Made by a program: the position numbers and the translations under genes. From Proteinivorax tanatarense (lineage in GTDB: Bacteria > Bacillota > Proteinivoracia > Proteinivoracales > Proteinivoracaceae), in NCBI RefSeq assembly GCF_040267685.1, contig NZ_CP158367.1, forward strand, positions 1,054,001 to 1,118,000: 64,000 bases of DNA. The letters are read 5' to 3'. Positions within the stretch are counted from its first letter, which is position 1. Every line of letters starts with the position of its first letter. The notes beneath the pieces were generated by a model that was given only the letters and a program-made list of their open reading frames with translations, searched no databases and had not been told where the DNA came from. Positions 1 to 64,000 of this stretch are shown in pieces.

Positions 1-480
1 CAAAGGGCAACAAGGGTTTTACAAAGCTGTAAAAATTATGAAGATGTAACGACTAAACTTTATAATGTCGTAAAAGATATAATTGATGATCAGCTTAAAA
101 AACATCAGTTGCCGATTGTTCGTGGGCTGGTGAGAGATGGTGGGTTAGGTGGTTTTAGAGCTGGCACTAAATATCGCTATTTCATGACTGATAGCTTTTT
201 GAAAATCCTTGTTTTTAGTAATGTAAACTCTAAACAACCTATGGAATTTAGCGACTTTATCGAGCAATTGTATAAAAAATATGGAATAATCATTGGGGAA
301 GTGCAAGCTAAAAAATCTGGTTTGTACGAAGAGTCAAAACTTAATATTAGATACTTCCAAAGAAATGAGCAGTCACTACGCGATAAACTCCGTCAAAATG
401 GCTTATTAGTTGAATACTCAGATGCTACTGCTATGATCAAGAATCCATATGAAAATGTTGATAATGGGGTGAATGCATGA
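1..480 (+). CDS. 3' part of an unrecognised gene, cut by the window edge
   Basis: The reading frame is open from base 1 to the stop at 478-480, so about 159 C-terminal residues are visible and the true start lies upstream. The TTG at 109 is only an internal codon. I do not recognise the domain. The visible part is basic, with a short helix-rich stretch followed by alternating hydrophobic strands and the ending NPYENVDNGVNA. Its stop overlaps the ATG of the next gene by four bases (ATGA), so the two are almost certainly one operon with coupled translation and probably act together. By position it could be a DptG-like subunit if the next gene is DptH-like, but I cannot show that from the visible residues. 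Confidence 0.7.
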   Translation, partial: QRATRVLQSCKNYEDVTTKLYNVVKDIIDDQLKKHQLPIVRGLVRDGGLGGFRAGTKYRYFMTDSFLKILVFSNVNSKQPMEFSDFIEQLYKKYGIIIGEVQAKKSGLYEESKLNIRYFQRNEQSLRDKLRQNGLLVEYSDATAMIKNPYENVDNGVNA

Positions 481-3400
481 AAACGAGAGATAAAATCTTA
501 AGCAAATGGATTACTAAGGTACTATTTAAATATTTTAATGTGCAATCTAAAGAAGGGACACCAAAAATTTTTATTAAAATTAGTGGTTTGTTAGATAGAG
601 AGTTAATGTACTTCTTAGATGCCTTTAAGCAGCAGGAAGACAAGTTGGCTAGTTTTTATAATCCTGTAGTTAGGTTGATTAAACCTATGGATGGATATGA
701 AGATTTTAGCTTAAAGGAGCATGAGACTAGTATATGGTTAAGAAATAATACTCAGGCAAATGAAGCGCTAATTATTCTAGTAAATGAAACGACTCCAGAA
801 GCACAGAGCTTAGAAAATCTTTTCTCAATTGATGAAGCTTTTTTACTATCTCACAAAGGCTTAAAAGAGTTATACGAAGTGTTGTCGGAAGAGTACAGGC
901 TAGTTTCTGAAGAAATAGATGATTTGAAAAAATTTTATAATATTTTTAGTAAAGTCTCAGAACCACAACTACGGACTTTAATTGAGTTTATAGCTTTTTT
1001 AATTGAGAGTGAAGAAAATTCAATTGTAAAGAGTATTCAGAAGGGATTGCCGATTTTAGATCTATTTGTTGATGACCATTTAATGATTGAAGACTCAAAT
1101 GTTAAACGGTTGCGTAGGAATTTTGCGTTAGCTAACCTAATAAGTAAGAATAGCAATATAGAAAAGCTAAAGGATAAAATGTATACTTTTTTAGACAATG
1201 AAGAGAGAAATAAGTTTCCACATGATATTTGGAAAGAAACAAGTCCTGAAAATTTTAGGGAAATGGCGTTAAATTTTATTAATAAAGAAGATAAAAGGTT
1301 GCTGAAATTTAATTTTGAGGTTATTGAAGAAGTTTTTAATTTTAGGGAAAAAACAAAGCTTAAAGATAGAATAAAGGATGTTTTAGAGTACAATAACCGT
1401 TCGACCGATGAGAAAAGTAAAATAGATACTGGAATTGAGACAGTTGAAGAGAATGAAGCAGCCGATGATATTCAAGAATTTTATGAAGAGTTTGAGAATG
1501 ATTTTGAAAAAGATAAGAATTTAAAAAGGATTATAATACGTCGAATAGAGAAATTAAGACATCCATCTGAATATGATGACATATATGAAGCGCTATTATA
1601 CGAGGCTTATGGTCTACTTAGTGAGTGTTTAGACGAGCAGGAACTTAAAGATGTATACTATGAACTGTCTACAGCTGAAAGTAGGTTACCAAGCGAAGCA
1701 ATACAGTTTTTAGATATATATGTGCAAAACATACAAAATCAGGTGCCTTTAGTTCGCTATAAAAGTAAAGAAATAGAAGAGGATAATAGTATAAAATTTA
1801 AGGAGATTACGTTTGAATTACGAATATTTAATCAAAACTCTAAAATAAAGGCTAAATCTTTCAAAATCGTTAATTTATCTAATAGTACCTTCTCTATTTT
1901 TGTTAATAGTATTAAAAACGCAGAATTACCTAAAATAATCCAATATAAAAACGAAACTATTTCTAAAAGAAATATTGCAGACGATATAGGGGAAAACATT
2001 AACAATTATGTAGCCCAACAAGATGAGGAGATGAAAAAACAAAAGGTTTACTTTCAGCAGTTTTGTACATGGTATTCAAATGTTTTAAAGAAAGTATGTA
2101 CAGATGGGATTTTTTCTATAAGTTCTAAGGAAATAGAGACACAAATAGACGCTTACTTTAAAGGCGTAGAAAAGTCTGTGCATATTAGCCAACAAATTTT
2201 CAAACCAATTGTGGAGATAGGCACCTATGATATCTGTGACTATAATCCAGGGAGTACTGGACTAATTTCTGAAAGGACCATTTCAATTTTTAACCCAATA
2301 AGACTTATCAGTTATTTAAAACGTTATGAACAGATTCAAAACTTGCTTGAAGACTGGATAAATCGTGGGGTAGAGGATTCTTTATTTATAGAAAAAGAAC
2401 ATGAATACTTAGATTATGTAGCAGATAGCTTTAAACAATTATCACCGAGGTACTTTGCCTTAGACAGCGACTCAAAATTCTTAATTGAGATCAGTGAAGT
2501 TTTAGGAGAAGGGAAATTTGTATTAAATAATGAGTTAATGAAAAGTACAGACTATATATCTACTGAGCTTTCAGAAGAACTAGTTAAAACCGCTAAAAAT
2601 TATTTAGATGTTTACCCTTACTCTAAAGATAGTTTAGATATTTTATTCCTTTACTGTCAAAGTGCAGATATTGTTATAAAATCAATTGAACAACTATTTA
2701 AAAAAATAAAGAACATTAAAAAGTTGAGATTAAATGTTCATAGCTTATATGCAGGAGAAATTCATAAAGAAATTAACGATTGGGTTGCAAGGCAGGAGGA
2801 GTATTCAAACCCAAATATTGATAGCAAGTTTCCAAGTGTAGAGGTCAAAATCTTATCAGGTAACAGAACAGAGGAGATTTTCGAACAAATAGATGAATAT
2901 ATGGTTGATACAGATATAGTTGTTCTTGCAGACTATTTTGGCCAATCAGATCAAGTGCAATTTTCTTTTGAGAAAATTGCTCCGCAATATTCCGAAAATT
3001 GGTTTGAAAAAGTTGAAGTAGAACCATTAAAAGATACTGAAGCAATTAAGCGACTTCCTTACATTAGTGAGAAAATGCCTAATATACTAAAATATTTTTA
3101 CAAAATGCAATATATGATTCAGAAACATGCTGTACTAGATGATAATGATTTATTTGTTTTGAAAAATACAATAACAATTAATAACATAAGCAGCCACTTG
3201 ATTGATAAAATACATGAAAAATTTAACTGGATAATGATTATGGATCGCTTTTTAGATAAGTCTTTGCTCCAGAAGACTTCCTCTAAGGCTCAAATAATTC
3301 AGTATAGGTCAAAAGCGGGAAAGAATAAAAACTATAAGTTAATTTTATCTTCCTCTAAACATATCAAAAAGCTAAACAAAAACTTAATCGATTATGGATA

Positions 3401-5591
3401 TCATGACCGATTATTAAGAAAAGCTAAAGAGATTATGAAAAATGAAAACGTAAAAAAAGAAGCTGTTTTAGAAGCAGTGAGAACTGTAAAAGAAATTTCG
3501 GGAGCATTAGTGCTAAAGGCAGTAGGACCAGGTAAGTATGCTCATGAGATGCTTGCTACTTATTTATCAATTAAAGCAAACCAAAAATCTAAAAATGAAG
3601 AAACATTAGAAGTGTGGTCTCTTTGTGACGAACTTCCTTGGTTTAACTCAAGGAATAGAAGGCCGGATCTGGTTGTTACAACGATTACAAATGGTGAAGA
3701 CTCCTTGAATATACAGTTTTCAATAAAAGAATTGAAATTTGTAAACGATAGGATTTTTGAAAAGGAAAGAATTGACGCAATAAAACAAATATCCTCAGCA
3801 GAAACCTTATATAAAAACATCTTTAGCTTTGAATCAGGCAAATTAGATGCTGCATTTTGGAAAGATGAGTTAGTACATTATTTAGTTGAACGTGCTGCAT
3901 ATAATTTAAAAGAAGCAAACCTTATAAAGGCTCTGCAAGATAAGGACTTAGACAACATCAATGTTAGCATTGATACTTCTATTGATGTGTTTTGCTATAC
4001 GTCAAACATGAAAGAGTTTGAATTTGCACAAGGCAACTGTGAAGTTTATGAAGATATCCTTAAAAATAAGTATAAGAATTATATTTATCCTAGAAATTAT
4101 ATTCTAAAAGCTTTAGGGACTACAGATGAAACAGAGCCTGACTATACAGAATTAAGAAGCAACTTTATTGATGTAGAAAAAGAATTGTTTGAGAAAAAAT
4201 CTAAGCTTGATAGCGATAATACAAAAGGACCTGTTAGTTACACCTCCACAGAGGATGATTTAACAAAAAAAAGGATGAACAATGAAAAGAATATAGTGGA
4301 TGGTGAGGAAAAAAGTCAATCTAATATGGCTAGAAAATCTTCGGAAACTCATGAAGGCAATAAAGAGACTCATGAAGAAAGCCATAAAGAAAATGAACGT
4401 ACTGGTGTCCCTTCTTCCACCAAAAATCATAACCGTAATTTTGACAATATTCCAGAGATAACGGCACTTAAAGGGTTAGAACTTAGCAATGGCACGTCAG
4501 AGTTAACTGATTATAGCTACTTAAAGAGAAGATATGCCAATAAACTAACAAGTAATTTTACTAGAAATAATATTGAGATTGATGTTGAAGAGGTTATAAT
4601 TGGTCCAGGTGTTATTAGAATTGTAGTAAAGATACCAAGTACCGTTTCACAAAACAAGATTACTTCTAGGCGAAAAGATATACAGTTGTGGTTAGAAACT
4701 AGTCAAGAACCGAATATAAAAATTGCTAGAGGGAGAATAAATATTGATATTGTAAGGGAGGACCCTGACACTATATACTTTGAACAGTTTATGGCAAAGC
4801 TTAGAAACCAAGTAGGAGACCAAGTAAAGAGAACAAATCTTATTGCACCGCTAGGATTCGATCCTTTAAGTAAAGCTATTTTTATAGACCTTTCTGATGC
4901 AACTACACCTCACCTTTTAGTAGGTGGGACAACTGGAAGCGGAAAAAGTGTATCGTTAAACTCAATTATTCTAGGAGTGATGTGTCTTTATTCTCCGCAA
5001 CAAGTACAATTTGTCTTTATCGATCCAAAGCAGGTAGAATTTACCCACTATGAAAATAAACAACATACTTCAAGAGTTATAACAGATATAGAAGAAGCTG
5101 TTCAAGCCTTAGATGAGCTGGTTGATGAAATGGAAAAGCGTTATAAGGAGTTTGCTAAGGAATATGTTTCAAATATTGATGAATATGTTGAGCTAACCGA
5201 TAATAATCTTCCCCACTTAGTAATTGTTTTTGATGAATTTGCAGATTTTATGAATCAAAATAAAGAATTAGCAAAGAGAGTAGAGAATTCAATTATGCGG
5301 TTAGGTCAAAAAGCTAGAGCAGCTGGCATACACTTGATTATTTGCACACAACATCCAAAAGCTGACGTTATTAACACCAATATAAGAAATAATTTAGGGG
5401 CTCGTCTAGCTTTAAGAACAGCTGATTCAGTTGCTTCACATGTTATCCTTGATCAAGATGGTGCTGAGAGATTAGCTGGAAAAGGAGATTTTTTAGCGAA
5501 AGTAAGCTACGGCAACATTGAAAGAGGAAAAAGCCCGTTTTTAACTCCTAAAGTGAAGAGGGCTCTATTAAAATATTTTGAAAGGAGTTAA
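477..5591 (+). CDS. Giant FtsK-motor protein with a PD-(D/E)XK nuclease signature, possible DptH-like defence protein
   Basis: The protein has 1704 residues. Residues 1 to about 1000 are mostly helical and unrecognised, with an acidic stretch near 320-345. Residues about 1015-1110 read like a PD-(D/E)XK nuclease core: a helix carrying E1024, a strand with PD at 1063-1064, a strand with ExK at 1085-1087 and a following helix with Q1104. A linker rich in charged residues (about 1260-1320) leads to an FtsK/SpoIIIE-type motor: a beta-domain-like segment near 1365-1430, Walker A GTTGSGKS near 1485 and Walker B VIVFDEF near 1583. No FtsK gamma DNA-reading domain follows. Known FtsK/HerA motor proteins of this size occur in anti-phage systems, including DptH (DndH) of the phosphorothioate-dependent restriction system; that assignment is inference. 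The start overlaps the upstream stop as ATGA. A housekeeping FtsK is unlikely given the size and the lack of membrane segments. Confidence 0.85.
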   Translation: MKTRDKILSKWITKVLFKYFNVQSKEGTPKIFIKISGLLDRELMYFLDAFKQQEDKLASFYNPVVRLIKPMDGYEDFSLKEHETSIWLRNNTQANEALIILVNETTPEAQSLENLFSIDEAFLLSHKGLKELYEVLSEEYRLVSEEIDDLKKFYNIFSKVSEPQLRTLIEFIAFLIESEENSIVKSIQKGLPILDLFVDDHLMIEDSNVKRLRRNFALANLISKNSNIEKLKDKMYTFLDNEERNKFPHDIWKETSPENFREMALNFINKEDKRLLKFNFEVIEEVFNFREKTKLKDRIKDVLEYNNRSTDEKSKIDTGIETVEENEAADDIQEFYEEFENDFEKDKNLKRIIIRRIEKLRHPSEYDDIYEALLYEAYGLLSECLDEQELKDVYYELSTAESRLPSEAIQFLDIYVQNIQNQVPLVRYKSKEIEEDNSIKFKEITFELRIFNQNSKIKAKSFKIVNLSNSTFSIFVNSIKNAELPKIIQYKNETISKRNIADDIGENINNYVAQQDEEMKKQKVYFQQFCTWYSNVLKKVCTDGIFSISSKEIETQIDAYFKGVEKSVHISQQIFKPIVEIGTYDICDYNPGSTGLISERTISIFNPIRLISYLKRYEQIQNLLEDWINRGVEDSLFIEKEHEYLDYVADSFKQLSPRYFALDSDSKFLIEISEVLGEGKFVLNNELMKSTDYISTELSEELVKTAKNYLDVYPYSKDSLDILFLYCQSADIVIKSIEQLFKKIKNIKKLRLNVHSLYAGEIHKEINDWVARQEEYSNPNIDSKFPSVEVKILSGNRTEEIFEQIDEYMVDTDIVVLADYFGQSDQVQFSFEKIAPQYSENWFEKVEVEPLKDTEAIKRLPYISEKMPNILKYFYKMQYMIQKHAVLDDNDLFVLKNTITINNISSHLIDKIHEKFNWIMIMDRFLDKSLLQKTSSKAQIIQYRSKAGKNKNYKLILSSSKHIKKLNKNLIDYGYHDRLLRKAKEIMKNENVKKEAVLEAVRTVKEISGALVLKAVGPGKYAHEMLATYLSIKANQKSKNEETLEVWSLCDELPWFNSRNRRPDLVVTTITNGEDSLNIQFSIKELKFVNDRIFEKERIDAIKQISSAETLYKNIFSFESGKLDAAFWKDELVHYLVERAAYNLKEANLIKALQDKDLDNINVSIDTSIDVFCYTSNMKEFEFAQGNCEVYEDILKNKYKNYIYPRNYILKALGTTDETEPDYTELRSNFIDVEKELFEKKSKLDSDNTKGPVSYTSTEDDLTKKRMNNEKNIVDGEEKSQSNMARKSSETHEGNKETHEESHKENERTGVPSSTKNHNRNFDNIPEITALKGLELSNGTSELTDYSYLKRRYANKLTSNFTRNNIEIDVEEVIIGPGVIRIVVKIPSTVSQNKITSRRKDIQLWLETSQEPNIKIARGRINIDIVREDPDTIYFEQFMAKLRNQVGDQVKRTNLIAPLGFDPLSKAIFIDLSDATTPHLLVGGTTGSGKSVSLNSIILGVMCLYSPQQVQFVFIDPKQVEFTHYENKQHTSRVITDIEEAVQALDELVDEMEKRYKEFAKEYVSNIDEYVELTDNNLPHLVIVFDEFADFMNQNKELAKRVENSIMRLGQKARAAGIHLIICTQHPKADVINTNIRNNLGARLALRTADSVASHVILDQDGAERLAGKGDFLAKVSYGNIERGKSPFLTPKVKRALLKYFERS

Positions 5592-5634
5592 AAAGGACTG
5601 TAAAAGGTATGTTATCAGCTCCCTTCTCTCGTTA

Positions 5635-5978
5635 GTTGTTAAAGGTGAGGATTTTATTGTTTTTTGTTTTGGCAAACCGGTTTTTGATAATGCCCGGCAA
5701 CATCATGAACGACTTGATGGAAGTGGATATCCAGATGGATTAACTGATAAAGAAATCTCGAAGAAGGTAAAATCATCGCTATCTGTGATAGTTTTGACGC
5801 CATGACAACCGACCGAGTTTATAGAAAAGGCAAAAGCAAACAAGAAGCAATAGATGAACTACAAGAGCTTAAGGGGACTAAGTATGACCCCGAACTAGTG
5901 GACTTGTTTATACATAAAGTGTTAACAAAACCGCTAAAGAAAACCGGCAATAATAAAGAAGCAGTAACAAAACTTTGA
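5635..5978 (+). pseudogene. Frameshifted 3' fragment of an HD-GYP phosphodiesterase gene
   Basis: The fragment begins 44 bases after the stop of the FtsK-motor gene. It reads GKPVFDNARQHHERLDGSGYP, the second half of an HD-GYP domain, and then loses frame near 5760. The next frame continues with AICDSFDAMTTDRVYRKGKS down to a TGA at 5976-5978. It matches base for base the 3' half of the HD-GYP gene at 20.9-21.2 kb, where one extra base (TCGCAAGAAGG against TCGAAGAAGG here) keeps the frame open. The N-terminal cupin-like part and the catalytic HD pair are missing. The fragment is therefore a decayed duplicate. The IS3 element starts immediately after its stop, which suggests a rearrangement breakpoint. 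Confidence 0.8.
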
Positions 5979-6061
5979 TGCTAGAATAAAAATAGGAGAA
6001 CTTAAACATAGTAATTTCTGTATCTGATATAATATAGAAGTCAGATAAGGAGAGATTTATT

Positions 6062-6358
6062 ATGAGTAAAAAAAACAAAAGATATAGTGAAGAGTTTAAA
6101 CAGGATGCCGTCAATTATTATTACTCCTCTGGAAAATCAATAAAAGCATCTGCATCAGATCTTAATATTAGTTCCTCGGGTCTTGCAGGATGGATTAATA
6201 GTGCTAAGGCAAATGAAGGGGTTGTCAACCACCGTGGCTCGGGAAATTATTCATCCGATGCTGAAAAAGAAATTGCTAAATTAAAAAAAGAATTAAGAGA
6301 CAAAGAGGATGCACTTAATATCTTAAAAAAGGCCATAGGCATACTGAACGAAGATTAA
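6062..6358 (+). CDS. IS3-family transposase OrfA (helix-turn-helix subunit)
   Basis: This 98-residue protein starts MSKKNKRYSEEFKQDAVNYY, the standard opening of an IS3 OrfA. It carries an HTH_Tnp_1-type DNA-binding domain over residues about 5-50 and a leucine-rich coiled coil over about 65-95 used for multimerisation. The ribosome site AAGGAGAG lies ten bases before the ATG. Near its end, in frame, is the slippery heptamer A AAA AAG (6325-6331), so some ribosomes should shift back one base and make the OrfAB fusion transposase. OrfA alone normally binds the ends and regulates transposition. Confidence 0.9.
   Translation: MSKKNKRYSEEFKQDAVNYYYSSGKSIKASASDLNISSSGLAGWINSAKANEGVVNHRGSGNYSSDAEKEIAKLKKELRDKEDALNILKKAIGILNED
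6325..6331 (+). other. Probable programmed -1 frameshift site of the IS3 transposase
   Basis: The heptamer A AAA AAG is read in the OrfA frame as the end of TTA, then AAA and AAG. The OrfB frame is open from 6319, just upstream, to 7230 with no stop. Slippage by one base here would fuse OrfA to OrfB, the usual way IS3 elements make transposase. Confidence 0.7.
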
Positions 6359-6420
6359 CTGAAGCAATCTATATAGAGGTAAAAGCAGCCTCGGAAAAGC
6401 GCCGAATTTCAGTTAACAGT

Positions 6421-7230
6421 GTGCTTAAAAAACTAGGCGTTTCATCATCAGGTTATTATAGCTGGAAAAAGAGAACCACCTCAAACCAAGAGTTAAGAAA
6501 AAGATCTCTTTGCACAGAAATTACCGAGATATATAATGAATCACATCAAATATATGGAGCACCTAAGATCACTTCTATATTAAAATCCAGAGGGCATGCA
6601 GTATCAGAAAAGACTGTGGGCAACTATATGAAAGAGCTTGGTATTAAAGCAATTTGGGTAAGTCCTTATACGAGAACTACAATAGACCCAGATTTTGATT
6701 CTAAGCTTAAAAATGTATTAGATAGAAACTTCAACCCCAAAGCCCCTAATACAGTATGGGTAACAGATATTACTTATATCCCCACAATTACGGGATTTGT
6801 ATATTTAACATCAGTAATGGACCTATATTCAAGAGCTATAGTAGGTTGGCATCTGTCAGATAGTTTATCTACTGCTGGGGTTGTTAAAGGCATAGAAAAT
6901 TCTAAGAGAAATAATGTTTTAGATACTCCTGTTATTATTCATAGTGACAGAGGGGTTCAATATGTTTCAAAAGCATATTTAAAAGCAACTCCAGCTGCAA
7001 AATTTATTCACAGCTATTCAAGGAAGGGTAATCCTTGGGATAATGCTGTAATAGAATCATTCCATTCTTTAATAAAAAGGGAATGGCTTAATAGGTATGT
7101 CATTAAAAACCTTATGCATGCTCATGAGTTAGTCTTTGAATATATAGATGCTTTTTATAATACCAAAAGAATTCACGGTCACTGTAAAATGGAGTCGCCC
7201 CATGAGTTTGAAAAAAAACATGCTATATAA
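6421..7230 (+). CDS. IS3-family transposase OrfB (DDE catalytic domain)
   Basis: This is the catalytic half of the transposase, expected to be made mainly as an OrfAB fusion. The frame is open from 6319; the GTG at 6421 is only the first available start codon. An HTH_21-like segment (YNESHQIYGAPKITSILKSRG) precedes the rve integrase core. The DDE triad is visible as WVTDITYIP, IIHSDRGVQYVS and WDNAVIESFHS, with the usual wide first gap and a second gap of about 35 residues. The C-terminus contains the typical FEYIDAFYNTKRIHGH motif. Length and motifs are those of an intact IS150/IS3-group enzyme. Confidence 0.9.
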   Translation: MLKKLGVSSSGYYSWKKRTTSNQELRKRSLCTEITEIYNESHQIYGAPKITSILKSRGHAVSEKTVGNYMKELGIKAIWVSPYTRTTIDPDFDSKLKNVLDRNFNPKAPNTVWVTDITYIPTITGFVYLTSVMDLYSRAIVGWHLSDSLSTAGVVKGIENSKRNNVLDTPVIIHSDRGVQYVSKAYLKATPAAKFIHSYSRKGNPWDNAVIESFHSLIKREWLNRYVIKNLMHAHELVFEYIDAFYNTKRIHGHCKMESPHEFEKKHAI

Positions 7231-7276
7231 ATTAGATTACAGGTTTACTAAATTTAACTTGTCCTTTTTCTTGACA

Positions 7277-7514
7277 TAGAACCACTTTCAAAATCGCCTC
7301 GCGCGGAAAAGCAGTGAAAATCGTTTGGCAGACCTCACGGAAAAGCGCTGTAAAGTGTAAAAAAACAAACCTTATCGCCTACGGTAAACATAACGAAATA
7401 AGCTAATTGAGTAGTGTGATGTGAGAAGTTGGCAGTTGGTAAAAGGATGGCTAATACTCAGTGGCCAATGCTCTTAGCTTTTGATCCTATGCTTCTGACC
7501 ACCTACCACCTGCC
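7277..7514. other. Gene-free stretch after the insertion sequence
   Basis: No coding frame of any promise is present. The stretch holds an imperfect inverted pair, TTGGCAGTTGGT near 7429 and ACCACCTGCCAA near 7505, which brackets about 65 bases just before the terminator. The G+C-richer segment at 7290-7360 looks unlike its surroundings and may be a remnant of older inserted DNA. Confidence 0.4.
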
Positions 7515-7563
7515 AAAACGGTTTCCAATCATCTAAAATTTGATGATCGGAACCGTTTTTTTA
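7515..7563 (+). terminator. Rho-independent terminator
   Basis: AAAACGGTTTCC pairs with GGAACCGTTTT, an inner ATCATC/GATGAT stem extends the helix, and a run of T follows. It separates the insertion-sequence region from the next gene. Confidence 0.75.
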
Positions 7564-7659
7564 TTTGCTTTGGCTAGATATCTTCCAGTTTCTTTTATAA
7601 TTGTTTAAAGGAGAATGTTGTTGTTTATCGAAATTCTATATAGAAGGTGAGGGGATAGT

Positions 7660-9099
7660 ATGAGAAAGATATTGGGGATACTTGGTTATTCACTTTTAAT
7701 TGTTTTAATCTACGATTTTATTTTAACTGCCATCAACTTAGCTCTAGTCTTTTTTGTAGATGGCGAGGATACTGTTGCATTTTATGAGGCATCTGAAATA
7801 AGTTATATTTTAGCGGTAGTGGTTACATTTTTAATTTATACTTGGATTACTCATTTAAAGGGTAGAAAGATAGCTGAGAAATGTAGGTTTAAAAAGATTC
7901 CTTGGCACAAACTTGTGCTATGTTTTATAGTTGGGGTGGTTGGGGTTTTTATTAGTAGTGCTGTTTTAGGTTTGCTAGAAAGAGTTAACCCTGGCTCAAT
8001 AGAATCCCATAGCGAAAACTGGGCTTGGATGAGCGATATACGTTTTGGTCTTGTATTTTTAGCAACAGGTGTAGCTGCACCCTTTATAGAGGAAGTAATG
8101 TTTAGGGGACTTATATTTAAAAAAATGGAAGATAAAATGTCGCTAACAGCTATAATAATATTTCAAGCTGCTTTGTTTGGTTTAATTCATGGAAACCTTC
8201 CTCAAATATCTTATACATTTTTTGCTGGCATCACCTTTGGGCTATTACTAATTTGGACAGGGTCTATATGGGCGCCTATTTTGGCCCATGTAGGAAATAA
8301 TGTTCATGCTGTGGTGTTATCTTATTCATCATTTGGTCCAGCCATGTTAGATAGTGATGTATATACATATATTTATTGGTTTGCTTTTCCCGTTGTTTTT
8401 GGTTTTATTATGGTTTATTTGTTTAGAACTAGAGTGAAGTTTAAGGCAAGTGATGTTGATGTAGATGTTGCTAACATGAATTCTGCTATTGTTCACTTTC
8501 AGACTTTGGACTACTACAATAAAAATGCCGACAAATACACAAAAGATACGATAGATATTAACCTTAGGGAAAGTCGAGACATGTTTGCTAAGCACCTAAA
8601 TTACGGTGACCATATTTTGGACTTGGGGTGCGGAACGGGAAGAGATAGCAAGGCTTTTATGGAAAAAGGATTTAAGGTTACTGCCGTTGATGGGTCAAAG
8701 CAGATGTGTAAAATTGCCAGTGAGAATTTGAAACAAGAAGTTATCTGCAAAAAGTTTTATGAGCTTGATATGGTCAATGAATTTAATGGAATATGGGCAA
8801 GTGCGTCACTGTTACATGTGCCATCTTCTGAATTGGAGGATATTTTTAAAAAAATTGCTGCGGCACTTAAGCCTGAAGGATATTTGTACGTATCATTTAA
8901 ATATGGGGATTTTGAAGGTGTTAGAAAGTGCGGCAGACACTTTACCGACCTGACAGAAGAAAGCCTTAAATCTTTGATAGGTAACAGCTGGGAGATGGTT
9001 GAAGTTAAGGTAACACCTGACTTAAAAGAAGGCCGGGAAGATGAAAAATGGTTGAATGCTGTGCTTAAGCGTAATAACATTAAGCCCCAAAAACTCTAG
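7660..9099 (+). CDS. CPBP-family membrane protease fused to a SAM-dependent methyltransferase
   Basis: The 479-residue protein joins two domains in one uninterrupted frame. Residues 1 to about 265 form a multi-pass CPBP (Abi/CAAX-protease-like) intramembrane metalloprotease with the motifs E144-E145-VMF-R149, H177 (LIHGN) and H210-VGNN. After the last membrane segment a short linker leads to a class I methyltransferase domain (about 290-475), with the SAM-binding motif LDLGCGTG at 320-327 and the acidic end of the second strand (VDGSKQM). The C-terminal domain should face the cytoplasm. CPBP proteins are linked to bacteriocin self-immunity and prenyl-protein processing; the methyltransferase could act on a related product, but the substrate is unknown. 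A broken CPBP copy without the methyltransferase lies at 61.5 kb. A GAGGGGATAGT site precedes the ATG. Confidence 0.85.
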   Translation: MRKILGILGYSLLIVLIYDFILTAINLALVFFVDGEDTVAFYEASEISYILAVVVTFLIYTWITHLKGRKIAEKCRFKKIPWHKLVLCFIVGVVGVFISSAVLGLLERVNPGSIESHSENWAWMSDIRFGLVFLATGVAAPFIEEVMFRGLIFKKMEDKMSLTAIIIFQAALFGLIHGNLPQISYTFFAGITFGLLLIWTGSIWAPILAHVGNNVHAVVLSYSSFGPAMLDSDVYTYIYWFAFPVVFGFIMVYLFRTRVKFKASDVDVDVANMNSAIVHFQTLDYYNKNADKYTKDTIDINLRESRDMFAKHLNYGDHILDLGCGTGRDSKAFMEKGFKVTAVDGSKQMCKIASENLKQEVICKKFYELDMVNEFNGIWASASLLHVPSSELEDIFKKIAAALKPEGYLYVSFKYGDFEGVRKCGRHFTDLTEESLKSLIGNSWEMVEVKVTPDLKEGREDEKWLNAVLKRNNIKPQKL

Positions 9100-9121
9100 C
9101 AAAAAGTTGCTAGAGTTTTTG
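9089..9121. terminator. Bidirectional terminator between convergent genes
   Basis: AAAAACTCTAGC pairs perfectly with GCTAGAGTTTTT across an eight-base loop. Runs of A and T on both sides serve both the protease-methyltransferase gene, whose stop lies inside the stem, and the ABC-F gene on the other strand. Confidence 0.85.
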
Positions 9122-9124
9122 TTT

Positions 9125-10588
9125 TTACTTTTTCAGTTTAAGCTGTTTATCTTTTATTTCATAAACGGTGTCAGCTACCCGCTGAACAAATGCCCTATCA
9201 TGGGATACTAAAAGCACAGTGCCTTTATAACCTTTTAAAAATTTTTCAAGTGCTATAATGCAATCCAAATCTAAAAAGTTTGTAGGTTCATCCAGCACAA
9301 GTATATTATACCTGCCTAGGAAAAGCTGACACAAAGTAAGTCTTATGGCTTCTCCTCCACTAAGCTGTTTGACATCTTTTTTTAGGTCATTTCCTTTAAA
9401 GTTCATAGAGCTAAGGGCAGCACGGACCTTGCTTTCTTGAAAATCAGTTTTACTTTTTATAAATGAAAGAACAGTCTCCGATTTTTCGAACTGATAACTC
9501 ATTTGTTGATAGGTGCCGAAAACTACTTTAGGCGAAACATCTAATCTCTCACCCTGGCTTAAAATGTGTTTTAAAAGAGTGGTTTTGCCGGCACCATTAT
9601 CTCCAAGTATAGCAATAGTTGAGCCTAAAGGGAACTGAAAGGAAGTTTCTTTTAATAGTGTTTTGTCACCTGCCTTTAAAGTTAACCGATCTGCCATAAT
9701 TGGAAACTTGTTATGCAACCTAAGCTCTGGTGGTTGGTGAAAGTGAAGAGTCTTTTCTTCCTCTGGCGCTTCTACTGCTTTTAGCTTTTCAACACGGTGC
9801 TCTAAAGCCTTAGCAGCTCGTTGTATTGATTTTTGACTTGTATCTTTTGATTTAGTCATGTGCATTTTATTTGTTTTTGCTTTAGCATCTTTTTTTGATA
9901 CTTTTTTGCTGGTCTGAGTTACTTTGTTGGCTTTTTTCATCTTATCTTCTGCTGCTTTTAGCAACCTATTTTTATCTTTTACATACTTTTCATGTTGCTG
10001 CTGTTGTTGTTTTCTCTCTAAGTTTTTTTGGTCAATATAATCAGAATAATTACCTGCATATTCCGTTATTATACCATTTTTAATTTCCCAAATTTTCGTT
10101 GCCAGTTGATCTAATAGATGACGATCATGGCTTACAATAACAAGAGCGCCGTAATAATATTTTAGCTCCTCTATTAAAAAATCTGTGCCAGAGGCGTCAA
10201 GATGGGTTGTTGGCTCATCAATTAGCATCCCTTGATAATATGTTGAAAATAGCTGGGCCAAACGAAGGCGGGTTTGCTCACCGCCGCTTAAGTTTTGAAT
10301 TTCTGTTTTTGGAACCGATAATTTTCCAAGAAGCTCATAGTCAACTTCTTTTTCCGTTGGTTTTAAAGTCTGGTCAAAGTAGCCAAAATCGACTTGGCGG
10401 TTAACATTACCCTTGTTAGGAGATAATGTACCTTCCATTAATTTTAGCAAGGTTGTTTTCCCTTCGCCATTTTTTCCAACGATTCCAATTCGGTCAAATT
10501 GGTGCACAGATAACCTAGGTATGTCCAGCACTACACGGTCTAAAAATGATACTTCTATATCTATCAGTTCTAAGCATAGTTGTTCCAT
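9125..10588 (-). CDS. ABC-F ATPase of the antibiotic-resistance (ribosomal protection) type
   Basis: The 487-residue protein has two ABC ATPase domains and no membrane segments. Domain 1 has Walker A GKNGEGKT at 38-45, signature LSGGEQ near 100-105 and Walker B with DEPTTHLD near 124-131. Domain 2 has Walker A GDNGAGKT at 329-336, signature LSGGEA near 409-414 and DEPTNFLD near 433-440. The linker at about 185-290 is long, Lys- and Gln-rich and probably helical. Length, the long charged linker and the lack of an Arm insertion fit the Msr/Vga/Lsa branch, which rescues ribosomes from macrolides, lincosamides, pleuromutilins or streptogramins. Which drugs cannot be told from the sequence. The best support is upstream: a leader peptide and two terminator hairpins typical of drug-induced genes. 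A GGAGGAATAAT site precedes the ATG. Confidence 0.85.
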   Translation of the reverse strand: MEQLCLELIDIEVSFLDRVVLDIPRLSVHQFDRIGIVGKNGEGKTTLLKLMEGTLSPNKGNVNRQVDFGYFDQTLKPTEKEVDYELLGKLSVPKTEIQNLSGGEQTRLRLAQLFSTYYQGMLIDEPTTHLDASGTDFLIEELKYYYGALVIVSHDRHLLDQLATKIWEIKNGIITEYAGNYSDYIDQKNLERKQQQQQHEKYVKDKNRLLKAAEDKMKKANKVTQTSKKVSKKDAKAKTNKMHMTKSKDTSQKSIQRAAKALEHRVEKLKAVEAPEEEKTLHFHQPPELRLHNKFPIMADRLTLKAGDKTLLKETSFQFPLGSTIAILGDNGAGKTTLLKHILSQGERLDVSPKVVFGTYQQMSYQFEKSETVLSFIKSKTDFQESKVRAALSSMNFKGNDLKKDVKQLSGGEAIRLTLCQLFLGRYNILVLDEPTNFLDLDCIIALEKFLKGYKGTVLLVSHDRAFVQRVADTVYEIKDKQLKLKK

Positions 10589-10611
10589 ATTATTCCTCCT
10601 TAAATCCTTTT

Positions 10612-10644
10612 AATAATAAAAACCACAGGCTGCCTGCCTGTGGT
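10612..10644 (-). terminator. Leader terminator 2 of the ABC-F gene (attenuator)
   Basis: On the minus strand ACCACAGGC pairs with GCCTGTGGT around a five-base loop and is followed by TTTTTATTATTA, only about 20 bases before the gene's ribosome site. It would stop transcription before the coding region unless another fold prevents it. Confidence 0.7.
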
Positions 10645-10736
10645 ATGGGTAAACGAAAATGAATGCAATTTAATAATCACAAAATCTTCACAAATAAGCC
10701 TACCCCTGTTAAACAGGGAGAGGATACTTTAAGATA

Positions 10737-10767
10737 TAAAAAAGAAAGGCAGAAAAATCTGCCTTTC
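10737..10767 (-). terminator. Leader terminator 1 of the ABC-F gene (attenuator)
   Basis: On the minus strand GAAAGGCAG pairs with CTGCCTTTC around a six-base loop and is followed by seven T. It lies inside the leader between the short peptide frame and the ABC-F gene, so transcripts should normally end here. Confidence 0.8.
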
Positions 10768-10862
10768 ATATATGATACATTTTGATATATATAAAGATTA
10801 TTAAAAAAGGACAGACTAATCCCGTTTACCCTGCCACAAGCAGAGCCTTTGAACGTATTCGA

Positions 10863-10907
10863 TTACTTGATGTTCAAAGTAGGGAAACGTAATCTGCAAA
10901 AACCCAT
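10863..10907 (-). CDS. 14-residue leader peptide upstream of the ABC-F gene
   Basis: The peptide is MGFCRLRFPTLNIK. Its ATG sits eleven bases after a perfect AAGGAGG (10919-10925), stronger than most sites in the window. The frame lies within a long potential hairpin: CTTTGAAC inside the coding part pairs with GTTCAAAG after the stop, and CGTTTCCCT pairs with AGGGTAAACG further on. Stalling of a drug-bound ribosome on the peptide would disturb this fold and could allow readthrough of the two terminators downstream. This mechanism is known for erm, msr and vga-type genes; here it is inference from layout. Confidence 0.7.
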   Translation of the reverse strand: MGFCRLRFPTLNIK

Positions 10908-10948
10908 TTTTTAATAATCCTCCTTTAAATTCCAATATTTTCAGTATT

Positions 10949-10977
10949 ATTATAGATTGATTTTCCAGCTAAGTCAA
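10949..10977 (-). promoter_or_regulatory. Promoter of the ABC-F leader
   Basis: On the minus strand TTGACT (10977-10972) and a perfect TATAAT (10954-10949) are separated by 17 bases. The predicted start is about 25 bases before the ribosome site of the leader peptide. Confidence 0.85.
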
Positions 10978-11413
10978 TGGAGGAAATGTTAAATTTAATT
11001 TAGATGAGAGCATATGAAGATTTCATCGCAATACGGCATGCATTCACAATTTTACAGCGATTATATTAGAAAATGTTCTTTTAAGCTACAGAGATAAGGA
11101 ACTTGAAAAAATGTTTAAAAGATAATCTTGAAATCATAAAAGGCTAATGATACAGCTAATATCCAAAGGATAGCTAAGTTGCATAGTATGTGAATCTATA
11201 GTAATTAAGGCTGAATATTTTAAACTGACCAAAGAATGTAGAAACTTTGTCCCAGCTTTTTACCACTTTCCCCAAGGGTATTTTTATAAAAATTAAAGGA
11301 AGAATATAGCTAAAAGCGTTAGATTGTATAAAATAGTAAAGGTGAAGCAGGAGTTTACTAAGTAGTAGAGAAAATAAAATATTAAGAAACATAATAAAGG
11401 GCGGGTGAGAAGA
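10978..11413. other. Intergenic stretch before the toxin-antitoxin pair
   Basis: No convincing coding frame, repeat or strong hairpin is seen. A TATAAA-like box near 11327 could serve the pair downstream. Confidence 0.4.
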
Positions 11414-11827
11414 ATGGATAGGGAAAGTTTGAATCAGCAATTAGAGCTTTTTATTAAGAAAGTTCATAAACAATACCCTATAGATTTTGCATATTTATTT
11501 GGATCTTTTGTCACAGATAGATACAATGGGCAGAGTGACATTGATTTAGCATTTAAACTAAAAGAAAAATACAATGATGATGAAGAGGTTTTTATAAAAG
11601 GAAATATTATTGACCTAGGTATAAAGTATTTTGATAGGAGAGTGGATGTTGTACTTCTTCACACAGCCCCACCTCAACTTAAATATGAAGTTATTAAGAG
11701 CGGATTAGTATTAAAAGATAGTCCTAATAGGGCATCGTTTGAATCGTTGACTTTCAGAGAATATTTCGATTTTCGTTATTACTCTGATATCTATAATAAG
11801 GCTTTGATTAAGCGTATACAAGGATAA
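11414..11827 (+). CDS. mntA: MntA-type nucleotidyltransferase antitoxin
   Basis: A minimal nucleotidyltransferase of about 137 residues. The family signature GSF (30-32 from the ATG), followed by SDIDL with D42 and D44, and the third acidic residue D78 in RRVDVVLL are all present, so it should be catalytically active. In the characterised MntA-HepT systems the antitoxin transfers AMP to a tyrosine of the HepT toxin and silences it. The gene lies 17 bases upstream of a HEPN gene, the standard pairing. A GTG at 11405 in the same frame is possible, but it would sit inside the GGGTGAG ribosome site, so I prefer the ATG at 11414. Confidence 0.9.
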   Translation: MDRESLNQQLELFIKKVHKQYPIDFAYLFGSFVTDRYNGQSDIDLAFKLKEKYNDDEEVFIKGNIIDLGIKYFDRRVDVVLLHTAPPQLKYEVIKSGLVLKDSPNRASFESLTFREYFDFRYYSDIYNKALIKRIQG

Positions 11828-11844
11828 TAAAGAGGGGTGCGGAA

Positions 11845-12261
11845 ATGGTTAACCAGAATTTAATTTTAACTAAAGTGGCTAAATTGAAGGAATACCTTCA
11901 ATTTTTAGAAAAGGTGAGGGAATATACCAAAGACAAATATCTTGGGGATCCTTTTATATACGGGTCTAGCGAAAGATTTTTGCACTTAGCCATAGAGTGT
12001 GTAATAGATATATGTAACCACATTATTTCTGATATGGGATTTAGAAAACCAGAAACTAATAGAGATTCAATACTAATACTTTACGAAAATGGAATCATAA
12101 GTAAAGAGTTGTGTGAAAGCCTTTCTGATATGGCATCTTTTAGAAATATACTGGTTCATGATTATGTCAAACTAAATAGAGCAATGGTTTATGATATTAT
12201 CAATTCGAATCTAAAGGATGTAGAATTGTTTAATAAAGAAGTAGTAAAGTTATTAACCTAG
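11845..12261 (+). CDS. hepT: HepT-type HEPN ribonuclease toxin
   Basis: This 138-residue helical protein is a HEPN-domain toxin. The catalytic RX4HXY motif is complete as R100-NILV-H105-D-Y107. Y107 is the residue that MntA-type partners modify with AMP in studied systems. The gene follows its antitoxin with a 17-base gap and an AGAGGGGTG ribosome site, so the two are co-transcribed. Such pairs act as RNA-cleaving toxins in plasmid or island maintenance and phage defence. The pair stands alone here, between an ABC-F gene and a transporter operon. Confidence 0.9.
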   Translation: MVNQNLILTKVAKLKEYLQFLEKVREYTKDKYLGDPFIYGSSERFLHLAIECVIDICNHIISDMGFRKPETNRDSILILYENGIISKELCESLSDMASFRNILVHDYVKLNRAMVYDIINSNLKDVELFNKEVVKLLT

Positions 12262-12328
12262 AAAAAATAATAAACTTAGTGTAAAATTTTGTAGGGAAAA
12301 ATAAAAAAAAGAATACCCCCTTATGATG

Positions 12329-12390
12329 ATACTTCCAAAGTAGACAGTCTAATTAATTAAAATTAGATTATCTACTTGGAGGTATTTTTT
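12329..12390 (+). repeat. Long hairpin repeat, complete copy
   Basis: ATACTTCCAAAGTAGA pairs with TCTACTTGGAGGTAT, with an inner TCTAATT/AATTAGA stem and a run of six T after it, so it can act as a terminator for hepT. The last 43 bases (12348-12390) recur exactly at 19407-19449, where 13 bases of the left arm are deleted. The two copies are direct repeats that bracket the transporter-AOR operon. Confidence 0.8.
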
Positions 12391-12743
12391 GTTTTGGTTT
12401 TACAGTTGAAAATCAATCTATAGGTTTGGTAATTGCCATCTATTTTATAGATGGCAATCAATCTAAACTATCGATTAAAACTTTTGAAGATTAGTTTCTT
12501 TAGAACTATAATAGAATATAGTGTGAAAAATATAACACATATAAAAGTTTGTTTTCAATAATTTTGCAAGGTTTTTGTTGTAGCCATTACTTGAATGGTA
12601 ATGTAAGTTCAAACATCTAGTTAGGGCAACACCGCTAAGTCCAATGGTTTAACTAACTATCATTAGGAGAGGGATAAGCTTCACTGTTTGAAGTTTTATT
12701 TTATAATTTCTGTAGTTTTTGACAAAATGGAGGAGGCATTAAA
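12391..12743 (+). other. Leader region of the first Opp/Nik-type operon
   Basis: The stretch contains a perfect 12-bp hairpin with a three-base loop (12432-12458), then a promoter, then a leader of about 225 bases. The leader can fold into several short stems: CATTAC/GTAATG near 12587-12604, GTTAG/CTAAC near 12622-12658 and CTTCA/TGAAG near 12679-12693. I cannot match it to a riboswitch class I know. No terminator is obvious before the gene. Confidence 0.45.
12484..12512 (+). promoter_or_regulatory. Promoter of the first Opp/Nik-type operon
   Basis: TTGAAG (12484-12489) and a perfect TATAAT (12507-12512) are separated by 17 bases. The promoter lies about 230 bases before the ATG, which leaves a long structured leader. 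Confidence 0.65.
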
Positions 12744-14330
12744 ATGAAAAAGAGTTTATTAGTTATTCTGGTAGTTTGTATGGTTTTTTCTATTGTTGGT
12801 TGTGGTTCAGAGGATGTTGTAAATGAGGGTGACGATGATCTACGAATTATTAGGATAGATGACAGTAACTTAGGTTATCCATCGGTTTACACTGTGTCTC
12901 CAAGGGGGAGGGGATATTTGTTAATGAGTTTTATTTTTGATACCTTGACCTGGAAAGATGAGAATGGCGTTGTACCTATGTTGGCTGAAGATTGGTCTGT
13001 TTCTGAAGATCAAAAAGTATGGACATTTGAACTGGTGGATAATGCTCAATTTACTGATGGAGAGCCCTTAACAGCTGAAGATGTTAAGTTTTCATACTAT
13101 TATATGATGGAGCATCCTCATCAATGGGTAAACTTAAACATGATAGAACAAGTAGAAGCTGTAGGTGAGCATACTGTAGAAATTACTTTAAAAGAAATAT
13201 ATGCGCCATTTATTACTGATATTGCTGGTAATGTTCCAATCATGCCAAAGCATATATGGGAAGATATACAAGAGCCAGAGAAGTTTAATAGCGAAGAAGC
13301 TGTAATAGGATCTGGCCCTTTTACTCTTAAGCACTATGATAAAAATGTAGGGCATTATATTTTTGAAGCAAACAAAGATTATTTTATGGGTGAACCTGTT
13401 ATAGACAAGTTGAAGATTTCTGATAATAGTCAACCGAGTTTAGCGCTTCAAAACAATGAGTTAGATGCAGCTCAGCACATAAGATATGGTGAAGCTATGG
13501 AGTTAAAAGAAGAGAGTGATTTTGAGGTTTTAGAGGGACCTGGTGGATGGGTATATAGAATGTATTTTAATTTTGATAATGATGTTTTAAACAATAAAAA
13601 AGTAAGACAAGCCATATACTATGCTATTGATTTAGATGATTTTGTTGAAAGGTCACTTAGAGGTGGAGGCATGGCTGGTAACCCAGGGCATATACATCCC
13701 GAGTCAGCATGGTATTATGACCATGGTATCGATTATGAGCAAGATGTAGAGAAAGCCAAAAAACTGTTAAAAGAATCTGGAGTTATAGAAGAGGGAGAGG
13801 AATTGGAGTTTGAGTTGTTAGTAAGAGATTCATACGTAGATGAAGCGGAAATGATTCAAGGGTACTTAGGTGAGATTGGAATTAATTTAAATATAAAGCC
13901 TATGGATCAAAATAGCGTAGACTCGTTAATAAATGAAGGAAAGTTTGAAATTGCGTTAAACGGCCATGGAGCTTTTGCAGGTGACCCTGTTTTATTAGCA
14001 AGGTTCATTGGTGATGATGTAGATTTAGGTTCCACTCCTGCTGTTACTTCTCAGGGAGGGGAAAGCTGGAATAATCACAAGTTTAACGAAATTTTTGTTG
14101 ACCAATTACGAGAGCTAGATGAAGAAAAAAGATATGAAAAAGTTGCTGAACTTCAAAAGATAATTGCAGAAGAATTGCCCACTCTAACGCTTTATTACAG
14201 AAAGAGTACATTTGCATATAACCCTAATAAGCTAGAGGGGTGGTTTTATACAAAAGATGGTGTAGCTATTTCTGTGCCAACTATTCAAAACAAGTTAATA
14301 TATATTAATGGAACTTGGATGGGAGAATAA
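12744..14330 (+). CDS. Substrate-binding lipoprotein of an Opp/Nik-type ABC transporter
   Basis: The 528-residue protein starts with a lipoprotein signal peptide ending in the lipobox IVGC (Cys20), so it should be anchored outside the membrane. The rest is an SBP_bac_5 family fold, with motifs such as LAEDWSVSEDQKVWTFEL, LTAEDVKFSYYY and VIGSGPFTLKHYDKN. It captures a peptide, or in Nik-type relatives a metal chelate, for the permease encoded next. It is a paralogue of the binding protein at 37.5-39.0 kb; both share the opening GYPS and the motif GHG(A/G)..GDP/SDP. A strong GGAGGAGG site precedes the ATG. The metal-handling context makes a metal complex as likely as a peptide. Confidence 0.88.
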   Translation: MKKSLLVILVVCMVFSIVGCGSEDVVNEGDDDLRIIRIDDSNLGYPSVYTVSPRGRGYLLMSFIFDTLTWKDENGVVPMLAEDWSVSEDQKVWTFELVDNAQFTDGEPLTAEDVKFSYYYMMEHPHQWVNLNMIEQVEAVGEHTVEITLKEIYAPFITDIAGNVPIMPKHIWEDIQEPEKFNSEEAVIGSGPFTLKHYDKNVGHYIFEANKDYFMGEPVIDKLKISDNSQPSLALQNNELDAAQHIRYGEAMELKEESDFEVLEGPGGWVYRMYFNFDNDVLNNKKVRQAIYYAIDLDDFVERSLRGGGMAGNPGHIHPESAWYYDHGIDYEQDVEKAKKLLKESGVIEEGEELEFELLVRDSYVDEAEMIQGYLGEIGINLNIKPMDQNSVDSLINEGKFEIALNGHGAFAGDPVLLARFIGDDVDLGSTPAVTSQGGESWNNHKFNEIFVDQLRELDEEKRYEKVAELQKIIAEELPTLTLYYRKSTFAYNPNKLEGWFYTKDGVAISVPTIQNKLIYINGTWMGE

Positions 14331-14365
14331 ATAGTTAAACAAAATTTTAAAATGAGTGATTAAAT

Positions 14366-15352
14366 ATGAAGATTAAAGATAGCAACTTTATTTGGAAGGT
14401 TATGAATAATATAGGATTATTTTTGCTGCTGATTGTACTTTCTTTTGTATTGCCTAGGTTATTGCCAGGAAGTCCCATATTGAGTTTTCAAGAGGACATT
14501 CATGTCTTAAATAGCACACTTACTGAAGAAACATTTAATAGGTTTGAAGATTATTATGCTCCTAATGAACCTTTGTGGAAGCAGTTTCGAATTTATGTAA
14601 CAAGCCTTATTAGATTGGATCTTGGTTATTCTTTTTACTATGGATATCCGGTGATGGATATTATTTTAGGTAGAATCGGATGGACGTTATTTCTCTCTTT
14701 AACGTCCATTTGTATTTCTTTTATCATTGCAATTCCTATAGGGATTTATTCAGCTATGAACTCAGATAAAAAGGAAGATAGACTCATAATGGGTGGGGCT
14801 TTATTTTTACAGTCGATACCTATATTTATAATAGCGCTGATTATACAGAGGATATTTGCCTACAACTTAGGGTGGTTTCCTTCTCAAGGTGCATATGATA
14901 TAGGTGTTTATTCCAGTTCTATAGAATTTTTGAAGGATGCAGGTTATTATATGATTTTACCTTTAATTGCCAGCACTATAGGGTTGTTTCCCTCTAATTA
15001 TATTTTGACTCGCAACATAATTATTAAGACAAAGAATGAACCGTATGTACAGATGGCCCATTTCAATAACTTAGATAGGCCAATTATAAAGTATCACTAT
15101 ATTTTTAGAAATGCATTGCCAGAGATTATAAGCAAATTGAATATTAATGTTGTATATGCTATTGGAGGAACTCTTTTTGTTGAGATGATATTTTCTTATC
15201 CTGGTCTTGGGATGTTACTAAAGGAAGCAGTAGCTTCAAGAGATTACCCATTAATTCAAGGAATTTTTATTATTACTTCAATTTATGCTATTTTTGTCAA
15301 TATTTTTTTCGAATGGTTACTATATAAAGTAAGTCCGAGGGTGAGCAAATAA
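14366..15352 (+). CDS. Opp/Nik-type ABC permease, OppB/NikB-like
   Basis: This 328-residue membrane protein has about six transmembrane segments and the family's N-terminal motif PRLLPGSP. It forms half of the membrane channel. The EAA loop that contacts the ATPase is recognisable but divergent (MAHFNNLDRPIIKYHYIFRN instead of the usual ARAKGL form). The gene follows the binding-protein gene by 35 bases, and its stop overlaps the next ATG by one base. No strong ribosome site is seen before its ATG. Confidence 0.87.
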   Translation: MKIKDSNFIWKVMNNIGLFLLLIVLSFVLPRLLPGSPILSFQEDIHVLNSTLTEETFNRFEDYYAPNEPLWKQFRIYVTSLIRLDLGYSFYYGYPVMDIILGRIGWTLFLSLTSICISFIIAIPIGIYSAMNSDKKEDRLIMGGALFLQSIPIFIIALIIQRIFAYNLGWFPSQGAYDIGVYSSSIEFLKDAGYYMILPLIASTIGLFPSNYILTRNIIIKTKNEPYVQMAHFNNLDRPIIKYHYIFRNALPEIISKLNINVVYAIGGTLFVEMIFSYPGLGMLLKEAVASRDYPLIQGIFIITSIYAIFVNIFFEWLLYKVSPRVSK

Positions 15353-16140
15353 TGAGGACTAAAGGAAAAGTATCGTTAACTATTATTTGTATAATGGTTT
15401 TTATTGCTATACTTGCACCACAAATCACTCCATACGATCCCAATAATTTTAGTTATCAACCTTTACAGTCTCCCAATAAAGACCACTTATTAGGTACTAA
15501 TCATCTGGGACAGGATAATTTTTCAGCTCTAATTATAGGATTTAGAGTTAGTATAGGCATATCAATTTTGAGTGCTTTTATTTCTTCCTTGGTGGGTACT
15601 TTTTTGGCAGTCGTTTGTGCCTTTTATCGAGGAAGAATTGAAGACGTTATTATGAAAACGACAGAACTTTTTATAATTTTACCAGAAATAATTTTGATAA
15701 TGATTTTTGCATCTTTTACAAGGCCTAGTGTATTTAATGTTATTTTTGTAATCTCTCTCTTTTCCTGGAGTAGGGTTACTAGGATTGTACGCTCAAAAGC
15801 TGTGGTCGCTATGACAAGGGAGTCAATTCAATATGCTCTCTTATTGAAGGGAGGATTTTTTCATATTTTCAAAAAAATATGGCTAGAGATTTACCCTGCA
15901 GTGGCTACTATGTTTATTTTACAATGTAGCAAAGCTATGATGTATGAGGCAAACCTTTCTTTTTTAGGGATTGGAGATCCAACTGCCAAATCTTGGGGCA
16001 GGACTATTCGTCAAGCCATGGATTTTGAAGGAGTTTTTGATAGCTATTATTTATGGTGGTTGGTTCCTCCTATTGTATGTATTGTAATTTTTATATGGTC
16101 TCTTTCTATAATATCCTTTGATATAGATAAAAGTGATTAA
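15352..16140 (+). CDS. Opp/Nik-type ABC permease, OppC/NikC-like
   Basis: This 262-residue protein is the second permease half, with an N-terminal anchor helix, the DPNNFSYQPLQSPNKDHLLGTNHLGQD region typical of OppC/DppC/NikC, and five further hydrophobic segments. The EAA-like loop reads RESIQYALLLKGGFFHIFKK. Its ATG overlaps the stop of the OppB-like gene by one base, so translation is coupled. It should pair with the OppB-like subunit and the two ATPases downstream. Confidence 0.87.
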   Translation: MRTKGKVSLTIICIMVFIAILAPQITPYDPNNFSYQPLQSPNKDHLLGTNHLGQDNFSALIIGFRVSIGISILSAFISSLVGTFLAVVCAFYRGRIEDVIMKTTELFIILPEIILIMIFASFTRPSVFNVIFVISLFSWSRVTRIVRSKAVVAMTRESIQYALLLKGGFFHIFKKIWLEIYPAVATMFILQCSKAMMYEANLSFLGIGDPTAKSWGRTIRQAMDFEGVFDSYYLWWLVPPIVCIVIFIWSLSIISFDIDKSD

Positions 16141-16151
16141 ATATAAAGGAA

Positions 16152-16817
16152 GTGGTGCTTATTAGGGTGCTAGAAGTAAAAGGCTTAGAAGCTTCATATG
16201 ACAATAGCATAACTTATTATAAATATCCAGACTTTACATTGGATAAGGGCAAGTGTTTGGCAATTGTGGGAAGTACAGGGTGTGGGAAAACAACCTTGCT
16301 TAATTCACTATTTAATCCATTTTTTGTGGGTAGGGCAAAATATAAGCACTTTTTACTATTAGAGAAAGATATAAGTAGTTACATGAATAATATTTTTAAT
16401 GTTGTTTCTTTTATACCACAATTTTCTCAAAATGCTTTGAATCCTTGTTTAACTATTAGTGATCATATAAAGCATATGAAAACTAAAGACTATAACATAG
16501 ATAATTTGTTTAAAAGAAGCATGAAAATGCTAGGTCAATTAAAATTAGAACAAGATGTTATAAAAAAGTATCCCCATCAATTAAGTGGCGGGATGAAGCA
16601 AAGATTAATTTTAATGTTAGGCTTTTTAAAACAACCAGAATTAGTTGTTTTAGATGAACCTTCTACTGCGATAGATGGTATAACTTTAAAAGTTATACTA
16701 GACTTTTTAAAGACTAAAAAAACAGACGGTATAAGTATGTTAATAGTTACTCATGATTTAGGATTTGTAAAGCTTATAGCTGATGATGTTATGAATCTTG
16801 ATAGTAGCTTAGACTAA
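16152..16817 (+). CDS. Opp/Nik-type ABC transporter ATPase, OppD/NikD-like
   Basis: A short ATPase of at most 221 residues. It shows Walker A GSTGCGKTT, Q-loop FIPQF, signature LSGGMKQRL and Walker B VVLDEPSTAID, followed by the H-loop THDLG. It lacks the C-terminal oligopeptide-family extension found in longer OppD proteins. The start is uncertain. The GTG codons at 16152 and 16155 lie only 1-4 bases after AAAGGA, whereas an ATT at 16161 would give the usual ABC start (M)RVLEVKGLEASY at a good distance. It energises import together with the next ATPase. Confidence 0.85.
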   Translation: MVLIRVLEVKGLEASYDNSITYYKYPDFTLDKGKCLAIVGSTGCGKTTLLNSLFNPFFVGRAKYKHFLLLEKDISSYMNNIFNVVSFIPQFSQNALNPCLTISDHIKHMKTKDYNIDNLFKRSMKMLGQLKLEQDVIKKYPHQLSGGMKQRLILMLGFLKQPELVVLDEPSTAIDGITLKVILDFLKTKKTDGISMLIVTHDLGFVKLIADDVMNLDSSLD

Positions 16818-16865
16818 TAAAAGTATCAACTGGAGGTGAGCCATTGGCTATGATTCAATTGGTTT

Positions 16866-17657
16866 ATGGTCCCAATAATGAATGATCTGGTGGAAGTTAG
16901 ATCTGTAAACAAAGCTTTTGGAAAACTAGAGAGAAATGTGTTAGATAATGTAAGTCTTAGCATAAAAGAGAATACAATTTTAGGTTTTCTAGGTGAAACA
17001 GGAAGTGGAAAAACTACTTTAGCTAAGATAATTGTTGGTCTGGAAAATCCCGATAGCGGGACAGTATATTTAAAAGGGAGCAAGCTTTTAGGTTTAAAGA
17101 AGAGAAGCTTTTCTCAATGTTCTGAGATTCAATATATATTTCAAGATCCCTATAGTGCTATGGAAAGCTATTTTACTGTAGAGGATATTTTGCTTGAACC
17201 TTTTATAATCTGCAAAAAAAATAAGCATATCAGCTTATCTCCTAAGCAAGCTTTGAAAATGGTTGGAATTAATGACTATGCAATCTGGAAAAATAAAAAA
17301 ATTTCTACACTAAGTGGTGGCCAGAGACAAAAGATTTGTATTGCCAGAGCTTTAATACCCAACCCCAAATTGATTATCGCTGATGAAAGCACATCTATGC
17401 TAGATAAAGAGTCAACTAACGAGATTTTGAAAATTTTTAAGGAGTTGAAAAAAAACAATAAGTTATCTTTGTTGTTGATTAGTCACCAGTTAAATGTTGT
17501 TATGGAAATATGTGATGAAATTTGTGTATTAAAAAATGGAGAGATTATAGAGCACGACAAAAAAGATGACGTAATAAATAGACCTAAAAATAGATATACA
17601 AAAAAAATACTCGATAGTATGAATTTTTTTATGGAGGATGAGTACAAATATGAATAA
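16866..17657 (+). CDS. Opp/Nik-type ABC transporter ATPase, OppF/NikE-like
   Basis: This 263-residue ATPase carries Walker A GETGSGKTT, Q-loop IFQDPYSAM, signature LSGGQRQKI and Walker B LIIADESTSMLD (ESTS in place of the usual EPTS). It pairs with the preceding short ATPase. The start is odd: a strong GGAGGTGAG (16832-16840) leads into a different frame, TTG at 16844, which reads LAMIQLVYGPNNE and stops at 16885, overlapping the ATG at 16878. Either that mini-frame couples translation into this gene, or a frameshift has displaced the original start. The next gene overlaps its 3' end by eight bases. Confidence 0.87.
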   Translation: MVPIMNDLVEVRSVNKAFGKLERNVLDNVSLSIKENTILGFLGETGSGKTTLAKIIVGLENPDSGTVYLKGSKLLGLKKRSFSQCSEIQYIFQDPYSAMESYFTVEDILLEPFIICKKNKHISLSPKQALKMVGINDYAIWKNKKISTLSGGQRQKICIARALIPNPKLIIADESTSMLDKESTNEILKIFKELKKNNKLSLLLISHQLNVVMEICDEICVLKNGEIIEHDKKDDVINRPKNRYTKKILDSMNFFMEDEYKYE

Positions 17658-19179
17658 AATAGTTTTTGTTGACTTAAGTAATAAAAAAGTAAGTATTAGA
17701 TATATAAAAGATCAGGATGTCTTAAGATCTGGAAGAAAGTTTGCTGAGTGCTATATAAACGATAACATAAAACAAAATACTAAATATTTAAGTGAAGAAA
17801 ATTTTATTGTGATAAGCCCAGGATTACTGACAGGGACCTTAGCTCCTTGTACTGGCAGACTTTCTATTTCTACAAAAACTAATGATGATATAAAAACTAT
17901 AAACATAGCAGGACCTATTGCACAGAAAATTGCTTCTTTAGATATAAAAGCTATTGTTATCACAGGAAAATGCCTAAAAGGGACGTCAGTCCTTCATGTC
18001 AATGAAAATGGTGTTAGTTTAAATAATATATCAGAAACAGAGTATGGTGAAGTTGAAAAAACTATTGATTTTCTGCAAAATAAGTGGGGAAAAGAAACGT
18101 CTGTATTGGGGATTGGACCAGCGGGTGAACATATATTGCCTATAGGAAGCCTTTTCAACTCCTATCCCAATGGTACTCCTAAGTATCACTGCACAAGAGG
18201 CAAAATAGGTGACTTGTTTGGATATAAAGGCTTAAAAGCTATCGCTGTTACAACTAAAAAGCATTTTGGAGCTGATATATCTGATGAAGATAATTTTAAG
18301 CAATTAACAAAAAAAATAAGCAAGGTAATTACTGAGCACCCTGTTTGTGGTAAAGCATTGCCGGCTTTTGGTTCTATAACCTTGATTGAATTAATGAAAG
18401 ATAAAAATAAGTTTCTTCAAAAATTAAGTAGCAATAATAATAAAGAGACTATAGAGAAAAATATAAACACAAAAATTAATAAAAACTGTGCTCCGAATTG
18501 TGTTATCGGCTGCCTTAACAAACATAGTGAAAAAACAGGTTATATATATAGTTCGCCTGCAGAAAGCGAGGCGGTTGCTGCTTGCAAAAATCTTTTTGCT
18601 ATTGATGATACAAGTTTTGTAAGTGCTATTCACAGAGAATGCTTTGAATTTGGGATGGATACTATTGAGTTCTTATTTAGTTGCAAGATGTTATCTGAGG
18701 TTACAGGAGAAAAAAAGATAACTAAAGCAAAAATAAAAGATTACTTAGCTGAGGTTAAAGAGCTAACGCTTGTAGGAAGGGTGTTAGCTAGCACTACTAA
18801 AGGAATTCATAATCTTTATGTTGGTAGAAAGGATGTGGTAAAACTAGTAACTCGATCAGCTAAAGTCGAAGAAGAAAATTTTAAAATAAAGATACCAACA
18901 AAACCTGATGAGCTAAGTGACATATCAGACTTGCACTACTTGTACGGCTTTATGTTGGTGATGGAGAGCTTGGGTATTTGTTTGTTTACTTCTTTTGCCA
19001 TATTAGATGATAAAAAAGGGTTAACTTTGATTAATGACTTAGTAAACGCTAAAACCGGTCAAAATTATAAAGAAGCAGAATTAATATATAAAGCTCTCAA
19101 TACTTATAACAATGATGTACCAGAATTTGTGAAAGTGCTTTACAGATATTATGGAGAAGAAAATGAAAATAGGGTATAA
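17650..19179 (+). CDS. Divergent aldehyde:ferredoxin-oxidoreductase-like protein
   Basis: A protein of about 509 residues related to tungsten-pterin AOR enzymes, which oxidise aldehydes with ferredoxin. Conserved landmarks are GLLTGTLAPCTGR, GIGPAGEHI, GLKAIAV, the iron-sulfur motif C280-x3-C284-x3-C288 and a later cysteine C444 in SLGIC. Several usual cofactor contacts are changed: the N-terminal GGxG reads SGRKFAECYI, and the GRGGxGAVMGSK segment reads TRGKIGDLFGYK. It is also about 100 residues shorter than typical AORs. It may have lost or altered its pterin site. The gene overlaps the ATPase gene by eight bases, so it is co-expressed with the transporter. I prefer the ATG at 17650 because the in-frame ATG at 17638 abuts the GGAGG. 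Confidence 0.8.
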   Translation: MNKIVFVDLSNKKVSIRYIKDQDVLRSGRKFAECYINDNIKQNTKYLSEENFIVISPGLLTGTLAPCTGRLSISTKTNDDIKTINIAGPIAQKIASLDIKAIVITGKCLKGTSVLHVNENGVSLNNISETEYGEVEKTIDFLQNKWGKETSVLGIGPAGEHILPIGSLFNSYPNGTPKYHCTRGKIGDLFGYKGLKAIAVTTKKHFGADISDEDNFKQLTKKISKVITEHPVCGKALPAFGSITLIELMKDKNKFLQKLSSNNNKETIEKNINTKINKNCAPNCVIGCLNKHSEKTGYIYSSPAESEAVAACKNLFAIDDTSFVSAIHRECFEFGMDTIEFLFSCKMLSEVTGEKKITKAKIKDYLAEVKELTLVGRVLASTTKGIHNLYVGRKDVVKLVTRSAKVEEENFKIKIPTKPDELSDISDLHYLYGFMLVMESLGICLFTSFAILDDKKGLTLINDLVNAKTGQNYKEAELIYKALNTYNNDVPEFVKVLYRYYGEENENRV

Positions 19180-19604
19180 ATGTTTTATCAAAGTAGATAT
19201 AAAGGTGATATGCTAAACATTAGCAGAGTTATCTAAACTATATATAAAAAATTATAAAGTCTTGCTTAATGCTAAAATAGAAAATAACGTTAGTTTATTT
19301 ACAGGTATTATATTTTGGTCTTCTTGGCAAAAACTATTTGTGGGGGATGCTAGGTAATAAGGAGAGTCGTCAGTAGGATAAAAAGAGCCCATGTGATATG
19401 ATACTTTCTAATTAATTAAAATTAGATTATCTACTTGGAGGTATTTTTTTATGGGAATGGAGAGAGAACCATTTGCTGAAGTTAATTAAAAGGAGTGTAT
19501 TATACACAGGATTATGGATTAGTTCTAATTACGGAAGATAGGTCTAGATACCTTATTGTTTTAAGATATTTATCCCATGATAAAAAGTTTTTTAATTTAA
19601 TAGG
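19180..19604. other. Intergenic stretch with a hairpin-repeat copy
   Basis: Apart from the repeat at 19401-19449 I see no gene. Directly after the repeat, GGAGG (19436-19440) and an ATG at 19451 open a 12-codon frame (MGMEREPFAEVN) that stops at once; it may be the remnant of a lost gene start. Confidence 0.45.
19401..19449 (+). repeat. Long hairpin repeat, deleted copy
   Basis: This copy is identical to 12348-12390 over 43 bases and continues with ATACTT on the left, but lacks 13 bases of the left arm (CCAAAGTAGACAG). The full hairpin therefore cannot form. It is in the same orientation as the complete copy, about 7.1 kb away. Confidence 0.8.
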
Positions 19605-19634
19605 TTTACATTTTATACCCTAAGGGGGTATAAT
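19605..19634 (+). promoter_or_regulatory. Promoter with a CsoR/CstR-like operator in its spacer
   Basis: TTTACA (19605-19610) and a perfect TATAAT (19629-19634) are 18 bases apart. The spacer and the -10 box contain the dyad TATACCCTAAGGGGGTATA (19614-19632). CsoR-family repressors, including the persulfide sensor CstR, bind ATACCC/GGGTAT-type dyads in this position. No csoR-like gene is present in the window. Confidence 0.65.
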
Positions 19635-19676
19635 TGAGTTGTATAGAATTTAATACTAATACTGAGGAGTGATTTT

Positions 19677-20069
19677 ATGGCTTTTATAGAAGTTAATTTT
19701 CCAGGTGGCAAAAAAACAGAAGCTAATGTTAAGGGGTTTACGGTTGAGACTGATCAACCTGTTGCATCAGGAGGAGAAGAAACAGATCCATCTCCCTTTG
19801 ACCTATTTTTGACTTCTATTGTTACCTGTTCTGGGGTGTATGCTTTAAACTTTTGTCAAAATAAAGGAATTAGTACAAAAGGTTTGAAATTAGAGTTGGG
19901 TTTTGAAAAGAACTTTGAAACTGGCTTAATTGAGGAGATAAACCTTAACTTAACATTACCTGAAAAATTTCCCCCAAAATATGAAAAGGCTATAGTGAAG
20001 GCGATGAATTTATGTGCTGTTAAGAAGCACATAGAAACGCCTCCTAACTTTAATATTAATACAAAGTGA
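19677..20069 (+). CDS. OsmC/YhfA-family protein
   Basis: The 130-residue protein belongs to the OsmC superfamily of small thiol-dependent proteins that reduce organic hydroperoxides or handle persulfides. It shows the first conserved cysteine in FLTSIVTCSGVYALNFC and a second in MNLCAVKKHIETPP, together with the DPSPFDLFL motif. The layout resembles the short YhfA-like branch rather than classical Ohr. A GAGGAG site precedes the ATG. Its promoter carries a CsoR/CstR-like operator, which favours a role in sulfide or persulfide stress over organic peroxide defence; that is inference. Confidence 0.85.
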   Translation: MAFIEVNFPGGKKTEANVKGFTVETDQPVASGGEETDPSPFDLFLTSIVTCSGVYALNFCQNKGISTKGLKLELGFEKNFETGLIEEINLNLTLPEKFPPKYEKAIVKAMNLCAVKKHIETPPNFNINTK

Positions 20070-20102
20070 TAATATTTTAGTGCAAGGATAAACTTTATAC
20101 AG

Positions 20103-20142
20103 CTTAGTGACATATAAAACTGGGTAGTTATATGTCACTAAG
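20103..20142. terminator. Strong hairpin after the OsmC-like gene
   Basis: CTTAGTGACATATAA pairs perfectly over 15 bases with TTATATGTCACTAAG around a ten-base loop. No T-run follows on the plus strand, so termination is likely but not certain; it could instead stabilise the 3' end. Confidence 0.5.
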
Positions 20143-20322
20143 GAAAAATAAATATCTTTGAATTATATATCCTGTATTGTAGAGTTTTGCAATCGACCAA
20201 CTAAGGAGAACAAAACTTCCAGTTATTGAGTCTTTAAAACTAAAAAAACATAGACACACAAATTCCTCAATGCTACAATAAAATTATAGTAAGAAAATTG
20301 TCGAAAAGAGGAGGTGGTTATA

Positions 20323-21239
20323 ATGGTCTATAATGGAAAAGTTATAGAGCGAGACATCTATAATCACTCATCAGACAACGGGAAAATAAAGCTAATTAAT
20401 AAGTATAAAAACGATATAATGGAAACTAACGTTTACTTTTTTCGCAAAGGGAATAGTGGATTTTTTAGAATACCTACAGAAAATGAAAATAGTGTTAAAA
20501 CCTACTATATACTTGAAGGAGAGCTCTATAACTTTGATACAGGGCGCTACTACTCAAAAGGTGACATGATAATTCTTGATTATAACAGTGAGCCTTTTAA
20601 CATTTATCCCAAAACCGATGTTAAAGTTTTAGTACATGCTATATATGATAATAGCTATGAAAAAAGTAACCAATATTTTAAAGAGCTAAATGAAACACTG
20701 GATAAAATACAGGCAAAGGATGATTATACTAGCCATCATTGTGACAGGGTATATAAATTAGCTAGGATGCTAGCTTTAGAGCTTGGCTATACAGGTCAAA
20801 AACTCAGGAATATACTTCATGCAGCCAAATATCATGATGTTGGAAAAATATACATAGATGATGCCATACTAAACAAACACTCATCCCTTCAAAACATGAG
20901 TTTGAAATTATGAAAGGCCATGTTGTTCAAGCTAAAAGTTTTATTGTTTCGTGTTTTGGTAAACCTGTTTTTGATATTGCGTGCCAGCACCACGAACGAA
21001 TTGATGGAAGCGGGTATCCCTATGGACTGACAGATAGAGAAATATCGCAAGAAGGTAAAATTATAGCTATCTGTGATAGTTATGATGCAATGACCACAGA
21101 TAGAATTTATAAAAAAGGGAAAAGCAAAAAAGAAGCAATTGATGAATTAAAAGAGCTTAGGGGAGTTAAATATGATTCATGTTTAGTAGACTTATTTATT
21201 GATAAAGTTCTTATAAAGCAAGGAAGAAATCGGAAATAG
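20323..21239 (+). pseudogene. Cupin-HD-GYP phosphodiesterase gene with a frameshift in the catalytic domain
   Basis: The first frame (to 20913) encodes a cupin-like domain (YYILEGELYNFDTGRYYSKGD) and the start of an HD-GYP domain, which degrades cyclic di-GMP, including the HD pair in AAKYHDVGK. After NKHSSLQ the frame breaks. The homologous continuation KHEFEIMKGHVVQAK and the signature HHERIDGSGYP lie one frame over and run to 21239. One missing base near 20889-20893 explains this. The second frame also has its own ATG at 20910 overlapping the first stop as ATGA, so a split two-polypeptide enzyme cannot be excluded. The first start is the ATG at 20323, after AGGAGG. A decayed copy of the 3' half lies at 5.6 kb. 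Confidence 0.8.
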
Positions 21240-21260
21240 AAAAAGGTTTATTTTGTTAAA

Positions 21261-21298
21261 AATATTGCTATGGTTTTAAACTATAGCAATATTTTTTG
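21261..21298 (+). terminator. Rho-independent terminator after the HD-GYP gene
   Basis: AATATTGCTAT pairs with ATAGCAATATT, extended inward by GTTT/AAAC, and is followed by six T. Confidence 0.85.
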
Positions 21299-21434
21299 TT
21301 TGTTTTAATAATAATGCAAAAGCAGGAAAGTGAATTAAATTATTGAATTTATACAGATAAGGTGATTTTGTAAAATGTTTAACTGAGTATAAAACTTAAG
21401 TATCTAAATTAAATAACAAAGGAGATATATTAAG

Positions 21435-23210
21435 ATGAAAACAGATGAAAAGTTATGCAAACTACGGGAGTCAATGAAAAAAAATAAAATCCCAGTCTAC
21501 ATGACTACTATTAGCGATCCCCATCAAAGTGAGTATGTAAGCGACTGCTTTAATAGTCTTAAATGGCTATCAGGCTTTACCGGCTCTCAAGCTACTATGG
21601 TAGTAACCTTAAATGAGAGTGGTATATGGGTAGATGGCAGATACCATATCCAGGCGGAAGAACAGCTAGCAGATACTGAGGTAAAGGTTTTTAAAATGGG
21701 CAAGGATAAAGTTTTATCTGTAGGTGATTGGCTTAAGGAGAATATAGAATGCGGCAGTACTATTGGATTTAATGGTGAACTTTTTTCTCAGAAGCGCATT
21801 GATGATATAAAAGAAAAACTAAAGGGAACCAATTTTACCCTAGATGGTGGTTGCGATTTTTTAGAACAAGTTTGGGAGGACAGACCAAAGATTATATTTA
21901 ACGAGATCTTTCTTCATGACATAAAATATTGTGGCAAGTCCGCCCAACAAAAGATTAGCGATGTTAGGGATGATATGGATAAAAAGCTTGTGGATTCAAC
22001 GATAATATCTAGCCTAGATGATATAGCTTGGCTGTTTAATATAAGAAGCAGTGATATACCCAATAATCCAGTTGCTATGGCTTATGCTGTTATAACTGGC
22101 AAAGATGCGGTTTTGTTTATAAATAAAGATAGTCTTACAAGTGAAGCAGATGATTATTTAAAAGAGCAAGGTGTGTTAGTTTATGATTATGAATATTTCT
22201 TTGAGTATTTAAGCAAGCTGCCTAAGGGATCAAAGGTTTATCTAGATTACAATAGAATCAATTTTAAAATTTATAATGAAGTGGAGAAGTTATGTGAAAT
22301 TCAAAAAGGTACTAATATCACTACCATACTAAAAGCGATAAAAAATGATGTAGAAATTAAAAACCTAAGAAATTGTCAAATAAGAGATGGAGTAGCCATG
22401 GTTAACTTTTTGCATTGGTTAGATCAAAATGTTGCTAACAAAAATGTTACCGAAATAAGTGCGGCACAAAAGCTTAGGGAGTTTAGGGCAGAGCAAGACT
22501 ACTTTGAAGGATCAAGCTTTGATTCTATATCAGCTTTTGCAGAGCATGCAGCTATGATGCATTATCAAGCAACTAAAGATAGTGATTATACCCTAGAAGG
22601 CGACGGGTTTTACCTTATTGACTCGGGAGGTCAGTATTTAGATGGCACCACAGATATAACAAGAACAGTGCCCATAGGGATTTTGTCGGAGCAGCAAAAA
22701 AGGGATTACACATTAGTGGTAAAAGGTCATATAGCACTATGCAAAGCTCAGTTTTTGTATGGAGCAACTGGAAGTAATTTGGATGTTTTAGCTAGACAAG
22801 CTATGTGGGAACAAGGCATAGATTACAAATGTGGTACCGGACATGGTATAGGATACTTTTTAAATGTTCATGAAGGGCCGCAAGGTTTTAGCTCAGCGTC
22901 CCATGTTAAGTTAGAGGAAAATATGGTTACAACAGTAGAGCCGGGAGTTTATCGAGAAAACAGCCATGGGATAAGGATAGAAAACACCGTTGTCGCTAAA
23001 AAGGCTGAAAAAACAGAGTTTGGACAGTTTATGACTTTTGAAACCATCTCTTTATGTCTAATATCTAAATTACCTATTAACAAGGATATGCTAACAAGCG
23101 AAGAGATTTTATGGTACAACAACTACCATAAAATGGTTTATGATAAACTATCTCCTTATTTAGAAGAAGATGTTAAAAAGTGGCTGAAAGAGGAAACCAG
23201 CGCTATATAA
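21435..23210 (+). CDS. Xaa-Pro aminopeptidase, M24B family
   Basis: This 591-residue cytoplasmic metallopeptidase removes an N-terminal residue that precedes proline. It has the long three-domain layout: two creatinase-like N-terminal domains (residues 1 to about 310) and a pita-bread catalytic domain (about 320-540) with a C-terminal extension. Expected metal ligands are visible in DSGGQYLDGTTDITRT (two Asp), in GTGHGIGYFLNVHEGP (His) and in the two Glu of TTVEPGVYRE and IRIENT. Length and layout match eukaryotic-type APP1 enzymes found in many Clostridia. It stands alone between two terminators, with a GGAGATAT ribosome site, and fits a peptide-fermenting lifestyle. Confidence 0.92.
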   Translation: MKTDEKLCKLRESMKKNKIPVYMTTISDPHQSEYVSDCFNSLKWLSGFTGSQATMVVTLNESGIWVDGRYHIQAEEQLADTEVKVFKMGKDKVLSVGDWLKENIECGSTIGFNGELFSQKRIDDIKEKLKGTNFTLDGGCDFLEQVWEDRPKIIFNEIFLHDIKYCGKSAQQKISDVRDDMDKKLVDSTIISSLDDIAWLFNIRSSDIPNNPVAMAYAVITGKDAVLFINKDSLTSEADDYLKEQGVLVYDYEYFFEYLSKLPKGSKVYLDYNRINFKIYNEVEKLCEIQKGTNITTILKAIKNDVEIKNLRNCQIRDGVAMVNFLHWLDQNVANKNVTEISAAQKLREFRAEQDYFEGSSFDSISAFAEHAAMMHYQATKDSDYTLEGDGFYLIDSGGQYLDGTTDITRTVPIGILSEQQKRDYTLVVKGHIALCKAQFLYGATGSNLDVLARQAMWEQGIDYKCGTGHGIGYFLNVHEGPQGFSSASHVKLEENMVTTVEPGVYRENSHGIRIENTVVAKKAEKTEFGQFMTFETISLCLISKLPINKDMLTSEEILWYNNYHKMVYDKLSPYLEEDVKKWLKEETSAI

Positions 23211-23250
23211 ACATTTTAAAAAAAAAGAAAAGCAGATGCGAAAGCTAACA

Positions 23251-23290
23251 AAATCCTCCTTAGACCTGCAGGTCTAAGGAGGATTTTTTA
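23251..23290. terminator. Bidirectional terminator between convergent genes
   Basis: AAATCCTCCTTAGACC pairs perfectly with GGTCTAAGGAGGATTT around TGCA. A T-run follows on the plus strand and A/T-rich bases on the other, serving the aminopeptidase gene and the TetR gene. Confidence 0.88.
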
Positions 23291-23298
23291 TACGCAAA

Positions 23299-23940
23299 TT
23301 ATTCTTTTTGTTTTGATTCATCTTTTATTAAGATGCCATTAAGAATTATTTCAATTCCGTAAGTGTAATAGTTTTGGAATTGATCTCCTAATGAAGTAAT
23401 GTTTGTTTTTTGTGGTAACATCAAAACTCCATCAAACATAGCCCAAAGGGAAATAACTAACTCGAAGGTGTCACAAGGTTTTATAATGCCTTCTTCAACA
23501 CCTTTTATAATAGGTTTCTCTAGTTGCTTTAGGATTTTGATAATTCTATTTTTTAAATAGACATTTTCATTTGCCTTAGCATTTTTTCCAAAAAATCCGC
23601 TAAATAGAATACGATATTGATGGTTGTGGTGTTGATAAAAATGAATATAAGATTGTAATAAAAGACATATTCTTGCCTTAGTATCTGTAGCAGGAATAGA
23701 TGAAGCAACATTAAGAGTACTTTCTAGTAGATCAAGCGCCTCTTCAAAAAGAGCAGTATATATTTCAAGTTTATTATTGAAATAAAGGTATAAAGTGCCT
23801 ATGGCAACACCGGACTTTTTAGAGATTTGCTGCATAGTTGTGTGTTCATATCCTTGTGTAGCCATGAGTTCTACTGAACTGTCCATAATATGGCGTTTTT
23901 TTTGTTCCTTTTCAGCTTCGGTAAGGCAAAGTCTTGCCAT
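23299..23940 (-). CDS. TetR-family transcriptional regulator
   Basis: This 213-residue regulator has an N-terminal helix-turn-helix domain (residues about 10-58) with the family pattern TMQQISKKSGVAIGTLYLYFNNK. The C-terminal helical domain should bind an unknown ligand. It is divergent from the membrane-protein/oxidoreductase genes at 24.2 kb, and the shared region contains two near-identical 18-base palindromes, so it probably represses those genes and itself. The ATG at 23940 is preceded by AAGGAGATTAATTTC. Confidence 0.9.
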   Translation of the reverse strand: MARLCLTEAEKEQKKRHIMDSSVELMATQGYEHTTMQQISKKSGVAIGTLYLYFNNKLEIYTALFEEALDLLESTLNVASSIPATDTKARICLLLQSYIHFYQHHNHQYRILFSGFFGKNAKANENVYLKNRIIKILKQLEKPIIKGVEEGIIKPCDTFELVISLWAMFDGVLMLPQKTNITSLGDQFQNYYTYGIEIILNGILIKDESKQKE

Positions 23941-24023
23941 GAAATTAATCTCCTTTTATATATCCTTGATTAAACTATCTTATCATATTCTAGAATTAAG
24001 CACAAGATTATGAATATAATTAG

Positions 24024-24041
24024 AATGAACATATATTCATT
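24024..24041. promoter_or_regulatory. TetR operator, copy 1
   Basis: The palindrome AATGAACATATATTCATT lies 22 bases upstream of the -35 box of the 24.2-kb operon and within the presumed promoter region of the divergent tetR gene. It matches copy 2 at 16 of 18 positions. Confidence 0.75.
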
Positions 24042-24063
24042 ATTGAGAAATCAGATAAAACCA

Positions 24064-24092
24064 TTGACAAAGGGACAAAGTAAAGTTATAAT
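24064..24092 (+). promoter_or_regulatory. Strong promoter of the membrane-protein/oxidoreductase operon
   Basis: Consensus TTGACA (24064-24069) and consensus TATAAT (24087-24092) with a 17-base spacer. It lies between the two palindromes, an arrangement that allows tight repression. Confidence 0.9.
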
Positions 24093-24099
24093 TTTCACA

Positions 24100-24117
24100 A
24101 ATGAACATTGATTCATT
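24100..24117. promoter_or_regulatory. TetR operator, copy 2
   Basis: The palindrome AATGAACATTGATTCATT begins about eight bases after the -10 box, at the expected transcription start. It matches copy 1 except at two central positions. Confidence 0.8.
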
Positions 24118-24218
24118 TTATTTTAAAATTTTTACTAGGAGGTGGGCAATCTTTAGGCTTAAGTTATTTTTTTTAGTTAAAAATTTTAGAATTATCAAAA
24201 CAAAGGAGCGTGAAAAAG

Positions 24219-25058
24219 TTGGAGGTTTCGTTATTTAAGCACTTTAGTGCGATGGCTATTTATGCTTTAGTGTTATATGTAATAGTTGAACTTTTTAGGA
24301 AAAACTACAAGCTGGCAACGTATTTCTATGTACTAGTTTTACTTTCATCTCCTCTTTGGTTGCAAAACATAGAGGGCTGGTTTAGGTGGATGAAGTATCT
24401 CAGTATTTTTGTCCCTATCATAATATTAGGTTACACCAGAATAGCTTATGTAGATGATAAAAAAGGTTTTGTTTGGAATATATTAAAGAATGCTAAGTTC
24501 CTATGGTTCTTTTATGCAATAATGTTTTTAAATATTATAGAAGCTACAATTCAGGATATAGAGTTAGGAAATTATTTTAATGCAGCTGTTGGTTTGATTC
24601 TTTGTGCAACCATACCTTATGCGACTAAATATTGGAGATTTAGAAAAAAAGAAAATGCGGTATTAATAGCTTATACTACGATTGCTTGGGCCTTTTTATA
24701 TACAACTTGGAACGCCTGTTTTGTGTATTCAGAAAGTCCAATGTACTTTGCTGGTTCATTGACCATACTGTTGGTAGCTTTTTTCTATCCCATTCTAAAG
24801 AAAAAGCCTGAGTTATATGTCCATGCTAGGGTATATACTTTGGCCACTCATTTGCTATTAAGAGCAGCTTATGATATTTTTCCAGCAACCATGGATGCGT
24901 CTTCTTGGTTTAATACCGAGGTGCTAAAATGGTGGGGAATAATTAATTTAATTATGGCAGTTCCATACCTTATTTGGCATATACAACAATTACGGTCTGG
25001 TAATGCAGATGAAAGTTTTGGTTTAAAAATTAGCTCTAAACAAAAAATCATAGCTTAA
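24219..25058 (+). CDS. Multi-pass membrane protein of unknown function
   Basis: I do not recognise this protein of about 279 residues. It has around eight hydrophobic segments, short loops rich in Lys and Arg, and several Trp and Tyr residues near membrane edges. I see no transporter or enzyme motif. It is the first gene after the TetR-controlled promoter, with the ferredoxin-linked oxidoreductase 21 bases downstream, so it may serve as a membrane partner or be induced by the same ligand. The GTG at 24210 lies one base after AAAGGAG, too close for use. The TTG at 24219, ten bases away, is the better start. Confidence 0.75.
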   Translation: MEVSLFKHFSAMAIYALVLYVIVELFRKNYKLATYFYVLVLLSSPLWLQNIEGWFRWMKYLSIFVPIIILGYTRIAYVDDKKGFVWNILKNAKFLWFFYAIMFLNIIEATIQDIELGNYFNAAVGLILCATIPYATKYWRFRKKENAVLIAYTTIAWAFLYTTWNACFVYSESPMYFAGSLTILLVAFFYPILKKKPELYVHARVYTLATHLLLRAAYDIFPATMDASSWFNTEVLKWWGIINLIMAVPYLIWHIQQLRSGNADESFGLKISSKQKIIA

Positions 25059-25079
25059 TTAAGAAGTGGGGGAATATAA

Positions 25080-27779
25080 ATGGCAAAAGAAAGAGTGTTA
25101 GACTTAGCAAATAAAATTAGTAGAACTAAGAGGGGTTCAAAAGGAGAGATTACTCCAGATCGTCCAGAATATAAGATTTTGGAACCTGTTGTTACAGAAG
25201 AGATGGCGGATGTTGCCCTTTGCCTAGAATTGCGCAAACCTCAAACTGCATCCGAAGTAGCTAAGCAATGTGGCAAAAGCGAAAAGGAGACAGCAGAAAT
25301 TTTATGGCAGCTTGCAGAGTATGGCGTCGTATTTGTAGAAAAGGTTGACGGTGTTGATAAATACTGGATTGAACTGTGGGTTCCGGGACATATGGAACTG
25401 ATGGTAAATAATAAAGAGATAGTTAAGAAATATCCTCAGATAGGACGTGCCTTTGAAGAGTATGGAAGGGCAAGAGCTCCACTAGCTGTAGGAAACTTTC
25501 CAATAGGAAAGGGTCCTATGCGAGTAATTCCTATCGAAACATCCATCGAAGGGGAAACTAGAAGAGCATCATATGAGGAAGTTTCTAAATATTTAAATGA
25601 TAACACCGTCTTTTCTGTTTCCGACTGTTCTTGTCGTACAGCAAGAGAAGTTATGGGGGAAGGATGTGGCCATTTAAAAGAAGAGATGTGTATTCAGCTG
25701 GGTAAAGCCGCTGAGTATTATATACGTACAGGTAGAGGTCGGGAAATTAGCCGGGATGAAGCATTTGAAATAATCAAAAAGGCGGAAGAAAATGGTTTGA
25801 TGCATAGTATACCAAACTTAGATGGTGTTGGTGAGACCCATGCTATATGCAACTGTTGTGGATGCTCATGCTTAGCTATTAGAAATGCCGGGATGTTTTT
25901 GCATAGCGACTTTGTTCGCTCCAATTATATTTCACAAGTGGATGAAGAAAAATGTGTCGCTTGTGGTGAATGTGCTGAAGTTTGCCCTGTCAATGCATTG
26001 AAGCTAGGACAAAAGCTATGCAGCAAAAATCCTGTGGAACTCAAAGAAAGAGAGGAGTTGCCTTCTAACTCAGAGTGGGGTCCAGAGAAGTGGAATGAAG
26101 ACTATCGCATAAATAAAGAAAATGTTGTGGAAACTGGAACAAGCCCATGTAAAACTAATTGCCCAGCTCATATTTCTGTACAAGGCTATATCAAACTAGC
26201 TGCTCAAGGTAATTATTTAGAAGCTTTAGAGCTTATAAAACATGAAAATCCTTTCCCAGCAGTATGTGGTCGAATTTGTCCAAAAAAATGTGAATCAGAT
26301 TGTACTCGAGGAGATGTAGACGACCCAGTAGCTATTGATGATATTAAAAAGTTTATCGCCGAACAAGAGTTAAAATCAGATAGTCGTTTTGTACCAAAAG
26401 TCAAAAATCAATATGATAAAAAGATTGCTGTTGTGGGAGCTGGACCATCAGGACTTTCTTGTGCTTATTACTTAGCTGTTGATGGATATGAAGTTACGGT
26501 ATTTGAAAAAGAAAAGATGCTTGGCGGTATGTTGACACTAGGGATTCCGTCTTATAGACTGGGAAAAAAAGTGATTAACGCTGAAATTGATATTTTACGT
26601 GAACTTGGTGTTACTTTTAAAACTGGTGTAGAAGTTGGTAAAGACGTGAGTCTTCAAGAATTAAGGAGTGAAGGGTATGAAGCCTTTTATGTAGCTATTG
26701 GTGCTCAGCTAGGAAGAAAGATAGGCCTTGAAGGTGAAGATGCAAAAGGAGTGCTTACAGGCATTGACTTTTTACGTAAGGTTAATTTAGGAGAAGATTT
26801 AAAACTAACCGGTAATACCGTTGTCATAGGTGGCGGTAACGTTGCAATTGATGTTGCTAGGACTGCTACTAGAATTGGGGCATCGAAGGTTGATATGTTC
26901 TGTCTTGAAGATCGTGAGCAAATGCCAGCACTTAAAGAAGAAATAGATGAAGCTATTTGTGAAGGTATCGAAATTAGCAACTCTTGGGGACCTAAGCGTA
27001 TTGTTACCGAGAATGGTCGTGTAGTTGGCGTGGAGTTTAAAAAATGCATTTCAGTTATCGATAGTAGCGGGAATTTTAACCCAGTATTCGATGAAAACAA
27101 AACAAAAATTGTTAAAGCAGATAATGTGTTGATTTCAGTTGGTCAGGCTATGGATTGGGGCAGTATACTGGAGAACAGTAAAGCGAACCTAAACGCAAAT
27201 CAAACTATAAAGGCAGACTCTTTTACACTTCAAACAGATGAGCCTGATGTATTTGCAGGTGGTGACTCTATGACTGGTCCTAGTTTTGCTATCGATGCAA
27301 TTTCAATGGGGAAAGAAGCGGCAATTTCGATACATCGCTTTGTTCACCCAGGACAGAGTTTAGTTATAGGTAGAGATAGAAGGGAGTTTTACTCATTTAA
27401 CAAAGAAGACTTAATCATAGATGGTTATGACCGTACGCCAAGACAAAGAACAGAGCATGTTGATGCAGCTAAAGCCAAAAAATCATTTGATGATTTGCGT
27501 TCTACATTTACAGAAGAACAGGTTAAAAAAGAATCTGAACGTTGTTTAGGGTGTGGTGTTACCACAGTAGACGAATATATGTGCTTAGGATGTGGCGCAT
27601 GTACAACCAGATGTAAGTTTGATGCAATTGGCCTTGTCAGAAAATATGATGAAGAAAATGTGGAGCTAGAAAAGCTTAAACCTTTAGTTGTTAAACAAGT
27701 GATTAAGCGTAAAGGAAAAATTACTGCTAGAAAGGTCAACAAGTTTGTGACTGGAGTTTTCTCTAGCAAGGATAACTAA
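25080..27779 (+). CDS. Multi-domain iron-sulfur flavoprotein oxidoreductase (GltD-like core)
   Basis: The 899-residue protein has a winged-helix-like N-terminal segment (about 40-100), a cysteine-rich region (SDCSCR, CNCCGCSC), and a 4Fe-4S ferredoxin motif CVACGECAEVCP near 297-308. A GltD-like adenylyl-binding oxidoreductase module follows from about residue 350: the N-terminal Fe-S motif CKTNCP...CGRICPKKCESDC, an FAD-binding GAGPSG near 461 and a second nucleotide-binding GGGNVA near 583. A C-terminal ferredoxin motif is CLGCGACTTRC. Such proteins move electrons between NAD(P)H and ferredoxin-type carriers in anaerobes; the exact donor and acceptor are unknown. It lies in one operon with the membrane protein before it and hypA after it. 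A GGGGGAATATA site precedes the ATG. Confidence 0.85.
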   Translation: MAKERVLDLANKISRTKRGSKGEITPDRPEYKILEPVVTEEMADVALCLELRKPQTASEVAKQCGKSEKETAEILWQLAEYGVVFVEKVDGVDKYWIELWVPGHMELMVNNKEIVKKYPQIGRAFEEYGRARAPLAVGNFPIGKGPMRVIPIETSIEGETRRASYEEVSKYLNDNTVFSVSDCSCRTAREVMGEGCGHLKEEMCIQLGKAAEYYIRTGRGREISRDEAFEIIKKAEENGLMHSIPNLDGVGETHAICNCCGCSCLAIRNAGMFLHSDFVRSNYISQVDEEKCVACGECAEVCPVNALKLGQKLCSKNPVELKEREELPSNSEWGPEKWNEDYRINKENVVETGTSPCKTNCPAHISVQGYIKLAAQGNYLEALELIKHENPFPAVCGRICPKKCESDCTRGDVDDPVAIDDIKKFIAEQELKSDSRFVPKVKNQYDKKIAVVGAGPSGLSCAYYLAVDGYEVTVFEKEKMLGGMLTLGIPSYRLGKKVINAEIDILRELGVTFKTGVEVGKDVSLQELRSEGYEAFYVAIGAQLGRKIGLEGEDAKGVLTGIDFLRKVNLGEDLKLTGNTVVIGGGNVAIDVARTATRIGASKVDMFCLEDREQMPALKEEIDEAICEGIEISNSWGPKRIVTENGRVVGVEFKKCISVIDSSGNFNPVFDENKTKIVKADNVLISVGQAMDWGSILENSKANLNANQTIKADSFTLQTDEPDVFAGGDSMTGPSFAIDAISMGKEAAISIHRFVHPGQSLVIGRDRREFYSFNKEDLIIDGYDRTPRQRTEHVDAAKAKKSFDDLRSTFTEEQVKKESERCLGCGVTTVDEYMCLGCGACTTRCKFDAIGLVRKYDEENVELEKLKPLVVKQVIKRKGKITARKVNKFVTGVFSSKDN

Positions 27780-27801
27780 ACAATTTTTTGAGGTGGTAAA
27801 C

Positions 27802-28143
27802 TTGCATGAACTAGGTGTTGTAATAGAAGTGGTAAAAACTGTTGAAAATTTTGCAAAGGATAATAACTTAACCCAAATAGATACGTTGGTACTTCAAATT
27901 GGAGAGTTATCATCAATGATTCCCAGGTATGTTGAAGCATGCTATCCAGCTGCAGTGGACGGAACTTTATTAGAGAATACAAAGTTGGAGATAGAGATTT
28001 TGCCGGCTAATATTCTTTGTAAAGAGTGTAATGAAGTTTTTAAACTCACAGATGGTGGCAATAGTTGTCCTAATTGTAGTAGCGAAAATATAGAGTTGCT
28101 ATCAGGAAAAGAGTTTATGGTAAAAGAGATTATAGCGTGTTGA
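27802..28143 (+). CDS. hypA: Nickel metallochaperone HypA
   Basis: HypA helps HypB insert nickel into hydrogenase. The start codon is TTG at 27802, because the family requires the sequence Met-His-Glu at the very N-terminus for nickel binding and only this start gives MHELGVV. GAGGTGG lies seven bases upstream. The protein has 113 residues, the normal length. The zinc site is intact as CKEC (about 74-77) and CPNC (about 91-94). It follows the oxidoreductase gene by 22 bases. No hydrogenase subunit gene is in the window, so the client enzyme is encoded elsewhere or is not a hydrogenase. Confidence 0.93.
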   Translation: MHELGVVIEVVKTVENFAKDNNLTQIDTLVLQIGELSSMIPRYVEACYPAAVDGTLLENTKLEIEILPANILCKECNEVFKLTDGGNSCPNCSSENIELLSGKEFMVKEIIAC

Positions 28144-28210
28144 AGTTTTAATACTAAACATTGAATTAGGGAGATGTAGTATTAACCAAGTGCTATAGAA
28201 TACAGAAAAC

Positions 28211-28247
28211 GTAAGAGAAGTCCATTATAGTAACGGACTTCTCTTAC
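28211..28247. terminator. Hairpin between hypA and the minus-strand remnant
   Basis: GTAAGAGAAGTCC pairs perfectly over 13 bases with GGACTTCTCTTAC. On the minus strand it follows the remnant's stop by eight bases and is followed by GTTTTCTG, so it probably began as that gene's terminator and may now also end the hypA transcript. Confidence 0.65.
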
Positions 28248-28255
28248 TGTTATAG

Positions 28256-28444
28256 CTAATATAGATGTGGCGATAACGGCAACACTTGATCAATTTTCAG
28301 TGAAATCAAATCGGTATCTTCCACTAGCTCTAAGATATCTTCAACCTCGCCATGTACTAGTACACCAAAAACATTCATGCCATTTTCATCAACATAGTCT
28401 AAAGCTTGTTGATAATACTCCACTTTATAAGAAACTCTCTCCCT
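28256..28444 (-). pseudogene. C-terminal remnant of an anti-sigma-factor-like gene
   Basis: An open minus-strand frame from just after a TGA at 28445-28447 to the TAG at 28256-28258 reads RERVSYKVEYYQQALDYVDE, then GMNVFGVLVHGEVEDILEL and ends LPLSPHLY. The pattern looks like the C-terminal domain of sigma-regulator (anti-sigma) proteins, though I have not compared it with a database. No ribosome site or N-terminal membrane segment precedes it, and it is followed by its own terminator hairpin. It is best read as the tail of a gene whose front was lost. Confidence 0.5.
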
Positions 28445-28447
28445 TCA

Positions 28448-28745
28448 CTATATAAACGAAACAAAGTCAAAAAGGTTACACACCATTTAAAGACAATTAT
28501 ATTAGAATATACAATTAATTTGAATATGGATTATAGGAATTTTGCTATTTTATACCAAATTAAAAGCAAGTGAATATTGACACTTTTACCACCATCATAT
28601 AGACTAAAAAAAAGAAGTGAAAAAATTAAGTAGATAGATTCAAGCTTAACGTGGAGGTGGTTAGCAGTAAGTGTCGACGGGGCAAGGCGGTAATCATAGC
28701 ACGTTTAATACAAAAAAATATAAAGTTACTAGGGGGATAAAGTAT
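28448..28745. other. Intergenic stretch before hypB
   Basis: A/T-rich with no clear gene. GGAGGTGG (28653-28660) followed by a GTG at 28671 opens the long version of the HypB frame. Confidence 0.4.
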
Positions 28746-29414
28746 ATGGAAGATTATAAAGTAATTAAAGTAGAAAAGAGTATATATGAAAATAATAATG
28801 AAGAAGCGGATAAGGTGAGAAAAAAGTTAAAAGAAGAGAAAACTTTTTTATTAAACTTAATGTCCTCTCCTGGATCGGGTAAGACAACCACTGTTATAAG
28901 AACTATTGAGGCACTTAAGGATAAGATGGAAGTTGGAGTAATTGAAGCGGATATAGATTCTTATGTAGATGCTGAAAAGGTTCATCAGGCGGGAGCGAAG
29001 GCTATTCAGCTACAAACTGCTGGCATGTGTCATATTGACGCTATAATTTCTCGTGATGGCTTAGATAGCATAGGAAGCAAGGATTTAGATTTTGTTATCA
29101 TAGAAAATATAGGGAATTTAGTTTGCCCAGCTTCTTATGATTTAGGAGCGGTTAAAAATGCAATGATACTAAGCGTGCCAGAAGGGGATGACAAGCCGCT
29201 TAAATATCCAAAGATGTTTGCTAATGTGGATGTACTTATAATTAACAAGATTGATACTATGGAGTTTTTTGACTTTGATATAGAAGCAGTTAAAAAGAAA
29301 GTAACGGAAATGAATCCTAACATTGTGGTATTTGAAATTTCTGCAAAAACAGGACAGGGTATTGATAAATGGGCAAATTGGTTAAAAGACAATATAAATC
29401 AGTGGAATGCTTAA
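28746..29414 (+). CDS. hypB: Nickel-insertion GTPase HypB
   Basis: HypB is the GTPase that loads nickel into hydrogenase together with HypA. From the ATG at 28746 it has 222 residues. It shows the P-loop SSPGSGKTT (about 40-48), the switch region EADIDSYVDA, the metal-site motif TAGMCHID, the ENIGNLVCPASYDLG segment and the base-recognition motif NKID. There is no N-terminal CxxCGC or His-rich nickel store. An in-frame GTG at 28671 with a good GGAGGTGG would add 25 residues with no family resemblance; both starts are possible, and I prefer the ATG after TAGGGGGATAAAG. It is separated from hypA by about 600 bases containing a gene remnant. Confidence 0.93.
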   Translation: MEDYKVIKVEKSIYENNNEEADKVRKKLKEEKTFLLNLMSSPGSGKTTTVIRTIEALKDKMEVGVIEADIDSYVDAEKVHQAGAKAIQLQTAGMCHIDAIISRDGLDSIGSKDLDFVIIENIGNLVCPASYDLGAVKNAMILSVPEGDDKPLKYPKMFANVDVLIINKIDTMEFFDFDIEAVKKKVTEMNPNIVVFEISAKTGQGIDKWANWLKDNINQWNA

Positions 29415-29422
29415 AAATGCTT

Positions 29423-29462
29423 AAAACATGCTGAGGATGTGTATCCCTCAGCATGTTTTTTA
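29423..29462 (+). terminator. Rho-independent terminator after hypB
   Basis: AAACATGCTGAGG pairs with CCTCAGCATGTTT, followed by a T-run. Confidence 0.88.
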
Positions 29463-29614
29463 TCGAATTAAACTGGCTGTACCCTTATATAAAAGTTTCA
29501 CTTTATTTGGAATTATAACACAAGGATGGCAACACTTTGCATATTCGAAAAATATAAAATATAATAAAAAGAGAAGTTATTTTTATTTACTATATTAAAG
29601 GAGGCTGAACAAAG

Positions 29615-30598
29615 ATGAATTTGCTAACTCCATTAGAAGTTGGAACGTTACTGCTACACAATCGATTAGTTTATCCACCTATGGCTACTGCTAAAGCTGA
29701 TGACAATGGGTTGGTTACTGATGAAATTTTAAATTATTATGATGAAAAAACTGCAGGTGGTTATATTGGATTGATTGTAACAGAACATGCTTTTGTCAAC
29801 TCAAAGGGAAAGGCTAGCGAAAGACAGCTGTCTATAGCGGAAGATAGAGATATCGAAGGGTTGAAAAAAATAGCTGATATTATTCGTAAAAATGGCTGCA
29901 AATCTGTAGCGCAGATAAGCCATGCTGGTGGAAAAGCGAAAGAGGAGGTTATCGGAGGAACTCCGGTAGCTCCATCTAATAGTAGTTTTTTGGATAAAGG
30001 TATTCATCAGCTATCGGAACAAGAAGTAGCTGATGTTATTAAAGATTTTGCCGATGGGGCATCTAGAGCAAAAAAAGCTGGTTTTGATGGCGTACAAATT
30101 CATTCTGCTCACGGGTACCTTTTAAATCAGTTTTTTTCTCCTATAACTAATAAACGACAAGATAAATATGGGGGTAAACTAAGCAACAGAATAAAAATAC
30201 ACTTAGAAGTTATTAAAGAGGTGCGCAAAGTTGTAGGCGAAGATTTTCATGTTCAAATAAGGTTGGGGGTTTCGGATTTTGAAGAAGGTGGAGTAGATAT
30301 TGAAGATAGCAAATTCGCGGCAAAAGAATTTGAAAAAGCAGGAGTTGATGTTATAGATATTTCTGGAGGATTAAACGGCTATAATATAGAGGGGTTAACC
30401 GGACAGGGCTTTTTTGCACCTTTGACTGAAAAAATCAAGCAAGAAGTATCGGTGCCAGTTGTGCTAACAGGAGGAATAACTGAAGTCGAAGCGGCAGATA
30501 GATTATTGAAAGAGAACAAAGCTGACTTAATTGGAGTTGGTAGAGCTATATACAAAGACTCAAAATGGGCAGAGCACGCAATTACAAAGCTAAGCTAA
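29615..30598 (+). CDS. NADH:flavin oxidoreductase, Old Yellow Enzyme family
   Basis: This 327-residue FMN-binding TIM barrel belongs to the OYE family, whose members reduce activated C=C bonds or related substrates with NAD(P)H. Visible motifs are NRLVYPPMATAKAD at the N-terminus, QISHAGG, the H-x-x-H-type active-site segment DGVQIHSAHGYLLNQFFSP, YGGKLSNR and the phosphate-binding end GVGRAIYKD. It lacks the C-terminal Fe-S/FAD domains of the larger 2,4-dienoyl-CoA reductases, so it is the short form. It is a single-gene unit between terminators, with AAAGGAGG before the ATG. The substrate cannot be told. Confidence 0.92.
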   Translation: MNLLTPLEVGTLLLHNRLVYPPMATAKADDNGLVTDEILNYYDEKTAGGYIGLIVTEHAFVNSKGKASERQLSIAEDRDIEGLKKIADIIRKNGCKSVAQISHAGGKAKEEVIGGTPVAPSNSSFLDKGIHQLSEQEVADVIKDFADGASRAKKAGFDGVQIHSAHGYLLNQFFSPITNKRQDKYGGKLSNRIKIHLEVIKEVRKVVGEDFHVQIRLGVSDFEEGGVDIEDSKFAAKEFEKAGVDVIDISGGLNGYNIEGLTGQGFFAPLTEKIKQEVSVPVVLTGGITEVEAADRLLKENKADLIGVGRAIYKDSKWAEHAITKLS

Positions 30599-30661
30599 TA
30601 ATGTTGAGCTTTGTGCGTTAAACCGGATTTTGTAAAGTGCATACTGTGACAGGTTAAAGGG

Positions 30662-30690
30662 GCTGTTTTAAATCTGAACAGCTTCTTTTT
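30662..30690 (+). terminator. Terminator after the OYE-family gene
   Basis: GCTGTT pairs with AACAGC around a nine-base loop and is followed by TTCTTTTT. Confidence 0.6.
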
Positions 30691-30747
30691 GTGAGTATTT
30701 TTTGTACGGTAGTATAATTTGTCTAAAGATAAACCTATTCAAAATTA

Positions 30748-30786
30748 TTGACAGTTCATATTTAGTTCATATTCACTTTTTAAAAT
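30748..30786 (+). promoter_or_regulatory. Two-component-system promoter with tandem 11-bp response-regulator boxes
   Basis: GTTCATATTTA (30754-30764) is followed directly by GTTCATATTCA (30765-30775), then five bases, then a TAAAAT -10 box (30781-30786). The same geometry occurs twice before the small alarmone synthetase gene. The half-site TTCATA repeated every 11 bases resembles PhoP/PhoB boxes, so the regulator encoded next probably binds here and activates its own operon. Confidence 0.7.
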
Positions 30787-30919
30787 GGAAACAATAGCTG
30801 GTGTATCTGAAAAAAATGAGTTATTTTTACTTCTTCTTAAAAAAATTGATTCTTTAAGTGTTATAGAGATTTTTTAGTAAAAGTCTAATTTTTAACGTGG
30901 AGTAAAAGGAGGGTAAAAT

Positions 30920-31594
30920 ATGATAAATATTCTGGTGGTGGAGGATGATAAAAATCTTCAGAGACTTATGGAAACAGTTTTAAAGCAACAAGGTTATAAT
31001 GTTTTTACTGCAAAAGATGGTGTTGCAGCACTAGAAATACTGGATAAGCATAAACTGGATTTAATAATAAGTGATATAATGATGCCCAATATGGATGGTT
31101 ATACTTTAACGGAAGAGCTTAGAAAATCAGATTATAACTTACCTATTTTAATGGTTACAGCAAAAGAGACCTCTTATGATAAAAAGAAGGGATTTTTAGT
31201 AGGGACTGATGATTATATGGTTAAGCCTATAGATATGGATGAGATGGTGCTGCGGGTAGCGGCCCTGTTGCGACGGTCTAGAATTAGAGATGATTATAAG
31301 TTAACTATAGGAGATGTAACATTAAACTATAGAACGTTAACAGTTACAAAGAATGAGCAATCTTTGCTGTTGCCTAAAAAAGAGTTTTATCTTTTGTTTA
31401 AACTTTTGAGCTATCCAAAGCAAATTTTTACTAGACAGCAACTCATGGATGAGATTTGGGGGTTTGAATCAAAAGCAGATGAACGCACAGTTGATGTACA
31501 TGTAAAAAGATTAAGAGAGAAGTTTGCTGGCTATTCTGAGTTCGATATAATAACTGTTAGGGGATTAGGTTATAAGGTAGAGGTAAATAAATGA
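30920..31594 (+). CDS. OmpR/PhoB-family response regulator
   Basis: The 224-residue protein has a receiver domain (residues 1-115) with the acidic pair E8-D9-D10, the phosphorylation site D52 in DIMMPNMDG and the conserved lysine in DDYMVKPID. A winged-helix DNA-binding domain (about 130-222) ends with ERTVDVHVKRLREKF and VRGLGYKV. Its stop overlaps the ATG of the sensor kinase gene by four bases. The tandem boxes in its own promoter suggest autoregulation. Domain type and box pattern are PhoP-like, but no phosphate genes are nearby, so the signal is unknown. Confidence 0.93.
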   Translation: MINILVVEDDKNLQRLMETVLKQQGYNVFTAKDGVAALEILDKHKLDLIISDIMMPNMDGYTLTEELRKSDYNLPILMVTAKETSYDKKKGFLVGTDDYMVKPIDMDEMVLRVAALLRRSRIRDDYKLTIGDVTLNYRTLTVTKNEQSLLLPKKEFYLLFKLLSYPKQIFTRQQLMDEIWGFESKADERTVDVHVKRLREKFAGYSEFDIITVRGLGYKVEVNK

Positions 31595-32886
31595 AAAATA
31601 TTGCTATAAAGCTGTCGGTATTCTTTATTATAGTTATTTGTATTTCCTCTCTTTTATCTTTTGTGGTAACCACCCTTTACACCAGTGATATTGAAAAAGA
31701 AATTAGACAGAATCAACAAGAAATAGCTGTTTCGATAATTGCTTTAAATGAAAAAACAGATATAGAAGTTGCTGATATAGTAGAGTCGATGCCCACATAT
31801 ATGTATGATATCAGCATAATAGATAAATTTGAGCTAGAGAAGCAAACAAGTCCTGAACAGTTAGAAAAAATTCAAAATGACGAAATTGCATTTATCCACC
31901 CAACTATGTTTCATGACCCTATTACAATTTTTAAGGTAAATGACAAATATATAGAGATAAGCTTATATCACCATAATACGATATTTAAAATTACTGCATC
32001 TAGAACATGGCTATCTACGCTACTTTATGTTGGTATTGGAGCTATTTTAATAAGTTTATTGGCCAATAGAGTAGTTAAACCTGTTCTTAGGTTGACTAAT
32101 GCGACTCAAGAAGTTGCTAAGGGTAATTTTGATATTCAAGTTAAAAATGAAAGCAACGATGAGGTTGGGCAACTAACAAAAAATTTTAATAAAATGACTA
32201 GAGAGCTAAAGCAAATAGAATGTTTGCGTAAAGATTTTATAAATAATGTTTCCCATGAGTTTAAGGCGCCAATTGCTTCTATCCAAGGCTTTGCAAAGCT
32301 ATTACAGCAAGGGGATCTGACGCAAGAGCAAAAAAAAGAGTATACAGGTATAATTGTTGAAGAAACAGCTAGGCTTTCTAATCTTTCCTCAAATATTTTA
32401 AAGCTTTCTAAATTAGAAAACCAAGAAATTGTTGAAAAAAGAGTTTTATTTTCTTTAGATGAACAAATTAGAAAAAGCATTCTTGTTCTGGAACATGAAT
32501 GGAATAAGAAAGATATAGAATTTGACATAACTTTAGAAAAAGTTGAATTTCTAGGAGACGAAGAGATTCTTCAACATGTTTGGATAAACTTACTTGGTAA
32601 TGCTATCAAGTTTTCTAATTGCGGTTCCGCTGTTAAAGTATCGCTGGAAAAAATAGATAGTTCAGTTAGGGTTAAAGTAACTGACTACGGTGTTGGGATG
32701 GATAAAGAAACGAAAAATAGAATTTTTGAGAAATTTTATCAAGGAGATAAAGCACATTCTTCAGAAGGAAATGGGTTAGGTCTTCCTTTGGTCAAAAGAA
32801 TTATTGATTTATATGATGGTGAAGTTAGAGTTGAAAGTGAATTAAAAAAAGGTACAACCTTTGTAGTTGAACTGCCGTTAGAATAG
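31591..32886 (+). CDS. Membrane sensor histidine kinase
   Basis: The 431-residue kinase has a first membrane helix (about 7-30), an extracytoplasmic sensor of roughly 110 residues, a second helix (about 142-160), a HAMP domain (about 160-212), the H-box SHEFKAP with H222, and an ATPase domain with N-box (WINLLGNAIKF), G1 (DYGVGM), F (FEKFYQGD) and G2 (GNGLGLPL) motifs. It should phosphorylate the response regulator encoded just before it, with which it overlaps by four bases. The H-box differs from the common SHELRTP but keeps the required residues. The extracellular part shows no recognisable ligand motif. Confidence 0.92.
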   Translation: MKNIAIKLSVFFIIVICISSLLSFVVTTLYTSDIEKEIRQNQQEIAVSIIALNEKTDIEVADIVESMPTYMYDISIIDKFELEKQTSPEQLEKIQNDEIAFIHPTMFHDPITIFKVNDKYIEISLYHHNTIFKITASRTWLSTLLYVGIGAILISLLANRVVKPVLRLTNATQEVAKGNFDIQVKNESNDEVGQLTKNFNKMTRELKQIECLRKDFINNVSHEFKAPIASIQGFAKLLQQGDLTQEQKKEYTGIIVEETARLSNLSSNILKLSKLENQEIVEKRVLFSLDEQIRKSILVLEHEWNKKDIEFDITLEKVEFLGDEEILQHVWINLLGNAIKFSNCGSAVKVSLEKIDSSVRVKVTDYGVGMDKETKNRIFEKFYQGDKAHSSEGNGLGLPLVKRIIDLYDGEVRVESELKKGTTFVVELPLE

Positions 32887-32889
32887 TTT

Positions 32890-32932
32890 AAAATCTTAGG
32901 AATCATAAATATATGTTCCTAAGATTTTTTTA
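32890..32932 (+). terminator. Terminator after the two-component system
   Basis: AAATCTTAGGAA pairs with TTCCTAAGATTT around a 13-base loop, followed by a T-run. Confidence 0.8.
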
Positions 32933-32945
32933 TTTTATTCCTGTA

Positions 32946-32978
32946 GTTCACAATAAGTTCATATTAGTTCTTTATAAT
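32946..32978 (+). promoter_or_regulatory. Alarmone-synthetase promoter 1 with tandem boxes
   Basis: GTTCACAATAA (32946-32956) and GTTCATATTAG (32957-32967) are followed by five bases and a perfect TATAAT (32973-32978). Geometry is identical to the two-component-system promoter. Confidence 0.65.
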
Positions 32979-33047
32979 ATAAATTGTTAATAGCAATTAA
33001 AAATTTCCACGGCAATAAATTTATAGAAAAAAATTATTTTATCAATA

Positions 33048-33080
33048 ATTCATAATGAGTTCATGTTGATGTTTTAAAAT
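33048..33080 (+). promoter_or_regulatory. Alarmone-synthetase promoter 2 with tandem boxes
   Basis: ATTCATAATGA (33048-33058) and GTTCATGTTGA (33059-33069) are followed by five bases and TAAAAT (33075-33080), the same -10 box as in the two-component-system promoter. Confidence 0.65.
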
Positions 33081-33107
33081 AGAATTAGAATCAAAGGAGT
33101 GGTTAAG

Positions 33108-33824
33108 TTGGAAGCTAAACAATATAATTTTGATGTTAAAGAAATAGAGTTGAAAAAAGATGAGTTAACTAGATTTATGATGTCTTATAAATTTGCATTA
33201 GAAAAGGTAAATACCAAAATCGATATATTGATGCAGGAGTTTCAGTATATTCATGATTATAACCCTATTGAGCATGTTAAGTCTCGGCTTAAAACTCCTG
33301 AAAGCATAATAAATAAAGTTCAGAGAAAAGGTTATGATCTTTCATTGCTATCTATTCAAGAGAACATACAAGATATTGCAGGGATAAGAATAACTTGTTC
33401 ATTTATTTCGGATATTTATAAGCTAAAGGAAATGTTGGAAAAACAAGATGATATAAAAATTATCGAAGCAAAGGATTATATTAAAAATCCTAAGCCAAAT
33501 GGTTATAAAAGCTTACATTTGATTTTAAAGGTTCCAGTTTTTATGTCTGATCGAGTAGAGCAAACATTTGTAGAATTGCAGATAAGAACGATTGCTATGG
33601 ATTTCTGGGCTAGTTTAGAGCATAAAATTTATTACAAATATAAAAAAGATGTTCCAGAAAGACTTTTAAATGAGCTTAAGGAAGCAGCTAACACAGTTTA
33701 TGAATTAGATAAAAAAATGGAAGTAATCCACAAAGAAACTAATCAGTTGAAAAAATCACAACAATTAAGCAACTTAAATCTAACTAACTATATTGGGAAA
33801 GGGTTAACTTTCCATATGTACTAG
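33108..33824 (+). CDS. Small alarmone synthetase, RelA/SpoT-domain (p)ppGpp synthase
   Basis: A protein of about 238 residues made of a single synthetase domain, like YjbM/YwaC (RelQ/RelP) of Firmicutes. It transfers pyrophosphate from ATP to GDP or GTP to make the stringent-response signal. Motifs visible are YNPIEHVKSRLKTPESI, IAGIRITCSF, the substrate loop NPKPNGYKSLHL, VELQIRT and the helix LEHKIYYKYKKD. There is no HD hydrolase, TGS or ACT domain. TTG at 33108, eight bases after AAAGGAG, is the likely start; the GTG at 33099 overlaps the ribosome site. Two promoters with response-regulator boxes lie upstream, which ties it to the neighbouring two-component system. Confidence 0.9.
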   Translation: MEAKQYNFDVKEIELKKDELTRFMMSYKFALEKVNTKIDILMQEFQYIHDYNPIEHVKSRLKTPESIINKVQRKGYDLSLLSIQENIQDIAGIRITCSFISDIYKLKEMLEKQDDIKIIEAKDYIKNPKPNGYKSLHLILKVPVFMSDRVEQTFVELQIRTIAMDFWASLEHKIYYKYKKDVPERLLNELKEAANTVYELDKKMEVIHKETNQLKKSQQLSNLNLTNYIGKGLTFHMY

Positions 33825-33873
33825 GGCTGATTTCTTTAATTAAATATTGGGGGTAAGGGTTAATGTTACTATA

Positions 33874-33903
33874 GGGGGCGAAGTTTAAATAACTTCGCCC
33901 CCC
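33874..33903. terminator. Hairpin between convergent genes
   Basis: GGGGGCGAAGTT pairs perfectly with AACTTCGCCCCC around five bases. The T-run is poor on both strands, but the stem is among the most stable in the window. Confidence 0.65.
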
Positions 33904-33950
33904 TTGTTTATTGTAGGCTACTGCCTGCTGGTAAAATGTCCATTTTGATT

Positions 33951-34757
33951 TTACTTTAATGGTATTTGAATCTCGGTTATAAACTCTTCTTTTTTTTCAG
34001 TGCCGTGGATGTCTAAACGATAGATTTCCATTGCTTGACCAGTAGTCTTATATCCTTGTTCAGATATATAATTTAATGCTGTGCTAAATAATTTTTGACT
34101 TTTACTATAATCTCCTCTATATGTAATGGAAAGGTATTTTCCTGCAGGTAAAATTGCGTTATAAATATCTTCATCTTTTTCCACAATAAAAAAAGCTTTT
34201 TCATATAAGGTATAATCTTTGCTTTTCATTCCCTCTTGGGAGATTAGAACACCCATATCTTTATTTCCAAACAGGAATAGCTTTTTATCATTTAAACCTT
34301 CCAACTTTCTAAAGGCTAAGTCTACTTCGTAGTCGGTGGAAATATTTTCGTCTATAAACAGAATTTTGCGGCTATTGATGTTTTTAATTTCAATTTGCTC
34401 TTCTTTTTGGAGTTTGGTAAATTCTTTTAAATGACCTACTTTCTTTTGAAGGGCTTTTTTTACTTTTAATAATGGTTCAATTTCCTGTTCTATAATATCA
34501 ATCTTCGTTTCCATTAAATTAATAGTACTTCTTATGTCTCTCGTTTTTAAGTAGTTTTTTATTTGATTTGTAGAAAAATTCAATTTGCGCAGATCTTTAA
34601 TTATGTTGAGCTTCCATATGTCATTAAGGGTATATACTCTATAGCCATTATCGCTTCTAGCTGGAGATATTAGACCTTTTTTTTCATAATATCGTAGAGA
34701 GTCTGGCCCTATGTTGTACAATTCTGCTATTTCACCTATGTTATATGTCTTTTTCAT
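33951..34757 (-). CDS. MerR-family regulator with an effector-binding domain
   Basis: This 268-residue regulator has an N-terminal MerR winged helix (residues 1-70; YNIGEIAELYNIGPDSLRYYEKKGLI), a coiled-coil dimer helix (about 75-125) and a C-terminal domain of the GyrI-like, drug-binding type (about 130-268) as in BltR/BmrR. It is divergent from a MATE efflux pump gene whose promoter has the over-long 19-bp spacer with an internal dyad that MerR proteins untwist. It therefore probably activates the pump when a toxic organic compound binds. No metal-binding cysteine set is present. Confidence 0.92.
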   Translation of the reverse strand: MKKTYNIGEIAELYNIGPDSLRYYEKKGLISPARSDNGYRVYTLNDIWKLNIIKDLRKLNFSTNQIKNYLKTRDIRSTINLMETKIDIIEQEIEPLLKVKKALQKKVGHLKEFTKLQKEEQIEIKNINSRKILFIDENISTDYEVDLAFRKLEGLNDKKLFLFGNKDMGVLISQEGMKSKDYTLYEKAFFIVEKDEDIYNAILPAGKYLSITYRGDYSKSQKLFSTALNYISEQGYKTTGQAMEIYRLDIHGTEKKEEFITEIQIPLK

Positions 34758-34775
34758 TTTTATCCTTCCTTTTCC

Positions 34776-34806
34776 TTGACCTTGGCATAATACTAAGGTT
34801 TATAGT
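34776..34806 (+). promoter_or_regulatory. MerR-type promoter of the MATE gene
   Basis: TTGACC (34776-34781) and TATAGT (34801-34806) are 19 bases apart, and the dyad ACCTT-N11-AAGGT (34779-34799) lies across the spacer. This is the classic MerR operator-promoter layout. Confidence 0.88.
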
Positions 34807-34848
34807 GTTATATGTCACTATTTTAATATTAACCGGGAGGATATAGCA

Positions 34849-36207
34849 ATGAAAAAAGAAGAAAATTTATTTAAACTATTTTTAAAGTATGCAGTACCAT
34901 CTATATCGGCGATGTGGTTTTTTTCAATCTACACGATGATAGATGGAATATTTGTAGGTAGAGGAGTAGGATCACAGGCTTTAGCAGCTGTTAATTTATC
35001 AATGCCATTTATAAATACAATTTTTGCTGTTGCATTGTTAGTTGCAGTTGGTTCTTCTACACTAATAACTTACTATTTTGGCAAAGGCAAAGACCACTAT
35101 AGTAACAATATCTTCACCTTAAACTTTATAATACTATCTTTGCTAGGTGTAACTATAACCTTATTTACATTATTATTTTTAGAAGAGGTAGCGCTATTTT
35201 TAGGTGCTACTGAAGAGACCTTACCCCTAGTTATGGATTATTTAAAAATAATAACTATTTTTAGCACGTTTTTTATGGTGGCATACTCCTTAGAAGTCCT
35301 TGTTAAAGCTGACGGATTTCCTTTTTTATCTATTGTGGTAGTTATAATTGCCGCGATAGTTAATATTTTTTTAGATTACCTGTTAGTAATTCGCTTAGAT
35401 TTTGGTGTTAAAGGTGCAGCAATTGCAACTGGAGCTTCGCAGTTAATTTCTTTTATGATTTTTTTGAGCTATTTTTTATGGGGGAATTCTCGTCTAAAAT
35501 TTATTAAACCGGAAATAAATTGGAGTTGTATAAAGGATATTTTTATAATAGGGGGACCGGAATCGCTTACAGAGCTTTCTGCAGGTTTTACGATATTTAT
35601 TTTTAATTTTAGTATAAGTAGAGTTATAGGGGCCGAAGGATTAGCAGCTTTTGGGGTTATAATGTATTTAAATAACTTGGTTATTATGACCATGATAGGA
35701 ATAAACCAGGGTATTCAGCCTTTAATCAGTTATTTTAATGGTAAAAATGAAACTGAAAAGATATCAAAGCTACTTTCTCTGGCTTTAAAAACCGGGATGG
35801 TTTTTTCTGCATTATTCTTTTTATCTTCACAGTTTTTAACAGAGCAGTTAGTCTCACTTTTTATAGATACAGGAGAAATAGAAGTGTTTACTTTATCTGC
35901 TGTTGGGTTAGAAAAATTTAGCTTTGGCTTTTTACTGTGTAGTTTTAACATAATCTTATCTGGATACTTTACTGCTTTAAGAAAAACCAAAAAAGCTATG
36001 ATAATTTCCTTATCTAGGGGTTATATAGTTGTAGCTTTATCACTTATCATTATGCCAGCCTTTTTAGGAGAGGTAGGAATTTGGATGTCTCCGTTATTGT
36101 ACGAGAGTTTGACGTTGTTATTAGCTGGAACAATATTTTGGAGATACCAAAAGAAAGATAAAGTGACCAAAAAGAACAAATCAACGGCAACTGCCTATAG
36201 GGTATAA
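34849..36207 (+). CDS. MATE-family multidrug efflux transporter
   Basis: The 452-residue membrane protein has about twelve transmembrane helices in two related halves, each opening with a MatE signature (LFKLFLKYAVPSISAMWFFSIYTMIDGIFVGRGVG in the first half gives the clearest match when read in pieces). MATE proteins export cationic drugs in exchange for Na+ or H+. It is preceded by a MerR-type promoter and a GGGAGGATATAGC site, and is divergent from the merR gene that probably controls it. The basic C-terminal tail is not part of the transport domain. Confidence 0.93.
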   Translation: MKKEENLFKLFLKYAVPSISAMWFFSIYTMIDGIFVGRGVGSQALAAVNLSMPFINTIFAVALLVAVGSSTLITYYFGKGKDHYSNNIFTLNFIILSLLGVTITLFTLLFLEEVALFLGATEETLPLVMDYLKIITIFSTFFMVAYSLEVLVKADGFPFLSIVVVIIAAIVNIFLDYLLVIRLDFGVKGAAIATGASQLISFMIFLSYFLWGNSRLKFIKPEINWSCIKDIFIIGGPESLTELSAGFTIFIFNFSISRVIGAEGLAAFGVIMYLNNLVIMTMIGINQGIQPLISYFNGKNETEKISKLLSLALKTGMVFSALFFLSSQFLTEQLVSLFIDTGEIEVFTLSAVGLEKFSFGFLLCSFNIILSGYFTALRKTKKAMIISLSRGYIVVALSLIIMPAFLGEVGIWMSPLLYESLTLLLAGTIFWRYQKKDKVTKKNKSTATAYRV

Positions 36208-36285
36208 AGGTAAATATTATTGACAATATTTAGTTAAAGAAGTATCATAATATAAGAAATATGTCTAAATTTTACTATAAATAGC

Positions 36286-36454
36286 AAATATTTAAGGTTC
36301 AATTAATCTTGAATTAAAAGGGAAAACGGTGCAAGTCCGTTACAGCCCCCGCTACTGTAATTAGTGATATTTACAGCAATACGCCACTGGCAAGAGCTGG
36401 GAAGGCCGTTGTAAATAGGTGATCTATAAGTCAGGAGACCTGCCTTAAATATTT
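36286..36454 (+). ncRNA. Cobalamin riboswitch
   Basis: The element has the whole set of cobalamin (B12) riboswitch landmarks in order: CGGTGCAAGTCCG, ACAGCCCCCGCTACTGTAA, GCCACTG with GGGAAGGC, and AGTCAGGAGACCTGCC. AAATATTTAAGG (36286-36297) pairs perfectly over 12 bases with CCTTAAATATTT (36443-36454) to close the structure. It lies about 175 bases before a methyltransferase gene and an Opp/Nik-type ABC transporter. Binding of a cobalamin should switch the operon off, here most likely through the terminator that follows. Confidence 0.95.
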
Positions 36455-36461
36455 TATCTTA

Positions 36462-36499
36462 GACTATTCCTTCGGAGGGGAGGATTGGATTATTTTTTA
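36462..36499 (+). terminator. Probable expression-platform terminator of the cobalamin riboswitch
   Basis: CTATTCCT (36464-36471) pairs with AGGATTGG (36481-36488) with one mismatch and one wobble, and a T-run follows. The strength is moderate. Confidence 0.5.
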
Positions 36500-36628
36500 T
36501 ACCCAAAAAAAGTTAGTTTAAATAAAGGGATAGTGAGCGAAAAATTTAGGGGATTTCTAATCTAAAAAAGAAGGGTGGGGACTATTTAAAAATACATCCC
36601 TGTTGGTTAATAGAAGGATGTTATTTTT
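36500..36628 (+). other. Leader segment between riboswitch and methyltransferase gene
   Basis: I see no gene or strong structure in this stretch; GAAGGATG lies before the ATG at 36629. Confidence 0.4.
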
Positions 36629-37480
36629 ATGTCAAAAATGGAGAATAAAAGTATGCTACAAGACTGGATAACAAGTTGGAACAAAGTGAAAAAAAACTCA
36701 AACAACATGGAGAAATTCTGGGATTTTAGAGCTGAAAGGTTTAATAATAAAGTTCCTAAGAATCCATGTGGGAGTAGCGAGATTGTAGAAATGCTTAAAA
36801 ATAAAGGGTATGTAGATAAAAAAATGCGGGTATTGGATATAGGGTGTGGTCCTGGTGCACAAACACTAGCTTTAGCTTGTGAGGTTAAAGAGGTAATTGC
36901 TACGGATATATCACAAAATATGTTGGATTATTTAAAGAAAAACTCTGATTCTTTAGGTTATGAAAATATAAAATTATTAAAAGGAAACTGGCGGGACATA
37001 AAACTTACTCAAATAGGAGGGCAAGGTAGTTTCGATTTAGTTTTTGCCTCAATGACACCGGGAGTAAACTGCTATGAAACGCTGTTAAAAATGATTAAAG
37101 CTAGTAAAAAGTATTGTTATCTTAGTGGGTTTGTTAAAAGGAAGGATTTAATTGCTGATGAAATTAAAGAGGTGTTAAAGGGAAAATACAAAAGAGAAGA
37201 TATGTGGGATGATAAAATTTACTATGCTTTTAATGTACTGTATTGCTCAGGATATTTTCCGGAAATAAAATATAAGCATCGTAATTGGGAAGATGAGATT
37301 GAAATAAAAGAAGCAGAAGAGTTTTATAAACAAAAGTTTTCCAACAGTTATACATTAGATGAAAAAGATATGTTTGTAATTAAGAATATCTTGCAGAAAC
37401 ATGAGACAATGGGAAAGGTTAGAGAAAAAACTGAGGTGACCCAAGGATACTTGACTTGGGAAGTGGGAGGACATAAATAA
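36629..37480 (+). CDS. SAM-dependent methyltransferase, first gene of a B12-regulated operon
   Basis: The 283-residue protein is a class I methyltransferase. The SAM-binding motif VLDIGCGPGAQTLAL is near residue 70, and ATDISQNML marks the second strand. It is not a tetrapyrrole methylase of the CobA/CbiL type. The C-terminal third (about 190-283) is charged and unfamiliar. Its last base overlaps the ATG of the binding-protein gene, so it is coupled to the transporter. Under a cobalamin riboswitch it may make or modify a ligand that carries cobalt or a corrinoid, or act on an imported compound. The substrate is unknown. Confidence 0.85.
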   Translation: MSKMENKSMLQDWITSWNKVKKNSNNMEKFWDFRAERFNNKVPKNPCGSSEIVEMLKNKGYVDKKMRVLDIGCGPGAQTLALACEVKEVIATDISQNMLDYLKKNSDSLGYENIKLLKGNWRDIKLTQIGGQGSFDLVFASMTPGVNCYETLLKMIKASKKYCYLSGFVKRKDLIADEIKEVLKGKYKREDMWDDKIYYAFNVLYCSGYFPEIKYKHRNWEDEIEIKEAEEFYKQKFSNSYTLDEKDMFVIKNILQKHETMGKVREKTEVTQGYLTWEVGGHK

Positions 37481-39009
37481 TGATAAAAAGAGTTTTGGCT
37501 ATGGTATTGACAATTTGTGTTATGCTGTTCGGTTTAGTGGCCTGTGGCGAGGCTGAAGATGTTAAAATAAGCGAAAGTGCTGAAGGTGAGTTGCCTACTA
37601 TAAAATTAGCTGGGGGGGATTGGGGTTATCCTTCGCCATTTTTACATTACCCTAGAGGGCCTGGTGGTTTTAAAATGCAAATGATATTTGATAGTTTGCT
37701 AGAGCGGGGAGAGGACGAAATAATACCTTGGTTAGGAAAAGATTGGGAGATATCAGAAGATGGTAAGGTAATAACTTTTGTTCTTGAAGAGGAAGTTTAC
37801 TGGCATGATGGAGAAAAATTAGATGCCGATGATGTAAAGTTTTCTTTCGACTACTTTGCTGAACATTCACCTGTGTGGAACCCTGTTAAGATTGGAGGCG
37901 AACCGTTTATAAAAGAGGTCAAGGCAGTAGATGAAAATAAAGTGGAATTTCATCTTTTAGAGAAGAACGCAACTGCTTTAAATGTTATTGGTGGGGTCCG
38001 CATTATTCCCAAACACATTTGGAAGGATGTAGAAGAACCTAACTCTTTTGAAAGCGAGAAAGCTGTTATCGGATCAGGGCCTTATGTTTTGACAGACTAC
38101 TCTAAAGAACATGAGACTTATGAGTTTACAGCTTTTGAAAATTTTTGGGGTCCAAAGCAAAAAGTAGAAAGGGTGCAGTTTGTACCAGTAAGTGACGATG
38201 TAATGGCTTTTGAAAACAATGATATAGATGTAATCACAATAAGTTCAGATTTGAAAGAAAGATATGAAGGAAAAGAAGAGATTGAAATAGTAGAAAATCC
38301 TGGGTTTTGGGGATACCGAATGGTGTTTAATTATGAGCGAATTCCAGAGTTTCAAGATCTAGAAGTGAGGCAGGCTTTTGCCTATGGAATTGATAGAGAA
38401 GAAATTTTAGAAAGAGTTGGTCGAGGTGCGGGAGTGGTAGGTAGTATGGGATATCTACCGGTAGACCACGTTATGTATAACGATAATGTAAAGAAATATC
38501 AATACGATCCCGATAAGGCCCTTAAATTACTAGATGATAAAAATTTAGAATTGGATTTAGTTATAGGGGACGGAACTCAAGAGGTGCGAATGGCAGAGTT
38601 GATTCAATTACAATTAGAAAAAATAGGTGTAGATATAACCGTCAGAAGCATGGATATGAAATCTAGAGATGATGCATTGCGTAGCGGTGACTATGATATC
38701 TTGATTACTGGTCACGGTGGGTGGGGCTCAGACCCTGACAGCCTACGGAGCAGAATGGTGATTGATGGGTATTATAATGAAGAAATTAGTGAACTAGGCC
38801 AAAAACAGTTAATAGAAATTGATCCTGCTAAAAGAGAAAATATTGTTTTTGAATTACAAGAGCTTATTGCAAAAGATGTTCCCATGATTCCTATCTTTCA
38901 AAGAAGGGACTATACAGTATATCGCAAAGATGATTATACAGGTTGGATGCATATGTTTGATCATCATAATATGACCCATGGTAAATTATCGTATTTAAAG
39001 TGGGAGTAA
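37480..39009 (+). CDS. Substrate-binding lipoprotein of the B12-regulated ABC transporter
   Basis: The 509-residue protein has a lipoprotein signal peptide with lipobox LVAC (Cys22) and an SBP_bac_5 fold with motifs GKDWEISEDGKVITFVL, LDADDVKFSFDYF and VIGSGPYVLTDYSKE. It is a paralogue of the binding protein at 12.7 kb; the two share order, length and many motifs. Family members bind peptides, opines, or nickel and cobalt complexes. Control by a cobalamin riboswitch makes cobalt, a cobalt chelate or a corrinoid precursor the best guess. Its ATG overlaps the upstream stop by one base. Confidence 0.88.
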   Translation: MIKRVLAMVLTICVMLFGLVACGEAEDVKISESAEGELPTIKLAGGDWGYPSPFLHYPRGPGGFKMQMIFDSLLERGEDEIIPWLGKDWEISEDGKVITFVLEEEVYWHDGEKLDADDVKFSFDYFAEHSPVWNPVKIGGEPFIKEVKAVDENKVEFHLLEKNATALNVIGGVRIIPKHIWKDVEEPNSFESEKAVIGSGPYVLTDYSKEHETYEFTAFENFWGPKQKVERVQFVPVSDDVMAFENNDIDVITISSDLKERYEGKEEIEIVENPGFWGYRMVFNYERIPEFQDLEVRQAFAYGIDREEILERVGRGAGVVGSMGYLPVDHVMYNDNVKKYQYDPDKALKLLDDKNLELDLVIGDGTQEVRMAELIQLQLEKIGVDITVRSMDMKSRDDALRSGDYDILITGHGGWGSDPDSLRSRMVIDGYYNEEISELGQKQLIEIDPAKRENIVFELQELIAKDVPMIPIFQRRDYTVYRKDDYTGWMHMFDHHNMTHGKLSYLKWE

Positions 39010-39013
39010 GATA

Positions 39014-40000
39014 ATGAATAAAAAGAAATTAAATCTCCAGCAGTACCTCTGGATTTTATTAGCGATTTTGGTATTAAACTTTATGATTCCCAGGCTTATG
39101 CCTGGGGATCCTTTTACAGTTTTATCTACTGAAGAGGGTGGTGTACATATAGAGTACTCTGAAAAAGAAATTCAAGAGCTTAAAGCGTACTATGGATTAG
39201 ACCAACCAATACACCGGCAATTTTACAACTATCTAGCTGGTTTGATTAAAGGAGATCTTGGATATAGCATTTACTATAAGACACCTGTTAGTACCTTGAT
39301 TATGGATCGAATATTGTGGACACTACTGTTGGTCATTCCAGCAATTTTGATCAGTGGAGTTTTAGGGATGATGCTAGGTGTTTTTTCCGGTTTTTATAGA
39401 GAGTCTCCTTTAGATAAAGTTATGTATACAGTGTTTGTCGTTATATCAGAAATTCCTGGTTTCTTGATGGCTTTGGCATTACTGTTTATATTTGGAGCTA
39501 CTTTGAATTGGTTTCCGCTATCGGGGGGGAAAAGTCAGTTTCTGGAATACAGTAGTTGGTTTGAACACGGCTTAGATATACTTAAACACAGTATATTACC
39601 TCTAACTGCGTTAGTTTTTACAAGGATAGGAGACTTTTATTTGCTGACAAGAAACACAACTGTATCTATATTAGATAAAGCATATATAAAAACAGCTCGT
39701 GGTAAAGGTTTAACTCAAAAAAGAATTCTTTTTGTTCACTGTTTAAAAAATGTATGGCTTCCGGTACTTACAAGAATGCTGTTGAGTTTTGGGGCGTTGA
39801 TGGGAGGAGCTATATTAGTAGAAAATGTGTTTGCTTATCCTGGTGTTGGTAGACTTATGAGGCAAGGGGTGCAAGTGCGAGATTATCCTTTAATTCAGGG
39901 GGCCTTTTTAACGATGACAATGATGGTTTTGTTTATGAATATGCTAGCAGATATGTTATATGGATTTTTAGATCCTAGGGTGAGAAAAAATGAGCAGTAA
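39014..40000 (+). CDS. ABC permease, OppB/NikB-like, B12-regulated operon
   Basis: This 328-residue protein has about six membrane segments, the N-terminal motif IPRLMPGDP and a well-preserved EAA loop, KTARGKGLTQKRILFVHCLKN. It is the first permease half of the importer. It starts four bases after the binding-protein stop and overlaps the next gene by 11 bases. It is the same length as its paralogue at 14.4 kb, but its EAA loop is closer to the family consensus. Confidence 0.9.
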   Translation: MNKKKLNLQQYLWILLAILVLNFMIPRLMPGDPFTVLSTEEGGVHIEYSEKEIQELKAYYGLDQPIHRQFYNYLAGLIKGDLGYSIYYKTPVSTLIMDRILWTLLLVIPAILISGVLGMMLGVFSGFYRESPLDKVMYTVFVVISEIPGFLMALALLFIFGATLNWFPLSGGKSQFLEYSSWFEHGLDILKHSILPLTALVFTRIGDFYLLTRNTTVSILDKAYIKTARGKGLTQKRILFVHCLKNVWLPVLTRMLLSFGALMGGAILVENVFAYPGVGRLMRQGVQVRDYPLIQGAFLTMTMMVLFMNMLADMLYGFLDPRVRKNEQ

Positions 40001-40817
40001 AATGTTGTGTTATTTCAAAAAAAGCAGTATGTCGGCGAAAATATCAGCATTAGTAATCCTGATATTTTTATTTTTGGGTCTAATGCCAGAAAACTTATTT
40101 AGTCATTGCCCTAATACTCCATCAGGACCGTCGTTGCATCCACCATCCAAAGAATTCTGGATGGGAACCGATGATTTAGGGATAGATCTTTTTGCTCAAA
40201 TTGCTAGGGGAACAAGAACTAGTTTAATTATAGGGTTTGGGGTTGCTACTGTATCCATTTTTTTCGCTGTAGCTGTTGGTTGTTATAGTGGACTTTATGG
40301 CGGCAAAAAAGATCAGTACTTGATGCGATTGGTAGATTTGTTTATGACAGTACCTGAACTTCCAACTATGATTGTTTTAGGAGCGTTTTTTGGGCCAAGT
40401 ATAATAAATATAATTATTGTTCTTAGTGTATTTTCTTGGGTTAGACCTACCCGGATATTCAGGGCTAGGGTGATATCAATAAAAGAAGAGGGATACATAA
40501 AGATGGCTAAAGGATACGGAGGTGGATTTTTTTACATTTTAAAAGAACACTTACTATCTGATATGTATCCTTTAATAGCAATTAATTATATTAGATTGAT
40601 GAGCAGAGCGGTGGTTGCCGAGGCTAGTCTTTCATTTTTAGGGCTAGGAGATCCAACTTCTAAAAGTTGGGGGTTAATTTTAAACCATGCTATGGGATTT
40701 CAAGGGATTTACTTTACGTCATATTGGAAATGGTGGGTTGTCTTTCCTTTAGCATTTATGATTTTGTTTGTGTTATGCTTGTCTATCCTAAGTCGCGAAG
40801 TTGAAGAATGGCTATAA
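39990..40817 (+). CDS. ABC permease, OppC/NikC-like, B12-regulated operon
   Basis: The second permease half, 275 residues, has an N-terminal anchor helix, the HPPSKEFWMGTDDLGIDLFAQI region typical of OppC/NikC and further membrane segments. The EAA loop reads EEGYIKMAKGYGGGFFYILKEHLL. It overlaps the OppB-like gene by 11 bases. The motif EASLSFLGLGDPTSKSWG near the C-terminus is a hallmark of the family. Confidence 0.9.
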   Translation: MSSKMLCYFKKSSMSAKISALVILIFLFLGLMPENLFSHCPNTPSGPSLHPPSKEFWMGTDDLGIDLFAQIARGTRTSLIIGFGVATVSIFFAVAVGCYSGLYGGKKDQYLMRLVDLFMTVPELPTMIVLGAFFGPSIINIIIVLSVFSWVRPTRIFRARVISIKEEGYIKMAKGYGGGFFYILKEHLLSDMYPLIAINYIRLMSRAVVAEASLSFLGLGDPTSKSWGLILNHAMGFQGIYFTSYWKWWVVFPLAFMILFVLCLSILSREVEEWL

Positions 40818-40834
40818 GAAAGGGGTGAATCGTT

Positions 40835-42544
40835 ATTTTAAAAATCAAGAACTTATCAATTACATACAAAGATAATGAGGTTAAGGTAAAAGCTGTAGAA
40901 GATGTAAATATGGCTTTGAAAAAAGGTGATTGCTTAGGGATTATAGGTGAATCAGGGAGCGGTAAGACATCTCTGGGGCTGAGTATACTGGGACTAGTAG
41001 ATAAAAAAGGTGTTGTTAAAGGAGAAATTTATTATAATAATGTCGCTCTTCAATCCTTGAGTGAAAAACAGTTGCAGCAGTATAGGTGGAAAGAAATTGC
41101 AATGGTATTTCAAAACACATTAGATGTATTGAATCCGGTAATGGATTTAGAAAGTCAGATAGAAGAAGTGCTAAAAAAACATACTTGTTTAAAATCAAGT
41201 GAAAGAAAAATTGAAATACTTCGGTGTTTTGATTTGGTTGGTCTTGATAAAAAGTGGATAAAAGCATATCCTCATCAGCTTTCAGGGGGAATGCGACAGC
41301 GTTTTTTAATAGCTATGGCAATAATATGTAGTCCTAAATTGTTAATTGTAGATGAGCCGTCAACTGCTTTAGATTCTATAAGTAAAGAAGAAATCTTAAA
41401 ACTCTTAGAAAGGTTGCAAAGTCAAATTGGGTTTTCACTCATTATAATATCCCATGATTTCCAGGTGATACAGCGGTTAAGTCAAAAGGTTATGGTTACA
41501 TATAGAGGACAGATAATTGAAACAGGTTTAGTAAAAGAGGTTTTGAGGCAGCCGCAGCATCCTTATACTCAAGGATTTATTAATTCATCACTAGAAGTTA
41601 ACCCTTATGGAGAGCTTTGGGGGATACCTGAAGGAGAGGTTAAAGGTGGCAACGGTAGCAATAAAAATAGTGCTGGATGCTTGTTTTATGATCGATGCTA
41701 TCAAAGAAAAGAACTTTGTGAAAATCAACGTCCTACCCTTAATTATAGTGCACTAGAGCGTAGGGTTGCTTGCAACCAAGGAGGGGTGAAAACCCTTTTA
41801 GAAGGTAAAAAAATTAGCAAAACTTACTTTACTGCAAAAGAGAAAATTAGAGCATGTCAAGATGTTAGTATAAAGGTCAGAGCTGGTGAAGTTGTTTCTT
41901 TAGTTGGCCAGTCCGGTTCCGGGAAAACCACCTTAGCTAATTGTTTAAGTGGATTTTTAACTCCTGATGAAGGAGAAGTATTTTTACAAGGTAATAAGCT
42001 GAATACTCCACCTTTTATAAATGAAAAGAACGGAATTCAGATTGTGTTTCAAGACCCTTTTTCTGCTACAAATGGAAAATTTTCAATAACCAAAGCTTTA
42101 GCTGAACCACTTTACATACTAGGAGAGAGCGATAGTGAAAAAATACAGGAAGCGATTTATAAGGCGTTAAAAATGGTTCAACTTCCTAGGGAAAAAGACT
42201 TTTTAAATAGAAGATGTAGTAGTTTAAGCGGTGGTCAACGGCAGCGGGTAGCTATAGCGAGAGCTCTGATAATGGAGCCCAAAATATTAATAGCAGACGA
42301 GATTAGCTCAATGCTAGACCCGTCGACAAAAGCTAATATCTTGAGGTTATTAAAGGGATTACAAAATCAAAAGGGATTTAGCATGCTTTATATAACCCAT
42401 GATTTAAATTTGGCACGGAAAATAAGTAATTTAATTTATGTAATGAAGGATGGAAGAGTAATAGAATCTGGGACACCTTTTGAGGTAATAGGACAAAGTA
42501 AGACTGATTATGGCAAAAGGTTGTTTAGAAATCTAAGTTGCTAA
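40835..42544 (+). CDS. Fused double ATPase of the B12-regulated ABC transporter
   Basis: One polypeptide of about 569 residues carries both ATPase domains that the paralogous operon encodes as two genes. The first has GESGSGKT, LSGGMRQRF and LLIVDEPSTALD. A C-terminal oligopeptide-family motif with cysteines, AGCLFYDRCYQRKELC, follows. The second has GQSGSGKTT, LSGGQRQRV and LIADEISSMLD (EI in place of EP). The first ATG (40910) would remove the opening strand of the ATPase fold. The frame extends back to a TGA at 40826-40828 and contains no ATG, GTG or TTG before 40910. An ATT at 40835, seven bases after AAAGGGGTG, gives the normal start (M)LKIKNLSITYKD, so an ATT start is likely. Confidence 0.88.
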   Translation: MLKIKNLSITYKDNEVKVKAVEDVNMALKKGDCLGIIGESGSGKTSLGLSILGLVDKKGVVKGEIYYNNVALQSLSEKQLQQYRWKEIAMVFQNTLDVLNPVMDLESQIEEVLKKHTCLKSSERKIEILRCFDLVGLDKKWIKAYPHQLSGGMRQRFLIAMAIICSPKLLIVDEPSTALDSISKEEILKLLERLQSQIGFSLIIISHDFQVIQRLSQKVMVTYRGQIIETGLVKEVLRQPQHPYTQGFINSSLEVNPYGELWGIPEGEVKGGNGSNKNSAGCLFYDRCYQRKELCENQRPTLNYSALERRVACNQGGVKTLLEGKKISKTYFTAKEKIRACQDVSIKVRAGEVVSLVGQSGSGKTTLANCLSGFLTPDEGEVFLQGNKLNTPPFINEKNGIQIVFQDPFSATNGKFSITKALAEPLYILGESDSEKIQEAIYKALKMVQLPREKDFLNRRCSSLSGGQRQRVAIARALIMEPKILIADEISSMLDPSTKANILRLLKGLQNQKGFSMLYITHDLNLARKISNLIYVMKDGRVIESGTPFEVIGQSKTDYGKRLFRNLSC

Positions 42545-42569
42545 TTAAATCAAGAGTTTTAAGATAAAT

Positions 42570-42597
42570 GAGTTGGGGATTTTACCCCAGCTCTTTT
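42570..42597 (+). terminator. Terminator after the B12-regulated operon
   Basis: GAGTTGGGG pairs with CCCCAGCTC (one wobble) around six bases and is followed by TTTT. Confidence 0.8.
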
Positions 42598-42789
42598 GGT
42601 TAGATAAAAATCACTTAATAGTAAATTAAAATTTAGGTGAAAGGTTTTTTATTTTTGAAAGAGAATAGTTTAATATACAAAGCGCCCTGATTTAAATCGT
42701 TAGCTTGGTAATGAGGGTTGTTGAGAGAAATCCTTGAAGTTATGGTAGGATGGGAAGTTTTAGATTTTTGCAGCAAAGGAGGTGAGTAT

Positions 42790-43521
42790 GTGTTTAGTGT
42801 TGGAATCTGTGATGATGAAATATCCATTTGTGATGAAATAGAAAGATCTATAAATAAGTATATAGAGATGAACAATGTCGACATTAAGGTGGAAAAGTTT
42901 ACTTCTGGCAAAGAATTATATATTGAAATAAAAAAGGGAGCAAAATTTGATTTGATTTATTTGGATATAGAAATGAAACAAATGGATGGCATTATGTTAG
43001 GGGAAAGAATTCGTAATGAAATGGATGATTATATAACAAAGATTACTTACATATCTGGGAAAAATGGGTATGAGTGTCGGCTTTTTGATGTACAACCATT
43101 ACATTTTTTGAAAAAGCCCCTTGAGGAAGATAAAATCATTGATTCCCTTAAACTTGCGTTAAAATTAACGGATTATTTTGGTGGATTTTTTTCTTTTAAA
43201 AAAGGGCATGAATTATATAAATTGTCACTAAAAGAAATAATTTATTTTGAAAGCGTTAACCGAGAAATAAAAATTGTAACATCTAGTGGTAAAAAACACT
43301 ATTACTATGGAACCATGGAAGAAGTATTTTCAAGGGTTATTAAGCATCAATTTATTAGAATTCATCGGTCTTATATAATAAATTATCATCATGCTTCTAA
43401 ATTAAAGTATGAGAAAGTGGTTATGAGTAACAGGGAAGAGTTGCCTATTAGCCAATCAAGGAGAAAAGAGGTCAGGCAATTACAATTGGATTTTGAAAAG
43501 GAGAACTACCATTGGAGTTAA
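42790..43521 (+). CDS. LytTR-type response regulator, AgrA/ComE-like
   Basis: The 243-residue protein has a receiver domain with D59 in YLDIEMKQMDG as the phosphorylation site and a C-terminal LytTR DNA-binding domain (about 140-240; IIYFESVNREIKI, FIRIHRSYIINYHH). LytTR regulators bind direct repeats in front of target genes, often bacteriocin or quorum-sensing genes. The start is the GTG at 42790, giving MFSVGICDDE, just after AAAGGAGG; the longer frame from 42718 has no ribosome site. The stop overlaps the kinase gene by ten bases. No agrB or agrD gene is nearby. Confidence 0.92.
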   Translation: MFSVGICDDEISICDEIERSINKYIEMNNVDIKVEKFTSGKELYIEIKKGAKFDLIYLDIEMKQMDGIMLGERIRNEMDDYITKITYISGKNGYECRLFDVQPLHFLKKPLEEDKIIDSLKLALKLTDYFGGFFSFKKGHELYKLSLKEIIYFESVNREIKIVTSSGKKHYYYGTMEEVFSRVIKHQFIRIHRSYIINYHHASKLKYEKVVMSNREELPISQSRRKEVRQLQLDFEKENYHWS

Positions 43522-44789
43522 TTTTTTCTGACTGGGTATATTTGATAACTAATGTTTTTGGTACTTATGTAATATTTAAGTTTTTTACTATTTTTTATCC
43601 TAGAGAGAATATAAACAAATTATTAGAAATTCTCTCTTTTATTTCATATTATGTAATTATATCTGCTTTATATATAATTACAAAAACCCCATTGATAATG
43701 ATTATTTCAAATCTTATTTTGTTTTTGGCTTTGAGCTATAACTATAAAGCTAGCTTTAAAAAAAGAATATTGAGTACTGCACTAATTTATATTATTTTGT
43801 CTAGTGTTGATATAATAGTGGCTATTTTAACAGGTTATGTTGGTTTTTCTATTGTAGAGAGGGTTCAAATGGATTCTTTTAATTTTATTACTGTAAACAT
43901 TGTCGCCTACGGAGTGGTGTTAATACTTTCACGGCACAAAAATATTAAGGGAAACAAAATAGTTCACAAAAGATACTGGCTACTTATCATAATAATTCCA
44001 CTGGCTTCTATCTACTTAATATTGATGCTACTATCTAGTAAAAACTTTTCTCCATTAAGTTTATTAACTGGTATTACTACTGTTTTAGCTATTAACTTTA
44101 TAGTGTTATTTCTCTATGATAATATATCGCAGACATTAACCGAAAGTATTGAACAAATAAAAATAACAGAGCAGAATCATTATTATAAAAATCAACTAGG
44201 AATAATGGAGTCATCTTTAAAGGAAACAAATAAGATTAAGCATGATGTTAAAAACCATTTAATGGCTATAAATGGACTAATCAACAGTGGAAAAAATCAT
44301 GAGGCTCAAACTTACTTAAAAGAAATGTTAGATTTATGGGGAGATGAAGTAGAATTTTCTCAAACAGGAAATGTTGTAGTAGATAGCATTTTAAATTATA
44401 AGTTGCGAGAAATGAAGTTATTAGGTGCTGACATCTCTCTGGATGTTAACATACCTTCCAAAATTAGTGTGAATTGTTTAGATATTGCAGCAGTTTTAGG
44501 AAATTTGTTGGATAATGTAATTGAAGCTTTTAAAAAAGCAAAAGAAAATTTGTGGGTGTTTGTAAAGATTAGATATACAAAAGGAAGGTTAATCATTGAA
44601 ATAAGGAACTCCTTTGATGGTGTAGTTAATAAAAACAATAAAAAAATTGACACCAGAAAAAAAAATAAAGAAGAACATGGGGTTGGCTTAAAAAATGTCA
44701 GCAACATAGTAAAAAATTACAATGGGATAATAGATATTGGCTATAACAATAAGATATTTTCAGTTGTAGTAATGTTATATGTTGATTAA
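43512..44789 (+). CDS. AgrC-like membrane histidine kinase
   Basis: The 425-residue sensor has about six N-terminal membrane helices (residues 5-205), a coiled coil, the phosphorylation site H244 in KIKHDVKNHL and a GHKL ATPase domain with the N-box GNLLDNVIEAF and GVGLKNVSNIV. This is the architecture of AgrC/ComD-type peptide-pheromone sensors. It starts with TTG, nine bases after AAGGAG, and overlaps the regulator gene by ten bases. The downstream ABC exporter genes lie 150 bases away and may be its target. The signal peptide gene is not recognisable in the window. Confidence 0.92.
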   Translation: MELIFSDWVYLITNVFGTYVIFKFFTIFYPRENINKLLEILSFISYYVIISALYIITKTPLIMIISNLILFLALSYNYKASFKKRILSTALIYIILSSVDIIVAILTGYVGFSIVERVQMDSFNFITVNIVAYGVVLILSRHKNIKGNKIVHKRYWLLIIIIPLASIYLILMLLSSKNFSPLSLLTGITTVLAINFIVLFLYDNISQTLTESIEQIKITEQNHYYKNQLGIMESSLKETNKIKHDVKNHLMAINGLINSGKNHEAQTYLKEMLDLWGDEVEFSQTGNVVVDSILNYKLREMKLLGADISLDVNIPSKISVNCLDIAAVLGNLLDNVIEAFKKAKENLWVFVKIRYTKGRLIIEIRNSFDGVVNKNNKKIDTRKKNKEEHGVGLKNVSNIVKNYNGIIDIGYNNKIFSVVVMLYVD

Positions 44790-44938
44790 AAAAACACAGT
44801 AAACATGGTAGACTTTATTTTACTACATAAACATTAGTAATTCACAACAAAAAAGGGGCATGTTTTAAAACAAAATGTTAAAATAAGTTTTGTGGTGCTG
44901 GTAGCCTAAAAAAAGTTAGTGCGTGAGGTGGTGAAATT

Positions 44939-45643
44939 TTGAAAACTATTAAAGCAGAAAATATAAGCAAAAAATATGTTATGGGAAGTACTGATGTTTT
45001 TGCATTAAGAAATGTAAGTGTTGAAGTAGGCGAGGGTGATTTTACATGCCTATTGGGGCCTTCTGGTTCAGGAAAGTCTACTTTGCTTTATTTGCTTGGG
45101 GGGCTGGACTTACCTTCTAAGGGTAAAGTAGTTATAGGTCAGGATGAAATATCAAATTTCTCTCAGAATGAGCTTAATTTTTTCAGAAGAAAGAATGTAG
45201 GATTTATATTCCAATCTTTTAATCTTTTGTCTCATTATAATGCATTAGAAAACGTGGAGATTCCATTATTTTTTGCTCGTTGGTCTAAAAAAGAAAGAAG
45301 AGAAAAAGCAGCTGAGATGCTAAAGTTAGTTGGCTTAGGAGAGCGCATGAAGCATAAACCCTCCGAGTTAAGTGGGGGTCAGCAGCAGAGGGTGAGTATA
45401 GCAAGAGCTTTAATTGCAGATCCAGATATAATTTTAGCTGATGAGCCAACTGGTAACCTTGATAGCAAAACAGGGAAAGAAATTATTGATTTATTAGTTA
45501 AGATGAGTGCTGAATATAATAAGACGGTTATTATGGCTACCCATGATATTGAAATAGCAGAGTATGCTGACAATATTATTACGCTAAAAGATGGAGTTAT
45601 TGAGAGCAATAAAGCAAGGAGGAAATTTTCATGTATGTTTTAG
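44939..45643 (+). CDS. MacB/LolD-type ABC transporter ATPase
   Basis: The 234-residue ATPase carries Walker A GPSGSGKST, signature LSGGQQQRVSIARAL and Walker B ILADEPTGNLD. The segment LLGGLDLPSKGKV and the Q-loop FIFQSFNLL are typical of the MacB/LolD/FtsE group. It starts with TTG after GAGGTGG and overlaps the permease gene by 13 bases. Together they form an exporter-like mechanotransmission complex, often used against antimicrobial peptides. The agr-like kinase genes directly upstream suggest peptide-responsive control. Confidence 0.92.
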   Translation: MKTIKAENISKKYVMGSTDVFALRNVSVEVGEGDFTCLLGPSGSGKSTLLYLLGGLDLPSKGKVVIGQDEISNFSQNELNFFRRKNVGFIFQSFNLLSHYNALENVEIPLFFARWSKKERREKAAEMLKLVGLGERMKHKPSELSGGQQQRVSIARALIADPDIILADEPTGNLDSKTGKEIIDLLVKMSAEYNKTVIMATHDIEIAEYADNIITLKDGVIESNKARRKFSCMF

Positions 45644-46881
45644 AACTGTTTTTGCTGTCTTGGAATAATTTATGGCGTTCAAAGCTTAGAACTATATTTA
45701 CTATTATAGGAATAGCCATAGGTTCAGGGGCAATTTTAGCGATGGTTTCTTTTGGAATAGGTTTGCAAAACATGGTTACTGAAGAGGTATCCGCAGGTGC
45801 AGATTTTCAGGTCTTAGAAGTTATGCCTGGTTATGATTTTTCTTCCGACCAGCCATTTCAGTTTGGAAGCGATCCAGACTTTCCATTAACTGAAGAAGCT
45901 ATCCGAGAAATAAAAGCAATTGATGGGGTAGAGGGAGTAACTCCTGTACTCACTATACATGGGGCTAATGTAGTAATTGATAACGAAGAGTATAGTGTGT
46001 CGTTAATGGGGATAGACTTTTCTGCTATAGAAGACTTTGGTATGGATTTAGAAAATGAAAATAGTGATGGGGTAAGTGAAGGGTTGATTTTAGGAAATAA
46101 ATTTAAAGAAAGAATTTCTGAGGAAAGCAAAATCTCAGATAATGAAACAATTAAAATAGGTGCTAGCAGATTTGGTGAGAAGGGTGAAGAAAAAAAGGAT
46201 TATTCACTTAATTATGCAGGTACACTAGAAGAACAGGGAAGACAGATAGATTATTCGGTTTTAGTGCCTATAGAAAAGGCGGAGGACATCTTTAAATGGA
46301 CAACAAATGATCCTGACTACAAACTAGAAGGGTATGAACAGGTTCAGGTACAAGTTGAATCATTAGAGGTAGTGGATGATGTCACTGAAAACCTTGAAGA
46401 GCAAGGATTTATTGTTTTTTCCCTAAAGCAAGTTATAGGTGTTTTAAATGCTATTTTTCGTGTGATACAAGTTATTTTGGGGGCAATAGGTTCCACTGCA
46501 TTATTAGTCGCAGCCCTAGGGATAGTTAACACAATGTTTATGTCAATTTATGAAAGAGTACGGGAGGTTGGAATAATAAAGGTAGTGGGAGCGTCGTTTG
46601 GTGATATTAGAGCAATGTTTGTAATAGAGTCTGCTACAATAGGTTTTGTAGGAGGAGTTTTAGGAATAATATTTGGTTGGCTATTTGCTAAATTTGTAAA
46701 CTTTGTTGTAAATATTATCTTAGCTTCTCAGGGCGGGGAAAGCCTTGTTATAGCCGATACACCTGTTGGACTTTTATTATTTATTTTATGTTTTACCACA
46801 ATTATCGGTACTATTTCAGGGCTTTATCCTGCGACGAAAGCTATGAAAATGAGTCCGTTAGATGCAATTAGACAAGATTAG
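45631..46881 (+). CDS. MacB/FtsX-type ABC transporter permease
   Basis: This 416-residue protein has a first membrane helix near residue 20-45, a large extracytoplasmic MacB_PCD domain (about 50-270) rich in acidic residues and three further helices in an FtsX domain (about 280-416; NTMFMSIYERVREVGIIKVVGAS). This is the standard type VII ABC permease of 4 helices. It pairs with the ATPase encoded just before it, with which it overlaps. The ending SGLYPATKAMKMSPLDAIRQD is a family hallmark. No membrane-fusion partner gene is present. Confidence 0.92.
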   Translation: MYVLELFLLSWNNLWRSKLRTIFTIIGIAIGSGAILAMVSFGIGLQNMVTEEVSAGADFQVLEVMPGYDFSSDQPFQFGSDPDFPLTEEAIREIKAIDGVEGVTPVLTIHGANVVIDNEEYSVSLMGIDFSAIEDFGMDLENENSDGVSEGLILGNKFKERISEESKISDNETIKIGASRFGEKGEEKKDYSLNYAGTLEEQGRQIDYSVLVPIEKAEDIFKWTTNDPDYKLEGYEQVQVQVESLEVVDDVTENLEEQGFIVFSLKQVIGVLNAIFRVIQVILGAIGSTALLVAALGIVNTMFMSIYERVREVGIIKVVGASFGDIRAMFVIESATIGFVGGVLGIIFGWLFAKFVNFVVNIILASQGGESLVIADTPVGLLLFILCFTTIIGTISGLYPATKAMKMSPLDAIRQD

Positions 46882-46928
46882 GAGAGTTGTAAAACTGTAC
46901 AATAAAAAATAAGTTTAAGTTAGATGAT

Positions 46929-46966
46929 AAAATCCGTACCTTATATAAAGTACGGATTTTATTTAT
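46929..46966 (+). terminator. Terminator after the MacB-type operon
   Basis: AAAATCCGTAC pairs perfectly with GTACGGATTTT around ten bases, followed by A/T-rich sequence. Confidence 0.8.
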
Positions 46967-47036
46967 ATGAAATTTTTGGAAGGAAATATACATTTACAAT
47001 ATTAAAATTAAATGTTAGAATGTTTTTTGTAAGTAT

Positions 47037-47282
47037 TCAATGATAGACATTTAAAAGCCAGTGGACACTAACTTTCAATATTTTTGAAAAGGCCATCAAT
47101 TCATAGTCAGTTACTATTCTTTTTTGTTGTTCAATTTTTGATATACTGGCCCGATCTATGTAAACTGCTATGGTTTCAAGTTTTGCAGATAATTGTTCTT
47201 GTGTTAGGCCGTTTTGTAATCTGGCTTTCTTAATCTTTGGACCTGCAAGATTCATGGAATTAGACTCACGTATAATTTTCAT
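47037..47282 (-). CDS. Small XRE-family helix-turn-helix protein
   Basis: An 81-residue protein that is almost entirely a Cro/CI-type helix-turn-helix domain: KIKKARLQNGLTQEQLSAKL, then RASISKIEQQKR as the recognition region. It should bind DNA as a dimer. AGGTGGTT precedes the ATG. It is divergent from the Spo0E-like gene at 47.4 kb, so it may regulate it or itself. The protein has no extra domain, and its target is unknown. Confidence 0.88.
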   Translation of the reverse strand: MKIIRESNSMNLAGPKIKKARLQNGLTQEQLSAKLETIAVYIDRASISKIEQQKRIVTDYELMAFSKILKVSVHWLLNVYH

Positions 47283-47411
47283 TAAAAACCACCTTTGCTA
47301 ATTCATTTAGTATGTTATAATAAAAAAAGTCTCTGTTTAGTGTAACTTATTTTTTTAAATATGCTGTTCTAATAAAGAACGGTAGGATAGAATAAAGAGG
47401 AAGTGTATATA

Positions 47412-47621
47412 ATGGAAACGAATAAGAGTGAAAGTAACTGTATAGATGTAGAACATAATAAGGACGAAATTTTGAAAGAAATCAAAGAACTTAGAAAACA
47501 GTTACATGATTTAGTTAGAGAAGAGGGAGAAAAATTTGTTGATTCTGAAGTAGTTAAGCTCAGTGAGAAGCTAGATAAAGCTTTGAACTTATATTATAAA
47601 AAAGAGTATGGTGATAAATGA
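47412..47621 (+). CDS. Spo0E-like aspartyl-phosphate phosphatase
   Basis: A 69-residue helical-hairpin protein with the family signature LSEKLDKALNLYY, related to the SQELD motif of Spo0E. Such proteins remove phosphate from Spo0A~P and delay sporulation. The N-terminal helix KDEILKEIKELRKQLHDLV pairs with the C-terminal one. The start is the ATG at 47412, nine bases after AGAGGAAG; the GTG at 47403 is too close to that site. Its presence supports a spore-forming lineage. Confidence 0.85.
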   Translation: METNKSESNCIDVEHNKDEILKEIKELRKQLHDLVREEGEKFVDSEVVKLSEKLDKALNLYYKKEYGDK

Positions 47622-47709
47622 TTCTGTAGTTAGTATTTGAGGTTAAGCAAATTTTATTAAAACAAGCACATTTTTAGAGTGCTTTTATCTTTTTGAGCAA
47701 ATTTACCCA

Positions 47710-47766
47710 AAAAAGACAGACTCAAACTTGTTTTTGAAAGACAAGTTTGAATCTGTCTTTTTTTTA
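47710..47766 (+). terminator. Long hairpin terminator before the AbgT-family gene
   Basis: AAAGACAGA and TCAAACTTGT pair with ACAAGTTTGA and CTGTCTTT, with small bulges between the two stems, and eight T follow. Confidence 0.85.
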
Positions 47767-47860
47767 TAACTTTTTTATTTTTTAAGTGATTATTTTTTGC
47801 ATATTTTGTTTTTTCTATAATAAATTTTAATATATCAATTATAGAAAAGGAGGAGAATGG

Positions 47861-49381
47861 ATGGTAGCTAAGCAAAAAAATAAGAAAGGGATAGGAACAC
47901 GTTTTTTAGACTTCGTAGAAGTTGTAGGTAACAAGCTCCCTCACCCCATGATGTTATTCTTCATACTTGCAGCTCTTGTACTTGTTCTATCTTTGGTTTT
48001 AAGTGCAATTAACGTTTCGGTAGAGCACCCTGTTTCTGGTGAAGAAGTTGAGGTAATTAACCTTCTAAACGCCGATGGTATTCGAGATATTTTTACAAAA
48101 GCGGTAGATAATTTTGTTAACTTTGCACCTCTAGGAGTTGTGCTAGTAGCAATGTTAGGTGTTGGTGTAGCAGATAAAACTGGCCTTATATCTTCTACTC
48201 TGAAAAAGCTTATATTAGGAGCTCCGGATAAACTTGTAACAGTTGTAGTGATATTAGCTGGAATTTTATCTAATGTTGCTGCTGATGCTGGATATGTTGT
48301 TGTAATACCTCTTGGTGCTATTGTCTTTGCTGCTAAAGGAAGGCACCCAATAGCTGGGCTTGCTGCTGCCTTTGCTGGTGTTTCTGGGGGCTTCAGTGCT
48401 AACTTAGTACCTTCAATGCTTGACCCGATGTTGGCTGGATTTACACAAGATGCTATTTTAAGCTCTGGTTTGGTCGAAGAGTATACGGTTACTGCTACAG
48501 CAAACTTATATTTTATGATGGCTTCAACAGTTTTGATTACTATTGTTGGTACTTTAGTAACTGAAAAGATTGTGGAACCTAGACTAGGTAAATATTCAGG
48601 AGATCATGAGGAAAAATTCGATCCCCTTACTGAGCAAGAGAATAAAGCATTAAAATCTGCTCTAATTGGATTAGCTATATTTGTTATAGGTTTACTAGTG
48701 ATGCTAGTTCCACAAAATGGTATTATGCGTGGAGAAGAGGGAGCTATTATTACCGCCATGACACCATTTATGAATTCTATGATACCTTTAATAGCTTTAA
48801 TGTTTCTACTTCCAGCGCTCTTTTATGGTAGAAAAGCTGGTACAATTAAGAGTAACCATGATGTTGCAAATTATATGGGGCAGTCCATGGCTGATATGGG
48901 CGGTTATATCGCACTAGCGTTTGCAGCTTCTCAGTTTGTGGCATACTTTGAATGGAGTCAAATTGGAAGTGTTATTTCTATATCAGGTGCAAACTTCTTA
49001 CAATGGATAGGACTAGATGCTTGGCCTATCCCGCTGATATTGGCTTTTATACTGGTATGTGCTATTATTAACATCTTTATCGGTAGCGCAACTGCAAAGT
49101 GGGGTATTATGGCTCCAGTATTTGTACCGATGTTATATTTACTAGGGACAGATCCAGAAGTTGTGCAGCTAGCATATCGTATTGGTGATTCGACAACCAA
49201 TATTATTTCTCCATTGCTACCATATTTTGCATTTATAATTGCATTTGCCCAAAAATACGAGAAAAATTTAGGAATTGGAACTCTAGTTTCTACAATGCTT
49301 CCATACTCTATTGCATTCACAATTTCTTGGATGATTTTGCTAACAGTGTGGCTGTTACTTGGAATACCGGTAGGATTTTAA
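47861..49381 (+). CDS. AbgT-family transporter
   Basis: This 506-residue membrane protein belongs to the AbgT family, whose members import p-aminobenzoyl-glutamate or, in several bacteria, export sulfonamides. Landmarks are LDFVEVVGNKLPHP at the N-terminus, SNVAADAGYVVVIPLGAIVF and the C-terminal SATAKWGIMAPVFVPML, with GDSTTNIISPLLPYF. About eleven membrane helices and two hairpin loops are expected. It is a single-gene unit with a GGAGGAG site and terminators on both sides. Without a partner hydrolase (AbgA/B) the direction and substrate stay open. Confidence 0.92.
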   Translation: MVAKQKNKKGIGTRFLDFVEVVGNKLPHPMMLFFILAALVLVLSLVLSAINVSVEHPVSGEEVEVINLLNADGIRDIFTKAVDNFVNFAPLGVVLVAMLGVGVADKTGLISSTLKKLILGAPDKLVTVVVILAGILSNVAADAGYVVVIPLGAIVFAAKGRHPIAGLAAAFAGVSGGFSANLVPSMLDPMLAGFTQDAILSSGLVEEYTVTATANLYFMMASTVLITIVGTLVTEKIVEPRLGKYSGDHEEKFDPLTEQENKALKSALIGLAIFVIGLLVMLVPQNGIMRGEEGAIITAMTPFMNSMIPLIALMFLLPALFYGRKAGTIKSNHDVANYMGQSMADMGGYIALAFAASQFVAYFEWSQIGSVISISGANFLQWIGLDAWPIPLILAFILVCAIINIFIGSATAKWGIMAPVFVPMLYLLGTDPEVVQLAYRIGDSTTNIISPLLPYFAFIIAFAQKYEKNLGIGTLVSTMLPYSIAFTISWMILLTVWLLLGIPVGF

Positions 49382-49390
49382 GAACAAATT

Positions 49391-49432
49391 AAAAAAGGTG
49401 GGATGAGGTCAAATACCTTATCCCACTTTTTT
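49391..49432 (+). terminator. Terminator after the AbgT-family gene
   Basis: AAAAAGGTGGGATGAGG pairs with CCTTATCCCACTTTTT (one wobble) around seven bases. Confidence 0.88.
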
Positions 49433-49755
49433 AGATCTATTTATAGACCTCATATATGGGGTGGTCTCGAAGAGCTTATCATAGGTTAACTGGATGTTTT
49501 ATTTTTGGATTAATTATAAAATGATCAGATTTGAATCTCTTATACAAAAACGTCATTTAACATTTTTACTAGATATTGGGGGAACTACTTGAAACTATCT
49601 ATAACAATTTTGTTATATAAGCTGTTATAAATTTGCAATGCCTAGAAGGGCAAGGTGAAAACATAGATGTTTTATCCTATTTTTACCTCGTCCTTTTTCA
49701 TAGTTAAATTCTTCGTGGCATATTACTTAGCAAAGAGTCAATGGGAGGTAAGACT
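49433..49755. other. Intergenic stretch before the ion-channel gene
   Basis: No gene is seen. A weak, interrupted stem AGGTGAAAA/TTTTTACCT spans about 49651-49687. I could not recognise a known riboswitch, including the c-di-AMP type that might be expected before a K+ channel. Confidence 0.4.
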
Positions 49756-50121
49756 ATGGGCCGCAAAACTATTATAGCTTGCAATATTTTGATACTATTT
49801 TTTCTTTATATAATAATTGCTGTTTTTTTTGCCTTTATTTATATATTATTAGATATTGTGGAATTAGGCAAAATAGTTGATCACCATGCTTCTTTATATC
49901 ATCAACAACAAGCAATTGATCTTTTTACCCGTTCGATATATTTTAGTTTTATCACTCTGTTTGCAGTTGGTTATGGAGATGTATCACCACTGGGTCTAGC
50001 AAAGGGAGTTGCCATCGTCCAAGCGCTAGTTGGATATGTGCTTCCTTACGCAATAATATTAAATTACATAGTATTTAAGCCTAAAATTATTAGGTGGCAT
50101 GTAAAAAAGAAAATTAGGTAA
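49756..50121 (+). CDS. Small two-helix K+ channel (Ion_trans_2 type)
   Basis: A 121-residue membrane protein with two transmembrane helices (about 6-28 and 80-103) around a pore helix and the selectivity filter FAVGYGD, which is diagnostic of potassium channels. There is no RCK or other ligand-binding domain, so it resembles minimal KcsA-like channels. The ATG at 49756 follows GGGAGGT by seven bases; the ATG at 49741 lies upstream of that site and is unlikely. The residue before the filter is Ala where many channels have Thr (AVGYGD against TVGYGD). The role is probably K+ flux or membrane-potential control. Confidence 0.85.
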   Translation: MGRKTIIACNILILFFLYIIIAVFFAFIYILLDIVELGKIVDHHASLYHQQQAIDLFTRSIYFSFITLFAVGYGDVSPLGLAKGVAIVQALVGYVLPYAIILNYIVFKPKIIRWHVKKKIR

Positions 50122-50164
50122 AGGAAGTTGTTTATTAAAGGTCGAATAATTAATGTAAACCTTT

Positions 50165-50629
50165 ATGGGGGTGGATACAATTAATTTAAACTTAGGAGAC
50201 CTAGATAAACGAAAGGAAGAAATAAGAGAAGAGTATCAAAAAGTAAAGTCAGAAAAGGAAATTCTTTTACTTAAAAGCCTGACAGAGTTCTTAAATTATA
50301 AGGCTGAAATGGTTGAGTTAAAAAATAAAACTAACTTTAGTTTTGAAAGGCAAAAAAATTTGGAAAGAGAACTTTTGTTTATGATACTATTTGTGTGTTT
50401 ATTAGCTATATCTACTGTCAATATCCTTAAATGGGTTATTGTTGGAGTGGGAGTTGTTATGCTCACAGCATCTTGCGTTTTACTGTTTTTAAATCGACAG
50501 CAAATGAAAAAGACAAAAGAGGAACAACAGTATATAGAAAAAGTAATAGAAGATGCCAATGCTGTGATAGATGAGTTTCAAGAAGAATTAAGTAATACCG
50601 TAAATTATTCTCTGCAAAAAGATGAATAA
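50165..50629 (+). CDS. Coiled-coil protein with a central membrane hairpin, unknown function
   Basis: I do not recognise this protein of up to 154 residues. It begins with a charged helical coiled coil (about 10-65), has two adjacent membrane helices (about 70-88 and 90-110) and ends with another charged helix. Both charged ends should therefore lie on the same side of the membrane. The start is uncertain: ATG at 50165 has no ribosome site, whereas GGGGGTGG (50167-50174) would serve an ATT at 50180, giving (M)NLNLGDLDKRK. The gene follows the K+ channel gene by 43 bases and may be co-transcribed. Confidence 0.65.
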   Translation: MGVDTINLNLGDLDKRKEEIREEYQKVKSEKEILLLKSLTEFLNYKAEMVELKNKTNFSFERQKNLERELLFMILFVCLLAISTVNILKWVIVGVGVVMLTASCVLLFLNRQQMKKTKEEQQYIEKVIEDANAVIDEFQEELSNTVNYSLQKDE

Positions 50630-50680
50630 AATCATCCTAGCACTTAACTATATTATTAAAAACAAGTTGACTTAAAAATA

Positions 50681-50721
50681 AAGCGGGATATCTATGGTTT
50701 TTATCGTAGATATCCCGTTTT
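50681..50721 (+). terminator. Terminator before the Lon-family gene
   Basis: AGCGGGATATCTA pairs with TAGATATCCCGTT around a 13-base loop, followed by TTTAC. Confidence 0.8.
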
Positions 50722-50812
50722 ACTCATATATTTTAATATAGAAAGCTTTAAAGATTAAAATTAAGTTGTTGCATACAGTAGATTTTATAATTACTTAAAG
50801 GGGGTAGAGCAT

Positions 50813-53191
50813 GTGGAAGATAGATTTTGTTTAGCGGCCGAACAGTTAACAAGACATTGTGACATTGAAGAGATTTACTTCGACAATACAGAACAAATAG
50901 AACATCTGAGTAGAATTATTGGGCAGGATAGGGCGATAGAGGCGTTAACTTTTGGGCTTAGCATAGAGAGAAAGGGATATAACATTTTCATATCAGGAAT
51001 TAGTGGCACAGGAAAATCTAGCTATGCTAACTATATAGCTAAATCCTTTGCTGAAAACAGGAAAAAACCTGAGGATTGGCTTTACGTTTTTAACTTTAGT
51101 AACCCTGATACTCCTAAGGCTATTAAAACTAGAGGAGGTCAAGGAGAGAACTTTGTTAAAGAGATAGACTATCTAATTAAAAAACTAAAAAAAGAGATAC
51201 CGAAAGCTTTTCAAAATAATGAATACAAAAACAAAAAAAAAGAAATTTTTAAAGATACTCAACGAAAACAAAAGGTATTTGCCAAAAATTTAAATGAAGT
51301 AGCTAGAAAATATGGTTTTATTTTTAAAGATACAGAACAAGGGTTTTGCCATATACCACTTAAGGATGGAAAGCCTATAAGCCAGGAGAATTATAATAAT
51401 TTATCTCCAGAGGAACTTGAAGAAGTAAAAATTAATTCGCAAAAGTTAGAGATGATAACTGAAGATTGGTTTGATGAGTTAAAAGAGTTACAGGAAGAAC
51501 TGGAAGAAAAGCTTGACAACTTAGATAAAGAGCAGGGTGAAAAGCTAGTTGCTTATTATGTAAAAAAGATAGCAAACAATTTCGGCGATAACAAAGCTAT
51601 AGAGGTATTCTTAAAAGATTTAAAGGAAGATCTTATTGTAAACATCAAACGTTTTGCAAGAACACATGAGTCGGAAGGTAAAAGTGAGGCACTGCTGCCT
51701 TTTTTACAAAGTCAAACTGGAGAAGAATTTTTTAATAGATATAAAGTCAATCTTCTAGTAAATAACAAAGAAAATAAGTATGCACCCATTGTTAGCGAAA
51801 ACAATCCAAATTTTCACAACTTAAATGGAACTGTGGAATATAGAAATGAGATGGGAATGTTAAAAACAGATTTTACTCAAATAAAACCGGGGACTTTTCA
51901 TTTAGCAAATGGAGGGTATCTAATAATACAAGCAAAAGATTTATTAGTTCAACCTTTTGCTTGGGATATTTTAAAGCGAACATTAAAAACTGGTATTATT
52001 ACTGTAGAGGACTTGGGTAAACAACTGGGGTATATGTATACAACTACTTTAAAACCAGAACCGATACCAGTAGATTTGAAGGTTATTTTGATTGGAGATG
52101 AACATTTATACCAATTGCTATATCAATATGATGAAGATTTTAGAAAGCTATTTAAGATAAAGGCTGACTTTGATATGGAAATGGAGAGATCTATACAAAA
52201 TATAGCCAAGATGGGACAATTTATAGTTAGTCATTGTAAGCAGATATGTTTAAAGACTTTTGATAAAAGTGCGGTGGCTAGAGTTATAGAATATAGCTCA
52301 CGAATATGTAATAGCCAAGAAAAGTTAAGTTCTCAATTTAGTAAAATAGTGGAGATTTTATATGAGGCCGATGGTTGGGCTGAGATTGAAAAGTCTGAGT
52401 GGGTATCTAGAGGTCATGTAGAAAAAGCCATCGAAAAAAAAATATACCGAAATTCTAAATATGAAGAAAAAATTGATGAACGATTTGAAAATGGGGCCAT
52501 ACTGATTGAAGTTAGTGGTAATCAAGTAGGGCAAATAAATGGCCTTACCGTTATGGGCACGGGACAAAGCTTGTTTGGGAAGCCTTGTAGAATAACAGTT
52601 AACACATATAAGGGAAAGCCGGGGATAATAAGCATCCAAAGAGAAACTAAAAATAGTGGGAGTATTTATGAAAAAGGTGTGTTAACCTTAAGTGGTTATC
52701 TAGGTGGAAAATATGCACAGAATAAACCGATGTCGTTGTCTGTAAGTATAAGCTTTGAACAAAATTATTCTATAATAGACGGGGATAGTGCATCTAGCAC
52801 TGAACTTTATGGTATTTTATCCAGCATAGCGGAGGTTCCTTTAAAGCAAAATATTGCTGTTACAGGCTCGGTAAATCAAAAGGGAGAGATTCAGCCAGTA
52901 GGAGGAGTAAACGAAAAAATAGAAGGCTTTTATGAGATTTGTAAACTTAAAGGTCTAACTGGTGATCAAGGTGTAATAATACCTAAGCAAAATGTGAAAA
53001 ACTTAATGCTAAAAGAAGAAGTAATAAAAGCAGTAAAAACTAGAAATTTTTTTATATATGCTATAAATCACGTGGATGAAGGAATAGAAATATTAACAGA
53101 TTTACCAGCAGGGGAAAAAGATAAAAACGGAAACTACCCCAAAGGAACCTTCAATGCTCGGGTTATTGAGAAGTTGGAAAAGTCTGAGTAA
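50813..53191 (+). CDS. Lon-family ATP-dependent protease (AAA_32/LonB-like)
   Basis: The 792-residue protein joins an AAA+ ATPase to a Lon-type serine protease. Walker A is SGISGTGKSS near 61-70. A long helical insertion (about 120-300) follows, then the second part of the ATPase, with EMGMLKTDFTQIKPGTFHLANGGYLI and the segment IPVDLKVILIGD. The protease domain (about 565-760) has the catalytic dyad S659 in GDSASS and K702 in GGVNEKIEG. It lacks the N-terminal Lon substrate domain, so it is the YcbZ/AAA_32 type. It starts with GTG after GGGGGTAGAG. The role is protein quality control or regulated proteolysis. Confidence 0.9.
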   Translation: MEDRFCLAAEQLTRHCDIEEIYFDNTEQIEHLSRIIGQDRAIEALTFGLSIERKGYNIFISGISGTGKSSYANYIAKSFAENRKKPEDWLYVFNFSNPDTPKAIKTRGGQGENFVKEIDYLIKKLKKEIPKAFQNNEYKNKKKEIFKDTQRKQKVFAKNLNEVARKYGFIFKDTEQGFCHIPLKDGKPISQENYNNLSPEELEEVKINSQKLEMITEDWFDELKELQEELEEKLDNLDKEQGEKLVAYYVKKIANNFGDNKAIEVFLKDLKEDLIVNIKRFARTHESEGKSEALLPFLQSQTGEEFFNRYKVNLLVNNKENKYAPIVSENNPNFHNLNGTVEYRNEMGMLKTDFTQIKPGTFHLANGGYLIIQAKDLLVQPFAWDILKRTLKTGIITVEDLGKQLGYMYTTTLKPEPIPVDLKVILIGDEHLYQLLYQYDEDFRKLFKIKADFDMEMERSIQNIAKMGQFIVSHCKQICLKTFDKSAVARVIEYSSRICNSQEKLSSQFSKIVEILYEADGWAEIEKSEWVSRGHVEKAIEKKIYRNSKYEEKIDERFENGAILIEVSGNQVGQINGLTVMGTGQSLFGKPCRITVNTYKGKPGIISIQRETKNSGSIYEKGVLTLSGYLGGKYAQNKPMSLSVSISFEQNYSIIDGDSASSTELYGILSSIAEVPLKQNIAVTGSVNQKGEIQPVGGVNEKIEGFYEICKLKGLTGDQGVIIPKQNVKNLMLKEEVIKAVKTRNFFIYAINHVDEGIEILTDLPAGEKDKNGNYPKGTFNARVIEKLEKSE

Positions 53192-53292
53192 AAATCGAAG
53201 AAGGAGTGTAAAAAGTAATAAGAGTTTTACAATTTACAATTAAGAGCAGTTTGACACTTCTCTTTTGAATGAGGTTTTTAAAAAGACCCAAT

Positions 53293-53352
53293 GGGTCAGA
53301 GTGCTCAAAAGTGCTTAGATTCTAGGCGCAGAAAAAGTCCAGGCCCGCAGCG
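53293..53352 (+). repeat. Structured repeat, copy A (5' part only)
   Basis: It contains GGGTCAGAGTGCTCAAAAG, GATTCTAGGCGC and AGTCCAGGCCCGCAGCG, then diverges. The closing half of the stem and the GCAACAACGAAGG tail seen in copies B and C are missing. Confidence 0.6.
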
Positions 53353-53560
53353 GTTCTTTTAAATATCTGGGGATAGGATGAAAGAAAAAGGGAATTTACA
53401 ATTTACAATGGACAACTGTTTTAAAAAGGCAGAGTTCAAAAACGAATTTACAATTTACAATGGACAATTGACAATTAAGGGCACTCTGTTCAGTCAGGAC
53501 ATAGGTAACAAATTTACAACGACCATTGTTTTGAATGAGGTTTTAAAAAAGACTCAAACT

Positions 53561-53669
53561 GGGTCAGAGTGCTCAAAAGTGTTTAGATTCTAGGCGCAAA
53601 AAATAGTCCAGGCCCGCAGCGTATAATTTCATACGTGAGGAGTCTGGACTTTTTTTGCAACAACGAAGG
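53561..53669 (+). ncRNA. Structured repeat, copy B (complete), possible small RNA element
   Basis: GATTCTAGGCGC is followed by a stem AGTCCAG/CTGGACT, an inner CGTAT/ATACG hairpin with CGTGAGGA after it, and the tail GCAACAACGAAGG. A short G-rich hairpin (GACTC/GGGTC) precedes it. Confidence 0.5.
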
Positions 53670-53683
53670 AGGGTGGGGGCTTT

Positions 53684-53800
53684 TTCAGACCAAAACTGGC
53701 CAGATTGCTTAGAAGTGCTCAGATTCTAGGCGCCCGACACTCAGAATACCTGAGCGTATCAACACGTGAGGAGATTCTGAGTGTTGGGCAACAACGAAGG
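53684..53800 (+). ncRNA. Structured repeat, copy C (complete), possible small RNA element
   Basis: It has the same flanks, GATTCTAGGCGC and GCAACAACGAAGG, and the same ACGTGAGGAG core as copy B. The outer stem is different and longer: GCCCGACACTCAGAAT pairs with ATTCTGAGTGTTGGGC over 16 pairs, including one wobble. Conserved ends with a different but fully paired stem indicate selection on structure. Confidence 0.55.
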
Positions 53801-53824
53801 TGAGTGCTTATAAGCTGTCTGGGG

Positions 53825-55144
53825 TTATTTTCCTACTATGTTGGCGGAAGAGAAGCACACCATTGGTGAATATCCCATGTGATAGAAAATACTTCTCATA
53901 ACCTCATATTTAGTTCCGACAGCTTCAATATTTTTGAAGAGGTCATAAATGTTTCCGGCAATCATGCTGCCTTTGACTTGACCTACTAATTTACCATCTT
54001 CAATTAAATAACCAGAAGATATATTCATTGAAAACTCTCCTTGGTTGATATTACCGGTATGAGCTCCCATTACGCCTGTTATAAACAGGCCTCTTTTTAT
54101 GCCTTTTATTATTTCTTTGTCGTCTTTGTGGTTTCCTTCTATTACAATGTTTGTGTCAAAAACCGCTGGTTTATCTTCGATTTCTTTAGAGAAAAGTGTA
54201 CGTTTAAAGGCATTTCCTGTAGGGTCTTTGTCTAGTTTTTTAGACTGGCTTATGCCTACTAGGTAGTTTTTGAGTACACCTTTATCGTATAGCATAGTAT
54301 TTTGAGAGGGGGTACCTTCATCGTCAAATAGGCATGTGTTAACGCCAAAAGGCATTTTGCCGTCATCTCTTATGGTAATGTTTTTGGAAAAAAGCTGTTG
54401 GCCTACTTTATTTTTAAGTGGTGAGATGTCTTTTACAACATTTCCTCCGTTAACACCTCCTAGAACTCTTAGCATAAGAGATCCCATAACTTTTCCTGTA
54501 AAAATAACCGGCATTTTTTCGTTATCTAAAGTTATTGGATTGCTACTGAGGCGATGCATTTTAATAAGATCTTGAATATCTTCAGTGTTAACTTGAGGGA
54601 TTTTTCCAGTGGAAAATTCTTTGGAGGCACCGGCAAAGCCTTTGTCAGTAATTGTACTTAAGGATAGTGAAAGGTTTGTATATTCATAGCATTTATCAAA
54701 ACCAGAGCTGTTTAAAATATGAACCTTTCTGTAGCTTCTTGTTGCGTTTACTCCAAAATTAATGTCATCCGCAGCATCTTTTAATCTTTTTGATTGTTCA
54801 AAAGCAAAGTCTGTAAGCTTTTTTGTGTCCATGTTTTTAATTTCTTCCGACCAAGATATAACATCAGCTGCGTTTTCTTTATTAGGAAAAACTATAGCCT
54901 CTGATTTTTGGTTTTTAAGGGCTATGACTGCTCTGTCTATAATAGTTTCATCGTCTAAAGAAGTGGCTACAGCTGTTCCCATATTGCCATCTTTTACAAT
55001 CCTTAAAGAGATTTCCGTTTTTTTCTTAGAGTTGACTTCTTTAAGCTCATCTAGTTTTATATTAACGGAATTACTGGAGATTTCCCTAACATATACCTCC
55101 GCTTGTTCTGCTACTTCTAATGCTTTACTCAATAATTTTTTCAT
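53825..55144 (-). CDS. pmbA: PmbA/TldE-family protein
   Basis: This 439-residue protein is the inactive-partner half of the TldD/TldE (PmbA) complex, a metalloprotease assembly that trims small peptides, including microcins and unfolded peptide chains. The family regions LKNQKSEAIVFPNKENAADV, GGVNGGNVVKDISPLKNKVGQQLF and the GVMGAHTGNINQGEFSMNISSGYLIEDGK segment (read in pieces) are present. There is no HExxxH motif, as expected for this subunit. It follows tldD by one base on the same strand, so the two are an operon. GGAGGGAAGTAAC precedes the ATG. Confidence 0.92.
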   Translation of the reverse strand: MKKLLSKALEVAEQAEVYVREISSNSVNIKLDELKEVNSKKKTEISLRIVKDGNMGTAVATSLDDETIIDRAVIALKNQKSEAIVFPNKENAADVISWSEEIKNMDTKKLTDFAFEQSKRLKDAADDINFGVNATRSYRKVHILNSSGFDKCYEYTNLSLSLSTITDKGFAGASKEFSTGKIPQVNTEDIQDLIKMHRLSSNPITLDNEKMPVIFTGKVMGSLMLRVLGGVNGGNVVKDISPLKNKVGQQLFSKNITIRDDGKMPFGVNTCLFDDEGTPSQNTMLYDKGVLKNYLVGISQSKKLDKDPTGNAFKRTLFSKEIEDKPAVFDTNIVIEGNHKDDKEIIKGIKRGLFITGVMGAHTGNINQGEFSMNISSGYLIEDGKLVGQVKGSMIAGNIYDLFKNIEAVGTKYEVMRSIFYHMGYSPMVCFSSANIVGK

Positions 55145-55145
55145 G

Positions 55146-56498
55146 TTACTTCCCTCCTATCCCCATATTTTTTATTTTGATAGGTGCAGACCCTTTACCT
55201 GATTGAATAAGGATTTGCCCAGCTTTTCCGCAACCACCAGATTTGGAAAATTCAACTGTATCACCTATCATTTCAATATTTTTTAAAGTGGTAAACAGAT
55301 GGCCTGTTAGAGCTATGTCTCTAACCATTCCCTTGATTTTACCCTGTTCTATTTTGTACCCGCCTTGTACTGCAAAGGTAAAGGTTTCTCCACTAGTTTG
55401 GCCCCCAGCAGATCCAAACAGATAAAGTCCGTTATCTATAGATTTAATCATGTCGTCAAAGGAATATTTTCCTTTATCTACGTAGATATTACCCATCCGA
55501 ACAATAGGGGTGAAGCCAAAATTTTTAGCTCTAGCATGACCTGTTGGAACCTCGCCCATTACATTGGCGCTTTCTAAAGAATGTAATCTACCACTAAGTT
55601 TACCATTTTTAATCAAGTAGGTAGGTTTCCCTTTAGTTCCTTCATGATCGTATTTATAACTTCCTGGGTGCCCTTTGCGAGTGGGGTCATCTATGACATT
55701 AAACTCTGACATGGCAAATTCAGAGCCTAGCGTCATTGTTTTAGCTAAAGTTTCGTTGCCGATAAGGTTATCGGACTCGCTTAAGTGTCCAAAGGCTTCG
55801 TGAATAAACAAACCTCCCACATCGCTATCTAGAATAACATCGTAGTTTCCACCCTTGATTGGCTCTGCATCAAGTAGGTCTACTGTTTGCTCAACTTTAG
55901 CTAGTACCTCTGTATTTTTGTCTAGCAGCTCAGAGTAGTCCTCAGATCCACCAAAGGATAGTCTTGTTATCTGGGTTAGATCACCTCTTTTTGATGTTAG
56001 TCTAAAGGATAAACCGCATATAAGTTCCTCTTGTCTTACTTCTGTACCCTGATTGTTTAAAATCATAGTGTCTGTAAACTGCTCATAATAGCTTGCATCC
56101 ACATCTATTATATTTTCATGTTTAATTATTAGGTTTATGTAATTTTCAACTAAAGCTGTTTTCTCAGAAATAGAGATGCTACGGGGATCCATTTTGGGGG
56201 AAACTTTTACATGGTCGCGGTTTACTTCAACGGTGGTCAATTTTTGTGCTCCTTCTATAAGGTCGCTGGCAACTTTGGCCTCTTTTATAGCAAAATCAAT
56301 ATCTCTTAGGTCTGTAAAAGAAAAAGTTCCAAACCCACCACCAGATAGTACCCGCACATTTCCCCCACTTTTTCTAATAATGGAAGCTTCGTCAATATCT
56401 TCCTTGTTACCTTTAATAGAGGTAAGTGAAAAGTCCTGATATCTAACATCACAAAATCCTTCTTTAAGCAATGAATTTTTTAATAAGCTAATATCCAT
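55146..56498 (-). CDS. tldD: TldD metalloprotease
   Basis: TldD is the zinc-containing catalytic subunit of the TldD/TldE protease. The 450-residue protein has the metal motif HEAFGH at 233-238 and the typical segments LSFGGSEDYSE, DGLY-like GLYLFGSAGGQTSGETF and SGGCGKAGQ near the end, which complete the active site. In characterised cases the complex matures peptide antibiotics or degrades small peptides. It is the first gene of a two-gene operon with pmbA and is divergent from the TetR-ABC operon. No bacteriocin precursor gene is recognised nearby. The start has GGGAGGGAATAAT before the ATG. Confidence 0.94.
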   Translation of the reverse strand: MDISLLKNSLLKEGFCDVRYQDFSLTSIKGNKEDIDEASIIRKSGGNVRVLSGGGFGTFSFTDLRDIDFAIKEAKVASDLIEGAQKLTTVEVNRDHVKVSPKMDPRSISISEKTALVENYINLIIKHENIIDVDASYYEQFTDTMILNNQGTEVRQEELICGLSFRLTSKRGDLTQITRLSFGGSEDYSELLDKNTEVLAKVEQTVDLLDAEPIKGGNYDVILDSDVGGLFIHEAFGHLSESDNLIGNETLAKTMTLGSEFAMSEFNVIDDPTRKGHPGSYKYDHEGTKGKPTYLIKNGKLSGRLHSLESANVMGEVPTGHARAKNFGFTPIVRMGNIYVDKGKYSFDDMIKSIDNGLYLFGSAGGQTSGETFTFAVQGGYKIEQGKIKGMVRDIALTGHLFTTLKNIEMIGDTVEFSKSGGCGKAGQILIQSGKGSAPIKIKNMGIGGK

Positions 56499-56815
56499 AT
56501 TATTCCCTCCCTGAAATATTTTCTGAACATTCCTTTTAATTATATCATTTCTATACTCGAAATACTAGGGTCCATTTTTTATGAACAATTGGGGCATAGG
56601 GTAAAAAGTATGATTTGGTGTAATAAAGGGAGATATAACAAATGGCGATTATGTTTGCTTTAAATAAGGCGAGGTTGGAGAGGAAAAATAATGTCTTCAA
56701 CTTTTTATTTATGTAGATAAGAATATTGAGTAATAGTTCATCTTTCTAAAAATTTTGCTGCTAGAGAAGGAAACCATTGGTAGGTTGAGTTTTTGTAATA
56801 TTGAGTGAAACATTC

Positions 56816-56832
56816 TTGACCACCTTGGTCTA
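56816..56832. promoter_or_regulatory. Probable TetR operator, left copy
   Basis: TTGACCACCTTGGTCTA contains the dyad GACCA-N3-TGGTC. The right copy (56860-56876) is the same sequence in inverted orientation with two differences, 44 bases away from centre to centre. Confidence 0.65.
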
Positions 56833-56859
56833 GATGTGCTAAACTTAACATACAATAAG

Positions 56860-56876
56860 TAGACCGATGTGGTCAA
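56860..56876. promoter_or_regulatory. Probable TetR operator, right copy
   Basis: TAGACCGATGTGGTCAA contains the dyad GACC-N5-GGTC and ends about ten bases before the TetR start. Its complement matches the left copy at 15 of 17 positions. Confidence 0.65.
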
Positions 56877-56886
56877 ATAGTGCGGG

Positions 56887-57519
56887 GTGATTATAATTAC
56901 TGAAAAATTTGCCAAACTAGACAAAGAAAAACAGCAGAGAATTTTAAGTGCTGCAATGAAAGAGTTTGCTGAGCAGGGGTACGAAAAAGCTTCTACCAAC
57001 AACATTGTTAAAGAAGCTGGTATAGGAAAGGGAATGCTTTTTTACTATTTTAACAACAAAAAGATGTTGCTATATTATTTGGTTGAATGGGGTGTTGATT
57101 TTCTTATAAAAGAATACCTCAATATGATTGATGAAGAGCAACAGGATTTTATTGAAAGATATAGGCAAGCTGCAAAAATAAAAATGGAAATTTATTATAG
57201 AAATCCACATGTATTTAATTTTTTAAGTTATTTTATAATTAATGATGATGAAGCACTTTCTGATGATTTAAAAGAACTCATAGCAGAAGCCAGACAGTTA
57301 GGATATGAAAAACTTTTTAACAACATCGATGCTTCACTTTTTAGAGATGATCTGCCACAAGAAGGGATTTACAAATTGATAATATGGACTATAGAAGGGT
57401 ATGAAAAGGATGTTATTAATCGCTTGAAAGGTGACAAGTTGTTGGAAACAGAGGTAAAACCCTTATGGGATGAGTTTTATACTATATTAGATATGTTAAA
57501 AAAAGTTTATTACAAATAA
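56887..57519 (+). CDS. TetR-family regulator of the adjacent ABC exporter
   Basis: The protein has about 207-210 residues with an N-terminal helix-turn-helix (EKFAKLDKEKQQRILSAAMKEFAEQGYEKAS, then the recognition part GIGKGMLFYYFNNK when read in pieces) and a helical ligand domain. It heads an operon with an ABC ATPase and an ABC-2-type permease and has two dyads directly upstream, so it is likely an autorepressor that responds to an exported compound. The GTG at 56887 overlaps the ribosome site GGGGTG; ATT at 56896 or 56890 would be better placed, so the exact start is unsure. Confidence 0.88.
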   Translation: MIIITEKFAKLDKEKQQRILSAAMKEFAEQGYEKASTNNIVKEAGIGKGMLFYYFNNKKMLLYYLVEWGVDFLIKEYLNMIDEEQQDFIERYRQAAKIKMEIYYRNPHVFNFLSYFIINDDEALSDDLKELIAEARQLGYEKLFNNIDASLFRDDLPQEGIYKLIIWTIEGYEKDVINRLKGDKLLETEVKPLWDEFYTILDMLKKVYYK

Positions 57520-57535
57520 AAGAGGAGGGTGAGAG

Positions 57536-58429
57536 ATGGGAGTTTTAAAAGTTACTAATCTAACTAAAAAGTATGGAAATTTTACTGCTTTAAGCAAAGT
57601 AAATTTTGAAGTGAAAAAGGGAGAGGTATATGGGTTTATTGGTCCTAATGGTGCTGGAAAAACAACAGCCATTAGAGTTTTGCTGGGGATATTAAAAGCA
57701 ACTGAGGGAAGCGCCACTATTTTTGGAAAAGATGCTTGGAATGATGCTGTAGAGATCCACAAAAATATTGCCTATGTTCCGGGAGATGTGAACTTGTGGC
57801 CCAATTTAACTGGTGGAGAAGTAATTGATCTTTTTGTACGACTTAGAGGTACAAATAATATAAACAGGCGGGAAGAACTTATAAAAAAGTTTGACTTAGA
57901 CCCAACCAAAAAATGCAGAACTTATTCAAAGGGGAATAGACAGAAGGTAGCACTTATTGCCGCATTTGCCTCTGATGCAGATCTTTACATCTTAGATGAG
58001 CCAACATCTGGGTTAGATCCGTTAATGGAAAGAAAGTTTCAAGAATGTGTAATGAAGGCAAAGAAAGCAGGCAAAAGCATATTACTTTCTAGTCATATTT
58101 TATCCGAAGTTGAAAAACTATGCGATAAAGTAAGTATTATTAAAGAGGGGCAAATAATTGAATCTGGGACTTTAAGTGAGCTGCGCCATTTAACGCGAAT
58201 AAATATAGAACTTGAAACAAAAAAGACAGTTTTAAATTTAGAAGGAGTTAAAGGTGTTCACGATCTTGTAAAAAAAGATAATGTTATATACTTTCAGGTA
58301 GATTCAGAGAATTTAGGGGAAGTCATAAAATATTTAGGGCAGTTTGATGTGGTTAGACTTAAAAGCGCTCCACCCACTTTAGAAGATTTATTTATGCGTC
58401 ACTATGAGGGAGCGGGAGGTGTTAATTAA
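57536..58429 (+). CDS. ABC exporter ATPase
   Basis: The 297-residue ATPase has Walker A GPNGAGKTT near 38-46, a signature YSKGNRQKV (SKGN in place of SGGQ, common in the drug-exporter branch) and Walker B LYILDEPTSGLDP, then a C-terminal domain of about 80 residues. It pairs with the permease encoded next, whose ATG overlaps its TAA by one base. The arrangement TetR-ATPase-permease is typical of exporters of antibiotics or other toxic compounds. AGAGGAGGGTGAGAG precedes the ATG. Confidence 0.92.
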   Translation: MGVLKVTNLTKKYGNFTALSKVNFEVKKGEVYGFIGPNGAGKTTAIRVLLGILKATEGSATIFGKDAWNDAVEIHKNIAYVPGDVNLWPNLTGGEVIDLFVRLRGTNNINRREELIKKFDLDPTKKCRTYSKGNRQKVALIAAFASDADLYILDEPTSGLDPLMERKFQECVMKAKKAGKSILLSSHILSEVEKLCDKVSIIKEGQIIESGTLSELRHLTRINIELETKKTVLNLEGVKGVHDLVKKDNVIYFQVDSENLGEVIKYLGQFDVVRLKSAPPTLEDLFMRHYEGAGGVN

Positions 58430-60036
58430 TGTCAAATAATATCTTTAGCAATACTTTGAAGTTATCTGCACTAATATTAAAAAGAGATTGCTTTAATATA
58501 ATAATTTGGTTACTATCTATAACTATATTTACAATAGCTATGGCGCCAGCTTTAACAGAACTTTTTTCTACAGAGCAGGAAATCAAATTAATGGCTGAAA
58601 CCATGAAAAATCCGGCTATGTCAGCTATGGTGGGTCCAGGTTTTGGTTTGGACGATTATACGTATGGTGCCATGATGGCCCATATGATGTTGTTATTTAC
58701 AGCTATAGTTGTAGCTATTATGAGTATCATGCTCGTTACACGACATACTCGTGCTGATGAAGAGGAGGGGCGTATAGAGATGATACGCTCTCTACCTGTT
58801 GGGAGACTCTCTAATTTAACTTCAGTTTTGATCGTGTTGGTTGTAGTTAATGTAATACTAGCCATTGCTGTTGGCTTGGGATTAACGGTTTTAAATATTG
58901 AAAGTATTGATTTGCCAGGTTCATTGTTGTATGGAGCGGTGTTAGGAGTTACAGGGATTTTTTTTGCAGCATCAACAGCATTTTTATCACAACTATCCAA
59001 TAATACTAGAACTACCATGGGATACTCTTTTAGTTTTTTATTGATAGCTTATCTTATAAGGGCTATTGGAGATGGAGGAAAGGAATCTTTATCTTGGTTT
59101 TCACCCCTTGGATGGGTCACGCAAACTCAAGTATTTGTTAATAATTACTGGTGGCCTCTATTTATAACTTTAGGGGCAGCTGTAATTGTTGGCGTTTTAG
59201 CTATGTACTTAAACTCTTTAAGGGATCTAGACTCTGGATTTATAGCCGCAAGACCAGGAAAAGGTAATGCTTCACCTTTCCTGCAAACTCCCCTAGGGCT
59301 GGCTTTTAGACTTCAACGTACGGGAATTATACTATGGGCAATTGGAATGTTCGTATTGGGAGCTTCTTATGGGTCAGTGCTAGGTGATCTAGAAGCATTT
59401 ATTGAAGGTAATGAGATGTATAAACAACTTTTACCTTCAGGTGGTGACCACCTATCTTTAACTGAACAATTTCTTACCATGCTTATGTCGATTATTTCTA
59501 TTATTGGAACTATTCCTGCTTTGATGATAATTTTAAAGATTAAAGGAGAAGAAAAAAAGAATCGTACGGAACAGTTGCTTGCTAGAGCCGTATCAAGAAA
59601 TAATTTGCTAGGAAGCTACTTGCTTATTTCTGTAGTAATTGCACCTTTGATGGTAATATCTTCTTCATTAGGAATGTGGTTGGTAGGTAAATCTGTAATG
59701 GATGTTTCTATATCTTTTAGTACGATATTTAATTCAGCTATGGTTTATGTACCTGCCGTTTGGGTAATGGTAGGGTTAGCAACTTTGCTAATTGGCTATT
59801 TGCCAAAAAGTACAATAGTTACATGGGTGTATTTACTTTATTCGTTTTTTGTAGTGTATTTGGGCGGGTTGTTTCAGTTGTCTGAATGGATGGTTAAGTT
59901 GACTCCCTTTGGTAATATTCCACAAGTTCCAGTAGAAGATATGAGTTTTGTTAAGGTAACTGCTTTGACTGTGGTAGCAATAGGGATGATGATTGCTGGT
60001 TTCATTGGCTATGGACGTAGGGATTTACAAGGCTAA
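58429..60036 (+). CDS. ABC-2-type exporter permease, polyketide-exporter-like
   Basis: The 535-residue membrane protein has about twelve hydrophobic segments in two related halves; both halves contain a charged motif of the form R-x-E-x-x-R or RTEQLLARAVSR. Size and layout resemble the family once named putative exporter of polyketide antibiotics. It is translated from an ATG that overlaps the ATPase stop. With the ATPase it should form an exporter, under control of the TetR protein at the head of the operon. The substrate cannot be told. Confidence 0.88.
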   Translation: MSNNIFSNTLKLSALILKRDCFNIIIWLLSITIFTIAMAPALTELFSTEQEIKLMAETMKNPAMSAMVGPGFGLDDYTYGAMMAHMMLLFTAIVVAIMSIMLVTRHTRADEEEGRIEMIRSLPVGRLSNLTSVLIVLVVVNVILAIAVGLGLTVLNIESIDLPGSLLYGAVLGVTGIFFAASTAFLSQLSNNTRTTMGYSFSFLLIAYLIRAIGDGGKESLSWFSPLGWVTQTQVFVNNYWWPLFITLGAAVIVGVLAMYLNSLRDLDSGFIAARPGKGNASPFLQTPLGLAFRLQRTGIILWAIGMFVLGASYGSVLGDLEAFIEGNEMYKQLLPSGGDHLSLTEQFLTMLMSIISIIGTIPALMIILKIKGEEKKNRTEQLLARAVSRNNLLGSYLLISVVIAPLMVISSSLGMWLVGKSVMDVSISFSTIFNSAMVYVPAVWVMVGLATLLIGYLPKSTIVTWVYLLYSFFVVYLGGLFQLSEWMVKLTPFGNIPQVPVEDMSFVKVTALTVVAIGMMIAGFIGYGRRDLQG

Positions 60037-60189
60037 TTTATTGCAGCTGGTTTTTTTAAATTATTTAATAATTCATGTATGGTCTGAAAGGGAATATTTC
60101 TTCTTATAAAAATAAAAAGAATGCAGGAAAAAATATTACTACAAGCGAAATAAATATACGTACAATCTATTCAAAGGACGTGGCAAATT

Positions 60190-61305
60190 TTGTTAGACAC
60201 ATTGACAGATACAGTAGTATTACTGATGCTGGCAACAGTGGGGTGGGCGGTATTTAATGTTGCAAAGTTACCGGTACCATCGTTTCTGGGTACATTAACG
60301 GTAATAGGAGGGCTAAGAGCTGCAGGTATTAACTTGCCTTATGCTCCCGCTTTTATAGCTCCACTTGCACAAACTTTATTGGGAATTTATATGGGCGCGA
60401 AGATAAACAGTGACACTATAAAAGACTTAAAAAATATAGTAGTTCCCGCTGCTATTATTGCAGCTTGGTCAATTGCTACTGTATTTGTATTGGGCTTAAC
60501 TTTATATAAATTTACCTCTTTAGATTTATATACTGCTATACTTTCATCTAGTATGGGTGGTTTGCCAGAAATGACTATTATAGCAATGGATACAAACTCT
60601 GATCTTGGTACTATTATTGTTATGCATATGTTTAAAATAATTGTAACAATAACTTTTTTCCCAATATTTATAAATTATTGCGCAGAAAAAAATGGTGAAG
60701 AATTAAATAAAGATATAGGAGAAGGAGAAGAGCAAGAATTATCCTTGTTTAAAAAAGTTACGGAAGTTGTTATGAGTTTTTGTAAAAACTTTTTTTTGCC
60801 TAACTATAACCTAATTATAAGATTTTTAGTATCAATATCTATAGCTGGGTTAGGAGGTTATATTCTTACTTATTTTGGGGTTCCAGCTGGGTTTATGGTA
60901 GGAGCGATGATTTTTACAGCTATAGCCTCTGTTTCTGGTGTGAAAGTATTAGCTCCTTCAGGATCAGCATTTAATTTTTTGCTTATGGGTGTAGGAATTA
61001 TGGTGTCAGATAATATAACCGAAGAGACAGTTGAGAGCATAACTTCTGGGGAGATATTATTGCCATTGGTAATTACTGCTATATTTGTATTTGGCACATC
61101 GTACCTTATAGCTTTGACTATCCATAGACTTTTTAAGTGGGATTTAACTACCTGCCTTTTAGCGGCAGCTCCAGGTGGATTTACCATCATGACTACTTTA
61201 GCTATTAAATATGATAAAAGTCCATTTAGGGTATCTATGCTGCATTTATGTAGGATTATGATTATCAAATTGGTGGTTCCTTTTACTTTTATGGCCTTGT
61301 TATAG
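60190..61305 (+). CDS. AbrB-family (PF05145-type) membrane protein
   Basis: The 371-residue membrane protein consists of two similar halves of about five helices each, with the repeated motif GGLPEMTIIA in the first and APGGFTIMTTLA in the second. This pattern marks the AbrB-duplication family of putative transporters or regulators, not the DNA-binding AbrB. The start is TTG at 60190, about seven bases after AAAGGACGTGG. An acidic loop (about 168-180) separates the halves. It follows the ABC permease gene by 153 bases on the same strand and may or may not belong to that operon. Function is unknown. Confidence 0.85.
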   Translation: MLDTLTDTVVLLMLATVGWAVFNVAKLPVPSFLGTLTVIGGLRAAGINLPYAPAFIAPLAQTLLGIYMGAKINSDTIKDLKNIVVPAAIIAAWSIATVFVLGLTLYKFTSLDLYTAILSSSMGGLPEMTIIAMDTNSDLGTIIVMHMFKIIVTITFFPIFINYCAEKNGEELNKDIGEGEEQELSLFKKVTEVVMSFCKNFFLPNYNLIIRFLVSISIAGLGGYILTYFGVPAGFMVGAMIFTAIASVSGVKVLAPSGSAFNFLLMGVGIMVSDNITEETVESITSGEILLPLVITAIFVFGTSYLIALTIHRLFKWDLTTCLLAAAPGGFTIMTTLAIKYDKSPFRVSMLHLCRIMIIKLVVPFTFMALL

Positions 61306-61327
61306 AAGTAAATGGAAATGTTGAAAT

Positions 61328-61367
61328 ACCAGCCCAAGTTTAAGAGGGCTGGTGTTTTGTTGTTTTT
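61328..61367 (+). terminator. Terminator after the AbrB-family gene
   Basis: ACCAGCCC pairs with GGGCTGGT around ten bases and is followed by a T-rich run. Confidence 0.85.
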
Positions 61368-61497
61368 GGATTTTTCTAGAGGTTTTTGCCCTAAGTTAAT
61401 AGAAATAGTTATAATCAGAAGAAATTTCATATGTGTAAAAGAAGGAGAATAGCTATAATATATCCTCAAGCTCTAAAAAACCATGTTGAGAATATAG

Positions 61498-61990
61498 GGC
61501 CTTTTAGGTAATGGTTTACTTTTTTTTATTGCTGTGGGGCTGGCTGCTCCACTTTTTGAAGAGGTTATTTTTAGAGGATTAATTTTTGACGAACTTGAAG
61601 GAAAACTTTCTATTAAATCTGCTATAATATTACAAGCGGTTTTATTTGGAGTATATCATATGAATATGGTACAAGGTGTTTACACTACGGTAATGGGAGT
61701 TCTTTTAGGGTTATCTATCGTTTGGGCTGGATCCATATGGAATACATGCAGGTAATAATATTTTTAGCATTTTGTTAGAGGATTTTCCGTTTAAACACTT
61801 TATAGATCAAGTGACACCGTTAGGAATTGTGTTTGTGCAGATTTCTATTTTTATTATTATGCCTGTTTATTTATGGTGCCTTTACAAACATAGAATAGAT
61901 TTTAAACCTAAGGATCCAGAATCTGAAATAAAGACTGAAATTGTTCAGAACAGCCCATTAGTATGGATAAGTAGGAGTCTATCACAGTGA
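61498..61990 (+). pseudogene. Broken CPBP-family membrane protease gene
   Basis: The frame lacks an N-terminus: after a TAG at 61495-61497 it reads GLAAPLFEEVIFRGLIFDEL, with the EExxxR motif of CPBP proteases, and GVYHMNMVQG with the first histidine. At GSIW the frame breaks. The next frame continues with HAGNNIFSILLEDFPFKHF, the second histidine/asparagine motif, down to 61990. A small deletion with frameshift therefore removed the residues between W and H. It closely resembles the N-terminal domain of the fusion protein at 7.7 kb but has no methyltransferase part. Confidence 0.82.
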
Positions 61991-62130
61991 TAAGTTAGTT
62001 AGAAATAATTAAGAGCGCAAGATACTGTGACGGACAGGAAAAAGGGAGGTGCAGAAGATAAAGGTGAAAGTGCGGTAGCTAGTTAAAATTTTGGAAAAAG
62101 TACATAAATTTATACTTGAGGTGAAAATGT

Positions 62131-62895
62131 ATGAAATTAATATCGTGGAATGTCAACGGACTAAGGGCGTGTTTAAAGAAAGGATTTTTAGATTCCTTCA
62201 AAGAATTAGATGCTGATATCTTCGCTGTACAGGAGACAAAGCTTCAACCAGGTCAGGTCGAACTAGATGTTCAAGGGTACTATGACTATTGGAATTATGC
62301 TAAAAATAAGAAAGGTTACTCTGGGACAGTTATTTTTACTAAGGTAAAACCATTAAATGTTCAAAACGGAATAGGTTTAGAAGAACATGACCAGGAAGGA
62401 AGGACAATTACTTTAGAGTTTGATGGGTTCTTTTTTGTTAATGTGTATACTCCAAACTCTCAAAGAGGTCTTGCTAGACTAGATTATAGGATGAATTGGG
62501 AAGAAAATTTTAGAGAGTATCTAAAGAAGTTAGATGAGAAAAAACCTGTGATTTTATGTGGTGATTTTAACGTCGCTCATAAAGAAATTGATATCAAAAA
62601 TCCTAAAAGCAACAGAAAGAATGCTGGCTTTACAATAGAGGAGCGGGATAAACTTACTCAGTTACTAAAGGCGGGATTTATCGATACTTATAGAAACTTT
62701 TACCCTAAAAGAGAAGAGGCCTATACATGGTGGTCCTATATGCGCCAAGCTAGAGATAGAAATATAGGGTGGAGGTTAGATTATTTTATAGTATCTGAGC
62801 GCTTAAAAGATAAATTAAACGATTCCATAATTTATGATGATATAATGGGGAGTGACCATTGTCCAGTTGGGTTAAAACTAGATAATTTAACTTAA
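62131..62895 (+). CDS. xth: Exodeoxyribonuclease III
   Basis: This 254-residue enzyme of the ExoIII/APE1 family cuts DNA at abasic sites and removes 3' blocks in base-excision repair. The opening MKLISWNVNGLRA, the metal site QETKL, the active-site segments CGDFNVAH and the terminal GSDHCPV are all present, and TWWSYMRQARDRNIGWRLDYF (read in pieces) matches the family. Length is normal. AGGTGAAAATGT precedes the ATG. It stands between a CPBP pseudogene and hutG with no functional link to either. Confidence 0.94.
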   Translation: MKLISWNVNGLRACLKKGFLDSFKELDADIFAVQETKLQPGQVELDVQGYYDYWNYAKNKKGYSGTVIFTKVKPLNVQNGIGLEEHDQEGRTITLEFDGFFFVNVYTPNSQRGLARLDYRMNWEENFREYLKKLDEKKPVILCGDFNVAHKEIDIKNPKSNRKNAGFTIEERDKLTQLLKAGFIDTYRNFYPKREEAYTWWSYMRQARDRNIGWRLDYFIVSERLKDKLNDSIIYDDIMGSDHCPVGLKLDNLT

Positions 62896-62955
62896 CATTT
62901 TTGTTCAATTTATGTTACCATAAACTTTTGAGATTATCATAAGGAGTGGTTAGAC

Positions 62956-63969
62956 ATGTTGGACACAAACTATAGAGTTACTGACAAAGAAACTTGGTAT
63001 GGAAGAGTAGATAGCAAGGAAAATTATGATGCTTTTAGATGGCATCAATGGGTGCAGCTATTAAATCTAAATGACAAAAATTTATCCCAATATATGGGTG
63101 AGCTTGGTTTTGCTTTTATAGGGTTTTGTTGTGATGAGGGTGTAAAAAAAAATAAAGGGCGAGAAGGTGCTGCTAAAGGCCCTTTTGCTATCAGACAAGA
63201 GTTAGCTAATCTGCCTTGTAGGTTTTCTCAAGAAGTTAAACTATTTGATGCAGGAGATATTTGGTGTGATGGTGTGTCGTTGGAAAAAAGTCAGGATTTA
63301 CTTGCTAAAGCAGTGCAAAGGATTTTGGATTTAAACTTATTTCCAATTATTCTAGGAGGTGGGCATGAACTTGCTTTTGGTAGTTTTAACGGTATTAAAA
63401 ATCATCTAACTTCAAAAAAGCAAAATGCTAACCTTGGAATAATTAATTTCGATGCACATTTTGATTTGCGGCCATACTCTAATGGAGGAAGCTCTGGTAC
63501 AATGTTTAAACAGATTGCAGATGATTGTATAAAAACAAAAACGGATTTTAATTATCTTTGTCTTGGAATTCAAAATCATAGTAATACAAAGGCTTTATTT
63601 AATATAGCAGAAGAACTTGGTGTTAATTATGTGCTAGCAAAAGATATAATTTATAATGATACTTGGGCTGTCTTGGAACAAATTGATACGTTTATTAGGC
63701 CAATTGATGAAATATATATTACGATCTGTTCTGATGTATTTTCGTCGGCTTTTGCCCCTGGAGTTAGTTCTACACAGCCACTAGGTTTGAATCCTGAGCA
63801 AGTATTGAAGTTTATTAAGTATATTTTAAGGACAAAAAAAGTAGTGGGATTTGATGTAGCTGAAGTTTCCCCAAGATTTGATCAAGATAATACTACAGCT
63901 AACTTAGTTTCTGTATTGATATTTGCTTTGGTGACAACTATGGCTACAAACTGTAAATTATCGTGGTAA
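62956..63969 (+). CDS. hutG: Formimidoylglutamase (arginase family)
   Basis: This 337-residue manganese enzyme belongs to the arginase/agmatinase fold and most resembles HutG, which releases formamide from N-formimidoyl-glutamate in histidine degradation. Metal-binding motifs are GGGHELAFG, NFDAHFDLRP and CSDVFSSAFAPGVSS. The last form (DVFSSAFAPGVS) is the HutG variant of the arginase SxDxDxxxP motif. AAGGAGTGG precedes the ATG. No hutU, hutI or hutH gene lies in the window; they could follow beyond its end. A role in histidine fermentation fits the other peptide-handling genes. Confidence 0.9.
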   Translation: MLDTNYRVTDKETWYGRVDSKENYDAFRWHQWVQLLNLNDKNLSQYMGELGFAFIGFCCDEGVKKNKGREGAAKGPFAIRQELANLPCRFSQEVKLFDAGDIWCDGVSLEKSQDLLAKAVQRILDLNLFPIILGGGHELAFGSFNGIKNHLTSKKQNANLGIINFDAHFDLRPYSNGGSSGTMFKQIADDCIKTKTDFNYLCLGIQNHSNTKALFNIAEELGVNYVLAKDIIYNDTWAVLEQIDTFIRPIDEIYITICSDVFSSAFAPGVSSTQPLGLNPEQVLKFIKYILRTKKVVGFDVAEVSPRFDQDNTTANLVSVLIFALVTTMATNCKLSW

Positions 63970-64000
63970 AAATGTGATGTGTTTCTCTTGTTAAACAAAA

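Follow-up and report, generated by a model that had tools for sequence, protein, structure and literature searches.

The space between two convergent genes of Proteinivorax tanatarense holds several similar copies of a foldable sequence, raising the question of what this element is, and whether it is kept as an RNA or spreads as a mobile hairpin. The window (the whole stretch of 64,000 nucleotides that was analysed, G000:C1:1054001-1118000) belongs to a genome of 3.09 Mb, referred to below as G000. An earlier note, made from the letters of the window, had described three copies of a structured element of no recognised family, with compensating changes in the stems.

Element copies between two convergent genes

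Copies A, B and C were all located where the earlier note had placed them, and the motifs shared by them are far beyond chance: GATTCTAGGCGC occurs exactly three times and CGTGAGG..GCAACAACG twice, versus none of either in 100 shuffles. The fold z-scores relative to shuffled sequences are -6.5 for copy B and -7.1 for copy C. The full element, an imperfect palindrome of ~125 bp that is dispersed in intergenic regions, turned out to be longer than first noted, its outer stem (P1) enclosing a conserved internal loop. On the plus strand P1 leads via this internal loop (..TTC-TAGGCGC / GCAACAACG-AA..) to an inner stem (P2) whose sequence is free; beyond P2 come a second internal loop (GGAG / UGAG) and the short stem of the apex. 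The features of the locus, with the small leader hairpins read directly from the sequence, are as follows.

50813..53191, plus strand: convergent gene for what is presumably a Lon-like AAA+ protease, ending ~100 nt before copy A
53285..53297, plus strand: small leader hairpin GACCCAATGGGTC before copy A, its end bases common with P1
53295..53352, plus strand: copy A, a 5' half (P1 5' arm, loop GATTCTAGGCGC, P2 5' arm and the beginning of the apical module)
53551..53565, plus strand: small leader hairpin GACTCAAACTGGGTC before copy B, with one U.G pair
53563..53668, plus strand: copy B (P1 5' arm, both loops, P2 and apical module, without the P1 3' arm), 77.7 bits
53688..53701, plus strand: small leader hairpin GACCAAAACTGGCC before copy C, with one A x C mismatch
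53699..53822, plus strand: copy C, the complete element, 126 bits with covariance model R1
53700-53721, copy C: P1 5' arm
53722-53731, copy C: loop GATTCTAGGC
53732-53747, copy C: P2 5' arm
53748-53773, copy C: apical module
53774-53789, copy C: P2 3' arm
53790-53800, copy C: loop AACAACGAAGG
53801-53822, copy C: P1 3' arm
53825..55144, minus strand: gene that we take to be pmbA/tldE-like, its stop codon 2 nt from the 3' edge of copy C

While the description of copy A as a 5' half was borne out, the claim that B and C have different but fully paired outer stems has to be modified. The stems do differ, but the differing one is the inner P2; the outer P1 (CCAGATTGCTTAgAAGTGCTCA / TGAGTGCTTaTAAGCTGTCTGG) is complete in C only, its 3' half being absent from B. 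Nor is the P2 of B related to that of C by point changes in place: P2 together with the apex behaves like a module that can be exchanged among subfamilies. The paired change ascribed to the hairpin in front of each copy holds only in part, since this hairpin is perfect in A but has the U.G pair in B and the mismatch in C.

Several other repeats were noticed in this genome. A separate family of degenerate tandem-like repeats, AATTTACAATTTACAATGGACAATTGACAATTAAG, lies between the hairpin copies (53217-53249, 53386-53418 and 53438-53474) and also near other copies in G000 and in its congener G001 (e.g. beside L022 and L026), and CATCCTGAGCTTGCCGAAGGATCTAGCCCACAAGGGCGCAGGACC is a third dispersed repeat in G000 (L039, L042, L037 and others), often near hairpin copies. 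A further family is made up of clusters in which two units of ~100 nt alternate at intervals of ~170-350 bp; it is present in G001 and has many members in G000 (clusters at about 1681.5-1685.8, 1877-1879.6, 1937.8-1938.8 and 945.2-946.3 kb of G000:C1, and at L121 405-760). Elsewhere in the window, a cobalamin riboswitch was recognised at 36278-36461 with 131 bits.

Spread and conservation of the fold

Searching G000 by BLAST and by R1, a covariance model built on 12 copies from this genome, revealed ~25 distinct sites (the list has 38 matches, some of which are one near-palindromic site read on both strands); there are 34 sites in G001 and ~20 in G002, a member of the same family. At E<=1e-4, R1 matched 19 of 398 genomes from the phylum, in a patchy manner and in many families. 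A second model, R2, trained on 33 diverse copies, none of them from another phylum, gave matches outside the phylum in a Bdellovibrionales MAG (up to 100 bits), a deltaproteobacterial MAG and a Burkholderiales MAG, as well as in 98 of the 321 genomes from the class to which a Luteimonas genome belongs, the Gammaproteobacteria. Gammaproteobacterial members read, for example, GCAAGGCAAAA..GCGGAGCATACATGAAGTATGTGAGCATTTTGAG..TTTTAACGCCGCA, and their copy numbers are lower bounds since scoring covered just the 8-10 best candidates of each genome. An exact-pattern scan of genome contigs produced 12 hits that seemed chance-like at first, of which those in Bdellovibrionales proved to be true members. 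The model search that the earlier note had suggested thus found relatives in several phyla. Rfam, searched at the gathering threshold and at E<=1, gave no match at the element except for a chance snoRNA hit; the element has no counterpart among the Rfam families, but it is not without known kin, as a distant relation to ERIC is probable (see below).

Throughout this range the loop motifs persist across phyla, while the stem sequence varies with pairing kept. Conservation at unpaired positions is seen for (T/A)AGGCG, AACnACGnAG and GGAG..GUGAGGA. Judging from the letters, both internal loops could contain sheared G.A pairs in tandem, an arrangement known from RNA as well as from single-stranded DNA. 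P2 falls into classes that include CCGACACTCAGAAT, AAAAAAtCCCAGG, GAAAcTGCcCCAACACC and AATTGATGgACCAG. The element ends are similar within one genus (CCAGACnGC/GCnGTCTGG); across species they change wholly yet stay paired, with the inner loops unchanged.

The substitution covariation became clear once relatives were added to the window copies. RNAalifold found double changes in 21 of 45 pairs among the 12 copies from G000. In two larger alignments, both fitted to the structure, so that the covariation numbers are somewhat inflated, 85.4% (A4) and 88.2% (A5) of cells were paired, with 343 and 685 double-change cells as compared to 102 and 219 in shuffles, a level reached by 0 of 500 shuffles in either case. 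Slid controls gave 79-107 double-change cells for A4 and 157-189 for A5, and shifting the partner by 1-3 columns reduced pairing to 35-42%. Covariation above both kinds of control on two alignments, with loop motifs kept across phyla, upholds the proposal of a structure under selection, as an RNA or as a mobile hairpin, and sets the element apart from random dispersed repeats devoid of covariation.

The two strands are not equivalent. With each copy's strand assigned by a model trained on the plus strand, this strand folded better than its complement in 81 of 89 copies of a first set and in 41 of 44 copies of a second, mostly proteobacterial set using RNA energies, and in 124 of all 133 using DNA parameters. 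Within the plus-strand fold, G.U pairs outnumber A.C oppositions by 65:3 in the inner P1 and by 39:1 in the apical stem; in P2 the ratio (29:18) is not significant. Such an asymmetry speaks for one folded strand rather than a cruciform, and against correction of one arm by the other as the sole force.

Position at stop codons and history of the sites

A convergent ORF has its stop codon no more than 20 nt from the 3' edge in 47 of 89 copies of the first set and in 19 of 44 of the second, versus 9 of 89 and 9 of 44 for the 5' edge and 7.9% for random places; these stop distances refer to ORFs rather than curated genes, and copies of one genome do not count as independent. The stop codon itself is often supplied by the element edge (CAGCTTA-TAA, GGCTGC-TGA, GACTGT-TGA). 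A 3' edge placed at the stop of a gene reading inward means that the transcript of this gene would enter the reverse complement of the element. The downstream ORF is antisense to the element in 75 of 89 copies and sense in 11; in 43 of 89 both neighbouring ORFs are antisense, and hence no neighbour transcript carries the plus strand. The position bias could also be explained by selection after random insertion. Replication-strand targeting was considered and rejected: the orientation in G001 differs between chromosome halves; the copies in the window, however, are oriented with respect to the adjacent gene, and gene direction accounts for more than replication strand does.

The end of the pmbA-like gene carries a single intact B-type element in G001; in G000 the place at the stop is taken by a C-type element, followed by B without its 3' arm and by A without its 3' half. 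Partial copies in 1.6 Mb of G001 are mostly 3'-truncated (32 vs 8), comprising 22 with the 5' part only and 10 with the 5' part and apex, as opposed to 5 with the 3' part only and 3 with apex and 3' part. At the alignable orthologous gene ends that were looked at, the element is present in both G000 and G001, the adjoining DNA being 76-96% identical between the two species. For two such pairs (L045/L119 and L054/L125), identity is 83-97% in the P1 arms and loops, as compared to 47-54% in P2 and the apex, which belong to different classes; this switch reflects either an exchanged module or more than one insertion at the same spot.

Among the alignable G000/G001 pairs examined, neither a clean empty site nor a target duplication was seen, and movement is thus inferred rather than demonstrated. 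The candidate empty sites were rejected as a breakpoint (L047), as a place occupied by a degenerate element in G000 (L121) or for having no orthologue across the site (L126). The presence of TA at junctions is not constant, and the ends are not fixed by a clean empty site.

Probable relation to ERIC and proposed mode of spread

ERIC repeats, which occur in enterobacteria and Vibrio, have been known since 1990-91. Like the element, ERIC (IRU, RU-1) is a long imperfect hairpin of ~125 bp that is multicopy and intergenic, and the two have in common, in register in model R3, an apex of the form GGAGC-stem-loop-stem-GUGA and the loop AAGGCG / ACGCAG; outside the loops and apex the sequences are unrelated. 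R3 was built on 47 members with E. coli ERIC left out, and yet three distinct E. coli ERIC copies (cusC, ybhI, pgk-fbaA) scored 22.9-23.5 bits in register, with E about 1e-4 in 16 kb with filters off (a rough value, as the calibration was short) and a next best match at 10.5 bits. The models trained further away gave one of these copies 13.3 (R1) and 16.6 bits (R2), the score rising towards R3 because proteobacterial members enter the model. In two of the three ERIC copies that were read, cusC and ybhI, the 3' edge is 9-14 nt away from the stop of a convergent gene. We consider it likely that ERIC is related to the element family, a judgement drawn from little more shared sequence than the loops and apex, and ERIC is probably an outlying member. 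The literature describes it from gammaproteobacteria as MITE-like, with its mode of mobilisation an open question and with TA at its ends (PMC2229807); no constant TA was seen at the junctions of the element. Fusions of RU-1 to gene 3' ends have been reported (PMC2759123). The Rfam family V_AS5 (Vibrio antisense RNA AS5), which gave no match to the window copies up to E = 1, matched an E. coli ERIC copy (L098 359-478) at 44.5 bits, with a threshold of 96; this family may have been built on ERIC copies.

Other known systems are less close. Multicopy sequences of Geobacter may resemble the element. They form dispersed palindromic families in many intergenic regions, and the relevant passages of their description draw no link to ERIC (PMC2996986). 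A literature search by motif letters, covering open-licence papers, returned only ERIC primers or unrelated primers; an earlier description elsewhere is possible. The attC sites of integrons act as a folded single strand with free stem sequence, fixed unpaired bases and polarised arrays; the element would work alike in principle but is not classed among them. REP/BIME repeats (GTAG and CGTC) are hairpins of 20-40 bp with a tag tetranucleotide, lying mostly downstream of genes (PMC3733652). The element shares with them the position 3' of genes and, with the RAYT model, a strand-specific hairpin, but has ~125 bp, two internal loops and no GTAG/CGTC tag at its base. RAYT genes are as a rule not flanked by the element (it is present in 2 of 20 RAYT regions), and Y1_Tnp/RAYT was not found in the carriers G295, G336, G536 and G004. 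With no consistent association, RAYT was rejected as a general mover. Near-identical Y1/RAYT proteins of 333 aa are encoded at G000:C1:2307045-2307371 and G001:C1:2261077-2261406, with no element in the surrounding 6 kb. A SINE-like reverse transcription was likewise rejected, as G000 and G001 (both single-contig) yielded no reverse transcriptase and the truncation on the 3' side is opposite to that of target-primed reverse transcription.

The main rival to a mobile hairpin is a cis-acting RNA at gene ends, which would protect 3' ends, guide RNase processing or separate convergent transcription and would have spread slowly since ancient times. The same gene ends are occupied in two species with adjoining DNA of only 76-96% identity, the structure is kept and its placement behind stops is precise; moreover, Yersinia ERIC is reported to alter the stability of upstream mRNA in an orientation-dependent way (De Gregorio 2005 as cited in PMC2229807). 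However, the mRNA of the neighbouring gene carries the worse-folding minus strand with its A.C mismatches, both neighbouring ORFs are antisense in the 43 copies mentioned above, and the tandem and eroded arrays resemble insertions, all of which makes this explanation rather unlikely. A classical MITE moved by a DDE transposase via terminal inverted repeats would agree with the size, the inverted ends alike within one genus and the dispersed copies. It is still less probable: if the ends were recognised, one would predict the opposite of what is seen across species, where ends vary around constant inner loops; strand asymmetry and stop polarity would not be expected either, and no target duplication was seen. 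Templated repair of one arm by the other could mimic covariation in a neutral palindrome with no selection on the fold, and this would suit P2, which shows no preference for either strand and varies as a whole from one orthologous site to the other; but loops that are not complementary and conserved G.U pairs, both persistent across phyla, would be wiped out by such repair. As the sole cause such correction is largely refuted, and we give it very little credence.

The reading that we favour, at roughly even chances, is a mobile but non-autonomous hairpin that belongs to an ERIC-like superfamily and enters gene ends in a set orientation. The folded plus strand, as single-stranded DNA or RNA, would be recognised via its loops by a trans-acting enzyme that joins the hairpin behind stop codons in a fixed polarity. 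Newer copies would insert beside the stop, pushing older ones away and costing them their 3' arm; the order away from the pmbA-like gene would then read as C intact, followed by the truncated B and A. In addition, copies probably swap the P2-apex module among themselves, and effects on adjoining mRNA, as reported for ERIC, would be secondary. In its broadest form, as a pan-bacterial superfamily with ERIC as one branch, served by one undescribed enzyme system that acts on a folded single strand and inserts it at stops with fixed polarity, new copies adjoining the stop, the proposal is tentative and on the doubtful side of possible.

If ERIC is indeed one branch, the loops, the favoured strand and the stop polarity would strongly constrain the mechanism of ERIC, and the family would be traceable by covariance models from a Clostridia-like genome through Bdellovibrionales to proteobacteria. 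Co-occurrence screens for the mobilising enzyme would become possible, and many unannotated intergenic regions could be labelled.
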